In this document: positions 1 to 45,602 of the stretch, piece after piece | How positions within the stretch are numbered: position 1 is the first letter of the stretch | How the letters are laid out: each line of letters begins with the position of its first letter | Source: a virus | Virus record (IMG/VR): IMGVR_UViG_3300020202_000026 | Span: 1-45,602 of that record | Strand: one strand, 5' to 3' | DNA: 45,602 nucleotides | Translations under genes and position numbers: made by a program | Notes under the pieces: model-generated | The model's database searches: none | The model's input: the letters and a program-made list of their open reading frames with translations, nothing else | What the model was told of the DNA's origin: nothing

Positions 1-127
1 TGGCGCTGCCCGGGGCAATTTTCATCGCTCAAGCTCAAACTGGCCAAACGCCTGCTTCTGAGGATATTGCCGAGACGACAGATCATGTTGCTGGCGCTGG
101 TGATACAACGACAGCACGCAGTAGACA
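1..127. repeat. Terminal overlap of circular assembly (left copy)
   Basis: These 127 bases are identical to 45476-45602. One reading frame passes through the overlap without interruption when the ends are merged. An exact 127-base overlap is what an assembler leaves when it closes a circle, so this is probably not a biological terminal repeat. Confidence 0.95.
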
Positions 128-278
128 TGAGCTTAACTTCAGTGACTTAGGTACTGGCTTGCAGTTCCGTATTATCGGCTTAGTTGCTGACCCCGATAAT
201 TCGTGGGCTGAGCATGCTGATGTCTACGTCATGTTTAACGAAAGCGCCTTCGGCGTTAGTGCCGCTGCAAGCGTTTAA
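1..278 (+). CDS. Capsid decoration / head-stabilising protein (3' part)
   Basis: This is the C-terminal part of a 190-residue protein whose start lies at 45181, on the other side of the circular join. The frame enters at base 3 and stops at TAA 276-278. The segment is Ala/Gly/Val/Thr-rich and beta-prone, ending FNESAFGVSAAASV. It lies directly upstream of the major capsid gene, the usual place for a head decoration protein. The assignment rests on position and composition, not on a diagnostic motif. Confidence 0.75.
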   Translation, partial: ALPGAIFIAQAQTGQTPASEDIAETTDHVAGAGDTTTARSRHELNFSDLGTGLQFRIIGLVADPDNSWAEHADVYVMFNESAFGVSAAASV

Positions 279-299
279 TAAATAAGGAGGATGGAATAG

Positions 300-1205
300 A
301 TGCCACCTATTAATACAAGTACTGTAGTGGATACCCTCGACGCCAATCTTAACCAAATATGGTTAGATGGAACCAGTATGTGGCCCGAGGAGTATTCCAA
401 GGTTTTTAATGTTTTAAGTTCAACCAAACAAACCGAGAAGGACAGTTATCTTTCTGGGTTCGGGGCAATGCCTGAAAAGACAGAAGGTGCCGCTGCTACA
501 TACGACACCATTCTGCCGGGTATTGCGGAAACTTATACCCACAAGACTTATGCTTTGGGGTATGAGATTACTGAGGAAGCAGTTGAAGATAATCTCTACA
601 CCACTGAGACCTTTAACAAACTTCCCAAGGCGCTTGATAAAAGTGCTATGCATACCGTTGAGACGACAGCGTTCAACGTGTTTAACAATGGATTTTCCAC
701 TAATGGGCTTGATGGCGTTCCGTTATTTAATACCGCCCACCCAATGCTGGATGGATCAACTCAAGCCAATAGGCCAACTACGGATGCTGATTTGTCCGTG
801 ACATCCTTGACGGCTGGCTTGACCACGATTGATAAATACGTTGATGAGCGTGGCTTAAAACAACCGACCAAGGCAGTTATGCTCTTGATCCCGGTTGATC
901 TTTGGAATACCGCTGAAGAGCTGATTAAGTCTGAGTATAAACCTTATGTTGCTAATAACGAGGTTAATGCTTTACAGTCTAAAGACCTTCAGTATTTCAA
1001 GAGCCATTACCTGACTGACACGGATGCATTTTACTTGCTGTCAGAAAAAGAGAATCATATGTTGAATTTCTATTGGCGCGTTCGTTTAGGTCCGTTACGC
1101 CGGGGAACCGACTTTGATTCTACTAATCTTAAGCATCTGGCACGTATGCGCTTCTCTGTTGGTTATTCTCATTGGAAAGGCACTTACGGAAGCCGCGGGG
1201 CTTAA
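300..1205 (+). CDS. Major capsid protein (Mu gpT-like)
   Basis: A 301-residue protein that should form the icosahedral shell. It starts at ATG 300, nine bases after the strong ribosome site AAGGAGG at 284-290. The sequence resembles the Mu gpT major head subunit family: a helical N-terminus with the WPEEYSKVF segment, then YALGYEITEEAVEDN, a central LFNTAHPMLDG loop, and a C-terminal WRVRLGPLRRGTDF strand. It follows scaffold and decoration genes, as expected for a head module. No prohead-protease signature is visible in or beside it. The family call is by sequence feel rather than a search. Confidence 0.85.
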   Translation: MPPINTSTVVDTLDANLNQIWLDGTSMWPEEYSKVFNVLSSTKQTEKDSYLSGFGAMPEKTEGAAATYDTILPGIAETYTHKTYALGYEITEEAVEDNLYTTETFNKLPKALDKSAMHTVETTAFNVFNNGFSTNGLDGVPLFNTAHPMLDGSTQANRPTTDADLSVTSLTAGLTTIDKYVDERGLKQPTKAVMLLIPVDLWNTAEELIKSEYKPYVANNEVNALQSKDLQYFKSHYLTDTDAFYLLSEKENHMLNFYWRVRLGPLRRGTDFDSTNLKHLARMRFSVGYSHWKGTYGSRGA

Positions 1206-1220
1206 AAGGAGGGAGTAGAC

Positions 1221-1562
1221 ATGCCAAAAAAAGCATTGTCAATCTTTTTAGCTCTGATGGTTATTTCGACATTGGCGTTCGCTCAATCGGCCAGAAACCC
1301 TCAGTATGACCACGCCGGAAAATCTAACTTTACCAATCTAAGCGTCACCGGGTTAGATGTCACTGGAAATCGTGGTTATATTGAATTGGTTTCACCAGAT
1401 GAGAGAGGGGATGTTTTCTCGTACTATTTATGGGTAGATTCAGACGGAAAGCTTAGGGTTGCTTCTTATGCAACGGTTAGTGCTTTCTCTAGTTTCCCGA
1501 CGGGAAATTTAAATCTTCCTGAATTCTGTCCAAATTGTACAATTGTCGGAAATCAAAGCTAA
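1221..1562 (+). CDS. Exported 113-residue protein of the head module
   Basis: A small protein with a clear Sec signal peptide: MPKKA, a hydrophobic core, and a probable cut after AFA at residue 21. The mature part contains beta-rich repeats (NLSVTGLDVTGNRGYIEL) like those of phage fibres, and a CPNC pair near the end. The ribosome site GGAGGG lies just before ATG 1221. It sits between the capsid and O-antigen polymerase genes. No family is recognised. It could be a secreted envelope factor or an externally added virion part. Confidence 0.7.
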   Translation: MPKKALSIFLALMVISTLAFAQSARNPQYDHAGKSNFTNLSVTGLDVTGNRGYIELVSPDERGDVFSYYLWVDSDGKLRVASYATVSAFSSFPTGNLNLPEFCPNCTIVGNQS

Positions 1563-1602
1563 GAATGGAAGCGGAGGGGGAGTAAAATCCCCCTCCATTC
1601 TT
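1561..1602 (+). promoter_or_regulatory. Strong RNA hairpin covering the polymerase start region
   Basis: GGAGGGGGA (1573-1581) pairs with TCCCCCTCC (1588-1596), and AAGAAT (1561-1566) pairs with ATTCTT (1597-1602). This gives 15 base pairs with one six-base bulge. It begins at the upstream stop codon and ends at the base before ATG 1603. It has no T-run, so it is unlikely to be a terminator. The only purine-rich ribosome-site-like stretch near this start is locked in the stem, suggesting translational control. Confidence 0.6.
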
Positions 1603-2856
1603 ATGAAAGAAAATTTATTTAAACTAGTAAGGTTCTCAGTTTTTGGTGTTCCTCTGGCTGGATTAATCCCAATAGAGGGAACAGATGTATGGTATTCACA
1701 GTTTTTGGGATTGATGTCTTTATTAATGATTGGGCTATCCATTGCTCTTTGGAAATTCAATAAAGGTTTCTCAGTGTTTGGGCTAGTATGCTTGTTTTCC
1801 TCTATGGTTGTAGCCAACCAAAGCCCAAAATCCTTGATTACTTTAATACAAATTTATTTGGCTTTCCTAGCAATTTATGCGATCAGTCGCTTTGAAAAGG
1901 ATCAGCGGAAAGCCTTAATTAGGGCCGTTCTCGTATTGGTATCAATCCAGGGGGTTTGGGTTATACTTCAAGCCTTAAATTTAGACCCAATATTCAATTT
2001 AATGGGAAATCCCAACAAAGATGACACTGTTGGCATATCCGGAAGCCATAATCAGCTTGGGTTATTCTTCGCAATGACCGCACCAATTGTCCTGCTTAAT
2101 GCTATCTATCTCTTACCGTTTACGCTAGTTGGACTTTGGTTCTCAACTACGGCAACAGCATGGATTGGGTTTGTAGTATTTTTAATTTTCTGGATTTCGA
2201 TAAAACTTAAGAGTAAGGCGGCTGTCTATTTATTGTTTTTTGGGTTGATGGTTTGTTTGATCTCAGGATTTAATAGAATCTCTGATATTGTCAAGACGGA
2301 GAGATTTAATCTTTGGCGGAGTTCAATTGATCAAGTCCTGAGTGGTCGGGCTATCATTAAGCAGGCTGATCTTTCTAGGCTTAATGGCAAAGAGAAGATT
2401 GAATACATTTCAATCAAGGAAATTAACTGCAACCCTCTATTTGGTTTTGGTCTTGGCAATTTCATCAGGATTTCACCGCATACGCAAGAGTACGTCACCT
2501 TCGCCCATAGGTACGAGCACGCGCATAATGATTACGTAGAAGCTCTCTTTGAGCTTGGCATAACAGGATTCCTATTCTTAATGGTGATGATTGGAAAGTT
2601 CTTGCGAGATTTTTTTTACGCCCAAAGGACGAAGCTCTTAACTTCAGTGTTCTTGGCGATTGTTGTCCAAATGGTTTGTGCAATGGGGGTTTATACAATT
2701 CAGACCGCTATATCTGGGATGTTAATGATTCTATTCTTAGGGTTGTTTTATGGAGAATTAAGAGACCAGCGATGGGAGGATCAAAATGGGAAGATTGCCC
2801 CCGTGGGCGAAAGGACAGCTACGCAATTGCGTGATCTGCGGTTGGTGGTTTCCTGA
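1603..2856 (+). CDS. O-antigen polymerase/ligase-like membrane protein (Wzy_C type)
   Basis: A 417-residue protein with about ten to twelve hydrophobic segments. It carries the Wzy_C-type signature HAHNDYVEALFELGITG (residues 306-322) and a second SHNQLGLFF segment near 148-156. Such inner-membrane proteins polymerise or ligate lipid-linked O-antigen on the periplasmic side. In a phage it probably alters surface polysaccharide, blocking re-adsorption or converting the serotype. The frame is open from TTG 1543, but ATG 1603, directly after the hairpin, gives a more natural start. Being inside the late head module is odd, since lysogenic conversion genes usually lie near the integrase. Confidence 0.85.
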   Translation: MKENLFKLVRFSVFGVPLAGLIPIEGTDVWYSQFLGLMSLLMIGLSIALWKFNKGFSVFGLVCLFSSMVVANQSPKSLITLIQIYLAFLAIYAISRFEKDQRKALIRAVLVLVSIQGVWVILQALNLDPIFNLMGNPNKDDTVGISGSHNQLGLFFAMTAPIVLLNAIYLLPFTLVGLWFSTTATAWIGFVVFLIFWISIKLKSKAAVYLLFFGLMVCLISGFNRISDIVKTERFNLWRSSIDQVLSGRAIIKQADLSRLNGKEKIEYISIKEINCNPLFGFGLGNFIRISPHTQEYVTFAHRYEHAHNDYVEALFELGITGFLFLMVMIGKFLRDFFYAQRTKLLTSVFLAIVVQMVCAMGVYTIQTAISGMLMILFLGLFYGELRDQRWEDQNGKIAPVGERTATQLRDLRLVVS

Positions 2857-2965
2857 ACGAGACGTAAAAATACGGAAAAGAGACGGTAAATGGGTTTGTA
2901 AATGGGATTATGATGAGCTTTTAGAGAAGGAACGTATAGAGGCTATTCAAAGGAGGAGTCAATGA
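2786..2965 (+). CDS. Small cysteine-containing protein (59 residues)
   Basis: Starts at ATG 2786, five bases after GGGAGGA, and overlaps the 3' end of the polymerase gene in another frame. It has CVICGWWFPE followed by WVCKWDYDELLEKER: a CxxC pair with one further Cys, a partial zinc-finger pattern. The tail is charged and helical. Its stop overlaps the next gene (ATGA type), so the genes are translationally coupled. Function unknown. Good ribosome site and coupling support a real gene. Confidence 0.7.
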   Translation: MGRLPPWAKGQLRNCVICGWWFPERDVKIRKRDGKWVCKWDYDELLEKERIEAIQRRSQ

Positions 2966-3321
2966 AAGTTTTATGGGTGTATTTAATTATTGCTATTTTG
3001 CTGTTAGGTAACCCAGTGCAGGCCGATGTAATCTCCCCGAGAACAAACGTCTACGCAAGCTGGGTTAATGTTACGGCGGCGCATACAATTACTTTCCCTT
3101 ATGTTTCTAGGGATATTATGATCAACAACGGTTCTGCTAATGGTATCTGCGTTAATATCCGTGGCGGGAGTGTTGATGCAAGTTGCCGCCAAGACACAGA
3201 TGATAGTATTCAATTGCCCGGAAATTCATCGCTCAATCTCACGGATTTTATTACATCTTCAATCAGCTTTGCTCCGTTATCAGCATCGGCAAGTCCTGTG
3301 AGTGTTGTTGTGACGTACTAG
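2962..3321 (+). CDS. Exported 119-residue protein
   Basis: Begins with a Sec signal peptide: MKVLWVYLIIAILLLGNPVQA, probable cleavage after the final Ala. The mature part is beta-rich, with NVYASWVNVTAAHTITFPY and a later NSSLNLTDF segment, and two Cys (CVNIRG, ASCRQD) that could form a disulphide in the periplasm. RBS AGGAGG lies at 2951-2956. It ends just before a terminator-like hairpin, so it closes a transcriptional subunit with the capsid gene. No family recognised. It may be a virion part added after export. Confidence 0.7.
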   Translation: MKVLWVYLIIAILLLGNPVQADVISPRTNVYASWVNVTAAHTITFPYVSRDIMINNGSANGICVNIRGGSVDASCRQDTDDSIQLPGNSSLNLTDFITSSISFAPLSASASPVSVVVTY

Positions 3322-3345
3322 TCAGTTAGAGGTAGCTTAAAAATC

Positions 3346-3384
3346 AAGCCCTCAATGGTCCAAATGGCCATTGGGGGCTTTTTT
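3346..3384 (+). terminator. Terminator-like hairpin, copy 1 of a family
   Basis: AAGCCCTCAATGG pairs with CCATTGGGGGCTT (13 pairs, one G-T), with a nine-base loop and a six-T run at 3379-3384. It lies 14 bases before the next start codon, inside the late operon. Its flank AGCTTAAAAA and stem base are nearly the same as in the hairpin at 43339. Confidence 0.85.
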
Positions 3385-3397
3385 ATTTGGAGAATGA

Positions 3398-4348
3398 ATG
3401 TATAACTTCGACGAGCTAAAAGATAACGTAGCAAAGTTGGCCCAGAGATCAGGTGATTCGGATTACGAGTCAAAGATTGGCATTTGGCTGAATCTGTCTC
3501 TTGAGACTCTCTATAACGTCTATGATTGGTGGCTTGAGCTTCGAGAGAGATATGATTTCACCTCCGTTGATGGCCAAGCAGATTACGGGATGCCGCCACA
3601 ATTTGACAAGCCATTACTATTTTGGGACCGCACAAATGACAAGCTGATCACCATTAGAACGGAGGAAGAATACACTAAGGACAACTTAGCCAATATCAAT
3701 GATTCGACTGAGGGTGATGTCAATTTTGGATATTTGATTGGGGTTTCCGGGGCGAAGAAACAAGTCAGCACGAGTGGGAGCACAGTTAAGGCTAAAAGCT
3801 CTACCTCTGAAACCGGCTCTGGGATTACTGTCCGTATAGAAGGATATGTAGATTCTGATTTATCAATTGTTGATTATGAAAATATAGTGGTCACCGGGAC
3901 TTCCTATGTGGCTGGGACAAAGACATTTTATAAGATTCTTCATTTTTCAAAGTCTGGCGACAGCGAAGGATATATCACCCTTGCGGATGCTTCCAGCAAT
4001 ATTTTGGCTAATCTAGGGTCAAAAGACAGAGTGGGCCATCACAAAATCTTTCGTCTAGGCCTAATCCCTGACGATTCAGTCACCAATTATCGAATCCTTT
4101 ACAAAAAGAAATTCCGAAAAATGGTCAATGACTACGATTACCCATTTGTTGAAGCCGATGAGTTTTTGACGCTCAATTCGCTTGGTTATGCTTTGTCAGA
4201 GGAGAAAGAAACATCTGAACGGGCAGTGCTCGTTTGGAATAAGGCAAAAGAGGCGTTGAATTTGATTTTGACCAATCAGCAAATGAAGCATGGCCCAGAA
4301 TATCAACACAAAATGGTAAGCGTATTCGCGCAAGCCCATAGACGATGA
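3398..4348 (+). CDS. Head-tail connector / P22 gp4-like adaptor
   Basis: A 316-residue protein. The N-terminal 80 residues (YNFDELKDNVAKLAQRSG, then WLNLSLETLYNVYDWW) and the C-terminal helix (FVEADEFLTLNSLGYALSEE) resemble podovirus head-closure adaptors that bind under the portal. Between them is a Ser/Gly-rich segment at about 120-220 (SGSTVKAKSSTSETG onwards) that looks like an inserted beta domain, making the protein longer than the usual 150-200 residues. It has no signal peptide, unlike the next gene. The stop overlaps the next start. Confidence 0.6.
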   Translation: MYNFDELKDNVAKLAQRSGDSDYESKIGIWLNLSLETLYNVYDWWLELRERYDFTSVDGQADYGMPPQFDKPLLFWDRTNDKLITIRTEEEYTKDNLANINDSTEGDVNFGYLIGVSGAKKQVSTSGSTVKAKSSTSETGSGITVRIEGYVDSDLSIVDYENIVVTGTSYVAGTKTFYKILHFSKSGDSEGYITLADASSNILANLGSKDRVGHHKIFRLGLIPDDSVTNYRILYKKKFRKMVNDYDYPFVEADEFLTLNSLGYALSEEKETSERAVLVWNKAKEALNLILTNQQMKHGPEYQHKMVSVFAQAHRR

Positions 4349-5961
4349 GAAGAATTAAAAATTTACTTTTTGCGTTAACTCTAGCGGCGCTATCCGCCAC
4401 TAACGCTCTTTCTCAGGAAGCCCTACTTAAGGTTAGGATCAACGATTTTTCTGGGGGGATGGTTTCTAATTCCCTTGCAGATGTTATTGCCCCAAATCAG
4501 GGCGCTTCAATGGTCAATGTGGAGCTTAACCGTCCTGGCCGATTATCAAAGCGCAAGGGGCAAGCCTTATTTGCTAGAGACGTTGGAAGCACTCCATTTG
4601 TTGGCATTGGTCGATTTGATCCTGACCGCACTACGTCATATTTAGTTGCGGCCTCAGGCACAAGGGTTGTTCGGGCTTTATCATCCAGCGCAGACTGGAC
4701 AGTGGCTAATCCATCAAATGCCCTTACCGCCGGGCAGAATACAGAATTTGTTCAAGCCAATGATTTACTGTTCATTCTCAATGGTTTTGACTCGACGGCA
4801 TGGTATAGCGGGTCACATTGGTCTACGGCAGGGGCCTATCCAACTTCGCCACCTACCGCAAGAACTGGGGCATGGCTTAGAAACTATCTGTTTTTGGCTG
4901 GGGCAACGACTGAAACAGATTGGGTATACTTCTCGAATAATCTTGACCCAGACACTTTCAGCAGTGGTGACATCATCAAGATCAACACAGGTGATGGGCA
5001 ATCCATTCAGAAGGTTGTTCCATTCAGGCTTAATGAGTTAATTATTTATAAGGAACGAAGTGTATTTGTTTTAGACATCACAGGGTCAACGCCATTATCA
5101 GACTGGACAGTCCAGCCAGTTTCAACGGTAGTCGGCACCATTGCCCCTCGTTCGGTTGTAAGTCTTGGGAATGACCAATGGTTCCTATCCAGTGAGCCGA
5201 TAGCTATTCGTAGTCTTGTCCGCTCAGAATTTGACAAGATTCTGTTAAATCTAGTTTCTGGCCCTATCCAAGACGTTTTCGATGGCACCGGGATATTAAC
5301 TATCAACAAGACTCATATCTCCAAGGCTGCGGCAACGTTATTTAATAACAAGTATTTTCTGGCTGTTCCTACAGGAACATCTACCGTTAATAATACGGTT
5401 TTTGTTTATGATTTCATTACCAATGGATGGTATCGCATTGATGGATGGTTCCCGGCTGATTGGGTGGTTTTTGATAACAGGCTCTTTTACATAGACGCAA
5501 ATGATGGTCGCGTTATTGAGTGCTTTTCTGGAACTGCTGGCGATTGGCCTCAAGGCCCTGGGACGATAGATTCAGCCTCAACGCCTTCTGTTGGGATTGC
5601 TTTTAATTATATAACCAAAAATATAGATTTTGATTATCCAGAAAATTTTAAACAATTGGACTCTTTGGAAGTTGAGTTTGACGCTACGGGAGATTATAAC
5701 GCGGAAGTCTTTGTGAATTTAGATAGCGATGGCTGGCAGAGAGTTGGTACGGTGAATCTAGCCGGAAACTCTTTGACATTGCCAGTAACTTTACCAGCCA
5801 CTTTAGGGAATGGTGGGTTAGCCAGGAAAACCTTTCAATTAACCCAATATGGCGAGTTCAAAAAAATGCAGGTAATGGTTCAGCAATGGGCGTCGTCAAC
5901 GAATGTGACATTGCAAAGAATCACGATTTTCTCAAGGCTTAAACCGTGGAGACGTGAATGA
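4345..5961 (+). CDS. Tail protein, P22 gp10-like, with a signal peptide
   Basis: A 538-residue protein. Residues 29-60 (RINDFSGGMVSNSLADVI, then NVELNRPGRLSKRKG) match the start of tail hub / packaged-DNA stabilisation proteins of podoviruses, followed by beta-propeller-like repeats (TTSYLVAASGTRVVRAL, LLFILNGFDSTAWY). Unusually it starts with MRRIKNLLFALTLAAL and a probable signal-peptidase site after ALS at residue 23. The ATG overlaps the upstream stop (ATGA), and no in-frame ATG with a ribosome site lies between the hydrophobic stretch and the conserved domain, so the leader is translated. This protein should cap the head-tail neck. Confidence 0.65.
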   Translation: MRRIKNLLFALTLAALSATNALSQEALLKVRINDFSGGMVSNSLADVIAPNQGASMVNVELNRPGRLSKRKGQALFARDVGSTPFVGIGRFDPDRTTSYLVAASGTRVVRALSSSADWTVANPSNALTAGQNTEFVQANDLLFILNGFDSTAWYSGSHWSTAGAYPTSPPTARTGAWLRNYLFLAGATTETDWVYFSNNLDPDTFSSGDIIKINTGDGQSIQKVVPFRLNELIIYKERSVFVLDITGSTPLSDWTVQPVSTVVGTIAPRSVVSLGNDQWFLSSEPIAIRSLVRSEFDKILLNLVSGPIQDVFDGTGILTINKTHISKAAATLFNNKYFLAVPTGTSTVNNTVFVYDFITNGWYRIDGWFPADWVVFDNRLFYIDANDGRVIECFSGTAGDWPQGPGTIDSASTPSVGIAFNYITKNIDFDYPENFKQLDSLEVEFDATGDYNAEVFVNLDSDGWQRVGTVNLAGNSLTLPVTLPATLGNGGLARKTFQLTQYGEFKKMQVMVQQWASSTNVTLQRITIFSRLKPWRRE

Positions 5962-7085
5962 GGCAGTTATTATTAATAATTTTGTTGCTTATTAGTTCTT
6001 CGGCTTACGCCGGGACTGTAAGCATGCCTCAATATAACGCCAATGATACGCTAACAGATTTAAATCTAAATCTCCGTTGGAATTTACTTTCCAACGAAAT
6101 TAACGGTGGCCTTGACAATACAAATGCAGACACAGCAGGGGGGTTTAGATTCCATGAGATTCTTGGCTCATTACCAGCCGCGGGCAATCAAGGGCGGGTT
6201 GTTTTTTTAACTGCCAATAACACGTTAAATTTCGATACTGGATCAGATTTTGTTCAGGTTCCAGCTATAACAGGAGCAGTTGGCGGGACAATTGTTCAAT
6301 ATAACGGCTCTACTTGGATTGGGACAAACCCAGGCACAATTGATTATCCTTTTGTTAGTAATGGTTCTGGCAATACTGGTGCGTATGAGCAATTGAAATT
6401 AACGACGGCGGTTCAGGGTCAGCTACCACTTGCCAATGGGGGAACAGCCGCCAATTTAACCGATCCGAATGCAGATCGAATATTATTTTGGGATGATTCA
6501 GCTGGACAAGTTACCTTTTTGACGGCTGGAACTGGTTTGGAACTTTCTGGAACAACTTTGACGACAACTCACAAGCTTGTTTCAACTACCTCAGTTTCGA
6601 CTGCTACAGCTAGTTCCGATATTTCAATCACGAACACCAAATATTATTTGGTTAATGTAGTGATTACCGCAACCAGTGCAACGACCTCTGGATTTGGGAT
6701 CAGATTTAACAGTGGTGTTTCAACGAACACCTATGGATATATTTATCGTGGGTTTGATTTAGGAGGCACTGCACAGGATGGCGCCGTTACTTTAGGTTCA
6801 GCCGCATATATCCAAACGAATGCAACTGCGGGGGTTAGTGCTACTACCGACACTTATTATTTTTTACAGTTTTACATTTACCCTCAATCAACCCTCGACC
6901 AAAAGCATCAAACGGTTCGAGGGACTACTTGGGGGCGTACAAATTCAGGTAACGATGGATATTCTGAGTTCATGGGGAGTTGGAACCCGAGCGCTTCGAC
7001 TGTGACTGACTTTAGAATTATCACGACAGATGGGGCAACAACTTATTCAGGAACGATTTATTTATATGAGATTCCACTAAGCTAG
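5958..7085 (+). CDS. Tail fibre / spike-like protein with a signal peptide
   Basis: A 375-residue protein. MRQLLLIILLLISSSAYA is a textbook Sec leader, cleaved after residue 18. The mature part is Thr/Gly/Asn-rich and beta-prone, with fibre phrases such as QLPLANGGTAANLTDPNADR, FLTAGTGLELSGTTLTTTH and a C-terminal jelly-roll-like region ending YSGTIYLYEIPLS. The ATG overlaps the preceding stop, so translation is coupled to the gp10-like gene. Tail fibres do not normally carry export signals. Probable role: receptor binding or the distal tail tip. Confidence 0.6.
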   Translation: MRQLLLIILLLISSSAYAGTVSMPQYNANDTLTDLNLNLRWNLLSNEINGGLDNTNADTAGGFRFHEILGSLPAAGNQGRVVFLTANNTLNFDTGSDFVQVPAITGAVGGTIVQYNGSTWIGTNPGTIDYPFVSNGSGNTGAYEQLKLTTAVQGQLPLANGGTAANLTDPNADRILFWDDSAGQVTFLTAGTGLELSGTTLTTTHKLVSTTSVSTATASSDISITNTKYYLVNVVITATSATTSGFGIRFNSGVSTNTYGYIYRGFDLGGTAQDGAVTLGSAAYIQTNATAGVSATTDTYYFLQFYIYPQSTLDQKHQTVRGTTWGRTNSGNDGYSEFMGSWNPSASTVTDFRIITTDGATTYSGTIYLYEIPLS

Positions 7086-7095
7086 GAGGTTTTAG

Positions 7096-7965
7096 ATGGG
7101 TTTATTTGGCGGCAAGAAAGCACCAACAATAAATATTCCTGCACCACCGAAGTTGCCAACCGCAGAGGAGCTTTACGCGCAAGCGTTGGGATATGCTAGG
7201 CGTGAACAACCCTTAGGGTTTGGAGCGAGGGAGTCAGCTTTAAGTGACTTGAATTTAGGCAATGCCTATTTTGACAGGTTCCAGCCATCTTCATTTGAAC
7301 AGGCTTTAGGTAATCAGTATTTTCAAAACATTATGCCGGATTTGGAGAGATCGATTAAACACAATCTTTCGCTGTCAGGGACAATCAATTCCCCGCTTTT
7401 GGCAGATCAAATTGCCAAGGCGAGAGGGCAAGTTGGGTTTGACGTTGGAAGCTACTTGTCAAATATAGCTAATCAAAGAGCATTGACTAGCCTGAATTCT
7501 CGATTGAACATTTCCCCCGAATCTATCATTAATCCGTTTATAGAAACTGGCATGAATCAGGCCAATAAGCAGGCAGACCTTAGTTACCAAGGGGCCTTGA
7601 TGCAAGCACAAGCGGATTATCAAAATGCGATGCAAAAGTATAACCAGAGCAACGCCAAAAGAGCTTTAATTGGTTCAGTGCTAGGTGGCGTCGCTGGTTC
7701 ATTCAGTGGGCCGGGAGGCGCAGCAATGGGTTCTTCCATTGGCGGAACTTTAGCGGGCGGTGGTGCTGCTCAATCGCCAGTTAGTTTTGGTGATGCCTTA
7801 TCAATTTATCAAGCATTTAGTCCATCACAGCCGGGGTTTGCGCGTGCAGGGTTTAATGGTTATGGGAAAAATACTCCATTTGGTGTTTACAACACCGGGA
7901 GCACGAGTATTTTACCCGGTAAGGTTCCAATGGGAATGTCTCAACCTGTATACATGATGAACTAG
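7096..7965 (+). CDS. Putative DNA-ejection / internal virion protein A
   Basis: A 289-residue protein with a Pro-rich N-terminus, a helical core (QKYNQSNAKRALIGSVLGG) and a Gly/Ala-rich glycine-zipper region at about 200-230 (GSFSGPGGAAMGSSIGG) of the kind found in membrane-penetrating ejection proteins. It has a strong AGGAGG ribosome site and no signal peptide. It is the first of three consecutive genes in the place where P22-like phages encode ejection proteins gp7, gp20 and gp16. No detectable lysozyme motif. Role inferred from position and composition. Confidence 0.5.
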   Translation: MGLFGGKKAPTINIPAPPKLPTAEELYAQALGYARREQPLGFGARESALSDLNLGNAYFDRFQPSSFEQALGNQYFQNIMPDLERSIKHNLSLSGTINSPLLADQIAKARGQVGFDVGSYLSNIANQRALTSLNSRLNISPESIINPFIETGMNQANKQADLSYQGALMQAQADYQNAMQKYNQSNAKRALIGSVLGGVAGSFSGPGGAAMGSSIGGTLAGGGAAQSPVSFGDALSIYQAFSPSQPGFARAGFNGYGKNTPFGVYNTGSTSILPGKVPMGMSQPVYMMN

Positions 7966-7974
7966 GGGGAAAAG

Positions 7975-8886
7975 ATGGCTGATTGGGTAGGAATGAATGA
8001 TCAATTTAGAGATATTGGGTCTGCGTTGGGGGGGTATGCGCGCCAGAAGATAGACCGTAGACAAACGCTTGAGGATGCAATTGCATTGGCAACGGCTAAG
8101 GCGCAGATTGAACGTCAATTTAAATCTCCTTACGAGGATTTAATAAACTTTGGCAAGGTTGCAGAAGTGTTTGACGGAATGGGAATTCCTATAGGAAGCG
8201 TTATGGGCGGAAATTCTAGCATGGGGGCATCCTTAAATGCTAACCCAAGCACTCCTTCTTTTGGACAATCCTTGCAAAATCCGGCAGCTATGACGCCTTT
8301 TGCAACTCCGCAAGCTCCCGTGACGGGTGGTGTTGATCCAGCAACTTTGATCCCCGAAAGTTTTGAACGAACTACGTTTGGGGGATTTAGGCCAAAGAGT
8401 TATTTTAATCCTGAGGCGGAGAGACAGAAAAAAATCACAGAAAAACTTGTTGCTGGGCCAGGGGCTGATTTGGCTGGTCGAGTTACTTTAGCAAAAGAAT
8501 CATTGAAAAATATAAAGGATATTAAAAATATTCTATTTCCTAAGGGTGATACCAAATCATTTAAACGATTTGTTGCTTTTGGATCGAATTTGCCAGGCCC
8601 TGGCAAGAAATTGCCATTCAATAAAAACGCTCAAGATGTTCATAGAAAAATGGGCGCAGCATTATCTGGAAGGCTTCTTATCCAAACAGGCGTAGCGGCT
8701 AGTCCTGGGGAAAGAGAAAATTTAATATCTCAATTTGCTCCAAATGCTTTTAGTAATCCTGATTCAGCTATGAATGCCCTTAATGAACTGGAAACATTCT
8801 ATAAGACATTTTTAGGTGAATCCGACCCTGAAACAAGATTTGGTCAGCCACAGAACAATCAAAATGACCCGTTAGGACTTCGATAA
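7975..8886 (+). CDS. Putative DNA-ejection protein B
   Basis: A 303-residue soluble protein, helical at both ends. It has a low-complexity middle at about 75-125 (GGNSSMGASLNANPSTPSFG) and a C-terminal helical half including GRLLIQTGVAASPGEREN. The C-terminal part reads like the helical bundle found next to ejection proteins in metagenomic podoviruses. It follows the preceding gene by 9 bases, with a GGGGGAAAAG leader, and precedes the largest virion gene. No catalytic motif seen. Confidence 0.5.
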   Translation: MADWVGMNDQFRDIGSALGGYARQKIDRRQTLEDAIALATAKAQIERQFKSPYEDLINFGKVAEVFDGMGIPIGSVMGGNSSMGASLNANPSTPSFGQSLQNPAAMTPFATPQAPVTGGVDPATLIPESFERTTFGGFRPKSYFNPEAERQKKITEKLVAGPGADLAGRVTLAKESLKNIKDIKNILFPKGDTKSFKRFVAFGSNLPGPGKKLPFNKNAQDVHRKMGAALSGRLLIQTGVAASPGERENLISQFAPNAFSNPDSAMNALNELETFYKTFLGESDPETRFGQPQNNQNDPLGLR

Positions 8887-8895
8887 GGAGCAAGA

Positions 8896-10788
8896 ATGGC
8901 AGTTGCCGAAATTCAAAAATTTCGAGAAAAATATCCGCAGTACAATGACTTGGATGACATGACAATTGCTGGTAAATTATCCCAAAAATATCCAGATGCT
9001 TATGGAGATTTAGTTGGGAAGGTGAAGTCTGAGTCAAAACCTCAAGAAAAATTTTTAAAGCCTATCTTGCCTAGCCCAGAGGATGATACTCTCTATAAGC
9101 CAGGTACGTTTATGGACAGATATTCAAGATTTGAGAGGGGGGTAGCGAAAGATATCCTTACTGTCCCAGCACATTTTATTAATCAATTTGCCCTTAACTA
9201 CCCAAGAGATTTAATGAATAAAGCTGGTTTTGAATACCCAGAGAAGGCTACTTCACCAGTAATGCAAGGATTGGCATACGGGGCTGGCGTAGTGGGTGGA
9301 TTTAAAAACCCGCTATTTAAATCTATTCAAGGGGCAGGATTTTTGAAGAAAGCTCCTGAATTGCTTAAAACGTCTGTTGCAGGCGGTGGTACCGCAGGAG
9401 CATATTCCCAACCAACCGAAGACAGATTGACAAGTGCTGGGATTGGTTTTTCTTTTCCATTCGGAGCGAAGGCAGTTCAAAAGGGTGGTGAATTTGTCGG
9501 TAAATTCGGAAAGTTTGCCGCAAAAAATATTACTGGCATTACCGATGACATGAATTCTTGGATAAAAACAAGGGGGATTGATCGAGTTCTTGAACCAACT
9601 AAACAGAGCGTTGATTATGTGAAAACAACGTTGTTGCCTAGAGCTTATAGTATTGTTCAGGAGAATATTAAAAAGTTCTCTGAGCCAATCCAAAAATTTG
9701 CTGAAAGCAAGGGGATTGCGCCTTCAGCAATAAAATCAATTAAAACCAAGGGCGTTGATCATATAAATGTCGTTCGTGAACAGTTGGGAGATTCTACAGA
9801 CCCAATTTATCAGCGAATCCTTTCTGGAATAGAAACTAGGAATAGGCAAGTAGAGGATGCTTACGAACAGGCATTTTCTAAACTTAGAGGGAGAAGTGCC
9901 ATCATCCCAATGAGCAGAACAAAACGAGCGATGGGGAAACTGTTGCGTAAATCTGGGTATTTCGATGCTAAAAATAGACCTACAAAAATGGCAGAAAACG
10001 ATATTTCAGAGAATTCCGTTTTGCGAAACGTTCTAGGGTTTTATCAATCTCTGGATATCAAAGCACCTAGAGGAGTTAGTGGAATTACCCCTTTCCAGTG
10101 GAATCTTTTTAGAAACACCTTATCCAGGGCAAGAGGTAGAGACAAATCGTTATCTGGGGAGATAAAGTCTATTTTGGATTCCTTGCACACTGATGCAGAA
10201 AAAGGTGGGCTGAAAGGAATTAAAAAGGCCAGACAATTAGCCCGAGAAAATTTCGCCGCTGATGATTTTATAAACGATTCATTAATAAAGGAAAAAAAGC
10301 TAGATAGGTACCATAAGCTCTCAGAGCAAGAAAAACGTACCCTGAAGGCTATAGAGGATTTTACGGGTGTTCAGTTTATTGATGACCTTGATTCGTTGGT
10401 GGCGGCTCGCGAAATTGACAAACTTACGGATATCAAATTGGATACAATGGCAAATGAGTTGCAGCGGGCATCTGATCCTAAAAACTTTCAATTTATAAAG
10501 CAAAAGTATCAGGGTCTATTTGGCGATAAAGCAGATGAAATTTTTGATGACATAAAAGATCACATTATCGCTTTGAAATTAAGCAAAGAGCCTGATACAC
10601 CAGCTGGATTGGTCGGGTTGGCCAGTAGGGCGAGCGCCGAGATAACAAAAGAATCTGCAAAAAAGTTTTACCGATTTAAGGAGCGCGCAAGGAAGGGGCC
10701 GAATCGTCTTCGGAGGTTTGGTCAGTTTTCTGCCCAGGGAGTTCAGAGAGCACCCAAAAGGTACCCTTTTTCACGAGAGGAAGAGTAA
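8896..10788 (+). CDS. Large internal virion / ejection protein C
   Basis: A 630-residue protein. Residues 5-38 (IQKFREKYPQYNDLDDMTIA, KYPDAYGDL) form the YPQYND module common at the N-terminus of phage internal virion proteins. Then come an amphipathic Gly/Ala-rich region at about 120-210 (GLAYGAGVVGGF, SVAGGGTAGAYSQPTEDR), a long helical body and a basic C-terminus. Protease- or lysozyme-type active sites are not obvious. It ends the tail/ejection block. Its last 113 bases overlap a gene on the opposite strand. Confidence 0.6.
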   Translation: MAVAEIQKFREKYPQYNDLDDMTIAGKLSQKYPDAYGDLVGKVKSESKPQEKFLKPILPSPEDDTLYKPGTFMDRYSRFERGVAKDILTVPAHFINQFALNYPRDLMNKAGFEYPEKATSPVMQGLAYGAGVVGGFKNPLFKSIQGAGFLKKAPELLKTSVAGGGTAGAYSQPTEDRLTSAGIGFSFPFGAKAVQKGGEFVGKFGKFAAKNITGITDDMNSWIKTRGIDRVLEPTKQSVDYVKTTLLPRAYSIVQENIKKFSEPIQKFAESKGIAPSAIKSIKTKGVDHINVVREQLGDSTDPIYQRILSGIETRNRQVEDAYEQAFSKLRGRSAIIPMSRTKRAMGKLLRKSGYFDAKNRPTKMAENDISENSVLRNVLGFYQSLDIKAPRGVSGITPFQWNLFRNTLSRARGRDKSLSGEIKSILDSLHTDAEKGGLKGIKKARQLARENFAADDFINDSLIKEKKLDRYHKLSEQEKRTLKAIEDFTGVQFIDDLDSLVAAREIDKLTDIKLDTMANELQRASDPKNFQFIKQKYQGLFGDKADEIFDDIKDHIIALKLSKEPDTPAGLVGLASRASAEITKESAKKFYRFKERARKGPNRLRRFGQFSAQGVQRAPKRYPFSREEE

Positions 10789-10963
10789 AAAAGGCTATGA
10801 TCGATAAATAAATAGCTTTAATCCAGTGGAATTTTTTAAAAAGATTGATAGATGTATAGACTCTTGTTCTTAAAAATCTGAACATGAACCAACAAAAAAG
10901 TCCGACAATGATTATGAGCTTAAGAAAGCTAAATGCTGTTGCTACCCAAAGTTCTATACTCAT
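10676..10963 (-). CDS. Small two-helix membrane protein (moron, gene 2)
   Basis: A 95-residue protein with two hydrophobic segments (FLKLIIIVGLFCWFMFRFL and IKAIYLSIIAFFTLPLV) and a charged tail rich in Asp/Ser. Its ATG overlaps the TGA of the lipoprotein gene (ATGA), so the two form an operon on the minus strand. The last 113 bases run antisense to the ejection protein gene. A minus-strand pair inside a plus-strand late operon is typical of a moron expressed from the prophage. Possibly a superinfection-exclusion factor; not recognised. Confidence 0.6.
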   Translation of the reverse strand: MSIELWVATAFSFLKLIIIVGLFCWFMFRFLRTRVYTSINLFKKFHWIKAIYLSIIAFFTLPLVKKGTFWVLSELPGQKTDQTSEDDSAPSLRAP

Positions 10964-11328
10964 GGGGTATATGGCTCCCCAAACTGGTTTAAAGTGTTGT
11001 TTTCGACTTGAAGGATATTATTTGTTTCAAATTGAATCTGGCCGTCATTAGTGTTGGGGAAGGAGCGATAATGACCGTATTTAATGACTTTGTTGTCGCG
11101 GATCATCACCCAATATTGTTCTTTGTTTAGAAGCCCAGAATAAGCTCTAGGCATGAATAAATATTCTAAAATTTCGGTGTCAGATTCGGCATAAACGGAA
11201 TTAGGTGAGCCTAGTTTTTGGATAACCCCGTCCCTGGACATTCCGAGATGGATAGAATTGAGCTTAGAGGCGGTGACGCAAGAGGAAAGGCAAGCAGCAA
11301 GCAATATTAGAGTAAGTACCCTAATCAT
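10960..11328 (-). CDS. BamE/SmpA-like outer-membrane lipoprotein (moron, gene 1)
   Basis: A 122-residue protein with a lipoprotein signal: MIRVLTLILLAACLSSC, lipobox LSSC, lipidated Cys17. It is followed by LNSIHLGMSRDGVIQKLGSP, the small alpha-beta repeat of the SmpA/OmlA/BamE fold. It probably sits in the outer-membrane inner leaflet or periplasm and could block a receptor or shield the lysogen. The start codon lies at the expected transcription start of the promoter at 11335-11363, with no ribosome site, suggesting a leaderless message. Confidence 0.7.
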   Translation of the reverse strand: MIRVLTLILLAACLSSCVTASKLNSIHLGMSRDGVIQKLGSPNSVYAESDTEILEYLFMPRAYSGLLNKEQYWVMIRDNKVIKYGHYRSFPNTNDGQIQFETNNILQVENNTLNQFGEPYTP

Positions 11329-11334
11329 GAGAGG

Positions 11335-11363
11335 AATATACCATAGGGTAGATTAAGACGCAA
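11335..11363 (-). promoter_or_regulatory. Sigma70-type promoter of the moron pair
   Basis: On the minus strand TTGCGT (11363-11358) and TATATT (11340-11335) are separated by 17 bases. Initiation about seven bases downstream would fall on or next to the lipoprotein ATG at 11328. Confidence 0.5.
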
Positions 11364-11388
11364 TAAATTTGAGGCATCTGTAAAACAC

Positions 11389-11428
11389 AGCCCTCAGGTG
11401 GACGAAATGTCCGCTTGAGGGCTTTTTT
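11389..11428 (+). terminator. Terminator-like hairpin, copy 2 of a family
   Basis: AGCCCTCAGGTGGAC pairs with GTCCGCTTGAGGGCT (15 pairs including two G-T), with loop GAAAT and six T at 11423-11428. It ends about 22 bases before the next start codon. The stem base AGCCCTCA/TGAGGGCT and the TTTTTTATT tail match the other copies. Confidence 0.85.
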
Positions 11429-11450
11429 ATTGACTACAAAGGAGAGAGGA

Positions 11451-12047
11451 ATGAAGAAAATTTTAATTTTGCTTATCGTTTTGGCCCCCACTCTAGCTTT
11501 TGCAGGTGGAAGTTTCGATAGTGGGGGAGGACTCACAAATCCACTCGGTTCCGATTTAGATTTGGGTGGAAAGATGATTGAATCCAATTCTGGTGGGATT
11601 CAATTCGATTCCAACGACGATGGAACTACAGACCACATTATGACCTCTGGGGGAAACGTCGGGATAGGCTCCACAAACCCAGGCGTGAAATTAGATATTA
11701 ATGGTGCTGTGCGAGGGGATATTTTTGCTCCCGTGAATATTCCAGTTATCGAACCAGTGTCGAATAAGGCTATTAGGTTTAAGCTCGGGCGGGCTTTTAC
11801 CGTCACCAGTGGCGAGTGCTATACAGACACCGGGACTGTAGTTGTAACTCCCCAGGAATGCAATTCGGCTTACGCCAGTTGTACAAATATTGCTGGGCAA
11901 AAAACATGTGATTCTAACGGAGAAACGTTCACCTTTACGGACACCGCAATTGCGGCCGATGCCGGATGGAATGTTGGGATCGGAACTGTTGCATCCAGCC
12001 CAGGAAATTTAGTCATCACAATTAACGGAGAACGAAAGAGCTACTAA
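11451..12047 (+). CDS. Exported tail-fibre-like protein
   Basis: A 198-residue protein. ATG 11451 directly follows a GGAGAGAGGA ribosome site. MKKILILLIVLAPTLAFA is a Sec signal peptide, cut after residue 18. Then come fibre-type repeats: GSDLDLGGKMIESNSGGIQF and NVGIGSTNPGVKLDING, the latter a common motif in phage tail fibres and bacterial adhesins just before a C-terminal domain. Four Cys in the C-terminal half (SGECYT, PQECNS, ASCTN, KTCDS) could form disulphides, which fits an oxidising compartment. Stop and next start overlap (TAATG). Confidence 0.65.
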   Translation: MKKILILLIVLAPTLAFAGGSFDSGGGLTNPLGSDLDLGGKMIESNSGGIQFDSNDDGTTDHIMTSGGNVGIGSTNPGVKLDINGAVRGDIFAPVNIPVIEPVSNKAIRFKLGRAFTVTSGECYTDTGTVVVTPQECNSAYASCTNIAGQKTCDSNGETFTFTDTAIAADAGWNVGIGTVASSPGNLVITINGERKSY

Positions 12048-12796
12048 TGAAAAAGTTATTACTATCATTTTTTCTCTTATTTTTTTCCTGTCAGTTTGCT
12101 TATGCTGCGTGTGACACCAACACGCAGTTAATGCTGCACTTAAATGGCACGGACGGGTCGACGACGATCACGGATTCGTCTCCCAGTCCGAAAACCGTCA
12201 CTGTAGCAGGAAACGCACAAATAGATACGGCCCAATCCGTGTTCGGCGGAGCTTCTGGCTTATTTGATGGGACAGGTGATTATCTAGAAAGTGCAGATAA
12301 CGCTGCCTGGCAGTTGGGCGGGGGGACAGGAGCCTTTACCATAGATTTTCGGGTAAGGTTTGCCGCCTTCGCAGCTATAAATCAATTCTTCTCCCAAATT
12401 AACGATGCTGAAACTGATGGATGGGTATTTTATTATTTTAATACTAGCAATCAGATAAGATTTATAAGTTACACAAGCTCGGCGCAAACTCTGCTATCGA
12501 AAAGCTGGACACCATCTTTGGACACCTGGTATCACATAGCCCTTGTCCGCTCTGGGAATACTTGGAGATTTTTTGTTGATGGTACCCAGCTTGGTACGGA
12601 TATCACAGACACAGTGACTATCCCCAATACAGCCAACAGGCTTCTAATTGGAGCAGCCCATGAAACAACTCCCAGTGAATTTATAAATGGCTGGATAGAT
12701 GAGGCTCGCATTTCCAATGAAGCTCGCTTCGGCGGTAATTTTACCCCCTCCGGGTCAGAGTACTGCGGGGGAAGCAAAGTAATGATTATCCAATAA
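12047..12796 (+). CDS. Exported LamG / concanavalin-like lectin protein
   Basis: A 249-residue protein. MKKLLLSFFLLFFSCQFAYA is a signal peptide. The rest is one LamG/ConA-like lectin domain: LMLHLNGTDGSTTITDSSP, SVFGGASGLFDGTGDYLES, FTIDFRVRF, WYHIALVRSGNTWRFFVDG, GWIDEARISNEARF. Such domains bind glycans. Translation is coupled to the preceding fibre gene. With the O-antigen polymerase in the same operon it suggests surface glycan recognition. It could be a virion adhesin or a secreted host-envelope protein. Confidence 0.75.
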   Translation: MKKLLLSFFLLFFSCQFAYAACDTNTQLMLHLNGTDGSTTITDSSPSPKTVTVAGNAQIDTAQSVFGGASGLFDGTGDYLESADNAAWQLGGGTGAFTIDFRVRFAAFAAINQFFSQINDAETDGWVFYYFNTSNQIRFISYTSSAQTLLSKSWTPSLDTWYHIALVRSGNTWRFFVDGTQLGTDITDTVTIPNTANRLLIGAAHETTPSEFINGWIDEARISNEARFGGNFTPSGSEYCGGSKVMIIQ

Positions 12797-12807
12797 AGGT
12801 GGACTAA

Positions 12808-13065
12808 ATGGATTTAGCACTAGTCATAGGCTTGGCAACTCTAGGGGTTGGGCTTATTGGGCACATCGTAACCACTGTATGGTGGGCATCCAAGATTACC
12901 AATATCCTTGAAAACGCCCAGAAATCACTAAATGAGTTAAGTATTGACATGAAATCTGTAAACAAAACCTATGTCAGTAAGGAGGACTTTGCCAGAGAGT
13001 TAGGCCATGTTGAGAAAAGGCTGGATGCAGCATGGGCAAAACTTGACGCATTGACAGGTCAATGA
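12808..13065 (+). CDS. Membrane-anchored coiled-coil protein (XhlA-like)
   Basis: An 85-residue protein with one N-terminal transmembrane segment (LVIGLATLGVGLIGHIVTTV) and a cytoplasmic or periplasmic coiled coil (ENAQKSLNELSIDMKSVNK, HVEKRLDAAWAKLDAL). The pattern resembles XhlA-type holin-associated proteins. It opens the lysis/membrane cassette, eleven bases after the lectin gene, with an AAAGGTGG ribosome site. Confidence 0.5.
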   Translation: MDLALVIGLATLGVGLIGHIVTTVWWASKITNILENAQKSLNELSIDMKSVNKTYVSKEDFARELGHVEKRLDAAWAKLDALTGQ

Positions 13066-13226
13066 ACGAATTTTTGAGACTACAAATTATCGAGATTTGC
13101 AGGGAAAACATTAAGAAGATTAGTGATTCGGACGGCAAGGCAAACACTATTGACGAGCTTGAGAGAATGCTGGCTGGGTTTGAGTTTGATTTTAACTTAA
13201 TACTGGATGCCTTAAAAGATGAGTGA
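13062..13226 (+). CDS. Small soluble helical protein (54 residues)
   Basis: Its ATG overlaps the stop of the previous gene (ATGA) and its end overlaps the next. Sequence MNEFLRLQIIEICRENIKKI then DGKANTIDELERMLAGFEFD is acidic and helical, with no membrane segment. Its place in a tightly coupled lysis cassette suggests a regulator or accessory part of lysis. No family recognised. Confidence 0.6.
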   Translation: MNEFLRLQIIEICRENIKKISDSDGKANTIDELERMLAGFEFDFNLILDALKDE

Positions 13227-13410
13227 TGAGTCTAGGATATTTGGGGTTTCAATCCGGGGCTGGTTGGCTGTTATGCTGGTTGCTACGGTTTGTGTCATGT
13301 CGTTTCTTACAAAAGAGGTAAAGGAGCCACTCTATACCTTAGTAATGGTGGCTGTATCGTTTTATTTAGGGAGTAAAACAAGCGGAGGTGGGAATGGTAA
13401 ACCTATTTAG
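13219..13410 (+). CDS. Candidate holin (two transmembrane helices)
   Basis: A 63-residue protein with segments GWLAVMLVATVCVMSFL and LYTLVMVAVSFYLGSK joined by a short charged turn (TKEVKEP). It ends in a polar Gly/Ser/Lys tail. Size and two-helix hairpin suit a class II holin or a small antiholin. ATG 13219 overlaps the previous gene by 8 bases. Confidence 0.55.
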   Translation: MSDESRIFGVSIRGWLAVMLVATVCVMSFLTKEVKEPLYTLVMVAVSFYLGSKTSGGGNGKPI

Positions 13411-13672
13411 AATTTTAATTAGCAGATTTTTCTCTGCCTTCTTATCGGCCTTCCTTATTTATTTGGCTGGCAAGATCGGCACAACTTCTCAGGACATCAT
13501 CGCTATGGTCAGTGATCTTGAGAAGGATTCGACTCTTAGCGGGGAGGAGAAGCGCAAAAGACTCGCAACTCAATTAAAAATGCTGGCAATCACAACAGGC
13601 AAAGAAATCAGCAAAAAAACTATCAATCTTGCTATTGAAACAGGGGTTTCAGTATTTAAGGCGGGTGTCTAA
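13394..13672 (+). CDS. Membrane protein of the lysis cassette (92 residues)
   Basis: One N-terminal hydrophobic segment (FRILISRFFSAFLSAFLIYLAG), then a helical polar domain (DLEKDSTLSGEEKRKRL, GKEISKKTINLAIETG). ATG 13394 lies after GGAGGTGGGA; an in-frame GTG at 13388 is less likely. It overlaps the candidate holin gene. Possibly a second holin or phage-encoded membrane regulator. Confidence 0.55.
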   Translation: MVNLFRILISRFFSAFLSAFLIYLAGKIGTTSQDIIAMVSDLEKDSTLSGEEKRKRLATQLKMLAITTGKEISKKTINLAIETGVSVFKAGV

Positions 13673-13878
13673 TGGCTGGCTGGGGGACTTTTTTCGGCAA
13701 AGTTGCCGAATGGATGCCGGGCCGGAGGGAGGCGAAACAAAATGAAATTGACCGTTTGCTCAGGGAAAATGAACAACTACAAAAACAACATCCGCTTTCG
13801 TCTCGGACTGTTGATCGCATTATGCGTAATGCCGATCGTATCAATCAGTTGCGGAGAGCCCTCGAAAAAATTAATTAA
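13672..13878 (+). CDS. Small coiled-coil protein overlapping the o-spanin frame
   Basis: A 68-residue protein with an amphipathic N-terminus (WGTFFGKVAEWMPGRREA) and a coiled coil (NEIDRLLRENEQLQKQ). The stop of the previous gene and this start overlap (TAATGG). No transmembrane helix is visible, so it is not a standard i-spanin, although its position beside a lipoprotein frame suggests a role in the spanin step. Confidence 0.6.
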   Translation: MAGWGTFFGKVAEWMPGRREAKQNEIDRLLRENEQLQKQHPLSSRTVDRIMRNADRINQLRRALEKIN

Positions 13879-13966
13879 CGAGCCTCCTCGCATTTGGACA
13901 GATGAGAAGGAGGGTGTCCGTGGAATTTGCGGGGATGTGACTATGTTCACATTGGAGAGATTATGA
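13769..13966 (+). CDS. Candidate o-spanin lipoprotein in an overlapping frame
   Basis: A 65-residue protein read in a different frame inside the preceding gene. MNNYKNNIRFRLGLLIALCV, then PIVSISC places a lipidatable Cys at residue 28; the lipobox is imperfect (SIS before Cys). The mature part is about 38 residues and Pro-containing, like small outer-membrane spanins. In-frame ATG 13742 is an alternative start. Nested spanin genes are known from lambda Rz/Rz1. The possible inner partner is the coiled-coil membrane protein at 14067. Confidence 0.5.
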   Translation: MNNYKNNIRFRLGLLIALCVMPIVSISCGEPSKKLINEPPRIWTDEKEGVRGICGDVTMFTLERL

Positions 13967-14082
13967 AGAAAATTTTAATCATTCTTTTTGCGCTCTTTGT
14001 TTTTGTTTGGCAGACGTGGGAATATTTTGTCTTTGGGGATGATGTAAGGAAAAACATTTTTACCGAATGGATTCTGAAATGA
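13963..14082 (+). CDS. Single-span membrane peptide (39 residues)
   Basis: ATG 13963 overlaps the stop of the o-spanin frame. MKKILIILFALFVFVWQTWE is one hydrophobic helix with a positive N-terminus, followed by a short charged tail (GDDVRKNIFTEW). It may be a membrane toxin, antiholin or uncleaved signal anchor. It is tightly coupled to neighbours on both sides. Confidence 0.55.
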   Translation: MKKILIILFALFVFVWQTWEYFVFGDDVRKNIFTEWILK

Positions 14083-14282
14083 TTGATTTTGTGCTCGGGT
14101 TTGCTTTATTTCTAGTGATCGTGTTTTTGATATTTTTTTCGATTTATACAGTGACCCGGCTTAATTACAATGCTGACAGCTTGTGGGGAAAGGTGCACGA
14201 AATTGAAAGTCGATTTCGTACATTAGAAAAATTTCTCGGTGTGGATTACGTCAATAAACCTCGGCATGAGAAAAAGCCATGA
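14067..14282 (+). CDS. Membrane-anchored protein, possible i-spanin
   Basis: A 71-residue protein: N-terminal helix VLGFALFLVIVFLIFFSIYT, then a polar region with coiled-coil character (LWGKVHEIESRFRTLEKFL) and a basic tail. The N-in membrane anchor plus helical ectodomain matches i-spanin architecture, though short. Start 14067 overlaps the previous gene; ATG 14079 is an alternative. The stop overlaps the next ATG. Confidence 0.5.
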   Translation: MDSEMIDFVLGFALFLVIVFLIFFSIYTVTRLNYNADSLWGKVHEIESRFRTLEKFLGVDYVNKPRHEKKP

Positions 14283-14761
14283 ATGAATATCTGACAGTTT
14301 GGCAGTTTTTCGTGGGACTCATCGGACTTTCAGTTTCTTGCCTTCTCTACATGCTTGGAGGCAGAAGCTTAAAATGGCGTCGAAGATTTTTGGCATCATT
14401 TATATTAGCTTGCACAGTTAACGGCCTTTGTGCGTGGCGGGGGATATGGAGTCCCTGGATGCTCACAATTTATCCTGCGTTAATTACTGGCTTCAGCATG
14501 GGGTATGGGGATAAAGGGGTAGGAGGGTATTATAAATTTGCCCGCAGGCTCATTTATGCGCTAGGAGTTTTGTTGTCAGGGCTGATTATGACAATCGTTT
14601 TAGGCGGGGCTGCTTGGGCGGTGTTTGTCCCTCACGTTGGGATTGGTCTTTGGTCAATTTGGATGGGGTACAAGAATCCCGTAGAAGCCGCAGCAGAAGA
14701 AGGCTTTATTTGTTTAATCCTAAACGCTGGATTAATTCTTTATCCCTTTATTCTGAGCTAG
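14279..14761 (+). CDS. Integral membrane protein with about four helices
   Basis: A 160-residue protein with hydrophobic segments WQFFVGLIGLSVSCLLYMLG, FLASFILACTVNGLCAW, LIYALGVLLSGLIMTIVLGG and CLILNAGLILYPFI. The middle has a GYGDKGVGGYYKFARR loop. I do not recognise an enzyme motif. It ends the cassette and its last 14 bases overlap a convergent minus-strand gene. Possible roles are holin-like pore or superinfection exclusion. Confidence 0.6.
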   Translation: MNEYLTVWQFFVGLIGLSVSCLLYMLGGRSLKWRRRFLASFILACTVNGLCAWRGIWSPWMLTIYPALITGFSMGYGDKGVGGYYKFARRLIYALGVLLSGLIMTIVLGGAAWAVFVPHVGIGLWSIWMGYKNPVEAAAEEGFICLILNAGLILYPFILS

Positions 14762-14924
14762 TTTTTAAATATCTCTTCCTCAATTCAATCATCATTTCTT
14801 TTTCTTTGATTCTTGATTCCTTTATTTCGGCAATAACTTTTTCGATCTTTTCAAGTCTTCCCCTAAATTCAGCCTGGGTGTCCAATAGTGCCCGAATTGC
14901 CTCATAAGTTTCAAAACTTGACAT
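14748..14924 (-). CDS. Short coiled-coil protein, paralogue of the 34388 product
   Basis: A 58-residue protein starting at ATG 14924 behind AAGGAGAAGAA. MSSFETYEAIRALLDTQAEF, GRLEKIEKVIAEIKES and a C-terminal MIELRKRYLK align with YESIQALFHQ, ARIEKIEAYIFKIEKS and VEVRKRYLE of the protein at 34388. It reads toward the lysis cassette and overlaps its last gene by 14 bases. Function unknown; perhaps a scaffold or a regulator in the lysogeny module. Confidence 0.65.
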   Translation of the reverse strand: MSSFETYEAIRALLDTQAEFRGRLEKIEKVIAEIKESRIKEKEMMIELRKRYLKTSSE

Positions 14925-15012
14925 TTCTTCTCCTTTGTTATTCTAGTTGAAAATATACTCAGGTTTTGCTATGCTTTTGAGTCTTTGAAACCTGTAAGTA
15001 TTGACTGTAATG

Positions 15013-15026
15013 AAAATGTAATTAAA
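15013..15026 (+). repeat. Candidate integrase arm-type site, left
   Basis: AAAATGTAATTAAA shares the core TGTAATTAA with the two tandem copies at 15206-15229. It lies on the other side of the tRNA-Ser fragment, the arrangement expected for arm sites flanking an attP core. Confidence 0.45.
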
Positions 15027-15070
15027 GCCGTTCCCATTAATAATCGGTTCTTTCCCCTTAATTCCCCCTT

Positions 15071-15086
15071 CGTTTCACGTGAAATA
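15071..15086. promoter_or_regulatory. parS-like ParB-binding palindrome
   Basis: CGTTTCACGTGAAATA matches the bacterial chromosomal parS consensus TGTTTCACGTGAAACA at 14 of 16 positions. It contains the perfect 12-base palindrome TTTCACGTGAAA. No ParA or ParB gene is present in the phage, so host ParB would have to bind it. It lies 41 bases upstream of the tRNA-Ser fragment, and it could also be host DNA captured with the attachment site. Confidence 0.6.
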
Positions 15087-15126
15087 CGACGAGAAACGCA
15101 CTGAAATTTATAGTTCTCGACGATTT

Positions 15127-15166
15127 GGAGAGGTGGCAGAGTGGCTGAATGCAACTGCCTGCTAAG
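15127..15166 (+). other. attP-like core: 5' half of a tRNA-Ser(GCT) gene
   Basis: The stretch starting GGAGAGGTGGCAGAGTGGCT reads as acceptor strand, D-arm, anticodon 5' stem and the loop CTGCTAA with anticodon GCT at 15161-15163. After G15166 the sequence no longer pairs with the 5' stem, and no variable arm, T-arm or 3' acceptor strand follows. It is therefore a fragment, not a tRNA gene. It lies 60 bases from the integrase stop and between putative arm sites, so it is the likely attP core with exchange in or near the anticodon loop. Confidence 0.7.
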
Positions 15167-15205
15167 AATGATGCTTTAGGCGTGTTTGCCGTCGATGGCG
15201 TATTG

Positions 15206-15229
15206 AAATTGTAATTAAAATTGTAATTA
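15206..15229 (+). repeat. Candidate integrase arm-type sites, tandem pair
   Basis: Two exact adjacent copies of AAATTGTAATTA lie at 15206-15217 and 15218-15229. They overlap the integrase stop codon. A related copy is at 15013. Spacing and position suit arm-type integrase sites. Confidence 0.5.
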
Positions 15230-16189
15230 AATTTTGAGTTTGTCAATGGAATCCCTCACATGGCCGTCCGAAAGATGGCTATAAATCACCGTTGTTTCAA
15301 TCCTCGAATGTCCCAAAAGCTTTGAAACTGTCACAATATCTACCCCATTCATGACCAAATGTGAAGCGAAGGTATGCCGGAAGGTATGCCAACCAATATC
15401 TTTGCGTCCTGTAGCCGCCTGGAGGCTTCGTAGAGCCCTATAATTAACCATCATCTTAAACGGGATCGTGTTTTTAGTCAATAGGGGCTTAAGCCTATCG
15501 TGAATCGGAATAACACGAAATCTCCCGGATTTGCTCTTGGGGACGGTTATAGTATTGTTTTCTAGGTCTATGTCCTTCCATTTAATATTAATGATTTCCC
15601 CGTAGCGCATTCCAGTGTAAAGTGCCACCATAACCAACGGGTATAATTCGTGTTTACGGATCGAGTCCAAAATATTCTCGATCTCTTTCTTGGACAAGTA
15701 GCGCGGTGGTTTACGTTCTACTTTATATTTTTTCATGTAAGCGAGCGGACTAGAGTGGATAAGGCGTTTTCTGATACAAAAGCTCAGAAATGCCTTTACG
15801 GTCTTAATAATGTGGTTGGCAGTGGTATGGTTTATCTTCTCTGAGTCAAGTTTGTTTTGGATAAAGGTTGATAACCCCTGCTCAGTGATTTGATTAACAA
15901 AGGTAAGGCCCATTGTCGTAGAAAAAGACTTAAGCCTGGATTGATCGTCAGCTATGGTTTTAGGGGTTTTTCTGTGTCTTGAATCCTCTGAATATTCCAA
16001 GATTGCTTCGTTGATCAGAGCGTTTTTGGTGGGCAGGGGAGAATCGCCAATTGATAACTTGTTCTCAAATTCATTCCGTTTGTACTTAGCCACCTTTGGA
16101 TCGCGAGTCTTTAGGCTTTTTTGGATAAGCCGTCCAGACTCATAATAAGACACCCACCAGATATTGCCTCTTAAGTAAATTGAAGCCAT
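15227..16189 (-). CDS. int: Tyrosine-family integrase
   Basis: A 320-residue site-specific recombinase. The N-terminal arm-binding region begins MASIYLRGNIWWVSYYESG. A SAM-like core-binding domain spans about 55-155, and the catalytic domain runs from about 165. Active-site residues are visible: Arg195 (YTGMRYGEI), Lys220 (PKSKSGRFR), His268-x-x-Arg271 (WHTFRHTF), His294 (LGHSRIETT) and the nucleophile Tyr303 (IYSHL). AGGAAT precedes ATG 16189. The gene is adjacent to the attP candidate, as usual. It should integrate the phage at a host tRNA-Ser gene. Confidence 0.95.
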   Translation of the reverse strand: MASIYLRGNIWWVSYYESGRLIQKSLKTRDPKVAKYKRNEFENKLSIGDSPLPTKNALINEAILEYSEDSRHRKTPKTIADDQSRLKSFSTTMGLTFVNQITEQGLSTFIQNKLDSEKINHTTANHIIKTVKAFLSFCIRKRLIHSSPLAYMKKYKVERKPPRYLSKKEIENILDSIRKHELYPLVMVALYTGMRYGEIINIKWKDIDLENNTITVPKSKSGRFRVIPIHDRLKPLLTKNTIPFKMMVNYRALRSLQAATGRKDIGWHTFRHTFASHLVMNGVDIVTVSKLLGHSRIETTVIYSHLSDGHVRDSIDKLKI

Positions 16190-16224
16190 AATTCCTATTG
16201 CAACTCAGTTGCATTGTGATAGAA

Positions 16225-16596
16225 TTATTTATTATCAATGCTTTTTAATCCTTTGGAAATTTCATTATAAAAAGGGGCCCAGAATAGTCGTATAAAGAAT
16301 CTTATAGTAAATTGACTTAAAAATAGAAGACCAAAAAACGAAATATTCCACTTCCACATTGGGGAAATATCCATCTGAAATGTCGCAAAAATCATTAAAT
16401 TTAGAATCAAAATTATTAAATACGAAATTAGGATATATACTCGCTCTGGTTGAAATAGCCATTTTTTCTTTGAAGTTAGTACTTCAAATGCCTTTGGATA
16501 TGCCCCTTTTAATTTCGGCAATATTAATAATATTCCTAACGAATGTAAAATAATTAAAAGTATTGTTAAAATTACCTCGAGCCAATTTTCTACCAT
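16225..16596 (-). CDS. Membrane protein in the lysogeny module
   Basis: A 123-residue protein with an N-terminal helix (WLEVILTILLIILHSLGILL) and two more hydrophobic stretches (YILISYLIILILNLMIFATF, ISFFGLLFLSQFTIRFFI). GCAGGAG precedes the start. It lies between integrase and repressor genes, where prophages often carry lysogenic-conversion genes. AT-rich with many Ile/Leu codons. Not recognised. Confidence 0.6.
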   Translation of the reverse strand: MVENWLEVILTILLIILHSLGILLILPKLKGAYPKAFEVLTSKKKWLFQPERVYILISYLIILILNLMIFATFQMDISPMWKWNISFFGLLFLSQFTIRFFIRLFWAPFYNEISKGLKSIDNK

Positions 16597-16636
16597 AAAA
16601 TCTCCTGCTTTGCCAGACCCCTAAACCCGGAACGGT

Positions 16637-16819
16637 TTAGGATGAGAAGAGGGCTGTCAGCATCTCTACTAGCATGCGGCCCTCCTTTTCATTGAGAGGC
16701 AAGTAGCCTCTTTCAAATACGCTAATACCTCTTAATCCTCTCCACGGACTTTTTCTTAGTGATCTGGGAATCCTTTCTTGATCATTTAGAATTGATCGCG
16801 TAAACTCTCTGACACTCAT
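16637..16819 (-). CDS. Small basic protein (60 residues)
   Basis: Sequence MSVREFTRSILNDQERIPRS, then SPWRGLRGISVFERGYLPLN and a helical end. The start overlaps the 3' end of the upstream secreted-protein gene by 38 bases and lacks a good ribosome site, so expression would rely on coupling. Its stop lies within a perfect 8-pair hairpin (16620-16641). No family recognised; moderate evidence that it is a gene. Confidence 0.4.
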   Translation of the reverse strand: MSVREFTRSILNDQERIPRSLRKSPWRGLRGISVFERGYLPLNEKEGRMLVEMLTALFSS

Positions 16820-17201
16820 TTTTCATGTTTTCGAGATATGTGTTTAATTCTTGTGCATGCGGATTAAACAACTCGCAATTTGGATTATTCTCTATCTGAG
16901 GCCATTTTGAAAAGCAGAGTGATTGTGCCATATATTGAGTTTGTGGATTGGTTGATAAAGACATTAGAGTGGCGGAGCATTCGTGCCTTTTAATTTCATG
17001 ATATCTTGATAATGATTTACACATTTCGCTCCATGACTTTTGATATTCTGTGTGGGCCCATTCATAACAGATGGTTAAGTCATTTTTGGCCGATTGGCGA
17101 CTTTCTGTTTCGAGATTTTCCTTTCTGGGGACATACCACATAAAATAATACCCAACCGACACCGCGATGATTAAAAATGATATTTTATTGAGGTGTTTCA
17201 A
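16782..17201 (-). CDS. Secreted or anchored Cys-containing protein
   Basis: A 139-residue protein. An N-terminal hydrophobic segment (ISFLIIAVSVGYYFMWYV) is followed by a polar helical domain with six Cys, as in TICYEW, SEMCKSL, RHECSATL, SLCFSKW, NPNCELF and KNECQRV. Cys spacing in a probably periplasmic domain suggests disulphides. It lies between the repressor and integrase genes and is probably expressed by the prophage. A similar layout is seen in the protein at 28352. Confidence 0.6.
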   Translation of the reverse strand: MKHLNKISFLIIAVSVGYYFMWYVPRKENLETESRQSAKNDLTICYEWAHTEYQKSWSEMCKSLSRYHEIKRHECSATLMSLSTNPQTQYMAQSLCFSKWPQIENNPNCELFNPHAQELNTYLENMKNECQRVYAINSK

Positions 17202-17315
17202 AATCCTGTCCTAAAAGTGCCCTTCCACTTATCCCTGACCTTGTTTCAATCTATATCTGACTGACCTAAAGGTGCTTTCTATTCAACTCCCCGGCGCCGG
17301 AGAACCCTTTTCTTT

Positions 17316-17942
17316 TTATTCCAAGCTGCGCGTCTTAGGCGTATGTGATAGTACCTTTGCGATAACTTCAAAACGTTTGGGATCAAATTCATCCTCCACG
17401 CTTAAGTTGGTTGTCCGCAAAATGATCTTGTCACCATACTTCTTTAGTTGTCTAAGTATAGGAATTTTAAGCTTTTTGTCGCGTAAGATGTAGTACTTCC
17501 CGTCCTCAATTGTTGCTTCAAAGCCTACCTCTAAAATATCCCCTACCTTGAATTCTGGTTCATTATTTGAATCCCCAAGTTGTACCTTAAACACAGACAC
17601 CTTTCCTTTCTTAAGTTTTGTGTGTTTTTTCGCAACCTCGGGGGTAAGGTCATAGATTGATTCCCAGGAGAGGACGAGGGAGTCCGGCTCTGGGGGGAGT
17701 GGGTTAAAGTTCCCTTTCCTTAATAATGCAATGTCTTCCGGGCCTAAAAAAAGCTCGGCTTCGGTAATTCCAAAATATTGACAAATTTTTTTGCGCTGCT
17801 TAGGGTTTGGCTCTTGTCTATTTGATTCCCATTGGGAAATAGTTGCTTGTCCAACCCCTAAATGATTGGCTAGTTTTTTTTGTTGGATGTCGCGATCTTC
17901 GCGCAACCTTTTTAGTCTTTCTCCAATGGTCATTGCGGACAT
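17316..17942 (-). CDS. CI-like prophage repressor
   Basis: A 208-residue protein. Residues 7-62 form an HTH_3 domain (IGERLKRLREDRDIQQKKLA, then GVGQATISQWESNRQEP). The C-terminal half resembles the S24/LexA fold, with GDSNNEPEFKVGDILEV around Ser125. No Ala-Gly or Cys-Gly cleavage pair is seen in the linker, and the catalytic Lys position is unclear, so self-cleavage on DNA damage is doubtful. It is divergently placed from the Cro-like gene and faces three palindromic operators. No ribosome site precedes ATG 17942; ATG 17933 is an alternative start. Confidence 0.9.
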   Translation of the reverse strand: MSAMTIGERLKRLREDRDIQQKKLANHLGVGQATISQWESNRQEPNPKQRKKICQYFGITEAELFLGPEDIALLRKGNFNPLPPEPDSLVLSWESIYDLTPEVAKKHTKLKKGKVSVFKVQLGDSNNEPEFKVGDILEVGFEATIEDGKYYILRDKKLKIPILRQLKKYGDKIILRTTNLSVEDEFDPKRFEVIAKVLSHTPKTRSLE

Positions 17943-17989
17943 AATAAACTGCTTTTTTTCTTGTGGAGGATAATCTTAACTTTACAGAT

Positions 17990-18017
17990 AATTTATCAAA
18001 AAATGTAATTTTTGCAA
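17990..18017 (-). promoter_or_regulatory. Candidate repressor-maintenance promoter
   Basis: On the minus strand TTGCAA (18017-18012) and TAAATT (17995-17990) are separated by 16 bases, the same spacing as the strong rightward promoter. The operator at 18026-18044 lies just upstream of it, where a bound repressor could activate. The match to consensus is modest. Confidence 0.35.
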
Positions 18018-18025
18018 TAATTAGA

Positions 18026-18044
18026 ATTTCCCAAAATGGGATAT
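18026..18044. promoter_or_regulatory. Repressor operator 3
   Basis: ATTTCCCAAAATGGGATAT is a 19-base imperfect palindrome with the same arm-spacer-arm layout (7-5-7) as the two other operators. A further half-site CGGATAA lies at 18051-18057. Confidence 0.6.
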
Positions 18045-18100
18045 TTTCGACGGATAAAGTGATTAAAAATTTAGATTTCAAAAATGTTGTAAAAAAACGC

Positions 18101-18128
18101 TTGACAATATCCGAAAAACGGATATACT
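18101..18128 (+). promoter_or_regulatory. Early rightward promoter (PR-like)
   Basis: TTGACA at 18101-18106 and TATACT at 18123-18128 are separated by 16 bases. The spacer and the first half of the -10 box are the operator at 18107-18125, so repressor binding would exclude RNA polymerase. It drives the Cro-like gene and the early operon. Confidence 0.85.
18107..18125. promoter_or_regulatory. Repressor operator 1
   Basis: ATATCCGAAAAACGGATAT: perfect 7-base arms around AAAAA. It lies between the -35 and -10 boxes of the early promoter. Confidence 0.8.
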
Positions 18129-18167
18129 TTGGTTAGCTTCAAAAGAAGCGATTTTTTTTAAAACGAA

Positions 18168-18186
18168 TTATCCCAAAAACGGATAA
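18168..18186. promoter_or_regulatory. Repressor operator 2
   Basis: TTATCCCAAAAACGGATAA: the same motif with one mismatch between arms. It lies about 15 bases before the Cro-like start codon, in the transcript leader region. Confidence 0.7.
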
Positions 18187-18201
18187 AAAATAGAGGTAAA
18201 A

Positions 18202-18453
18202 ATGATAGTAGAAAAAGGCGCATTTAGACTCACTGAGAAGTTGCGGCAGTGGCTCGAATTGAAGGGATGGACTCAACGTGAATTAGCTACTGAATTAAAG
18301 GTAGACGAATCCTTAATTTCCATGTGGCTAGATAAAGACAACCCGAGGCACCCATCTTGGCAACAATTGAAAAAAGTTTGCCTGCTTACAGGGTTGGATA
18401 TTTCCGAGCTTATGACTTTTGATCGAAACATTGAAAGAGACGATAAGGAGTAA
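18202..18453 (+). CDS. Cro-like HTH regulator
   Basis: An 83-residue protein with a helix-turn-helix at about 18-60 (LKGWTQRELATELKVDESLI, SMWLDKDN). It is the first gene of the early operon, behind three operators, and starts after AGAGGTAAAA. As in lambdoid phages it probably represses the repressor promoter and commits to lysis. Confidence 0.8.
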   Translation: MIVEKGAFRLTEKLRQWLELKGWTQRELATELKVDESLISMWLDKDNPRHPSWQQLKKVCLLTGLDISELMTFDRNIERDDKE

Positions 18454-18455
18454 AA

Positions 18456-18653
18456 ATGGGGGGGTGCGGATCGGGCAGGCGTTCAGTAAAGGCAGAGGCA
18501 ATTTATTGTTTGCTTGGAGTCCAGATGGATTTGCAAAGAATAATCCTTGAGGGCATTGACGACAAGACCGTGGCCCGCGAAGACCTTAAAGTAATGATTC
18601 AAGATGCAGTCAAAAAAATCAAAGTCGTCCAAGAAGAAGTGGAGCGGATTTGA
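18456..18653 (+). CDS. Small early protein (65 residues)
   Basis: MGGCGSGRRSVKAEAIYCLL then a helical segment with DDKTVAREDLKVMIQDAVKK and VVQEEVERI. It has a Gly/Cys/Arg start and an acidic/basic coiled-coil end. The stop overlaps the start of the next gene. No family recognised. Confidence 0.55.
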   Translation: MGGCGSGRRSVKAEAIYCLLGVQMDLQRIILEGIDDKTVAREDLKVMIQDAVKKIKVVQEEVERI

Positions 18654-18853
18654 TGATTAAACCACAAGACGAACTATTGACACTCGAAGAAGCGGCGGAA
18701 TATTTACGCATTAGCTACCGCTCGGCTAAAAAGACACACCTTAGTTGGGAAAAGTTTGGAGTTAAAACGTACCGACCACCGTTTATGAAGAGGGGATTCA
18801 GATTCAAAACTTCTGAGATTCTACGCATGGTGGAAATGGGAGCGATTAACTAG
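18650..18853 (+). CDS. Excisionase-family HTH protein
   Basis: A 67-residue protein. LLTLEEAAEYLRISYRSAKK is the HTH_17/MerR-like winged helix typical of Xis proteins, with a basic wing (PPFMKRGFRFKTSEI). In the early operon it probably binds attP to direct excision with the integrase, or acts as a small regulator. Confidence 0.65.
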   Translation: MMIKPQDELLTLEEAAEYLRISYRSAKKTHLSWEKFGVKTYRPPFMKRGFRFKTSEILRMVEMGAIN

Positions 18854-18861
18854 GAGGGGCA

Positions 18862-19398
18862 ATGAAAGTCAACGCCGATTATAAAAATGACTACAAGCTG
18901 ATGATGGAGGCAGGGAAAAGCTACAACGCGAATCTTTATAGAAAACAACATGATTCGTCGTGGCTTTTGATGGGGTGTCTGGTGTTAGCTTTTGCGGTGC
19001 TGTTTGTTGGCGGTTGCCAGAAGATGGCATGTGCGGATGAAATTGATATGGCAAAAATAATGATGATTGAAAGCCACGGGAATCCGTTGGCTCACAATAA
19101 AGCAGATGATAGCAGGGGCCTCTTTCAGATCACACCAATTGTACTACAAGAATGGAATAATTACAACCGCAGTACCCCCTACCAAATGTCCTCCCTTTGG
19201 AACCCTGCTATCAATGAAAAAATTGCCCGATGGTACATGCTGGCTAGAATTCCAGCCATGTTTCGGGCTTACAAAATAAAAGACACTGTAGAAAATCGAA
19301 TTATTGCTTGGAATGCAGGAATTTCATATTTAGTGAAAGGCAAACCATTACCAAAAACTACGCGGAAATATCTCGCAAAATATCGAGGTGAAAAATGA
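18862..19398 (+). CDS. Membrane-anchored lytic transglycosylase (SLT)
   Basis: A 178-residue protein. The cytoplasmic N-tail is followed by a hydrophobic segment at 33-51 (LLMGCLVLAFAVLFVGG) and Cys52, a possible lipobox. The SLT domain follows: catalytic Glu70 in MIESHGNPLAHN, then SRGLFQITP and RIIAWNAG. It cleaves peptidoglycan glycan strands. Lying third from the repressor region it is early, far from the lysis cassette, so it may open the wall after entry, or be an anchored endolysin held inactive. Confidence 0.8.
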   Translation: MKVNADYKNDYKLMMEAGKSYNANLYRKQHDSSWLLMGCLVLAFAVLFVGGCQKMACADEIDMAKIMMIESHGNPLAHNKADDSRGLFQITPIVLQEWNNYNRSTPYQMSSLWNPAINEKIARWYMLARIPAMFRAYKIKDTVENRIIAWNAGISYLVKGKPLPKTTRKYLAKYRGEK

Positions 19399-19670
19399 AC
19401 GCAATAGAAAAATACGAAGGCATAACGGGGGAAGATCTTCCTCGTAAGGCGAAGAGGATTAATAATCCTGAGTATTTACCAATGTTGAAATTTTTTGAGA
19501 TGTTTCGTGCTGGAGAAGTTGTTTTTGATGGCCCCAATGCTTGGGGAAGCGTCAAAAATAATCCATGCGAATTATATCGTCATAAAGATGGTCGATGGAT
19601 TGAATGCTATACGCCATGCCTTGGGGGGATGGAAACTTTCTACATTGAAAAAGCCGAAGGAGAAATCTAA
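19395..19670 (+). CDS. Early protein of unknown function (91 residues)
   Basis: The start overlaps the SLT gene stop (ATGA). EDLPRKAKRINNPEYLPMLK leads a soluble alpha-beta sequence with RHKDGRWIECYTPCLGGMET; three Cys and several Trp/Tyr. AAGGAG precedes the end. No family recognised. Confidence 0.6.
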   Translation: MNAIEKYEGITGEDLPRKAKRINNPEYLPMLKFFEMFRAGEVVFDGPNAWGSVKNNPCELYRHKDGRWIECYTPCLGGMETFYIEKAEGEI

Positions 19671-19859
19671 ATGAAAAAAACCGCAGATGGTTTGTTTAGC
19701 CAAAAGAAAGTTGATCAATTTGCTGATCGAGCAATCGTCACATTAAATAGTTATGAATTATCCGTTCTCGTTGACCGGCTCGTTGAGTTTCAAGAAGGGA
19801 ATGTTCAGCTTTCTACGGTCCAACGCATTAGTCGAGCTGTTTCTATTGAGGAATTTTAA
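19671..19859 (+). CDS. Small helical early protein (62 residues)
   Basis: Soluble, with FSQKKVDQFADRAIVTLNSY and LVDRLVEFQEGNVQLSTVQR. It starts directly after the previous stop (TAAATG), behind AAGGAGAAAT, and its stop overlaps the next ATG (TAATG). No recognised domain. Confidence 0.6.
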   Translation: MKKTADGLFSQKKVDQFADRAIVTLNSYELSVLVDRLVEFQEGNVQLSTVQRISRAVSIEEF

Positions 19860-20059
19860 TGAACCACGTAATCGCACAAGGAGCGCCGGGGTCACTGATT
19901 AGAAAGTTTCAAGATCATCCTGAATTGGGGGTTGAGCTGCTGGAAATTGCTAGGGGTGTAGCAAGGATGCTTGGGAATACTCCTGGATTAACAACTCAAG
20001 AAAAACGGTTTTTAGATGATGCACGGGAAGCCATTGCCAAAGCCGAAGGAGCCGAATAA
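19859..20059 (+). CDS. Small early protein (66 residues)
   Basis: LIRKFQDHPELGVELLEIAR then NTPGLTTQEKRFLDDAREAI suggest a helical soluble protein. Translation is coupled at both ends. No domain recognised. Confidence 0.55.
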   Translation: MNHVIAQGAPGSLIRKFQDHPELGVELLEIARGVARMLGNTPGLTTQEKRFLDDAREAIAKAEGAE

Positions 20060-20314
20060 ATGCTCGACCTCTTAAAAATGACCAAACAAATATTGGGGGT
20101 AGATATGCAACCTTTGCCCGGAAGCGGGAATCACATTGTGAGAAATCATGATCTGATGGAGTCGCTAAATGTTCGTAAATACTGCTCACGTTGTGACTGC
20201 GAACGGGTCCATATCTGCTTAATTTGTGAAGACGAGATCACAACCATTCAGTGCATTGACGGCAACGGTATATGCGGTGAATGCTTTACTAAACAAGGAG
20301 GGTCAAATGAATAA
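20060..20314 (+). CDS. Cys-rich zinc-binding protein
   Basis: An 84-residue protein with CxxC pairs: CSRCDCERVHICLICEDE and CIDGNGICGECF. This suggests two zinc sites. It begins right after the previous stop and its end overlaps the HNH gene. Possibly nucleic-acid binding. Confidence 0.65.
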   Translation: MLDLLKMTKQILGVDMQPLPGSGNHIVRNHDLMESLNVRKYCSRCDCERVHICLICEDEITTIQCIDGNGICGECFTKQGGSNE

Positions 20315-20816
20315 CGAAATCATGACACAGGAGAGAAGTGCATCACCCTCAATGAGCCAATCGTATATAACTGTGCGGGAAAAAAAATTATCTTGGCAAA
20401 GAAATCAACGCAGGAAGTTCGCTTTAAAGCACGGGTTTTCTAGCGCATCTAATTATAGCGCTGGTGGGTCGCGTGGGGATGTTTTAAGGCGAGATGACTA
20501 TAAATGTATCAAATGCTTCATGACGGATGATGAGCATAGGAAAATATTTGGACGCCCAATTACCATCGACCATAAAGACCGAAATCGTAAAAACAACTCA
20601 ATGGAAAACTTGCAAACTTTATGTCTCCGATGTCATGGTCAAAAAGATATTCTTCCCCGGTTAAAGGTAAAAAAGTTTTTACCATTTCTTGAACAAGCTA
20701 AGTCAATGAGGCAAGTAGGCAATTCATACCAAGCAATTTCTGATGCTTTAGGGTTCAGTACAGCAACAGTGTGGAAGTACTTAAACAATAAAACAAAGGA
20801 GCAATCTTATGAATAA
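20307..20816 (+). CDS. HNH endonuclease with C-terminal HTH
   Basis: A 169-residue protein from ATG 20307 behind AAGGAGGG. Zinc ligands Cys67/Cys70 (CIKC) and Cys106/Cys109 (CLRC) surround the HNH core ITIDHKDRNRKNNSMENLQT with catalytic His89. Residues 130-160 (QVGNSYQAISDALGFSTATV) form a helix-turn-helix. It resembles homing or recombination nucleases of phages. A frame open upstream to 20226 overlaps the previous gene and is not the start. Confidence 0.75.
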   Translation: MNNEIMTQERSASPSMSQSYITVREKKLSWQRNQRRKFALKHGFSSASNYSAGGSRGDVLRRDDYKCIKCFMTDDEHRKIFGRPITIDHKDRNRKNNSMENLQTLCLRCHGQKDILPRLKVKKFLPFLEQAKSMRQVGNSYQAISDALGFSTATVWKYLNNKTKEQSYE

Positions 20817-21633
20817 CGAAATCATTGAAGTGGCATCGACTGGCGGCATAACGGTAGCACGCGATCCTAATACGGTCTTGGAAGAAGCAAAAAATGCGGC
20901 TAAAGCATTAATGACCGTCGTAAGCCAAAAAAAGAAGCCTGTTGTGATTAATAACGAGCAGTATCTTGAGTTTGAAGATTGGCAAACTGTTGGTCGTTTT
21001 TATGGCGTGACGGCAAAGGTCACAAAAACAGAACTAATCGACCTCGGGGGGGTAAAAGGATACGAGGCTACCGCTGAAGTCATTAGAAATTCGGACGGCA
21101 TGGTTATTTCATCAGCAGATGCCATGTGCCTTAATGATGAGGAGAAGTGGTCAACTCGGGCAAAATATGAATACATAAACGGTAAAAAGGAGAAGGTTGG
21201 AGATGTTCCTGTCCCACTTTTTCAACTCCGAAGCATGGCACAAACAAGGGCATGTGCCAAGGCCCTTCGCAATGTTTTGGCTTGGGTCGTTGTTTTGGCT
21301 GGATTTAAACCTACGCCAGCCGAAGAAATGACTGGCAATGAAACAAGCTCTCACACTTCAACAGCCAAGGCGGAAGATACAAGTGCTAGTCATCAACAAT
21401 CTCCACCTCCGCCACAGCCAAAAAGCAACGGGAACGGCAACGGCCATCATCCCAATGCAATCAGCGAACCACAAGCCAAACGTCTCTTCGCTATCGCTAT
21501 GGGTGCTGGGATGAGCAAGGATCAGTTTCAGCAGTGGTTACTTTACAACTACAACTTCAACACTACCAAAGAAGTGACCAAAGAAAAATACGAAGAAATT
21601 TGCAAAGCCGCGGAGAACTATGTCCACGCCTGA
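20809..21633 (+). CDS. Putative single-strand annealing recombinase
   Basis: A 274-residue protein. Core about 40-165: YLEFEDWQTVGRFYGVTA, YEATAEVIRNSDGMVISSAD, then FQLRSMAQTRACAKALRN and WVVVLAGFKPTPAEEM, a pattern that recurs in phage annealing-like proteins. A low-complexity linker (SPPPPQPKSNGNGNGHH) joins a helical C-terminal domain (ISEPQAKRLFAIAMGAGMSK). Followed by a RecB-like nuclease and a coiled-coil protein, it looks like a phage recombination cassette. Rad52/Erf relationship is inferred, not demonstrated. Confidence 0.55.
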   Translation: MNNEIIEVASTGGITVARDPNTVLEEAKNAAKALMTVVSQKKKPVVINNEQYLEFEDWQTVGRFYGVTAKVTKTELIDLGGVKGYEATAEVIRNSDGMVISSADAMCLNDEEKWSTRAKYEYINGKKEKVGDVPVPLFQLRSMAQTRACAKALRNVLAWVVVLAGFKPTPAEEMTGNETSSHTSTAKAEDTSASHQQSPPPPQPKSNGNGNGHHPNAISEPQAKRLFAIAMGAGMSKDQFQQWLLYNYNFNTTKEVTKEKYEEICKAAENYVHA

Positions 21634-22237
21634 GTTAATCTTCAAGCCTGGGATTCACCAATATTATCAAGGGGGACGTGAAATCCCAGGCGTAACCAAA
21701 ATTCTCAATCATTTTGGGATTGTTGATTTGTCCTTTGTCCACGAGGACATATTAAGAACCTGCCGTGATCGAGGCACCAATGTACACCTTTTGTATGCGT
21801 TATATGACCAAGGGGACTTGGGGGAATATGATCCGGCATGGAATCCGTGGCTTAATGCTTGGAAGAAATTCCTTAATGATTTTAAGCCTGAAATTATTGC
21901 GGTCGAAATACCCCTCTCATCCAGACTCTGGAATCTTGCTGGGACGATAGATCGGATTATCCGAACCAAAGAGGGCGGGGTTATCGACATAAAGACAGGT
22001 GTTCCGCAAAAAGCCACCGCTTTACAAACTGCCGCTTACAAAATCCTTGTCGAAGAGAATTTTCCAAATATCAAGATAAAGTTTCGCTGGACACTCAAGG
22101 TTGAGCCAGATAACTACCGCATCATCGAGCATAAAGACCGAACGGATGAACATGTTTTTAAGGGACTGGTGCAAGCCTACAACTGGAAATTAAACAAGGG
22201 ATTAATTAAAGGAGATCGGGATGATTGTAGCAACTAA
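21620..22237 (+). CDS. RecB/Cas4-like PD-(D/E)xK exonuclease
   Basis: A 205-residue protein. The nuclease core is LAGTIDRIIRTKEGGVIDIK then TGVPQKATALQTAAYKI: acidic residues of GTIDR, VIDIK and the following QTAAY match the RecB-family motif order. The N-terminus (GIHQYYQGGREIPGVTKIL) is typical of these phage nucleases. It overlaps the annealing-like gene by 14 bases. It probably resects DNA ends for recombination. Confidence 0.8.
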   Translation: MSTPELIFKPGIHQYYQGGREIPGVTKILNHFGIVDLSFVHEDILRTCRDRGTNVHLLYALYDQGDLGEYDPAWNPWLNAWKKFLNDFKPEIIAVEIPLSSRLWNLAGTIDRIIRTKEGGVIDIKTGVPQKATALQTAAYKILVEENFPNIKIKFRWTLKVEPDNYRIIEHKDRTDEHVFKGLVQAYNWKLNKGLIKGDRDDCSN

Positions 22238-22916
22238 CAACAGAATTAATTTACAGCCGATTGATGTGAGTCGCTCCAATGAGGCACTGAAAGAAACAGA
22301 AACCATGTTGAGCGATGCGCGGCTGGTTGTAATCAAAAATCAAGAGCAGTACAACGCCGCCGTCGAGACGTTGAAGATTATTAAAGCGAAGGCTAAGGAT
22401 TTGGAGATAGAGCGCAAAAGAATCACAACTCCGCTTGATGCTGCTAAGTCTGCAATCATGGATTTATTTCGGAAGCCAACGGAATATCTCGCGGAGGCTG
22501 AGAAGATTGTTAAGACTGCTTGTGTTGCCTATACGACGGAGCAAGAGCGCATTCGGCTTGAGCAAGAGCGGAAATTACAAGAAGAAGCTCGTAAAGCCGA
22601 GGAGAAGCGGAAAAGGGAACTCGAAGAACAAGCCAAGAAATGGGAAGCCAAAGGCAATGCTGAGAAGGCCGAAGAAAAGCGTCAGATGGCCGAGGAGGTT
22701 TATGTTCCCACCCCGGTTGTCCCCGTTCAAGTGGAAAAGGCCGCGAATGAGTCATATCGTGAAATTTGGAAATTCCGCATCGTCGATGAATCTCTTATCC
22801 CCAGAGAATACCTTGTTGTGGATGAAAAGCTTTTAGGTCAGACGGCACGGAATGGAAAAGGAAAAATTAAAGTTCCTGGGGTTGAGTTTTTCTCGGAGAG
22901 AACTTTGGCAATTTAG
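22221..22916 (+). CDS. Recombination-associated coiled-coil protein
   Basis: A 231-residue protein with a long charged coiled coil at about 105-160 (EQERIRLEQERKLQEEARKA), a linker with PTPVVPVQ, and a globular end (YREIWKFRIVDESLIPREYL). Such proteins lie beside phage annealing/exonuclease pairs. It overlaps the nuclease gene by 17 bases. Confidence 0.65.
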   Translation: MIVATNNRINLQPIDVSRSNEALKETETMLSDARLVVIKNQEQYNAAVETLKIIKAKAKDLEIERKRITTPLDAAKSAIMDLFRKPTEYLAEAEKIVKTACVAYTTEQERIRLEQERKLQEEARKAEEKRKRELEEQAKKWEAKGNAEKAEEKRQMAEEVYVPTPVVPVQVEKAANESYREIWKFRIVDESLIPREYLVVDEKLLGQTARNGKGKIKVPGVEFFSERTLAI

Positions 22917-22923
22917 GTGATTT

Positions 22924-23253
22924 ATGCAATCCAAATGTGAAAAATGCGGCAGGCCGTTTCAGAAGCAAAGATCAAATTCTCAGAACCGCTACTATTGGGG
23001 CGTAATCGTTGAAATTCTTTCCGAGCATACAGGATTTACCAGAGAAGAGATGCACGAAATCTTAAAACACAAATTCTTAAAAACCTTCGGAATCATGAAC
23101 ACGAATAATGGCCCGCAGGAGTTTGAAAGAACCAAGTCCACAACTGAATTGAGTACTAAAGAAATGGAGGAATTTTTAAGTCAGGTGCGAGTTTGGGCAA
23201 GTGCAGAATTAGGGTGTTGGATTCCAGAACCAAATGAGGAGGTGGGAGTATGA
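22924..23253 (+). CDS. NinB-like recombination protein with a zinc knuckle
   Basis: A 109-residue protein. An N-terminal CEKCGRPF zinc knuckle is followed by RSNSQNRYYWGVIVEILSEH, TREEMHEILKHKFL and STKEMEEFLSQVRVWASAEL: the helical NinB/Orf fold that binds SSB and single-stranded DNA in lambdoid phages. It sits in the recombination block. Stop overlaps the next start. Confidence 0.7.
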   Translation: MQSKCEKCGRPFQKQRSNSQNRYYWGVIVEILSEHTGFTREEMHEILKHKFLKTFGIMNTNNGPQEFERTKSTTELSTKEMEEFLSQVRVWASAELGCWIPEPNEEVGV

Positions 23254-23501
23254 CGGTTGATCTGTTTTTAACAAAAGAAGAGGTTTTGGAGGGTCGCCTA
23301 AGGCATGTTTTCGGCCCATTCTCAAGCGTGGATGCAACGGAGATTGGGCTTAAGATCGGCTACACTCGAGCCCCAAGGACGGTCAGGCAATGGGCTAAAG
23401 AGGGTAGGGTGCGTCGCTTATCCCATGAAGAGTGCATTATGCGCGGTCTTTGGAAAGAAGGGAATCAAAGATTAGCTTGGTACGAAGTTGTAAACCTGTA
23501 A
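23250..23501 (+). CDS. Small early protein, possible DNA-binding
   Basis: An 83-residue protein: SSVDATEIGLKIGYTRAPRT then VRQWAKEGRVRRLSHEECIM suggests a helix-turn-helix with a basic face. It overlaps the NinB-like gene by four bases and precedes the replication gene. Confidence 0.55.
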   Translation: MTVDLFLTKEEVLEGRLRHVFGPFSSVDATEIGLKIGYTRAPRTVRQWAKEGRVRRLSHEECIMRGLWKEGNQRLAWYEVVNL

Positions 23502-23555
23502 TTTTTTTTAAATTTTCCATTAAAAGTTTCTAATTTAGTCCTACAGAGGCATGGC

Positions 23556-24248
23556 ATGGCCAAGAGATTCACTGATACCGATAAGTGGAAAAAGAAGTGG
23601 TTTAGGTCATTAAGTAACGATCAGAAGGTTTTTTGGCAGTTTATTTTAGATAACTGCAATCATGCAGGGATATGGGATGTCGATTTTGAATATGCTTCAA
23701 TATTTTGTGGGCCTCTCAATGAAAAGGAAATTCGCGAAGTCTTTATAAAACAGTATAGGGAATTAGATGGTGGGAAGAGATGGCTGATTGCCGATTTTAA
23801 TGATTTTCAGTATGGAGAACTTAACCCCAATAACAATGCCCATAAGTCTGTTTTGAATATCCTTGAAAAAGCAGGGGCTCATGAGCCCCTCAAGAGCCCC
23901 TCAGGAGGGGCTAAAGATAAAGATCAAGAACAAGATAAAGATAAAGAAAAGGGGGGTATGGGGGGAAAGGTTGTAAAGGAAAGATTTTTTGACCATGTGT
24001 TCTTAACCCCAGAAGAACATGAAAAGCTCATTCAGAGGTTAGGCCCAGAAAAAACCGCAGATTATATTGAGCGCCTTAATAACTATATAGGGTCGAAGGG
24101 GGCTAAATATAAGTCTCATTATCATACGATTCTCACATGGTCAAGTAAGGATGGACCACCTGGCGTAACACAAGAACAGGCTGAACTCGCTTCAAAATTC
24201 CCAGTTTTAGCGGAGAAAAAACCTTATGTACCTCGTCACCGGAATTAA
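23556..24248 (+). CDS. Replication initiator (replisome organiser-like)
   Basis: A 230-residue protein. Residues 1-80 (MAKRFTDTDKWKKKWFRSLS, WQFILDNCNHAGIWDVDF) match the winged-helix N-domain of phage replisome organisers. A charged repetitive linker (KDKDQEQDKDKEKGG) at about 120-135 is encoded by repeats that form a probable origin. The C-domain (HVFLTPEEHEKLIQRLGPEK, GAKYKSHYHTILTW) is the usual helicase-loader end. As in lambda O, origin and initiator lie together. Confidence 0.8.
   Translation: MAKRFTDTDKWKKKWFRSLSNDQKVFWQFILDNCNHAGIWDVDFEYASIFCGPLNEKEIREVFIKQYRELDGGKRWLIADFNDFQYGELNPNNNAHKSVLNILEKAGAHEPLKSPSGGAKDKDQEQDKDKEKGGMGGKVVKERFFDHVFLTPEEHEKLIQRLGPEKTADYIERLNNYIGSKGAKYKSHYHTILTWSSKDGPPGVTQEQAELASKFPVLAEKKPYVPRHRN
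23874..23952. other. Candidate origin of replication
   Basis: Inside the initiator gene: perfect palindrome GGGGCTCATGAGCCCC (23874-23889), two GAGCCCCTCA direct repeats at 11-base spacing (23883, 23894), palindrome AGCCCCTC/GAGGGGCT (23895-23912), then an A-rich run of AAAGATAAAGAT-type repeats to 23952. Iterons beside an AT-rich stretch fit a lambda-type origin. The repeats also encode the protein linker. Confidence 0.65.
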
Positions 24249-24600
24249 TTTTAAAGATTATTTAATCAAAAAAGGAATAACTTTTCAGTCATTCATAGTA
24301 ATGAAGCCAGACCAAAAGGAGAAAATCTTCTTGCTTTGGAAGTGGGGCGGCTCTGAACATTCGCATAATGTTGAGGCCGAACGCGCAAGGGCTTATTGCG
24401 TTGGTAATGCGAAAGATCATGGGTTAGAAAACATATCGGATATTAAAGAGCGTAGGTATTGGCAGGCTGTTTTACGGTTTGAGGTTGATTGTTTAGAGAC
24501 CAAAAAGCAAATAGGACTTATCAAATCCGAGATTAAAGATGAGAGGGTAGAAGCAGTTAGGAAGCTGGTTGGCGGGACGATTGCTGGGTGGCAAGAGTAA
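24226..24600 (+). CDS. Early protein of unknown function (124 residues)
   Basis: GITFQSFIVMKPDQKEKIFL, WKWGGSEHSHNVEAERARAY and a long charged helix (KQIGLIKSEIKDERVEAVRK). Soluble. The first ATG (24226) overlaps the initiator gene by 23 bases; ATG 24301 is an alternative without a ribosome site. Confidence 0.55.
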   Translation: MYLVTGINFKDYLIKKGITFQSFIVMKPDQKEKIFLLWKWGGSEHSHNVEAERARAYCVGNAKDHGLENISDIKERRYWQAVLRFEVDCLETKKQIGLIKSEIKDERVEAVRKLVGGTIAGWQE

Positions 24601-24650
24601 TTTCAATAAATCTAACCGTTTGCGGTCAACGATCTAAAAACCGCCAAGGG

Positions 24651-24989
24651 ATGAAAAACAAATTCTTCAATCGCCATAAGTACGGAGCAAAAAGATCGCG
24701 GTGCCTATTGGGACATAGCCATCCTAGCCGGTTGGAATGCGGGTATTGTGAGCAACTCCAGATGTTAAAGAAAAGTGGCGATATTAAAGACTTTGAGTAT
24801 GCCAAGAAGTATGAATTGCGGGTAAATGGAATTTTGGTTGGATGTCATAAGCCAGATTTTTCTGTTACGCGCAAAGATGGGAAATTAGAGGTTCATGAAA
24901 CAAAGGGATTTTCAACAAGCGATTGGATTCTCCGTAAGAATCTATTTGAAGCGATTTACCCCGAAATCCCTTACATCGTAATCAAGTAG
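24651..24989 (+). CDS. DUF1064-like nuclease
   Basis: A 112-residue protein. HKYGAKRS, HPSRLECGYCEQLQMLKKSG, IKDFEYAKKYELRVNG, HKPDFSVT and VHETKGFSTSDWILRKNLFE follow the phage DUF1064 PD-(D/E)xK pattern: Glu of the first helix, Asp in PDF and E-x-K in ETKG. Probably cleaves branched or damaged DNA during replication or recombination. An in-frame GTG at 24588 is a possible longer start. Confidence 0.75.
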   Translation: MKNKFFNRHKYGAKRSRCLLGHSHPSRLECGYCEQLQMLKKSGDIKDFEYAKKYELRVNGILVGCHKPDFSVTRKDGKLEVHETKGFSTSDWILRKNLFEAIYPEIPYIVIK

Positions 24990-25052
24990 TGGGGAGAAAC
25001 AAAATTTTTCAAGGTTGGCCTATTTACGGGCGAAAGAAAGGCATTGTAGATC

Positions 25053-25256
25053 ATGGTTAGAGCGTGTTTGGTTTGCGGCAAAGAATTTTTTGTTAAACAG
25101 GGGTACGGTTGGGGCAAACGTAAAACGTGTTCTAAGAAGTGCGGGATGGATTTTACGAAGAACAGGTTAAGGATTTTGAAAGAAGAAAAACAACGAATGG
25201 TTATCAGTGGCCATAGGAGAGTTTTCTTGGGTGATGGGCCAGATGAGATGGTTTGA
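25053..25256 (+). CDS. Treble-clef zinc-finger protein
   Basis: A 67-residue protein: CLVCGKEFFVKQGYGWGKRK then TCSKKCGMDF provides two Cys pairs of a small zinc finger, with a basic tail. Likely nucleic-acid binding. The 98 bases after it carry no gene; they hold an AGGC/GCCT hairpin and the purine-rich run before the flotillin start. Confidence 0.65.
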   Translation: MVRACLVCGKEFFVKQGYGWGKRKTCSKKCGMDFTKNRLRILKEEKQRMVISGHRRVFLGDGPDEMV

Positions 25257-25354
25257 GGTGAGGAAGGCGAGCATCAATAAGCCTCATGTGTATGGGGGCA
25301 GATAAGAGGTTTTGGGACAGGTGATTTTGACATAACAAAAAAAGGGGGGGGATA

Positions 25355-26647
25355 ATGGGTATTGGTCTTTTGGTTGTTGTTGCTTTGGTTTTGGGTTATT
25401 TTCTACGTCACATTCTAGGGGGGATGGTTGGCCTTTATAGAGTTGTCCCTGTCAACGAAGCACATATCCGAATTTTGGGGAACAAAAAGGACATTTTCTC
25501 AACTAGAGAAAAAAGAAGTTCGTATTGGGTAGTTCCCTTTATCACAAAGTTAAACAAATTGCCATTATCCAATATTGCAATCCCAGTTAACGATATTAAG
25601 TTAAACGATAAAGAAATGGCGAAATTTGCTTGTGACATGATGTGCTTTGTAAACATAGATGATGTTTCGCTGGCAGGGGAGAGGTTGATTTTGACTCCGA
25701 TTTCTAGCCAAGTTGGTTTTGATGTCCAGGCCTTGGCTGAAGACCTCCGGGCAATTTTAGAGAGCATCGGGAGAACATCCACAACAAAGCATTCAATACT
25801 TGATGTCTATATGAATCGTCAGTCTTTAGATGCAGCTATTACTAAAGAAGTTGAAATGGTTTTCCCGAAATGGGGAATAAAGTTGGTTAACTTGGAGCTT
25901 AAAGACCTCAAAGACGTCCCTGGGAGTTCAATTATCCAGGATATTGAGAGAAAAGTCGCCGCAGAGATTAGTCGAGATGCAACGATTAGGACGGCTACAA
26001 CAAATAGAGAGGCAGAGATCGCCAAAGCAGAGGCAGAGGAAGCCTTTCGTAAGCGCCAAATTGAAAAGGATAAGAATGTAGCGATCGCTCAACAGGAAGC
26101 TCAAATAATGGTTCAAGAAAAAACTGCTGAGGCGAATATTAAGGCCGTGGAAGCTGCTAGAAAGTTAGAGGTAGGAACGGCAGAGATTAGAAAGCAAATT
26201 GTGGAGCAAGATGCACAAGCAGCAAAAATAAAGACAGAGCAAGAAGCTCAAGCTCAAAAGATTAAATTTGAAGTTGAAGCAGAGGGTAAGGCAAAGGAAA
26301 TTACATCCGTTGGCCAAGCTACGGCAGATATGGTCAAGGCTAAATTGGTTGCAGAGGCTCAAGGGACAGATGAATTGGCAAAAGCTTTAAAGCAGTTCGA
26401 TCAGACGGCAATTAGCGTTAAGGTCTTAGACATTCAAAAAGAAATTCTTATCGCTAAGTTTGATGCTCTTGCGTCTATTGCTGGGAAGGCGGATATAAAG
26501 TGGATTATGAGTGGAGAAAATGCCGGGAATTTCTTCGGTCTGAATTTAGACGCTGCTGGTGGGGCTAATTTAGATCAATTTTGTAAAGAAGCTGGGATTA
26601 ATTTGCCCATGATTAAGTCGTTATTGCCGAATAAAGAAAATAAATAA
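25355..26647 (+). CDS. Flotillin-like SPFH-domain protein
   Basis: A 430-residue protein. An N-terminal hydrophobic anchor (GIGLLVVVALVLGYFLRHIL) is followed by an SPFH/band-7 domain at about 30-190 (YRVVPVNEAHIRILGNKKDI, WGIKLVNLELKDLKDVPG). A long Ala/Glu coiled coil follows at about 190-340 (REAEIAKAEAEEAFRKRQIE), and then a C-terminal oligomerisation region. Flotillins form large membrane cages and organise microdomains. A purine-rich GGGGGGG leader precedes the ATG. A phage copy is rare and probably modifies the host envelope or blocks superinfection. Confidence 0.85.
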   Translation: MGIGLLVVVALVLGYFLRHILGGMVGLYRVVPVNEAHIRILGNKKDIFSTREKRSSYWVVPFITKLNKLPLSNIAIPVNDIKLNDKEMAKFACDMMCFVNIDDVSLAGERLILTPISSQVGFDVQALAEDLRAILESIGRTSTTKHSILDVYMNRQSLDAAITKEVEMVFPKWGIKLVNLELKDLKDVPGSSIIQDIERKVAAEISRDATIRTATTNREAEIAKAEAEEAFRKRQIEKDKNVAIAQQEAQIMVQEKTAEANIKAVEAARKLEVGTAEIRKQIVEQDAQAAKIKTEQEAQAQKIKFEVEAEGKAKEITSVGQATADMVKAKLVAEAQGTDELAKALKQFDQTAISVKVLDIQKEILIAKFDALASIAGKADIKWIMSGENAGNFFGLNLDAAGGANLDQFCKEAGINLPMIKSLLPNKENK

Positions 26648-26650
26648 AAG

Positions 26651-26692
26651 CTTAAGGGCAGGCTAGGACACGGTGCAATTCCGTGCGCTCGC
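26651..26692 (+). ncRNA. Small structured RNA with a T-arm-like hairpin
   Basis: CACGG (26669-26673) pairs with CCGTG (26681-26685) around TGCAATT, a seven-base loop like a tRNA T-loop. It is followed directly by CGCTCGC. GGGC (26656-26659) can pair with GCTC (26687-26690). No complete acceptor partner is present. It lies between the flotillin gene and the next start; no ORF explains it. Confidence 0.4.
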
Positions 26693-26719
26693 AAAATAAT
26701 CGCAAAAATGGAGGAGAAG

Positions 26720-27322
26720 ATGCCAACAGGATATACGATTTGCATTGAAGAAGGAGCAAGCTTTAAAGAGTTTGCGTTAAGGTGCGCTAGAGCCTTTGGT
26801 GCTTGCGTAACCATGCGTGAAGATTCAATGGATACAAATATTCCAAATGAGTTTAAGCCAACCGATTATCATTTGAAGGAGATTAAAAAGGCTGAGTTGG
26901 AGATAAAGAATTTGGAGCGTATGAGTGACAATCAAGCAGAAAAAGCCGCAAGAATCGAATTTGAAAATGAATTAAAAAGAATTACCGAGCGCATCGAAAA
27001 GGAGAAAGAAGTCAAAAAAAAATATGAAGCAATGCGTAAAAAAGTTTTAAGTTGGGAGCCTCCAAGCTTTGAACATATCGCATTAAAGGATTTCATGCTT
27101 CAGCAAATCGATGTCTGCTTAGAAGATTCTTCGTCTAATTATTATGAAAATGAATTGCGGAGTCTAACTCTTAAAAGTGGTGAGAAATGGCGCAAAGGGG
27201 AGAAGGAAAAGCTCCTAAATGATCTTTCTTACCATATAAAAGAACATCAAGCGGAACTTGAGCGTTGTGCAAGCAGGACAAAATGGATCAGGGAATTAAG
27301 AAAAAGTCTCAAGGACGAATAA
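26720..27322 (+). CDS. Phage protein with coiled coil, unknown function
   Basis: A 200-residue protein. N-terminal GYTICIEEGASFKEFALRCA then CVTMREDSMDTNIPNEF, a long charged helix (YHLKEIKKAELEIKNLERMS) and a helical end. ATG 26720 follows GGAGGAG; ATG 26708 in frame lies within the ribosome site region. Proteins with this opening recur in phages but I know no function. Confidence 0.65.
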   Translation: MPTGYTICIEEGASFKEFALRCARAFGACVTMREDSMDTNIPNEFKPTDYHLKEIKKAELEIKNLERMSDNQAEKAARIEFENELKRITERIEKEKEVKKKYEAMRKKVLSWEPPSFEHIALKDFMLQQIDVCLEDSSSNYYENELRSLTLKSGEKWRKGEKEKLLNDLSYHIKEHQAELERCASRTKWIRELRKSLKDE

Positions 27323-27341
27323 TCCTAGCCAGGAGAGAGTT

Positions 27342-27467
27342 ATGTACGGCCAAACGGTAAAGGTAGGTAGGTTTGAAGTATGGGTTCCCGGTGTGCCGGA
27401 GATGAAAGAGTCGGAATGGATTAAAAGAGCCAAAGAAATTCTTATTAATGAGATCGAAAAGGCGTAG
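27342..27467 (+). CDS. Small protein (41 residues)
   Basis: ATG 27342 behind AGGAGAGAG. MYGQTVKVGRFEVWVPGVPE then a Lys-rich helix (WIKRAKEILINEIEKA). Beta start, helix end. Good ribosome site supports it. Function unknown. Confidence 0.5.
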   Translation: MYGQTVKVGRFEVWVPGVPEMKESEWIKRAKEILINEIEKA

Positions 27468-27477
27468 GGGGAGGGCT

Positions 27478-27732
27478 ATGGAAGGCGAAGATGTTTATCA
27501 AACTGTCAAGAAGCTGATCGGCCCAATAGAGCCGATTGGTGATACGTGGGCTGATGAGGGGCGATGGATAAACTTACAAGCCATGACTTATCTAGTAGGT
27601 AATCTGTTGCTGGACATTTCAAAGGTCGCCAGACATAAAGGACGAGTTGAATTCTCGATGGCTCGAGCAGGGGAACACGCAGATAAATTCAAAAAAGAAT
27701 TTAGGGAGAAGGTGCCAAATGACACAGATTAA
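27478..27732 (+). CDS. Small soluble protein (84 residues)
   Basis: ATG 27478 after GGGGGAGGG; the frame is open from 27448. DVYQTVKKLIGPIEPIGDTW, INLQAMTYLVGNLLLDISKV and a basic helix. Helical, cytoplasmic. No family recognised. Confidence 0.55.
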   Translation: MEGEDVYQTVKKLIGPIEPIGDTWADEGRWINLQAMTYLVGNLLLDISKVARHKGRVEFSMARAGEHADKFKKEFREKVPNDTD

Positions 27733-27734
27733 AG

Positions 27735-28025
27735 ATGGAGACAAATAGCATGGGCGATACTGGCGAAGCATTCGAGGCATACAATGAAGTGAAGCGTAAA
27801 GAGCGAGAAGAAAAGGAACCTGATCGTGTTAAGTACGCTCTTAATGAGTTAAACAAAATTCATGCCCAGCATATATTTAAAAATGACCATATCCAAATAA
27901 TGCTTGTAGATGGGATTGTTGAATTTTGGCCGTTTACAGGATGGTATTGCGGGAGGCGGCCACTAGGGAATATTAAAGGTCGTGGGATTGCAAATTTAAT
28001 TAGGGTAATCAAAGAAAAATTATGA
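27735..28025 (+). CDS. Soluble protein of unknown function
   Basis: 96 residues: AYNEVKRKEREEKEPDRVKY then HIQIMLVDGIVEFWPFTGWY, ending GRGIANLIRVIKEKL. ATG 27750 in frame is an alternative start with a TGGAG 12 bases upstream. The conserved-looking WPFTGWY segment suggests a small alpha-beta fold. No function assigned. Confidence 0.6.
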   Translation: METNSMGDTGEAFEAYNEVKRKEREEKEPDRVKYALNELNKIHAQHIFKNDHIQIMLVDGIVEFWPFTGWYCGRRPLGNIKGRGIANLIRVIKEKL

Positions 28026-28046
28026 TAGCCCAAAGGGAGAAGAAAA

Positions 28047-28355
28047 ATGACCCCAGCTCGTAAATTCTTTATATCAGCAATAGTCTTAGGCGCAAAAATC
28101 GGTTTTTTTGTTTGTTTGGCGTTGGTGTTGGTGTGTTCCCCGGCCTTTGCCTACAGCCCCAAACCCTGCCATATCTCCATGCAAGCGCAAAAGAGAGAAG
28201 AACCAGAGTACGCCGCTTTCAGCACTAAAGAGGCCGCAGAGTTTTTCGCCGCCGCAAGCAAAGGAAAACTACTCCCTAAAACAGATAAGAGGTTTTGGGT
28301 AGTTGAATACCGTCCGTTGATGGTAGAGACGGATTTTGAGAGGGATTGTAGATGA
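28047..28355 (+). CDS. Exported small protein (102 residues)
   Basis: Signal peptide with a long n-region and core (IGFFVCLALVLVCSPAFA), cut after residue 35. Mature part: YSPKPCHISMQAQKREEPEY, TKEAAEFFAAASKGKLLPKT, ERDCR. Stop overlaps the next start. Early-operon location and secretion suggest envelope modification. Confidence 0.6.
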   Translation: MTPARKFFISAIVLGAKIGFFVCLALVLVCSPAFAYSPKPCHISMQAQKREEPEYAAFSTKEAAEFFAAASKGKLLPKTDKRFWVVEYRPLMVETDFERDCR

Positions 28356-28750
28356 GGGTACTGGTAATTTATTGGATAGTAATATTTTTAATATTTCTTG
28401 CGTTTTCATTTTTTATAAAGGATTTTAAATTCCCCCCGATTCAACTGCCTCGGTCAGCACAACATAATACTTTAGGGGAACTTCCAGTGGTTGAGGTCAT
28501 GGATGATGGAGATTATTATGAAAGGGATGGAGAGGAAAATTTTTCTTGTTATGAACGGTGGGTAGAAAGAATTACCGAGGTTTGTAGAAATAAGGAATCA
28601 ATCATAGAAAGAAGGAGTTGTATAGAGGCATCCGAAGATGTGCTAAAGAATCTTATTGATTGCACCCCTAGATGCCAAGATTTATCTAAGATTGGGAGCT
28701 TTTGGACGTGTTGGCATGAAAAGAATGGTGGTGGATTAATATGGAAATAA
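28352..28750 (+). CDS. Membrane-anchored Cys-rich protein
   Basis: A 132-residue protein with an N-terminal anchor (VIYWIVIFLIFLAFSFFI) and an outside domain containing CYERWVERITEVCRNKES, RRSCIEASEDV, IDCTPRCQDL and FWTCWHE: seven Cys that could pair. Layout resembles the protein at 16782. Expressed early; possible superinfection immunity. Confidence 0.6.
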   Translation: MRVLVIYWIVIFLIFLAFSFFIKDFKFPPIQLPRSAQHNTLGELPVVEVMDDGDYYERDGEENFSCYERWVERITEVCRNKESIIERRSCIEASEDVLKNLIDCTPRCQDLSKIGSFWTCWHEKNGGGLIWK

Positions 28751-28863
28751 TATTGTCATATTTAAAGATGTTTCTAATCAGCCTCGCTACAGGATTTGGG
28801 CTAGGTTTTGGATTCTGGTCAGCGCATTTATTCTGTAAAAAATTAACTCGCAAGGGATTGTAA
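28741..28863 (+). CDS. Single-span membrane peptide (40 residues)
   Basis: Overlaps the previous gene by 10 bases. MFLISLATGFGLGFGFWSAH is a Gly-rich hydrophobic helix with a basic tail (FCKKLTRKG). Function unknown. Confidence 0.45.
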   Translation: MEIILSYLKMFLISLATGFGLGFGFWSAHLFCKKLTRKGL

Positions 28864-28869
28864 TTAAGG

Positions 28870-29043
28870 ATGGGGAATGAAATGGAAATTCTAATTGAAC
28901 ACATGGCCAAGGCTGGATATGAGAGGCATTTTGAAGACAGTTGGGACAATGTACGGGAATTTAACATTGAAGGTGACCTGTGGCGAGATATAGCTCGTGA
29001 AATGTTGTCAACCGTTAAGAAACACGGTCATTATAAGGAGTGA
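28870..29043 (+). CDS. Small soluble protein (57 residues)
   Basis: ATG 28870 or 28882. EILIEHMAKAGYERHFEDSW then EGDLWRDIAREMLSTVKKHG, acidic and helical. TTAAGGATGG start context is weak. It lies six bases after the preceding stop. Confidence 0.45.
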   Translation: MGNEMEILIEHMAKAGYERHFEDSWDNVREFNIEGDLWRDIAREMLSTVKKHGHYKE

Positions 29044-29050
29044 GGAGCCT

Positions 29051-29422
29051 ATGAGCGAAGTTAAGAGTTGTCCGTTTTGCGGAAGCAAGAAAATAAGGTC
29101 TGACTTAGAGGCCCCAAGTCCTTATGGAACGAGTTCGCATTGTTCAAATTATGTTTTTTGCCGTAATTGTGGCATGGGGGTAGACTTTTCCCGTGGTGCT
29201 GGGGATTATAAAATTCAAGGAGCTAGGGAATTATGGAACACCCGCACGCCCGACGTTGATACGCTTAGTCTTCAGAGGATTGAAGAAGTGATTGACGCAT
29301 ATAAAGTCGATGAGGTTATGACGATTGACATTAAAACGGTTTCGGACATTAAGGAGTTTTTTAATCAGCACCTTGAAACATTGAAGCAGGCACTTAAAAA
29401 TTACAAGCGAGGTGTTGAATGA
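29051..29422 (+). CDS. Lar-like restriction-alleviation zinc protein
   Basis: A 123-residue protein. MSEVKSCPFCGSKKIRSD, YVFCRNCGMGVDF and ARELWNTRTP give the two-Cys-pair zinc ribbon plus ELWN(T/R)R signature of Lar-family proteins, followed by a helical tail. GAGGAG precedes ATG 29051. Such proteins relieve type I restriction or modify host modification enzymes. A second member lies at 33591, and a methyltransferase gene follows closely. Confidence 0.75.
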   Translation: MSEVKSCPFCGSKKIRSDLEAPSPYGTSSHCSNYVFCRNCGMGVDFSRGAGDYKIQGARELWNTRTPDVDTLSLQRIEEVIDAYKVDEVMTIDIKTVSDIKEFFNQHLETLKQALKNYKRGVE

Positions 29423-29610
29423 CGGCAGGGTTAAGCATTAAGGCCGACTATGATAAAGGAGTCATAAGCATAAAGAGTGAAAGAATTGATGGGGAAATTC
29501 CATTGAAAGATTTTTGTAAGCTAACTTTAAGGCATCTGGAATCGGGGCGAACAATGACTTCTTTATGTCAGGAATATTTAAGAAATCAGGCACTTAAAAA
29601 CGTAAAGTGA
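29419..29610 (+). CDS. Small protein coupled to the Lar-like gene
   Basis: 63 residues, start overlapping the previous stop (ATGA). LSIKADYDKGVISIKSERID then IPLKDFCKLTLRHLESGRTM: mixed alpha-beta. No family recognised. Confidence 0.55.
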   Translation: MTAGLSIKADYDKGVISIKSERIDGEIPLKDFCKLTLRHLESGRTMTSLCQEYLRNQALKNVK

Positions 29611-29624
29611 GGCTATAAAAGTAA

Positions 29625-30248
29625 GTGCCAAGCAACATCCAAATATATAACCGTGACTGCATGGAAGCCATGAGAGAGATGCCGGACAAGGCGTTTGACT
29701 TGGCGATTGTGGACCCGCCGTATGGGATTGTTTCACAACAGAAGCGTGGCATTGGAAGCCGTATCGACCCTACAGGCAAGATGAATAATTGGAACTATAT
29801 TAAGCCAAACAAAGAATACTTTGATGAGCTTTTCAAGGTTAGTAAAGAAGCGATTATATGGGGCGCAAACAATTTTACTCTTCCTGAATCCGAATATTTC
29901 ATTGTTTGGGATAAACATCAAACCGTTGTTAATTTTGCAAGCGCAGAATATGCGTGGACAAACCATAAAATGCCAGCAAAAGTTTTTAGGTATTCAGTAC
30001 ATCAAATGATGAATGACCAGAAAAAAATTCATCCAACGCAGAAGCCAGAAGCATTATACCGCTGGTTATTACATAATTACGCCCCCCCCGGCGCCAAAAT
30101 TCTGGACACACATTTGGGCTCGGGATCCATAGCAATCGCCTGTTACGACATGGGCTTTGATTTAACGGCGTATGAGATCGACAAGGGCTATTTTGAAGCG
30201 GCCGCAAAAAGAATAGAAAACCATAAACGCCAATTCACGTTTATTTAA
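29625..30248 (+). CDS. DNA adenine methyltransferase (beta-class)
   Basis: A 207-residue protein. Motif IV DPPYGIVS at residues 30-37 precedes motif I DTHLGSGSIAIA at 161-172, the order of beta-class N6-adenine or N4-cytosine methylases, with PTQKPEALYRWL before motif I. The usual FxGxG is HLGSGS. About 207 residues is short, lacking an obvious recognition domain. The start is GTG 29625. It probably protects phage DNA from host restriction and works alongside the Lar-like proteins. Confidence 0.85.
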   Translation: MPSNIQIYNRDCMEAMREMPDKAFDLAIVDPPYGIVSQQKRGIGSRIDPTGKMNNWNYIKPNKEYFDELFKVSKEAIIWGANNFTLPESEYFIVWDKHQTVVNFASAEYAWTNHKMPAKVFRYSVHQMMNDQKKIHPTQKPEALYRWLLHNYAPPGAKILDTHLGSGSIAIACYDMGFDLTAYEIDKGYFEAAAKRIENHKRQFTFI

Positions 30249-30271
30249 AACTCAACAAAAGGGGTAGGGGG

Positions 30272-30427
30272 ATGGAGTACAAATTGAAATCCTGCGGATA
30301 TGTTCTTGTTTGCGATAAATGCAACACTCCCCTTCATCGCAATAAACATAAAAAATGGCCTATTTTTAGCTGTAAAAAATGTCGAAAAAGGAAGGATTCT
30401 TACAAATTTAAATGGTTTTCTGAATAA
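30272..30427 (+). CDS. Small zinc-ribbon protein (51 residues)
   Basis: ATG 30272 after GGGGTAGGGGG. CGYVLVCDKCNTPLHRNKHK then FSCKKCRKRKDSY: two CxxC pairs of a zinc ribbon, very basic. Probably nucleic-acid binding. Confidence 0.65.
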   Translation: MEYKLKSCGYVLVCDKCNTPLHRNKHKKWPIFSCKKCRKRKDSYKFKWFSE

Positions 30428-30456
30428 TTCAACCAAACAGGTAAAGGAGAGTGGGT

Positions 30457-30630
30457 ATGGATGAGGAAATAAGTTATGAAGACGCAAAGGCAGCAAAAGA
30501 AACTCTTCTCAAATATGTGGAGCAAAGGATTGATAGTTATGATCCTGACCCAGATGTGCTCCCGTTGAAAATGGCGAGAGCAGAATGTTTAGTATTTATT
30601 GCGCTTAGTCAGGATGATTTTTTGGATTAG
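30457..30630 (+). CDS. Small acidic protein (57 residues)
   Basis: MDEEISYEDAKAAKETLLKY then DSYDPDPDVLPLKMARAECL; helical and acidic. It starts after AAAGGAGAG. No domain recognised. Confidence 0.5.
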   Translation: MDEEISYEDAKAAKETLLKYVEQRIDSYDPDPDVLPLKMARAECLVFIALSQDDFLD

Positions 30631-30661
30631 GCAAATAACCAAAAGCAAAGGGGGAGTGGGC

Positions 30662-30820
30662 ATGATGGCAATGGATTCAGTCCCAATAGAAGAGATTTAT
30701 GAGAAATTTAAACACTTCGATGCGCTATTTTGTGACCCCTTGGTTACTGATAGAGACACTTTGCCGGAATCAGCGCAATATGAAATGTGGGTGGCAATTA
30801 AAAAAAGTTTAGGCAAATAA
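30662..30820 (+). CDS. Small protein (52 residues)
   Basis: ATG 30662 after GGGGGAGTGGG. MAMDSVPIEEIYEKFKHFDA then SAQYEMWVAIKKSLGK. An open frame to 30599 is not the start. Its stop is one base before the structured RNA at 30822. Confidence 0.5.
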   Translation: MMAMDSVPIEEIYEKFKHFDALFCDPLVTDRDTLPESAQYEMWVAIKKSLGK

Positions 30821-30821
30821 C

Positions 30822-30958
30822 CCTTGGGGCGTGACGGACAGTGATCCGTTTAGAAGTGGTTGGAAAAATCCTGATAACCGTACGAGGCTCGCACATTGAA
30901 AGCAATGACTACGGTTAACACCCAATGTGCCTGCAGGTCAATCCCTGCCGCCCCAAGG
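30822..30958 (+). ncRNA. Structured RNA with tRNA-like 3' end and a pseudoknot
   Basis: A perfect 10-pair stem CCTTGGGGCG (30822-30831) / CGCCCCAAGG (30949-30958) closes the element. Directly inside the 3' strand is a T-arm-like hairpin GCAGG-TCAATC-CCTGC (30933-30948), stacked on the stem as in tRNA. Inside are ACGGA/TCCGT (30834-30849) and two interlocked helices, AACCGTA/TACGGTT (30876-30882 with 30910-30916) and GCACATTG/CAATGTGC (30891-30898 with 30923-30930), an H-type pseudoknot. No coding frame explains it. No known RNA family is recognised. Confidence 0.6.
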
Positions 30959-30967
30959 AAAATATAC

Positions 30968-31058
30968 CCCCGAGTTCGGCTTAGCCGATAAACCTGCTCG
31001 AGTAAGCTAATGCTTGCCTCAGATAAGGAGCGGGGCGGAACACCCGCTCGACTTGGGG
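30968..31058 (+). ncRNA. Cloverleaf-like structured leader RNA
   Basis: Closing stem CCCCGAGT (30968-30975) / ACTTGGGG (31051-31058), eight pairs with one G-T. It encloses three hairpins: TCGGC/GCCGA (30976-30988), GAG-AAGC/GCTT-CTC (31000-31020) and GAGCGGG/CCCGCTC (31028-31049). It ends 20 bases before the zinc-ribbon gene start. A four-way junction just upstream of a gene could act as a leader or riboswitch-like element. Confidence 0.5.
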
Positions 31059-31078
31059 TTAAAAAAAGTGAGGATAAA

Positions 31079-31249
31079 ATGGCAGAAATCAGAATTGGAA
31101 GTTGTTCGCTTTGTGGAGGTGATGTAGTTGGTTGGGTTGGGGCCTGGTTTTCTACTAATCCTCCTCCACCAGCAAAATGTTCTAATTGCGGAGCGGGACG
31201 AGCTGCTGATGTTATCCACATGACTCCTAAACATAGGGAGCAGCCATGA
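31079..31249 (+). CDS. Zinc-ribbon protein (56 residues)
   Basis: ATG 31079 after AGTGAGG. GSCSLCGGDVVGWVGAWFST, PPPPAKCSNCGAGR: two CxxC pairs of a zinc ribbon around a Pro-rich linker. Its stop overlaps the next ATG (ATGA). It is preceded by a structured leader. Confidence 0.6.
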   Translation: MAEIRIGSCSLCGGDVVGWVGAWFSTNPPPPAKCSNCGAGRAADVIHMTPKHREQP

Positions 31250-31338
31250 CCCTAGAGGAAAGAGCGGCCATCTTCTTAATGAAAAACCCAGAGCCGGGGA
31301 TGCAGGTAAAAATCCTGCCCCAAGCCTTAAAGATATAG
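31246..31338 (+). CDS. Tiny coupled protein (30 residues)
   Basis: Starts in the ATGA overlap with the zinc-ribbon gene. MTLEERAAIFLMKNPEPGMQ, ends VKILPQALKI. Its mRNA also contains the hairpin GGGG-GCAGG/CCTGC-CCC (31296-31321). The frame may be real through coupling, or the hairpin may be the functional part. Confidence 0.4.
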   Translation: MTLEERAAIFLMKNPEPGMQVKILPQALKI

Positions 31339-31372
31339 AAAAGGTCAAAATCTTATAGAAAGCGTATATAAG

Positions 31373-31493
31373 GGTCTGTGGTGGGGTGGTGCCCGAACTA
31401 GAAGCACTGCGAAGCGGGGCGGTAGGTTGTGAGTAGGCGTAACAGAAGCGAAAGCGGAAATCCTACCTAGTTGCATACCAATGCCCACAGGCC
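31373..31493 (+). ncRNA. Long-stem structured RNA
   Basis: GGTCTGTGG (31373-31381) pairs with CCACAGGCC (31485-31493). Inside nest GGT/ACC (31388-31390, 31477-31479), AACTA/TAGTT (31396-31400, 31468-31472) and GGTAGG/CCTACC (31421-31426, 31462-31467), with a GCGAAAGC tetraloop hairpin in the distal part. No coding frame fits. It runs directly into the tRNA-like element that follows. Confidence 0.5.
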
Positions 31494-31502
31494 AGAAGAT
31501 AT

Positions 31503-31587
31503 GGCGGCATAGTTTAAGCGCAGAAAGCAAAAACGCCCTGATGGTACCTAATGGGAGATTCGGGTTGGAGTCCCGATGCCGTCGCCA
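31503..31587 (+). ncRNA. tRNA-like element with degenerate anticodon arm
   Basis: Acceptor GGCGGCA (31503-31509) pairs fully with TGCCGTC (31577-31583, one G-T) and is followed by discriminator G and an encoded CCA (31584-31587). T-arm TCGGG-TTGGAGT-CCCGA (31560-31576) lies directly against the acceptor. D-arm GTTT/AAGC (31512-31528) has a nine-base loop. The 31 bases between D- and T-arms form no 5-pair anticodon stem. So it is either a decayed tRNA or a tRNA mimic of tmRNA type. Confidence 0.6.
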
Positions 31588-31611
31588 AAAATAGAAAGGA
31601 ACTGATGGAAT

Positions 31612-31713
31612 ATGGATGACGTTATTATGCAAATATTTTCGTTTATAGGAATGACTGTGGTTGTGATTTTAGCAATTTTTGGGTTTGTTACCATTATCTG
31701 TAGAATTCAATGA
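31612..31713 (+). CDS. Single-span membrane peptide (33 residues)
   Basis: ATG 31612, AAAGGA 11 bases upstream. DDVIMQIFSFIGMTVVVILA continues with a hydrophobic helix. It lies just after the tRNA-like element and before the HNH/NUMOD gene. Function unknown. Confidence 0.45.
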   Translation: MDDVIMQIFSFIGMTVVVILAIFGFVTIICRIQ

Positions 31714-31738
31714 TCGCCGGAAGAGAAAGGCGGGGGAA

Positions 31739-32284
31739 ATGAGTTTAAAAGCAACGCAGGCTTATAGAAAGACGCCGAAAGGGTTAGCGACTAATTTATA
31801 CAATAAGATAAAAGAACGTTCAGCTATGCGTGGGTGGGTAGTACCATTTTCGCTTGCTGCGTTTCAGCAATGGTTTATGCAACAAGATGATCTCAAATAC
31901 TTAATGTTTGCTTGGCGTAAAAATAATTATAAATCTCCTTGGCGACCTTCTGTTGATCGAATTGATTGTAAAAAGCCATATTCATTTTCAAATATGCGTC
32001 TTATAACTTGGATGGCCAATAGGGAGAAGGGTGATTTTGAAAACTCCCAAGTAACAACTGAGGTTATTCAGCTTAGCATGAGTGGGAAGATAATTTCTGT
32101 TTACAGCTCTATAAAAGAAGCTGTTAAGGAAACAGGGTGCCATCAAGGACTTATATCTGCCTGTTGTCAAGGGAAGAGAAATAATACAAGTGGGTTTAAA
32201 TGGAGATATGGAAGGACATTTAGAAAGAAGCCAGAATCTATCGCAAATCAGTACGAGCATCCGCACTTATTGGAGGGGAAATGA
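31739..32284 (+). CDS. Homing-type HNH endonuclease with NUMOD1-like domain
   Basis: A 181-residue protein. The N-terminal half has an HNH-like core: WRPSVDRIDCKKPYSFSNMR, LITWMANREKG. The C-terminal half has the NUMOD1 DNA-binding pattern ISVYSSIKEAVKETGCHQGL, ISACCQGKRNNTSGFKWRY. This combination is typical of free-standing or intron-borne homing endonucleases. ATG 31739 follows GGCGGGGGAA. It lies just after a cluster of structured RNAs, but no group I intron core is found. Confidence 0.8.
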   Translation: MSLKATQAYRKTPKGLATNLYNKIKERSAMRGWVVPFSLAAFQQWFMQQDDLKYLMFAWRKNNYKSPWRPSVDRIDCKKPYSFSNMRLITWMANREKGDFENSQVTTEVIQLSMSGKIISVYSSIKEAVKETGCHQGLISACCQGKRNNTSGFKWRYGRTFRKKPESIANQYEHPHLLEGK

Positions 32285-32439
32285 AACCTACGATCATAAA
32301 TCAATTTAAACTTCAGTGGCACGTCCTGCGGAATATGTTTAACCTCAAGAAATCTTGCCGAGAAGAAAGACATTACACAGCTAAATCGTGGCCGTTTGCT
32401 GATGAGATTTGGTGTACGTGTGGCTATGGAAGGAGTTAA
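32281..32439 (+). CDS. Small Cys-containing protein (52 residues)
   Basis: ATG overlaps the previous stop (ATGA). INQFKLQWHVLRNMFNLKKS, then FADEIWCTCGYGRS with a CxC pair; basic. Coupled translation supports it. Confidence 0.5.
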   Translation: MKPTIINQFKLQWHVLRNMFNLKKSCREERHYTAKSWPFADEIWCTCGYGRS

Positions 32440-32443
32440 AGAA

Positions 32444-32902
32444 ATGATCTTACCACTTGAAAAACAGGTCTGTTCGCTTGAATCGGCGAAACGACTCAAG
32501 AAGCTTGGGTTTAAACAGGAGAGTTTGTTCTACTGGTGTAAGTATAAATTAGTTAGAGGCATATACGTAGAAGGGTTTGACGAGCCTAAAAAAGGATGGC
32601 GACTTCAGCTTGGAAATAAAGAAGGGTTTCGAGATTGTTTTTCTGAAGTAGTTTCTGCTTACACCGTCGCAGAGCTAGGGGAGATGTTGCCAGCGAAATA
32701 CTATACACAAAAGCGTGGAGATCATATAAATGATGTTATGCCCTGGGGTACTCAAAGTTTGGTGTCTGGTGGTGACGGGTCATTTGAAGAATCGGAACAT
32801 AGCAGTTATTGCGGAACGTGGTCAGAAACGGAGGCCGAGGCCAGAGCAAAAATGTTGATATTTCTCGCCGAAAACAACCTGATTAAGCCGGAGGGGTTAT
32901 GA
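32444..32902 (+). CDS. Phage protein of unknown function (152 residues)
   Basis: ATG 32444 with AAGGAG nine bases upstream. SLESAKRLKKLGFKQESLFY, WCKYKLVRGI, a middle AYTVAELGEMLPAKYYTQKR and a helical end (SETEAEARAKMLIFLAENNL). This arrangement recurs in many phage early operons with no known role. Stop overlaps the next start. Confidence 0.65.
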   Translation: MILPLEKQVCSLESAKRLKKLGFKQESLFYWCKYKLVRGIYVEGFDEPKKGWRLQLGNKEGFRDCFSEVVSAYTVAELGEMLPAKYYTQKRGDHINDVMPWGTQSLVSGGDGSFEESEHSSYCGTWSETEAEARAKMLIFLAENNLIKPEGL

Positions 32903-33093
32903 GTTTAATAAGTGATATTGTCCACGACACAATTTTAGAATATAACAGAGCTAAAATCGGAGATGTTAGCGGGAGGAAAGAACCTCCACCAAGCAATGTC
33001 TTCAGTTTGTCTGAAGTCTTAGGGATTGGAAGAGACATTGTTAGAAGGATAGAAGGGAAATTAGCAGATAAATATTTGCAGGAGGACTCATGA
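32899..33093 (+). CDS. Small protein (64 residues)
   Basis: LISDIVHDTILEYNRAKIGD then SEVLGIGRDIVRRIEGKLAD: helical with a flexible EPPPSN link. Overlaps both neighbours. No family recognised. Confidence 0.5.
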   Translation: MSLISDIVHDTILEYNRAKIGDVSGRKEPPPSNVFSLSEVLGIGRDIVRRIEGKLADKYLQEDS

Positions 33094-33533
33094 CCCGAGA
33101 AGAAATGGTTGAGGAGTTGGCTGATAAAATTGTGGCCCACAAAAAGAAACTTGGAATAACCGATGGCGGGCTAATGACCCATGAAATTGCTGAAATCGTT
33201 ATCGACGCAGGCTACGTCAAAGACCCGAGGTTGGCGGTCTTGTGGCCGGAGAAAAAGGAGCTTCCCAATAAGCCTATCTTGATGCACACGGAAGAATATT
33301 TTCTTGGATATAATTTAGCCATAGACGCCTGCAAGAAAGCCGTTGAAGAAGCCGAGATGGTGAGGGTGTTGAGCAAGGAAGCTTTCAAAATGACGGAATT
33401 TGAAATTGCTTGCGCTGGATTTGTTGAGGACTGTATTTCAGATGATAAAACTTGGGGGAAGCAACCAGATAGCCTATGGAAAAAAAGATTCATGGATTTT
33501 CGCATCCGTTTAATTGAGATTGGAATAATTTGA
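33090..33533 (+). CDS. Protein of unknown function (147 residues)
   Basis: EEMVEELADKIVAHKKKLGI, ILMHTEEYFLGYNLAIDACK, KMTEFEIACAGFVEDCISDD and a basic helical end. Cytoplasmic. Overlap with the previous gene and AGGAGG support the start. Confidence 0.55.
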   Translation: MTREEMVEELADKIVAHKKKLGITDGGLMTHEIAEIVIDAGYVKDPRLAVLWPEKKELPNKPILMHTEEYFLGYNLAIDACKKAVEEAEMVRVLSKEAFKMTEFEIACAGFVEDCISDDKTWGKQPDSLWKKRFMDFRIRLIEIGII

Positions 33534-33590
33534 TTCGTGGAGGGATTATAAGCAAGGAAGATAAGGAAGCTGGGATAGATGGGGGTGAGA

Positions 33591-34064
33591 ATGAAAAACG
33601 AAGTTGAATTGTTGAAGCCTTGTCCGTTTTGTGGGAATCGGAGTGTTTATATTTCCGTTTACCCAGCCTACTTCGTTAATTGCACAACGTGTAAAGGCTG
33701 TGGGCCATTAAAGAGTGTCAAAAAGCGAGCGGTTGAACTCTGGAACACTCGAGCAATGCCGGAGTTGGTGGAGTTGGATGAAGAGAGATTAGAGCGATTT
33801 ATTGAGTCATTCGTTAGTAGGAATAATGAAGATTTTAATAGTCAGAATTTACTTAAAATTGTTAAGGAAAATCATAAAAATCTTATTAAGGCCATTTGCC
33901 AGAAATTCGGCCAACGCCCTGTGCCTAGTGTTGAGGATTTATACAACGTAATCTTAGATGTCCAGGAACAACTGGAAGCCACTGGCCGGAGCATAAATCT
34001 GTTGCAATCTGATCGGCGACTTATAGCAGAAGCCATCCACGCCATGCTCAAGGGGGAGAAATGA
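33591..34064 (+). CDS. Second Lar-like restriction-alleviation protein
   Basis: A 157-residue protein from ATG 33591. LLKPCPFCGNRSVYISV, NCTTCKGCGPLKSV and AVELWNTRAMP give the same zinc ribbon plus ELWNTR signature as the protein at 29051, but the helical C-terminal region is different and longer (SRNNEDFNSQNLLKIVKENH). Probably another anti-restriction factor with different target range. Confidence 0.7.
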   Translation: MKNEVELLKPCPFCGNRSVYISVYPAYFVNCTTCKGCGPLKSVKKRAVELWNTRAMPELVELDEERLERFIESFVSRNNEDFNSQNLLKIVKENHKNLIKAICQKFGQRPVPSVEDLYNVILDVQEQLEATGRSINLLQSDRRLIAEAIHAMLKGEK

Positions 34065-34309
34065 AATTGAAATCAAATGCGCATCTTAACTGGCTCTTGA
34101 AAAATCAAATCGCAAGGGATGACATTCCCAAAGAATGTATCCCTGCGGTTAAAAATTTTATTTTGAAAAATTGGGATGATCAGAGCAACAATTTCTGGCA
34201 AAAATTGCAAATGTTTAATCCTGCTGTTTCGGTGCTGAAAAAGAAATCTATTTTAAGAACCAAAGAGTGGTGGTTGAAGGTGTTCCCAGCGGAAGAAGTT
34301 ATAGCATAA
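34061..34309 (+). CDS. Small basic protein (82 residues)
   Basis: KLKSNAHLNWLLKNQIARDD then KKKSILRTKEWWLKVFPAEE. The start overlaps the previous stop. After it, 78 bases without a gene carry three similar steps CTATAAC, CTATAAC, TTATAAG at 34315-34340, perhaps a promoter or binding site. Confidence 0.5.
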   Translation: MKLKSNAHLNWLLKNQIARDDIPKECIPAVKNFILKNWDDQSNNFWQKLQMFNPAVSVLKKKSILRTKEWWLKVFPAEEVIA

Positions 34310-34387
34310 ATCCACTATAACCGGCTATAACTGTTTATAAGTTAAATTTGCCGGGATTGGTCAAAGTCAAAATAATGGAGGCTTAAT

Positions 34388-34600
34388 ATGTATGAAGTTT
34401 ATGAGTCAATCCAAGCTCTATTCCACCAACTAGAGAAACTCGAAGCAAGAATTGAGAAAATCGAGGCATATATCTTTAAGATCGAAAAATCTAATGCCAG
34501 CGGAGAAGACTTAGATTCTCGAAGAAAAAAAGCTATGGTGGAGGTTAGAAAAAGATACTTGGAGATTTATGGGCATGGCGGGGGGACTACTTTATTATGA
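34388..34600 (+). CDS. Short coiled-coil protein, paralogue of the 14748 product
   Basis: A 70-residue protein: YEVYESIQALFHQLEKLEAR then IEKIEAYIFKIEKS, charged end with VEVRKRYLEIYGHGGG. It aligns over most of its length with the minus-strand protein at 14748. AT-rich intergenic 34601-34739 follows; I see no gene there. Confidence 0.6.
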   Translation: MYEVYESIQALFHQLEKLEARIEKIEAYIFKIEKSNASGEDLDSRRKKAMVEVRKRYLEIYGHGGGTTLL

Positions 34601-34739
34601 AACTTCAAATCTAGTCTTCATTGGTATTTTTACAGGGTTTTAAGTGGGGCGGCTAGAGTGGAAGGAGGATTTTAACGAGAAATTTTTGAAAAAATAACAG
34701 AGGCAAAATTTAATAAATAATTAAATAAAAGGAGTCAAT

Positions 34740-35030
34740 ATGGGAAACCAAATCGCAGAAGAATTCACACCTTACGTTAAAGAAATGCCCCCGCACATAA
34801 GGGATATCCAAGGGAGGACTTCGGTTAAGTACGTTAAGCTTGCCAATGCGCTTGAATTATTGGATTCAAGCAAGGCTTTAGGGTTTTCTTTGCCAGAGTT
34901 CCAGACAATATTCTCAAAGTCAATGATCTCTGCAAAGGCTGCCATAAAGAAGGCTTGTAACGCAAAAAAGATCAAAGTCAAAATCGTTCAGGACGGGGAC
35001 ACTGTCTGGGTTAGTGCCAATAAGGCATGA
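34740..35030 (+). CDS. Soluble protein (96 residues)
   Basis: FTPYVKEMPPHIRDIQGRTS, ALELLDSSKALGFSLPEFQT, then a basic end KAAIKKACNAKKIKVKIVQD. ATG after AAAGGAG. A basic C-terminus suggests nucleic-acid contact. No family recognised. Confidence 0.55.
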   Translation: MGNQIAEEFTPYVKEMPPHIRDIQGRTSVKYVKLANALELLDSSKALGFSLPEFQTIFSKSMISAKAAIKKACNAKKIKVKIVQDGDTVWVSANKA

Positions 35031-35070
35031 TTGCTTATATGTCCTGATAACAGAGCTGTAAAGGAGAAAA

Positions 35071-35319
35071 ATGAAAGATGGTGTTAGTTTTGAGAAATTG
35101 TCTGCTTGGGTTGCATTTGTTCTTCTGGTTTGCATTATTGCCGAAGTCTTAATGATGCCGGTAGGATTTCGCATGGAAATTTACCCTAAAATCCAGAAGC
35201 TAGTTGCTGACCATGAAAAATTAGCGGCCGCCTTTGAAAAGCACAAATCAGATGGGAGTAATATAAAATCCTGTCAATGCCGTGTGGTTAAAAAGCCAAA
35301 ACAGAATTGGAAGCCCTGA
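35071..35319 (+). CDS. Single-span membrane protein (82 residues)
   Basis: AWVAFVLLVCIIAEVLMMPV is a transmembrane helix, followed by a charged helical domain (VADHEKLAAAFEKHKS) and CQCRVVKKPK. N-in with an exterior or interior coiled domain. Function unknown. Confidence 0.55.
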   Translation: MKDGVSFEKLSAWVAFVLLVCIIAEVLMMPVGFRMEIYPKIQKLVADHEKLAAAFEKHKSDGSNIKSCQCRVVKKPKQNWKP

Positions 35320-35356
35320 GTAAGTGGAGATTAACCAATTTTAAAAAGGAGGGATA

Positions 35357-35569
35357 ATGCTTGGAAAAGTTGTTTATTCGTTTGAGCGTGCTGCAGCGGA
35401 GATTGGTCGATCAATGCGGCAGTTAAAAAGGCTAGAGAAAACAAAGAAAATCCCTCCGTTCCCGCGTGACCCAAGCGGAAAGCGATATGCGGATGATGTG
35501 TTTCTAAAAAAGATAAAGTCGATGATCCCTAAATGGCACGATAAGAAAACTGGAATTATCTTAAAATAA
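35357..35569 (+). CDS. MerR/Xis-like small HTH protein
   Basis: A 70-residue protein: VVYSFERAAAEIGRSMRQLK and RLEKTKKIPPFPRDPSGKRY, a winged-helix pattern common to small phage regulators, with a basic end. It is immediately upstream of the extended -10 promoter at 35571 and may regulate the accessory unit. Confidence 0.6.
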   Translation: MLGKVVYSFERAAAEIGRSMRQLKRLEKTKKIPPFPRDPSGKRYADDVFLKKIKSMIPKWHDKKTGIILK

Positions 35570-35570
35570 A

Positions 35571-35599
35571 TTGTAATCACAATCCGCTAGTGCTATATA
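35571..35599 (+). promoter_or_regulatory. Promoter 1 of the accessory unit
   Basis: TTGTAA (35571-35576), 17-base spacer, TATATA (35594-35599) with an extended TGC just upstream. GCTAGTG-TATAT and GTAGTTAG around it recur at promoter 2. Confidence 0.6.
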
Positions 35600-35625
35600 T
35601 AGAGGTAGTTAGGAGGATTAAAAAA

Positions 35626-35799
35626 ATGAACGAAATCAAAAAATATTTGAGCGAGATTGGCAAACGAGGCGGAGCGGCAGGCCGTGGATCAAAAAAAATA
35701 CGCGGCACTGCAGAATATTACGCAGATCTAGGACGGGCCGGGGCAAAAAGCCGTGCCAAAAAAAACTTAAAAAAATCCCTTTACAACGCAACCGGCTAG
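35626..35799 (+). CDS. Basic KGG-like small protein (57 residues)
   Basis: ATG 35626 after AGGAGG. Two related motifs, SEIGKRGGAAGRGSKK and ADLGRAGAKSRAKK, resemble the KGG repeat of small stress-induced/conidiation-type bacterial proteins. Very basic. First gene of the accessory unit. Confidence 0.6.
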   Translation: MNEIKKYLSEIGKRGGAAGRGSKKIRGTAEYYADLGRAGAKSRAKKNLKKSLYNATG

Positions 35800-35808
35800 T
35801 GTTATATT
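35781..35808 (+). promoter_or_regulatory. Promoter 2 of the accessory unit
   Basis: TTACAA (35781-35786), 16-base spacer, TATATT (35803-35808) with extended TGT. The GCTAGTG box (35795-35801) and GTAGTTAG (35815-35822) repeat the elements of promoter 1. It drives 35885 onward. The leader 35822-35880 has a GATAGC/GCTATC hairpin. Confidence 0.6.
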
Positions 35809-35884
35809 ATTAGTGTAGTTAGATAGCAATCCAGCTATCAGGGAGCCGACCCAGACGGTAACGGAACACCGAGAGGAGCAAAAA

Positions 35885-36217
35885 ATGGCCAACCAAACAC
35901 AACCCACCAAATATTATCAACCCAACAGAGACGACCACAAATACACCGGGGCTGAGATAGTATCAATTATCGGCAGTGTAGGGCTAGATAGGCTCCACGG
36001 CACAAACTGCGAGCCTACCAATCGGCTACTCCCTGATTGTGATGATCGATGCGAGTGGTCTGCATTGATAGAGGCTACAGGTCCAGACGGGGACAATCTA
36101 TTAATATCGGCAATCTATTACACTACACCCGACGATGATCAGATTGTTGAGGATAACGGCGGGGATTGGGGCGGTATTAATTGGGTTGTAGATCACTACA
36201 CTATATTAACTCGATAA
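35885..36217 (+). CDS. Acidic accessory protein (110 residues)
   Basis: DDHKYTGAEIVSIIGSVGLD, CEPTNRLLPDCDDRCEWSAL, AIYYTTPDDDQIVEDNGGDW: strongly acidic, three Cys in a cluster. GAGAGGAG precedes the ATG. Base composition is GC-richer than neighbours. No family recognised. Confidence 0.6.
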   Translation: MANQTQPTKYYQPNRDDHKYTGAEIVSIIGSVGLDRLHGTNCEPTNRLLPDCDDRCEWSALIEATGPDGDNLLISAIYYTTPDDDQIVEDNGGDWGGINWVVDHYTILTR

Positions 36218-36219
36218 CG

Positions 36220-36308
36220 TGCGCCGAAACGCCCTGCGGGGCGTCCCGTTGGACTGATCGCCAACGGCTGACGAGGCAGATCAACTCGAGCGGGCCCGGA
36301 CGATGCCT
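36220..36308 (+). ncRNA. Structured GC-rich spacer RNA
   Basis: Hairpins ACGCCC-TGCG-GGGCGT (36229-36244) and CCGTTGG/CCAACGG (36246-36267) are followed by GGCA (36275-36278) paired with TGCC (36304-36307) around a GGGCCC core. It lies between two genes of the accessory unit, just before the 36326 start. It could control translation or RNA processing. Confidence 0.45.
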
Positions 36309-36325
36309 GGAAAATGAGGAAATTA

Positions 36326-36652
36326 ATGCCTAACCTCACCCCTCAATTAATATTCACCCTCGCTCTCCAATGGGCGGGATCGCAACAGGAAATTAATCAG
36401 TACGAACGAGATCAGGCCAAATTGATCGTTTATGAGCCTACCGGGGACGGGTACTATTTTATCTACGGTCACTCCCCGGCAAAATGGTACTACAAATCAG
36501 ACCCAACGGCAGACCATTTTTGCAACACCGATTTGGATTCCGTACGGGCGGCGATTGACTCTGGCGCCCGTGTGCAGTTAGTCGGGGCACGTGGAAAATC
36601 ATTTGGGCTCTGGCGCACATGGGAGGATTTTAACCGGGAGGTGTTAGCGTGA
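36326..36652 (+). CDS. Accessory protein (108 residues)
   Basis: LIFTLALQWAGSQQEINQYE, GDGYYFIYGHSPAKWYYKSD, then VRAAIDSGARVQLVGARGKS and a Trp-rich end. GAGG six bases before ATG 36326; ATG 36314 is an alternative. Mixed alpha-beta, soluble. Part of the GC-richer unit. Confidence 0.55.
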   Translation: MPNLTPQLIFTLALQWAGSQQEINQYERDQAKLIVYEPTGDGYYFIYGHSPAKWYYKSDPTADHFCNTDLDSVRAAIDSGARVQLVGARGKSFGLWRTWEDFNREVLA

Positions 36653-36930
36653 GCAAACTAAAACTAGAGTTCCGCGGGCGATGTCCGTCGTGCCAAAATG
36701 AGCGCAGTATTGTCACCGCCTACGTTGAGGATAATGCCCCGAGCATGAATGCGCTGGAGACCGCAATAGACAAACAAGGCGGATTTGACGCCCACTGCCC
36801 TAAATGTGATGTTATCGAGGAGATTGCTTTTTTTGCCAATAACGAGCAAACCGAACCGTGGCAAAACGCAGTTGATTACGAGCGGGACAATGGCCCGGAT
36901 GCTGGCCCTCTACCGCCGAAACCGTGGTGA
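36649..36930 (+). CDS. Zinc-ribbon accessory protein (93 residues)
   Basis: Starts at GTG 36649, overlapping the previous stop. FRGRCPSCQNERSIVTAYVE and FDAHCPKCDVIEEIAFF form two CxxC pairs. Acidic C-terminus with GPDAGPLPPKP. Last gene before the unit's terminator. Confidence 0.6.
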   Translation: MSKLKLEFRGRCPSCQNERSIVTAYVEDNAPSMNALETAIDKQGGFDAHCPKCDVIEEIAFFANNEQTEPWQNAVDYERDNGPDAGPLPPKPW

Positions 36931-36954
36931 TTAATCAGTGTGAGTCGAAAAATT

Positions 36955-36981
36955 AAGCCGAGCTAACCACTCGGCTTTTTT
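36955..36981 (+). terminator. Terminator of the accessory unit
   Basis: AAGCCGAG pairs with CTCGGCTT around CTAACCA, followed by a T-run at 36976-36981. Clean intrinsic terminator closing the early/accessory transcripts. Confidence 0.9.
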
Positions 36982-37011
36982 ATTTGTCCATTTTTGTCCA
37001 ATTTTGTCATA

Positions 37012-37039
37012 TTTACATTCAAGGAATTTTTGTTATGAT
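37012..37039 (+). promoter_or_regulatory. Candidate late promoter
   Basis: TTTACA (37012-37017), 16-base spacer, TATGAT (37034-37039). It lies between two terminators and immediately before the terminase operon, where a late promoter is expected. Confidence 0.65.
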
Positions 37040-37045
37040 CCTATT

Positions 37046-37143
37046 AAATCAATAGAAAATAACTGAAAAACGGTTGGGAATAGCTACTCATCCGTCAAGT
37101 TTTTGAGCCGACCCCTAGCGCTAGGCTATGGGTCGGCTTTTTT
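37046..37143 (+). ncRNA. Candidate 98-nt leader or small RNA
   Basis: From the predicted start after TATGAT to the T-run at 37143. It contains an ACGG-TG / CA-CCGT hairpin (37070-37096) and a terminal 9-pair terminator. Either a free small RNA or, as in lambda, an untranslated leader through which late antitermination must pass. Confidence 0.5.
37106..37143 (+). terminator. Terminator downstream of the late promoter
   Basis: AGCCGACCC (37106-37114) pairs with GGGTCGGCT (37130-37138) around CTAGCGCTAG, itself a palindrome, with a T-run 37138-37143. It stands before the terminase genes and would block them unless overcome. Confidence 0.85.
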
Positions 37144-37148
37144 ATTTC

Positions 37149-37319
37149 ATGTCAAAAAAGAATCCCATGTCAGTTTACTCGGAATTCGACCGATTGGGGA
37201 AATCGGATAGCCCTAAAATTCAAGCATACTTCCAGGCATATGTTGCCGAAGGTTCCAGGTTATTCCGTAAAACTGTCGCAGAGCAATTGAGCAGGTTAAA
37301 TGTGCCAACGCCCCAATAG
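37149..37319 (+). CDS. Small protein before the terminase genes
   Basis: 56 residues: SVYSEFDRLGKSDSPKIQAY and GSRLFRKTVAEQLSRLNVPT, helical. ATG 37149 lies right after the terminator and lacks a good ribosome site; ATG 37167 is an alternative. Overlaps the next frame. Confidence 0.45.
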   Translation: MSKKNPMSVYSEFDRLGKSDSPKIQAYFQAYVAEGSRLFRKTVAEQLSRLNVPTPQ

Positions 37320-37431
37320 ACTCAGTTATATAGATTTAACAATATTTGCTGTCTTTATTTCTGCTGCTTTAGCGATTAATTCCTATCTGTTGCAAATAAT
37401 TCAGGACATTGCGGCCAATTGGCCTAATTAA
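37300..37431 (+). CDS. Single-span membrane peptide (43 residues)
   Basis: Overlaps the previous gene by 20 bases. LTIFAVFISAALAINSYLLQ is one hydrophobic helix. Poor ribosome site; supported only by open frame and position. Confidence 0.35.
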   Translation: MCQRPNRLSYIDLTIFAVFISAALAINSYLLQIIQDIAANWPN

Positions 37432-37432
37432 T

Positions 37433-37675
37433 TTGATTGAAAGCTTTGTCGGTTATCTAGTTTTTGTTTCAGTTATTTGCTTATTGGCCCGATGGCCATT
37501 CTTGATTATTCCATTTGTAATCTTTTTGTATGTCCTAGCCACTGACATGAGGCAGGAAATTTCTAACTTTCGAAGAGTGCCAGGAAGCGGATATTTTGAC
37601 GCCTATGGTAAGACCTGGCGCATCTACATTGATCGTAAAGACACCAATTTCTTTGCGATAGAAGAGGTTAAATGA
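37433..37675 (+). CDS. Membrane protein near the terminase genes
   Basis: The start is uncertain: TTG 37433, directly after the previous stop, or TTG 37409. FVGYLVFVSVICLLARWPFL and IPFVIFLYVLATDM are two close hydrophobic segments, then a soluble end (SGYFDAYGKTWRIYIDRKDT). Stop overlaps the TerS start. Small membrane proteins here are unusual. Confidence 0.45.
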   Translation: MIESFVGYLVFVSVICLLARWPFLIIPFVIFLYVLATDMRQEISNFRRVPGSGYFDAYGKTWRIYIDRKDTNFFAIEEVK

Positions 37676-38100
37676 TTGCTGTAAAAGAAAAAAAGAAAAC
37701 AGGACCAAAGGGGCCAAGTCGATACACCTTGGACTACGTAAATCAATTAGCTGATGAGCTTCTGACATACGCAGAGACCGACCATTTGCCTTTCCTAAAG
37801 AAGTTCGCCTTAATGAAAAGAATCCCACCTCAAGCATTTACAGACTCAAAGGAGTTCTCTGAAAATCAAAAATTCTCGGAAGCCCTAAAAATCGCAAAGG
37901 GTTGGAGCGAGCAGAAATTGTTTGAGGCTGGACTGAGAAAAGAAGTCGATAATTCAACCTGCATTTTTGGTCTCAAAAACATTGCCGGATGGCGAGACAA
38001 ACAAGAAGTCGAACATTCCGGGAATATGACCTTTACGGATTTGCTTAGAAATGCAAACAATCACGCCGAAACAAAGCCAACAGCTAATAGGCTTAACTAG
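37672..38100 (+). CDS. terS: Terminase small subunit
   Basis: A 142-residue protein. A basic start (KEKKKTGPKGPSRYT) precedes a helical DNA-binding domain (YVNQLADELLTYAETDHLPF, LMKRIPPQAFTD) and an oligomerisation helix (GWSEQKLFEAGLRKEVD). CIFGLKNIAGWRDKQEVEHS is a phrase often found in small terminases. Its last 50 bases overlap TerL. It recognises the packaging site. Confidence 0.75.
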   Translation: MIAVKEKKKTGPKGPSRYTLDYVNQLADELLTYAETDHLPFLKKFALMKRIPPQAFTDSKEFSENQKFSEALKIAKGWSEQKLFEAGLRKEVDNSTCIFGLKNIAGWRDKQEVEHSGNMTFTDLLRNANNHAETKPTANRLN

Positions 38101-39469
38101 CGATCCCGTAAAGTTATCCCAATTGCTCTTTGGCAGTACATGGTGGCCTAAGCAGGAAGAAATAGTCAAGTCAGTCTGGGCTAATCCCAGAACGGCGGTT
38201 AAGTCCTGCAATTCGGGCGGTAAGTCAAGAATAGCCGCGGAGATTGTTCTTTTGTACTTGTTGTCCTTTAGGCCTTCGAGAGTTATCACAACGGCCCCGA
38301 CATTTGTTCAGGTCGAAGAGATTTTGTGGAAAGAAATTGCATCTCTTTATCATCAATCAAAATTTCCGTTAGGCGGTCAGCTTAACAAGACGTCATTAGA
38401 TTTAGGCGTGTACCAAGGCAAGCCCTGGGACGCAATGGGGATTTCGACCAATGAGGTCAACCGATTCCAAGGTTTTAAATCCCCACATTTGTTGGTTGTT
38501 TTGGATGAGGCGTTAGGCGTTGCCCCTGAGATATGGCAGGCAATGGAGGGTTTACAGCCTCACCGGATTTTAGCCATAGGTAACCCACTAGACCCAAACG
38601 GGGATTTTTATAATTGTTTTCATTCTCCCTTATGGCACAAGATCACAATTGATGGTGAGGAATGTGTTAGGTGGCAGCGAGAGCACGGGAAAATCCCCGG
38701 GTTAATTAGTCATGAATGGATTGAGGAGCGGGGAATAGAGTGGGGGAAAAAAAGCCCATTATACCTTGCGCGTGTACGCGGAGAGTTCCCAGAGGAAACA
38801 GCAGATACGCTAATCAGTCGGGCATGGGTTGAGCGGGCAAGGAAAGGACTGGATTTAGATGGTAAACCTCTTGAGGATGAAGACGAAGAGGAATCGGTAA
38901 AAATTATAGCCTGTGACGTAGCCTCTAAACATGGTGAATGCGAGACAGTAATTGAATATAGGTACGGTCATACGCTGAAGGAAATTAAAGGGCATTATAG
39001 GTTAGCCACCAATGAGACATCGGATATTCTGGCCTGGAAGTATTCGCAGACACAGGCCAATAATTTAGTGGTTGATTCGGATGGAATTGGTGAGGGTGTT
39101 GCGGATAACTTAATAGCTAAGCGAATTGGGGTCACAGAGTTCCACGGTGGCTATGGCGCCAAAGCAATTGATGACAATAAATTTAAAAACTTGCGTAGTC
39201 AGTTTTATTGGATTGTTGCCAAGAAGTTTGAAAAGGGCCTATACAACCTAAAGCATATCCCGGAGCGAGAGTACGAATTACTCAAGAATCAGCTTTGTTG
39301 CATTAAAGTTAAAGCCCCTGATGCGATGGGTCGGATTCAAATAGAGACGAAAGAAGACTTAATGGCGAGAGGCATTCGAAGCCCTGATTTTGCAGATGCG
39401 TTTGTTTATGGGGAGTATGGGTTCTGGTCAGCTAGGTTTAATGAGATCAAGGAACACAGGTGGAGATAA
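38051..39469 (+). CDS. terL: Terminase large subunit
   Basis: A 472-residue packaging motor. Walker A-like CNSGGKSR (53-60), Walker B LLVVLDEA (147-154), and a C-terminal RNase-H-type nuclease with acidic residues in IIACDVASKHGECETVIEY, LVVDSDGIGEG and SPDFADAFVYG. It cuts concatemers and pumps DNA into proheads through the portal encoded downstream. About the expected length. Headful packaging is likely, but not shown. Confidence 0.95.
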   Translation: MQTITPKQSQQLIGLTSDPVKLSQLLFGSTWWPKQEEIVKSVWANPRTAVKSCNSGGKSRIAAEIVLLYLLSFRPSRVITTAPTFVQVEEILWKEIASLYHQSKFPLGGQLNKTSLDLGVYQGKPWDAMGISTNEVNRFQGFKSPHLLVVLDEALGVAPEIWQAMEGLQPHRILAIGNPLDPNGDFYNCFHSPLWHKITIDGEECVRWQREHGKIPGLISHEWIEERGIEWGKKSPLYLARVRGEFPEETADTLISRAWVERARKGLDLDGKPLEDEDEEESVKIIACDVASKHGECETVIEYRYGHTLKEIKGHYRLATNETSDILAWKYSQTQANNLVVDSDGIGEGVADNLIAKRIGVTEFHGGYGAKAIDDNKFKNLRSQFYWIVAKKFEKGLYNLKHIPEREYELLKNQLCCIKVKAPDAMGRIQIETKEDLMARGIRSPDFADAFVYGEYGFWSARFNEIKEHRWR

Positions 39470-39501
39470 TCACAACCTTAAAGAAAGGACGATCATAGAC
39501 A

Positions 39502-39693
39502 ATGCTTATTCATATATCCAAAGAAACTGCAATTAATCCCAAGTTTGTTACAGGCGTTCATGAATACGAGAAGAAAAATGAGGCTGGACAGTTTGAGCTT
39601 ACAGTTGTGGTGTATGTGAGTGGTTCGGGTGCTTTTCAGTCTTCGTACTTATTTGAAGAGACTGTAAAAATGATTGAAAAAGGCGGTGCGTAA
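39502..39693 (+). CDS. Small head-module protein (63 residues)
   Basis: LIHISKETAINPKFVTGVHE, ELTVVVYVSGSGAFQSSYLF: a small beta-rich protein with a helical end. AAGGACG precedes the ATG. Stop overlaps the GroES-like start (TAATG). Function unknown; similar small proteins sit beside phage chaperonins. Confidence 0.55.
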   Translation: MLIHISKETAINPKFVTGVHEYEKKNEAGQFELTVVVYVSGSGAFQSSYLFEETVKMIEKGGA

Positions 39694-40286
39694 TGGGTAG
39701 GACTGAACGTGGCCTCAAAGGAATGCAATACGAAAAGAAGCGTTTCACCGTTATGGGTGGAGGTTCTGACTTTAAAGTTGGTGGCGTGAGTGCTGAAGAA
39801 TCAGAGCGGATTCAAAAGGAAAAAGAAGCGGAGTCCAAAAAGGTCAACCAAGACCTTGCGACCATAAGAAACGCCAAAGCAGGCAAGCGGGTCATTCCTT
39901 ATGGTGATCGCATTCTGGTCAAGCGTAAGGTCATTGGGGAAAAGATTGGGGCTGGGATTTTGTATGCCCCTGAAACAGCATCAAGCCGTCCAATGGATAT
40001 AGCAAAGATTATCTATGTCCCAGACAATAGCTTTGCTGATGAGCAGTTGATTAAAGAGGCAGATTCAATTATCGCGGCCTTAACGGAGAAATCCAAGTCA
40101 GGTGATTCCGAAGCATTAAAGGCATTATTGGAATTCAATATTTACTTAAAGATTAAGTGCCTTCAGCCCGGAGATGAAGTGATGATTGGGAAATATGTTG
40201 GGACAGACTTTATTGAAGGTGAAACCGGGCAAACTCTTACCTTGGTTCGTGGGGATGAAGTCATCGGAAAGGTTATTAGCCAATGA
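39693..40286 (+). CDS. GroES-like co-chaperonin
   Basis: A 197-residue protein, twice the size of bacterial GroES. Residues 1-65 are an extra charged N-terminal region (EESERIQKEKEAESKK). The Cpn10 core is IPYGDRILVKRKVIGEK, mobile loop GAGILYAPETASSRP (86-100), then a helical insert (KEADSIIAALTEKSKSGDSE) before the end LQPGDEVMIGKYVG, VRGDEVIGKVI. Like T4 gp31 it would pair with host GroEL to fold capsid protein. Lies just upstream of portal. Confidence 0.8.
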   Translation: MGRTERGLKGMQYEKKRFTVMGGGSDFKVGGVSAEESERIQKEKEAESKKVNQDLATIRNAKAGKRVIPYGDRILVKRKVIGEKIGAGILYAPETASSRPMDIAKIIYVPDNSFADEQLIKEADSIIAALTEKSKSGDSEALKALLEFNIYLKIKCLQPGDEVMIGKYVGTDFIEGETGQTLTLVRGDEVIGKVISQ

Positions 40287-40507
40287 TCGCAGAAGCCCCA
40301 AAGGAAGAGCCCAAATTGGTTGTTGAGGTCAAGTATGACCAGGGCAAGATGATTGTTAAATTCGGAAAAGTTTCATTGCCAATAATATCTCATGGGTTAA
40401 GGATTGCCAGCCTTGAGATAGACAATTGGATTTGTGCCAATACTCTCCCGTCAAAAGAGGAGTCAATTATCAAAATTCCTGAGAAGGTACTTAGCAAAAT
40501 AAGGTAA
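40283..40507 (+). CDS. Small head-module protein (74 residues)
   Basis: KEEPKLVVEVKYDQGKMIVK then SLPIISHGLRIASLEIDNWI: beta-rich, basic end. Overlaps the chaperonin stop and ends three bases before the portal. No family recognised. Confidence 0.55.
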   Translation: MIAEAPKEEPKLVVEVKYDQGKMIVKFGKVSLPIISHGLRIASLEIDNWICANTLPSKEESIIKIPEKVLSKIR

Positions 40508-40509
40508 AG

Positions 40510-42756
40510 ATGGCAGAAGACTTCCAATCATTCCTTCAGAATCCTAACCAAGAAATTCCCCCTCCGTCTGATGAGGAAATCATCAAGGAAATCGATGCGG
40601 AGAATGAGAAGGATTATCTAAAGGAGATCAAGAAAAAGAATAAAGGGTATCTGATTAACCTCAGCCTTGAAGAGAGAAGGCGGATTGCTAGGTATGTTAA
40701 GGCCCGGCATGAGGAAGCATGGCCAAAACATAAGGAGCTTTGCGACAAGATAGATGAGTGGGATGAAGTCTATAGGATGGTTCGTAAAGAGGTTACAGGT
40801 ACGGACGGAGAAGTCCCCAACTATAGAACGCCTATTTCTGCTGTTGCTTTAGAAGTTGTTCACGCCAATATCATGAATGTCTTTTTCTCCCCGAAGGACA
40901 TTATGCGGGTAATCCCAACGGAAGAAGGAGACATCCCAAAGGTCAAAAAAGTAACGACTTTTGGCAATTGGTCTTTGAAAAATGAGATGGAGATTTTTGA
41001 GCGGTGTGATCGATTATTCCATAACTCTGAAAAGACTGGTGAATGTCCTTATATTGTCCATTGGGTCAAGGAATATGGTACGGAAATCAAGAGAGAAATT
41101 TTGATGAACCCGGCAAACCCGACCGAACCATTAGTTGATCCCGATACTCAAGAAGTTCTTTATCAGGAAATTGAGAAGCCTAAACTTTTATATAACGGCC
41201 CGCGGCTTGATGTGTTTTCTCGCAAAGATTACATCCAGGCTCCAAATGCCGTTATGGATCAGATTACCCCTTACGATATGCGAGTTGTGAGGTATTCATA
41301 TGATCAATTTTTACGTAAGGAATTAGAAGGTAAATTTTATGAGGGGTCGATCAAGGAAATTTTAGATTGGGCCGGAGAAGGATCGCAGGAGTCGGAACAA
41401 GAGGACTATGAGGGCGATGTTATCCCGGTTGGGAAATATCAAAAGGAGTTTATTGAGTTCCACGGGCGGTTAAGAATAAATGCGATTAAGGATGGCAAGG
41501 AAGGTGAGATTGAGAAGACCCAAGAGCTAGAGGATGAGTTTATAGCTTTGGTAAATCTTGAAGATGAGATTACTTGTTCTGTCCGTAAGAATAAGTTTCC
41601 GCTCAAGATGCGCCCTATTGGAGTTGATTATTTCATTCCTGACGATGAAGGCCGTAAGTCTGCCAGGGGGATTATTGAGTCAATGGAAGGTATTCAGACC
41701 TCCTATGACAATTTATTTAATCAATATTTATTTGGAGTGGTTCAGTCCAATAACCCCATTGGCTTCTTTTCTCCAACAGGGAATCAAAGAGATCAAGAGG
41801 TTAAAATCAAGAACGGGTATTTGTACCCATCCTCTGATCCAAATAGCGTTAAGTTCTTTCAGTTCCCTCAGCCCAATGAATCAATGCGGATTATCATGGA
41901 ACTGGTAAGCCAATGGGCACAATTGTTATTTGGTATTTCTGATTACGCCGCTGGTGTTGAAAGCAAGATTGACCCGTCTGCCCCGGCAAGAAAGGCGGCC
42001 ATTGTTGTTGAGCAAGGTAATGTCCGCCTTAACATGATCATTAAGCGAAAGAATAATACGCTTAGAGACATTTTTAAAAGGTGGTTTTTGCTTTACAAAG
42101 AGAATATGCCAAAGAATAAGTTTATGCGGATTACGGGGGATACTAAAGACAATCCTTGGCGTTTTGAGAATGTGTCTATTCAGGACTTTCAACTTAACTC
42201 TATCCCTGACTTTGAGTTGACGGGGAATGTCCTTAATTCCAACAAAGAGTTAGAGGCCAATAAGAAGATCGCCATTTATCAGCTACTCATAGCTAACCCG
42301 TTGTTTAATCCGGCGACGGCTCAAGGACTTCAGGCGTTACATTCATTGACGAAATGGCTGATTGATGGATTGGATGATTCTGGGCTGTCAAGGTTCTTGC
42401 CACCTGCCGATGGCGAAGTTGTTCATACCCCAGAAGAGGAAAATGCGCGATTCTTGCAGGGTGATCCGGGCGAGCCGACACAAGGTGAAGACCACGTTTA
42501 TCATATTAAAATTCATCAAGGAATGTTGGTTGATCCATCTGTCCCGGATGAAATCAAGCAGAAATTGGTTGCTCCGCACATCCAGGCAACAATCAAAATG
42601 ATGCAAGATGAGATTACTCAGCAAATGGTTTTAGCTCAAATAGAGCCACAAGGAGGTTCTAATGCCCCAGGGGCAGCTTTTGGAGGAGAAGGACGCACTC
42701 AACCGCAATCAACGCCTGACGATATTTTTTCGCGAGAACCCGCAGGTATGGCGTGA
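40510..42756 (+). CDS. Portal protein
   Basis: A 748-residue protein of podovirus portal type, comparable in length to P22 gp1. It has an acidic start (EEIIKEIDAENEKDYLKEIK), a wing/clip region with NYRTPISAVALEVVHANIMN and VFFSPKDIMRVIPTEE, a crown/barrel region (RLNMIIKRKNNTLRDIFKRW) and a C-terminal tail rich in Gln/Gly. It forms the dodecameric ring at the DNA vertex and docks TerL. AGGTAAAG precedes ATG. Confidence 0.85.
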   Translation: MAEDFQSFLQNPNQEIPPPSDEEIIKEIDAENEKDYLKEIKKKNKGYLINLSLEERRRIARYVKARHEEAWPKHKELCDKIDEWDEVYRMVRKEVTGTDGEVPNYRTPISAVALEVVHANIMNVFFSPKDIMRVIPTEEGDIPKVKKVTTFGNWSLKNEMEIFERCDRLFHNSEKTGECPYIVHWVKEYGTEIKREILMNPANPTEPLVDPDTQEVLYQEIEKPKLLYNGPRLDVFSRKDYIQAPNAVMDQITPYDMRVVRYSYDQFLRKELEGKFYEGSIKEILDWAGEGSQESEQEDYEGDVIPVGKYQKEFIEFHGRLRINAIKDGKEGEIEKTQELEDEFIALVNLEDEITCSVRKNKFPLKMRPIGVDYFIPDDEGRKSARGIIESMEGIQTSYDNLFNQYLFGVVQSNNPIGFFSPTGNQRDQEVKIKNGYLYPSSDPNSVKFFQFPQPNESMRIIMELVSQWAQLLFGISDYAAGVESKIDPSAPARKAAIVVEQGNVRLNMIIKRKNNTLRDIFKRWFLLYKENMPKNKFMRITGDTKDNPWRFENVSIQDFQLNSIPDFELTGNVLNSNKELEANKKIAIYQLLIANPLFNPATAQGLQALHSLTKWLIDGLDDSGLSRFLPPADGEVVHTPEEENARFLQGDPGEPTQGEDHVYHIKIHQGMLVDPSVPDEIKQKLVAPHIQATIKMMQDEITQQMVLAQIEPQGGSNAPGAAFGGEGRTQPQSTPDDIFSREPAGMA

Positions 42757-42907
42757 TCTATGCGAAGAATTTCAAATGTGCTTGGATAATGCCGTTCATT
42801 CACTAAAGCAAATAGGCTGTGAAAAGCGGGATTTTTACGCTGGTAAATGTTCTGGGATTGAAGAGATTATGAGGGTCCATAAGGAGTTCGTCCAAAATGA
42901 CCATTGA
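42662..42907 (+). CDS. Small protein overlapping the portal gene end
   Basis: 81 residues; ATG 42662 behind AGGAGG inside the portal gene, overlapping 95 bases in another frame. RLTIFFRENPQVWRDLCEEF, then NAVHSLKQIGCEKRDFYAGK: helical. The strong ribosome site and overlap with the next gene argue that it is real. Confidence 0.65.
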   Translation: MPQGQLLEEKDALNRNQRLTIFFRENPQVWRDLCEEFQMCLDNAVHSLKQIGCEKRDFYAGKCSGIEEIMRVHKEFVQNDH

Positions 42908-43130
42908 TCTTGGATTAGTTGCGTCTGACGACCTAATTGAAGAGTATTTCAAGCGTAATGATTGTGTGGTGTTGTTGAGCATGAAGATTTTGAGTAACCA
43001 GAGCTACACTATTTTTAAAAAATTCAAAGGGGACCGCTATGTAGCACAGGGAATGTGCGAGCGGATGGTTTACAAATTAAATCATGAAATTGACAAATGC
43101 GAGGAGCACATTGATAGTGAGGACATATAA
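42897..43130 (+). CDS. Small head-module protein (77 residues)
   Basis: VASDDLIEEYFKRNDCVVLL, then KFKGDRYVAQGMCERMVYKL. Alpha-beta. Overlaps both neighbours. No family recognised. Confidence 0.55.
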   Translation: MTIDLGLVASDDLIEEYFKRNDCVVLLSMKILSNQSYTIFKKFKGDRYVAQGMCERMVYKLNHEIDKCEEHIDSEDI

Positions 43131-43312
43131 TGTCTGGAATTAATGAAAAATCTTTGGAGTGGTACGTTGAAGCGTTTAAGCATGAAGTCAAGCGGTTCAT
43201 GGGAGACCAGTTTGTTGGGAACGTTGAGTTCCAGATTAATATAAAGCACGGCGATATTACCAATATGAATGTTGGGTTGAATAAGTCGTTGCGAATGCCA
43301 GTTAAAGTTTAA
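43130..43312 (+). CDS. Small head-module protein (60 residues)
   Basis: SLEWYVEAFKHEVKRFMGDQ then VGNVEFQINIKHGDITNMNV: a helix followed by a beta hairpin. Translation coupled (TAATG). Ends before a terminator-like hairpin. Confidence 0.55.
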   Translation: MSGINEKSLEWYVEAFKHEVKRFMGDQFVGNVEFQINIKHGDITNMNVGLNKSLRMPVKV

Positions 43313-43338
43313 GTAGTTTAAAAGGCAGCTTAAAAACT

Positions 43339-43382
43339 AAGCCCTCAAATCGAAGGAAGACCTTCGGTTTGGGGGCTTTTTT
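43339..43382 (+). terminator. Terminator-like hairpin, copy 3 of a family
   Basis: AAGCCCTCAAATCGAAGG pairs with CCTTCGGTTTGGGGGCTT (18 pairs, two G-T), loop AAGA, then a T-run 43377-43382. Flank AGCTTAAAAA and the stem base equal copy 1. It ends 13 bases before the next start. Confidence 0.85.
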
Positions 43383-43394
43383 ATTGGAGGAGAT

Positions 43395-43511
43395 ATGCCT
43401 AATTCAATGCCGATGCGAAGCAAGATGCTTTATGGCAAAAAACCAAAACTAGGAATGGAGGGGATGATGAAAGCTTCAAAAAAGCCCATCAAGAAAACTA
43501 AAAAGAAATAA
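43395..43511 (+). CDS. Tiny basic protein (38 residues)
   Basis: ATG 43395 after GGAGGAG. MPNSMPMRSKMLYGKKPKLG, ending KKPIKKTKKK: strongly basic, Met-rich. Good ribosome site. Placed directly before scaffold. Possibly a DNA- or capsid-binding peptide. Confidence 0.6.
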   Translation: MPNSMPMRSKMLYGKKPKLGMEGMMKASKKPIKKTKKK

Positions 43512-43521
43512 GGAGGCTTAT

Positions 43522-43572
43522 ATGAGCGGTGGCGGTTCTAAAAAGTCAAGACGTCGGAAAAAGCGTTATTAA
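43522..43572 (+). CDS. Tiny Arg/Lys peptide (16 residues)
   Basis: ATG 43522 with AAGGAGG eight bases upstream. MSGGGSKKSRRRKKRY, then stop. Net charge about +8. Despite its size the ribosome site is among the strongest in the region and it lies between the other basic peptide and scaffold. Confidence 0.5.
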   Translation: MSGGGSKKSRRRKKRY

Positions 43573-43600
43573 TTTCTGATGGAAAAATAAGGAGAGTTAA

Positions 43601-44497
43601 ATGGTAGACACATTAGACCCAAAACAGGTCATGGACCCGGAGATAGAGAAAAAAGATGATGCTCGCTTTAAAGAGTTAAAGGGAAAGACGGATTTGTCCG
43701 ATGATGAGAAAAAGGAGCTTGGCGAGATCAAAGAGCGCCATAGCTTTAGAGTCCAAAAGCGTATAGATAAATACGCCCATGATGCAAAGGCGGCATTGGA
43801 AAAGGCCGAAGCAGCGGAAAAGCGGGCCAAGGAAGCTGAAGAAAGGGCTAAGCGGCTAGAATTAGACCGTAAACCTGAAAGAGTTGTTGTCCGCCAAGAG
43901 ACTATCAAGATCGGTGATGAAAGTTACTATACCGATGAAGCATTGATGGCAATGGTTGAGAATGAAGAGCTATCTGAGGCCGAAGCCTACAAGCATCAAA
44001 GAAAGCGTGATAAGGCAGAACTTAAGTGGGAGATCATTCAAGAGCGGGATTTAGAGTCCAAGAAGTTGGAAGAATCCAGGATTCGCAAGGAGGATTCTGA
44101 GGCAGTTTTAAGAGAGTATCCTCATTTTGATAAAGGACACCCGGACTTTAACCCGGAGGACCCCTTATATAAAGAGGCTTCCCGCATTTTCCGAAATGGT
44201 TACGCCTCCAATCCTCAAGGATTGTCATTGGCTCTTAAAGATGCCAAGAAGATTCTAAGGATGGACGATAAAAAGCCCGACTTATCTGAGGACTTGAATC
44301 TTGATCATTCCGGGGTGTCTCATTCCCGTGGGCCAAGGACTAAAGAGGTTACACTCTCAGATTATGAGCAGGATCAAGCAGTTAGGCAATGGACAAACAT
44401 TGTGAATCCTAAAACACAAAAGCCCTACAGCGAGGCGGAAGCAATCGAGAAGGCTAAAAAAGCCAAAGAATTACGCATGGCAGGGAGGAGTAGATAA
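43601..44497 (+). CDS. Capsid scaffolding protein
   Basis: A 298-residue protein of helical, highly charged composition: EIEKKDDARFKELKGKTDLS, a long coiled coil (KAALEKAEAAEKRAKEAEER) and C-terminal basic helix (YSEAEAIEKAKKAKELRMAG). Position between portal and capsid genes, and coiled-coil composition, fit an internal scaffold. No protease motif. Confidence 0.7.
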   Translation: MVDTLDPKQVMDPEIEKKDDARFKELKGKTDLSDDEKKELGEIKERHSFRVQKRIDKYAHDAKAALEKAEAAEKRAKEAEERAKRLELDRKPERVVVRQETIKIGDESYYTDEALMAMVENEELSEAEAYKHQRKRDKAELKWEIIQERDLESKKLEESRIRKEDSEAVLREYPHFDKGHPDFNPEDPLYKEASRIFRNGYASNPQGLSLALKDAKKILRMDDKKPDLSEDLNLDHSGVSHSRGPRTKEVTLSDYEQDQAVRQWTNIVNPKTQKPYSEAEAIEKAKKAKELRMAGRSR

Positions 44498-45078
44498 TGC
44501 CTAGAGGACGAAAGAGAACATCTGAAGAATTATCTTCGATGACGAATGTTCAAAATATAGAAGGCACTGGCTTTGAAGACAACGTTGGGCTTTTGGATGC
44601 TCCAACCGACTCTCCCAAAAATAGTGATTATACCCTTGAAATTGTTAAGGACTATACCGGGGCTGTTGATACTTTTTATTTGAATAAAACTGACCCAAAT
44701 TATCAATATCGATTTTTGAGGAATGAGCATAAGAACTTGTCTGAAAAGACAGGAAATTTGCTTCTTCAAAAAGGCGGATGGCAGTTGTGCCCTAAACAAC
44801 ACTTGTTAAGAACTGGCATAGTAAAGAGCGAGAAAGAGCTTGATGGCGACGGTCTGTATAGACGCGGGGATACAGTCTTAGCCTTTATGCCAAAAGACCT
44901 CTACAAAGAAAAAGAGGCAGATAAGAGCAGAAAAGCTCGCGAGCCAATGGACGCCATTCGGAGATTGCTTAAAAAAGGTAATCCCGGAATTGGTGGGAAG
45001 GACATTCATAAGAGTATGAAGGGAATTCAAACAGGTAAATCCTTAGGGATGACTTCGGACAACGAAGAAGATGAATAG
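44497..45078 (+). CDS. Head-module protein of unknown function (193 residues)
   Basis: Basic start (PRGRKRTSEELSSMTNVQNI), a folded middle (YQYRFLRNEHKNLSEKTGNL, then KGGWQLCPKQHLL) and a flexible C-terminus (LLKKGNPGIGGKDIHKSMKG). Start overlaps the scaffold stop. Probably a minor capsid or scaffold-associated protein. Confidence 0.55.
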   Translation: MPRGRKRTSEELSSMTNVQNIEGTGFEDNVGLLDAPTDSPKNSDYTLEIVKDYTGAVDTFYLNKTDPNYQYRFLRNEHKNLSEKTGNLLLQKGGWQLCPKQHLLRTGIVKSEKELDGDGLYRRGDTVLAFMPKDLYKEKEADKSRKAREPMDAIRRLLKKGNPGIGGKDIHKSMKGIQTGKSLGMTSDNEEDE

Positions 45079-45112
45079 TCCTTAAGGTAAGGTAAGGGTA
45101 AGTCTAAAAGAG

Positions 45113-45166
45113 ACCCCTGAATTGAATCACTCAGTTTAAGTGATTTGGTTCCGGGGTTTATTTTTT
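45113..45166 (+). terminator. Terminator-like hairpin before the decoration gene
   Basis: Long stem formed by ACCCC (45113-45117) with GGGGT (45153-45157) and AATCACT (45125-45131) with AAGTGATT (45139-45145), then a T-run 45161-45166. It lies 14 bases before ATG 45181. It follows a run of GGTAA repeats (45086-45101). Confidence 0.75.
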
Positions 45167-45180
45167 CAAAGGAGGATTAA

Positions 45181-45602
45181 ATGCCTAATCGTGATACCCC
45201 AATGGGATTTCGCCCAGCTCAAGGAGTTGGAGCTAAGCACTTTATTGTGCGATTCCCTGTTGATTCAGGTAACGGCACTGCTGTTTTTGTTGGTGACGTT
45301 ATGGATTTAAATGCTCAAGGTTCGGTTCGCCCTGCGGCCGCTGACGCAGGTGTCTCTGCTGCTGGTGTTTGTGTTGGTCTTTATGACAGCAATGGGATTC
45401 CAGTAGGACATCCATCGAGTTCAGTAGCGACTAAGTATCTGGGTGCGTCAACTGCTGGTTACGCTGATGTTGCGTTGGCGCTGCCCGGGGCAATTTTCAT
45501 CGCTCAAGCTCAAACTGGCCAAACGCCTGCTTCTGAGGATATTGCCGAGACGACAGATCATGTTGCTGGCGCTGGTGATACAACGACAGCACGCAGTAGA
45601 CA
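45181..45602 (+). CDS. Capsid decoration / head-stabilising protein (5' part)
   Basis: Starts at ATG 45181 after AAAGGAGG and continues through the circular join to base 278, giving 190 residues in total. MPNRDTPMGFRPAQGVGAKH, then VDSGNGTAVFVGDVMDLNAQ and GVCVGLYDSNGIPVG: beta-rich, compact. It sits between the scaffold region and major capsid gene, the usual position of decoration proteins. The last 127 bases duplicate 1-127. Confidence 0.75.
   Translation, partial: MPNRDTPMGFRPAQGVGAKHFIVRFPVDSGNGTAVFVGDVMDLNAQGSVRPAAADAGVSAAGVCVGLYDSNGIPVGHPSSSVATKYLGASTAGYADVALALPGAIFIAQAQTGQTPASEDIAETTDHVAGAGDTTTARSR
45476..45602. repeat. Terminal overlap of circular assembly (right copy)
   Basis: Identical to bases 1-127. 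Removing one copy joins the decoration gene in frame (573 bases including stop, divisible by three). This supports a circular 45,475-bp unit. Confidence 0.95.

Follow-up and report, generated by a model that had tools for sequence, protein, structure and literature searches.

Sec leaders and a membrane sugar-transferase gene in a clade of short-tailed phages suggest particle completion outside the cytoplasm

Tailed phages are taken to build their virions entirely within the cytoplasm, and the late region of the phage record IMGVR_UViG_3300020202_000026 raises the question of why several of its gene products, including a putative tail nozzle and a putative tail fibre, begin with signals for export. 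The window, which is the whole stretch of 45,602 nucleotides that was analysed, is a phage record that is complete and has a terminal repeat of 127 bp. It encodes an integrase, indicating a temperate phage, together with a transglycosylase and a BamE-like lipoprotein. The virion genes follow the order major capsid protein (MCP), adaptor, nozzle, fibre and ejection proteins, and the region contains the following features, in which proteins are named by the first coordinate of their genes:

300 to 1205, plus strand: MCP (Mu gpT-like), leaderless (Pfam PF10124, 8e-15; PHROG 371)
1221 to 1562, plus strand: small, predicted exported protein, candidate capsid-surface (cement-like) protein; leader at about residues 1-21, site AFA/Q
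1565 to 1600, plus strand: GC-rich terminator-like hairpin between the 1221 and Wzy_C genes (GGAGGGGGA..TCCCCCTCC)
1603 to 2856, plus strand: Wzy_C (GT-C type) polytopic membrane transferase of the O-antigen ligase/protein O-oligosaccharyltransferase superfamily
2962 to 3321, plus strand: small, predicted exported jelly-roll protein; leader at about residues 1-21, site VQA/D
3349 to 3386, plus strand: intrinsic terminator after the 2962 gene, a stem-loop followed by TTTTTT
3398 to 4348, plus strand: head-tail adaptor (SU10-adaptor-like), leaderless (PF24175, 9e-6, just under the Pfam cut-off)
4345 to 5961, plus strand: tail nozzle ('phage stabilisation'/gp10-like) with Sec leader at about residues 1-23, site ALS/Q
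5958 to 7085, plus strand: tail fibre-type protein with Sec leader at about residues 1-18, site AYA/G
7096 to 10788, plus strand: three ejection-type proteins (7096, 7975 and 8896), leaderless, with a putative function based on place and size
11383 to 11428, plus strand: intrinsic terminator before the 11451 gene, a stem-loop followed by TTTTTTA
11451 to 12047, plus strand: predicted exported late protein with four cysteines after the leader, site AFA/G
12047 to 12796, plus strand: predicted exported LamG/ConA-lectin domain protein (PF13385, 5.9e-19), site AYA/A

Signal peptides were called with a home-made, rule-based predictor, which recovered the likely exported yaaX and yaaI products in a control on E. 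coli K-12 genes and gave false positives for membrane proteins and carB. As the preliminary description had proposed, Sec leaders are present on six late proteins (1221, 2962, 4345, 5958, 11451 and 12047). All six were called by the predictor and are of the classic Sec/signal peptidase I type by rule, with a positive n-region (K/R), a hydrophobic core free of charged residues and small residues at -3 and -1 in a site of the A-x-A/A-x-S type, and these features are conserved in their relatives. Signal calls fell on 6 of the 12 late plus-strand genes in comparison to 3 of the 72 other genes in the window. The predictor made no call on MCP 300, on the adaptor (3398) or on the ejection-type proteins 7096, 7975 and 8896; a lack of signals on the connector and ejection proteins had also been noted before.

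Misassigned starts, or N-termini that are hydrophobic by chance, might mimic such a pattern, and the 4345 gene indeed starts without a Shine-Dalgarno sequence of its own. However, this start and the stop codon of the adaptor gene overlap as ATGA, consistent with translational coupling, and the other leader genes are preceded by strong GGAGG sites. The earlier claim that the 4345 leader cannot be avoided by an internal start also held, the next ATG being codon 39, within a conserved motif. Among the 23 clade nozzles, whose leader properties are conserved, leaders were called by rule in 20, versus 3.9% of composition-shuffled leaders. By eye, leaders are also evident on the nozzles of contigs L004 and L024, and the nozzle start of L012 is ambiguous; every clade nozzle homologue with a readable start has a leader. 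Identity among nozzles is 29% in the leader versus 51% in the mature protein, and the signal-peptide architecture is still kept. At the sequence level, an artefact is refuted by the conserved leaders, the shuffles, the GGAGG sites and the counts in clade and outgroups given below, and its probability is regarded as negligible.

In the capsid tree the leader trait maps to a single branch (support 100/99), a clade of uncultured short-tailed (podovirus-like) phages. In about 28 related contigs, leaders occur on the nozzle and fibre homologues (4345 and 5958 in the window) as well as on those of 1221 and 2962, and receptor-binding-type genes further downstream have them too, whereas the capsid, adaptor and ejection families of the clade never do; every adaptor tabulated is leaderless. 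Within 12 kb after the MCP gene, signal calls were obtained for 85 of 194 clade genes versus 5 of 370 genes in 57 outgroup contigs. Seven annotated outgroup phages gave 3 calls among 122 genes, and the structural genes of P22, B40-8 and phi38:1 combined gave none (0/41). Homologues lacking the leader had been named as an observation that would make export unlikely; virtually all clade members keep it and only outgroups are without it. By these calls, leaders are on the proteins expected at the exterior of the particle, and on none of the inner ones, in the whole clade. In a scan for prophages that might indicate the host, one clade member was placed in a genome, and this was only a metagenome-assembled genome (MAG) labelled Euryarchaeota. 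An archaeal host is less probable than mis-binning, because this MAG shows no match to SecA or Omp85 and the window carries the transglycosylase and BamE-like lipoprotein.

Secreted adhesins or decoys that never join the virion would also have Sec leaders on all six proteins, and 12047 does contain a lectin domain. This possibility is nevertheless very improbable: 4345 matches virion-structural PHROG families (PHROG 5107, 8e-18; PHROG 3287, 7e-13, with the alignment starting at residue 30), its gene lies directly 3' of the adaptor gene (PF24175), no additional nozzle without a leader was noticed among the late genes, and the trait spans the entire exterior set, relative after relative. The nozzle relatives H1-H3 are annotated as 'phage stabilization protein'; a profile search of the PDB for 4345 returned no relative. 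Relatives of 5958 share a conserved N-terminal region and the leader, and its place and divergent C-terminal part point to a fibre function. Nozzle and fibre are considered with high confidence to be virion members. Cysteine covariation in nozzle and in fibre gave no convincing pairs.

The leaders might also remain uncleaved as membrane pins or docking anchors, as had been suggested, with heads gaining their tails at the inner membrane. Hydrophobic leaders could serve as anchors, and membrane-docked assembly would likewise account for the division between head and tail proteins. Yet small -3/-1 residues are kept across the clade just upstream of the conserved nozzle domain, the +1 residue is very often Q, and the outgroup nozzles (L085, L104, L105, L106 and L108) begin directly where the mature protein would. 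Since a cleavage motif is kept immediately before the conserved domain, retention of the leaders is improbable. Export followed by cleavage of the leader-bearing proteins is strongly favoured.

The separation of an exported from an internal set, drawn earlier for the window, is real and conserved in the clade, but the exported set is not restricted to tail proteins. It probably includes a capsid-surface protein, because 1221 shares a 42-residue motif with a leaderless post-MCP protein of outgroup L050 (E 1.7e-12 among 54 such genes). This one short motif and the position of the gene, directly after the MCP gene, are the basis for the putative capsid-surface role of 1221. Its leader is kept in clade homologues and its C-terminus reads VGxQS/T in most of the clade, with a final Ser/Thr in 15 of 24 members. 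Neither PHROG nor Pfam yielded a family for 1221, and its structure model was of low confidence and left out of the fold search. The AF2 model of 2962 is all-beta (pLDDT 91), and a fold search yielded only weak cupin/jelly-roll-type matches in the PDB and better matches, to unannotated small phage proteins, in a viral library. Profile comparison did not support 2962 as a homologue of the small proteins encoded after the MCP in outgroups. Its C-terminal residue is usually Tyr, and two cysteines are present or absent together (8 with both, 6 with none, 1 with a single one elsewhere). For 12047, PHROG matches are to tail/baseplate families. Cysteines per 100 residues amount to 0.62-1.32 in the exported families versus 0-0.19 in the internal ones.

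The Wzy_C gene at 1603-2856 was missed in the preliminary description. PF04932 was matched in 7/7 members, an HxHND motif and one Arg are invariant, and among solved structures CmWaaL (7tpg, E 7.6e-9) is the nearest. Throughout the clade the gene is found at this one position, flanked by genes of the exported set; it was not found in the outgroups, and no relatives were found in annotated phages. In front of it, 23 of 24 clade contigs have a hairpin (-16.6 to -32.8 kcal/mol). The genes for TfpO, TfpM and PglS adjoin those of their substrates (PMC12645811), and PglL enzymes have been recognised by adjacency and a location outside LPS loci (PMC3643930). The phage protein shares PF04932, HxHND and a gene position beside exported candidate substrates with TfpO, TfpM, PglS, PglL and WaaL (PMC12645811, PMC3643930). 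Lacking Pfam matches to PglL_A (PF15864) and Wzy_C_2, it departs from PglL-class enzymes; a Wzy_C domain without PglL_A, encoded beside an exported candidate substrate, agrees with TfpO/TfpM-like enzymes as described in PMC12645811. A TfpO/TfpM-like substrate would end in Ser/Thr; 1221 does so in 15 of 24 members, and 2962 usually ends in Tyr. Unlike the bacterial O-oligosaccharyltransferases, it lies in a virion operon, and its activity is a prediction; by sequence, O-oligosaccharyltransferase and O-antigen ligase are indistinguishable here. Glycosylation of one or more exported proteins by Wzy_C is proposed tentatively, at somewhat less than even odds.

Alternatively, export may be real and Wzy_C may alter the host surface glycan, for late receptor masking, superinfection exclusion or serotype conversion. 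The O-antigen ligase superfamily, CmWaaL as nearest structure and a temperate lifestyle agree with this, and P22 has its own O-antigen conversion genes, gtrABC. Phage conversion genes, however, are usually separate accessory genes, whereas Wzy_C lies inside the virion operon behind the hairpin, with a gap to 1221 too short for its own promoter, and is fixed in its slot alongside the exported set in the clade and found in no outgroup. A role in host glycan modification is accordingly possible but on the doubtful side. A further comparison is provided by the related phages ctKR88 and ctf1B273, which have ordinary cytoplasmic glycosyltransferases near the head and tail genes and leaderless nozzles; such cytoplasmic virion glycosylation would use soluble enzymes on leaderless tail proteins, in contrast to the membrane Wzy_C and exported proteins of the clade.

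Taken together, the leaders and the membrane sugar-transferase gene suggest a particle that is completed outside the cytoplasm and may receive a sugar coat there. In the preferred reading (probability roughly 0.6), the proteins of the virion exterior leave the cytoplasm by export, mature beyond it and attach to filled heads when the cell lyses or afterwards. Two sets of virion proteins would be kept apart by compartment. The first, made up of head shell, portal, scaffold, adaptor and ejection proteins, would remain cytoplasmic and yield filled, adaptor-closed heads, while the host Sec system would export 1221, 2962, the nozzle 4345, the fibre 5958 and the lectin/receptor-type proteins 11451 and 12047. 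Signal peptidase I would remove the leaders, the exterior proteins would fold outside the cytoplasm, and Wzy_C, made late from the same operon, may move host undecaprenyl-linked glycan onto at least one of them. In other phages, heads join tail parts spontaneously in lysates, and by analogy the two sets would meet and join spontaneously once the inner membrane opens at lysis; joining at this stage rather than at the membrane is moderately favoured. The most complete version, a two-compartment phage with its whole exterior exported, disulfide-bonded, O-glycosylated by Wzy_C (possibly at VGxQS/T of 1221) and joined at membrane opening, is unlikely to hold in every part.

Short tails of the P22/T7 type (P22 gp4-gp10-gp26-gp9; T7 gp11/gp12) follow the same MCP-adaptor-nozzle-fibre-ejection order, but their proteins are cytoplasmic and leaderless (0/13 signal calls in P22), unlike the exterior proteins of the clade. 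The pIII and pVIII proteins of filamentous phages enter the Sec pathway, have a leader cleaved off and are incorporated into the particle outside the cytoplasm. The leader-bearing proteins of the clade would resemble them in these respects; filamentous phages, however, have neither capsid nor terminase, whereas in the clade a DNA-filled head would be made inside and only the exterior parts exported. A search of open-access papers brought up no account of tailed phages that export tail or capsid-surface proteins by Sec. If the proposal is true, the clade would break the rule of wholly cytoplasmic tailed-phage assembly, head-tail joining would be separable by compartment, and disulfides, lipid-linked glycans and other envelope chemistry would become available to virion proteins. 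The combination of leaders and Wzy_C in a late operon provides a sequence rule for finding more such phages.

All six Sec signal peptides (leaders) described preliminarily on late proteins were found, and that observation is confirmed and strengthened at the sequence level. Calls were made with a purpose-written rule-based predictor, which among E. coli genes picked out yaaX and yaaI, both likely exported, and falsely called membrane proteins and the cytoplasmic carB. In the window, it called leaders on 6/12 late genes versus 3/72 other genes.

Leaders in the window, by gene start (the predicted signal peptidase I site follows the leader; +1 residue given)
1221, small protein: MPKKALSIFLALMVISTLAFA, +1 Q
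2962, small jelly-roll protein: MKVLWVYLIIAILLLGNPVQA, +1 D
4345, nozzle: MRRIKNLLFALTLAALSATNALS, +1 Q
5958, fibre: MRQLLLIILLLISSSAYA, +1 G
11451, four-Cys protein: MKKILILLIVLAPTLAFA, +1 G
12047, LamG lectin protein: MKKLLLSFFLLFFSCQFAYA, +1 A

The nozzle leader is indeed unavoidable by an internal start: the start codon of 4345 shares an ATGA with the stop codon of the adaptor gene, and the following ATG is codon 39, already within a conserved motif.

The 45,602-bp record (G000) is a complete virus with a 127-bp direct terminal repeat, encoding fibre genes, ejection-type genes, a transglycosylase and the following genes:
38051, terminase
40510, portal
300, major capsid protein (MCP)
3398, SU10-like adaptor
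4345, nozzle-family protein
15227, minus strand, integrase
From this head and tail gene set, the integrase and the transglycosylase, the phage looks temperate and short-tailed, while a BamE-like lipoprotein and the transglycosylase point to a diderm host. The lipoprotein (PF04355, 5e-4) and a small membrane protein are encoded by two minus-strand genes within the late operon (10676-11328), candidate lysogeny-expressed accessory genes. A GroES-like co-chaperonin gene (39693-40286, plus strand; PF00166) is flanked by terminase and portal, and a type II hammerhead ribozyme (36222-36285, plus strand) scores 49.6 bits against an Rfam gathering score of 37.

Scans with the nozzle and capsid protein yielded a clade of about 28 contigs, in which homologues of 1221, 2962, 4345 and 5958 bear Sec-type leaders; the few fibre and nozzle leaders missed by the rule are nearly all plain by eye. 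Further downstream, large genes at the receptor-binding-protein position also bear leaders (L004 8214, L008 14047, L009 17391, L018 17390, L031 14145). Leaders were looked for in the MCP, adaptor and ejection families of clade contigs and none was found, so the proposed split between an exported set and an internal set of connector and ejection proteins holds throughout the clade and includes the MCP. Within 12 kb after the MCP, signals were called on 85/194 clade genes versus 5/370 in 57 outgroup contigs (Fisher p ~1e-39, a value that treats related contigs as if they were independent). In seven annotated outgroup phages 3/122 genes were called, and structural genes of P22, Bacteroides phage B40-8 and Cellulophaga phage phi38:1 gave 0/41. 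Signal calls on two consecutive late proteins of Pelagibacter phage HTVC023P (L107, 18475-20550) are a possible independent case of export; a distant capsid relative (L085, 2416-3552) has a signal-peptide protein soon after the MCP, yet a leaderless nozzle. Clade member L025 was binned in a MAG labelled Euryarchaeota, in which SecA and Omp85 were sought with no match; it is probably mis-binned, and an archaeal host stays conceivable.

Mean identity among 23 nozzles is 29% in the leader versus 51% in the following 60 residues, and 20/23 real nozzle leaders were called by rule versus 3.9% of composition-shuffled ones. Outgroup nozzles (L085, ctKR88 [L104], L105, HTVC033P [L106] and CRP-13 [L108]) start straight at the mature protein, and the PHROG 3287 alignment to 4345 begins only at residue 30. 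The leader is thus extra sequence added at the N-terminus and retained for its properties. Leaderless homologues had been considered a point against export; they lie in the outgroup, and nearly the whole clade keeps the nozzle leader. On the capsid tree (63 rows) one change suffices for the trait, on a branch with 100/99 support. Two clade members have a capsid gene interrupted near residue 86: L047 (9681-9942; L020 is the same contig), with a group I intron match under the gathering score (E 7e-6), and L005 (4916-6508), whose insert (~670 bp) matches no known RNA family.

Gene 1221 lies directly 3' of the MCP, and its product has a 42-residue motif (E 1.7e-12, computed within a small set) in common with a leaderless protein at the same place in L050, from the group nearest the exported clade (capsid tree, midpoint-rooted). 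A capsid-surface role is therefore plausible, and the exported set would span the virion exterior, not the tail alone. The predicted 2962 model is a confident jelly-roll (pLDDT 91) resembling small proteins from many tailed phages. Internal virion proteins contain 0-0.19 Cys per 100 residues versus 0.97 in 1221, 1.32 in 2962 and 0.62 in the fibre, an independent hint at an oxidising compartment. Both Cys of 2962 are present in 8 sequences and missing in 6, with a single Cys elsewhere; no convincing pairs were found in nozzle and fibre. Between 1221 and the next gene, 23/24 clade contigs have a strong GC hairpin, so MCP and 1221 are probably co-expressed strongly and that gene less; P22 has an annotated stem-loop directly after its head gene. 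Terminators follow 2962 and precede 11451.

That next gene (1603-2856), overlooked in the preliminary description, encodes a polytopic Wzy_C membrane enzyme (PF04932 in 7/7 members checked) in which an HxHND motif and one Arg are invariant. Its closest relative of solved structure is the O-antigen ligase CmWaaL (7tpg, E 7.6e-9). The slot is constant across the clade; among outgroups only L083 gave a call, a weak and incomplete one, and no relatives were found in the annotated phage collection. The superfamily includes WaaL ligases as well as protein O-oligosaccharyltransferases. The phage enzyme lacks PglL_A and Wzy_C_2 domains, is encoded next to exported proteins and is not part of an LPS locus, which tentatively favours glycosylation of exported virion proteins as its role. 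It resembles in this the TfpO and TfpM classes, which lack both domains and whose genes adjoin their substrates (PMC12645811; PMC3643930). As these classes modify C-terminal Ser/Thr, the frequent VGxQS/T end of 1221 (S/T last in 15/24 members) is a lead, not a result. The related phages ctKR88 and ctf1B273, with leaderless nozzles, instead encode soluble glycosyltransferases near the equivalent genes. In L031 (9982-18601), Wzy_C seems frameshifted or otherwise broken, and between it and the 2962 homologue lie three large genes with leaders. A small Cys-containing, zinc-ribbon-like ORF (~2762-2962, plus strand) overlaps the Wzy_C 3' end and is kept in L025 (47% over 59 residues).

We know of no described precedent for such an exported exterior in tailed phages, and none was found in the open-access papers searched. 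The extracytoplasmic tail assembly proposed earlier is partly supported: export is very likely for the exterior proteins, which are probably not those of the tail alone. Filled heads would form in the cytoplasm during the export and maturation of the exterior proteins, and the two would meet once the membrane opens; the sequence fits joining at the membrane and joining after lysis alike. Since separately made heads and tail parts of classical phages join in lysates, joining across two compartments would need no new chemistry.
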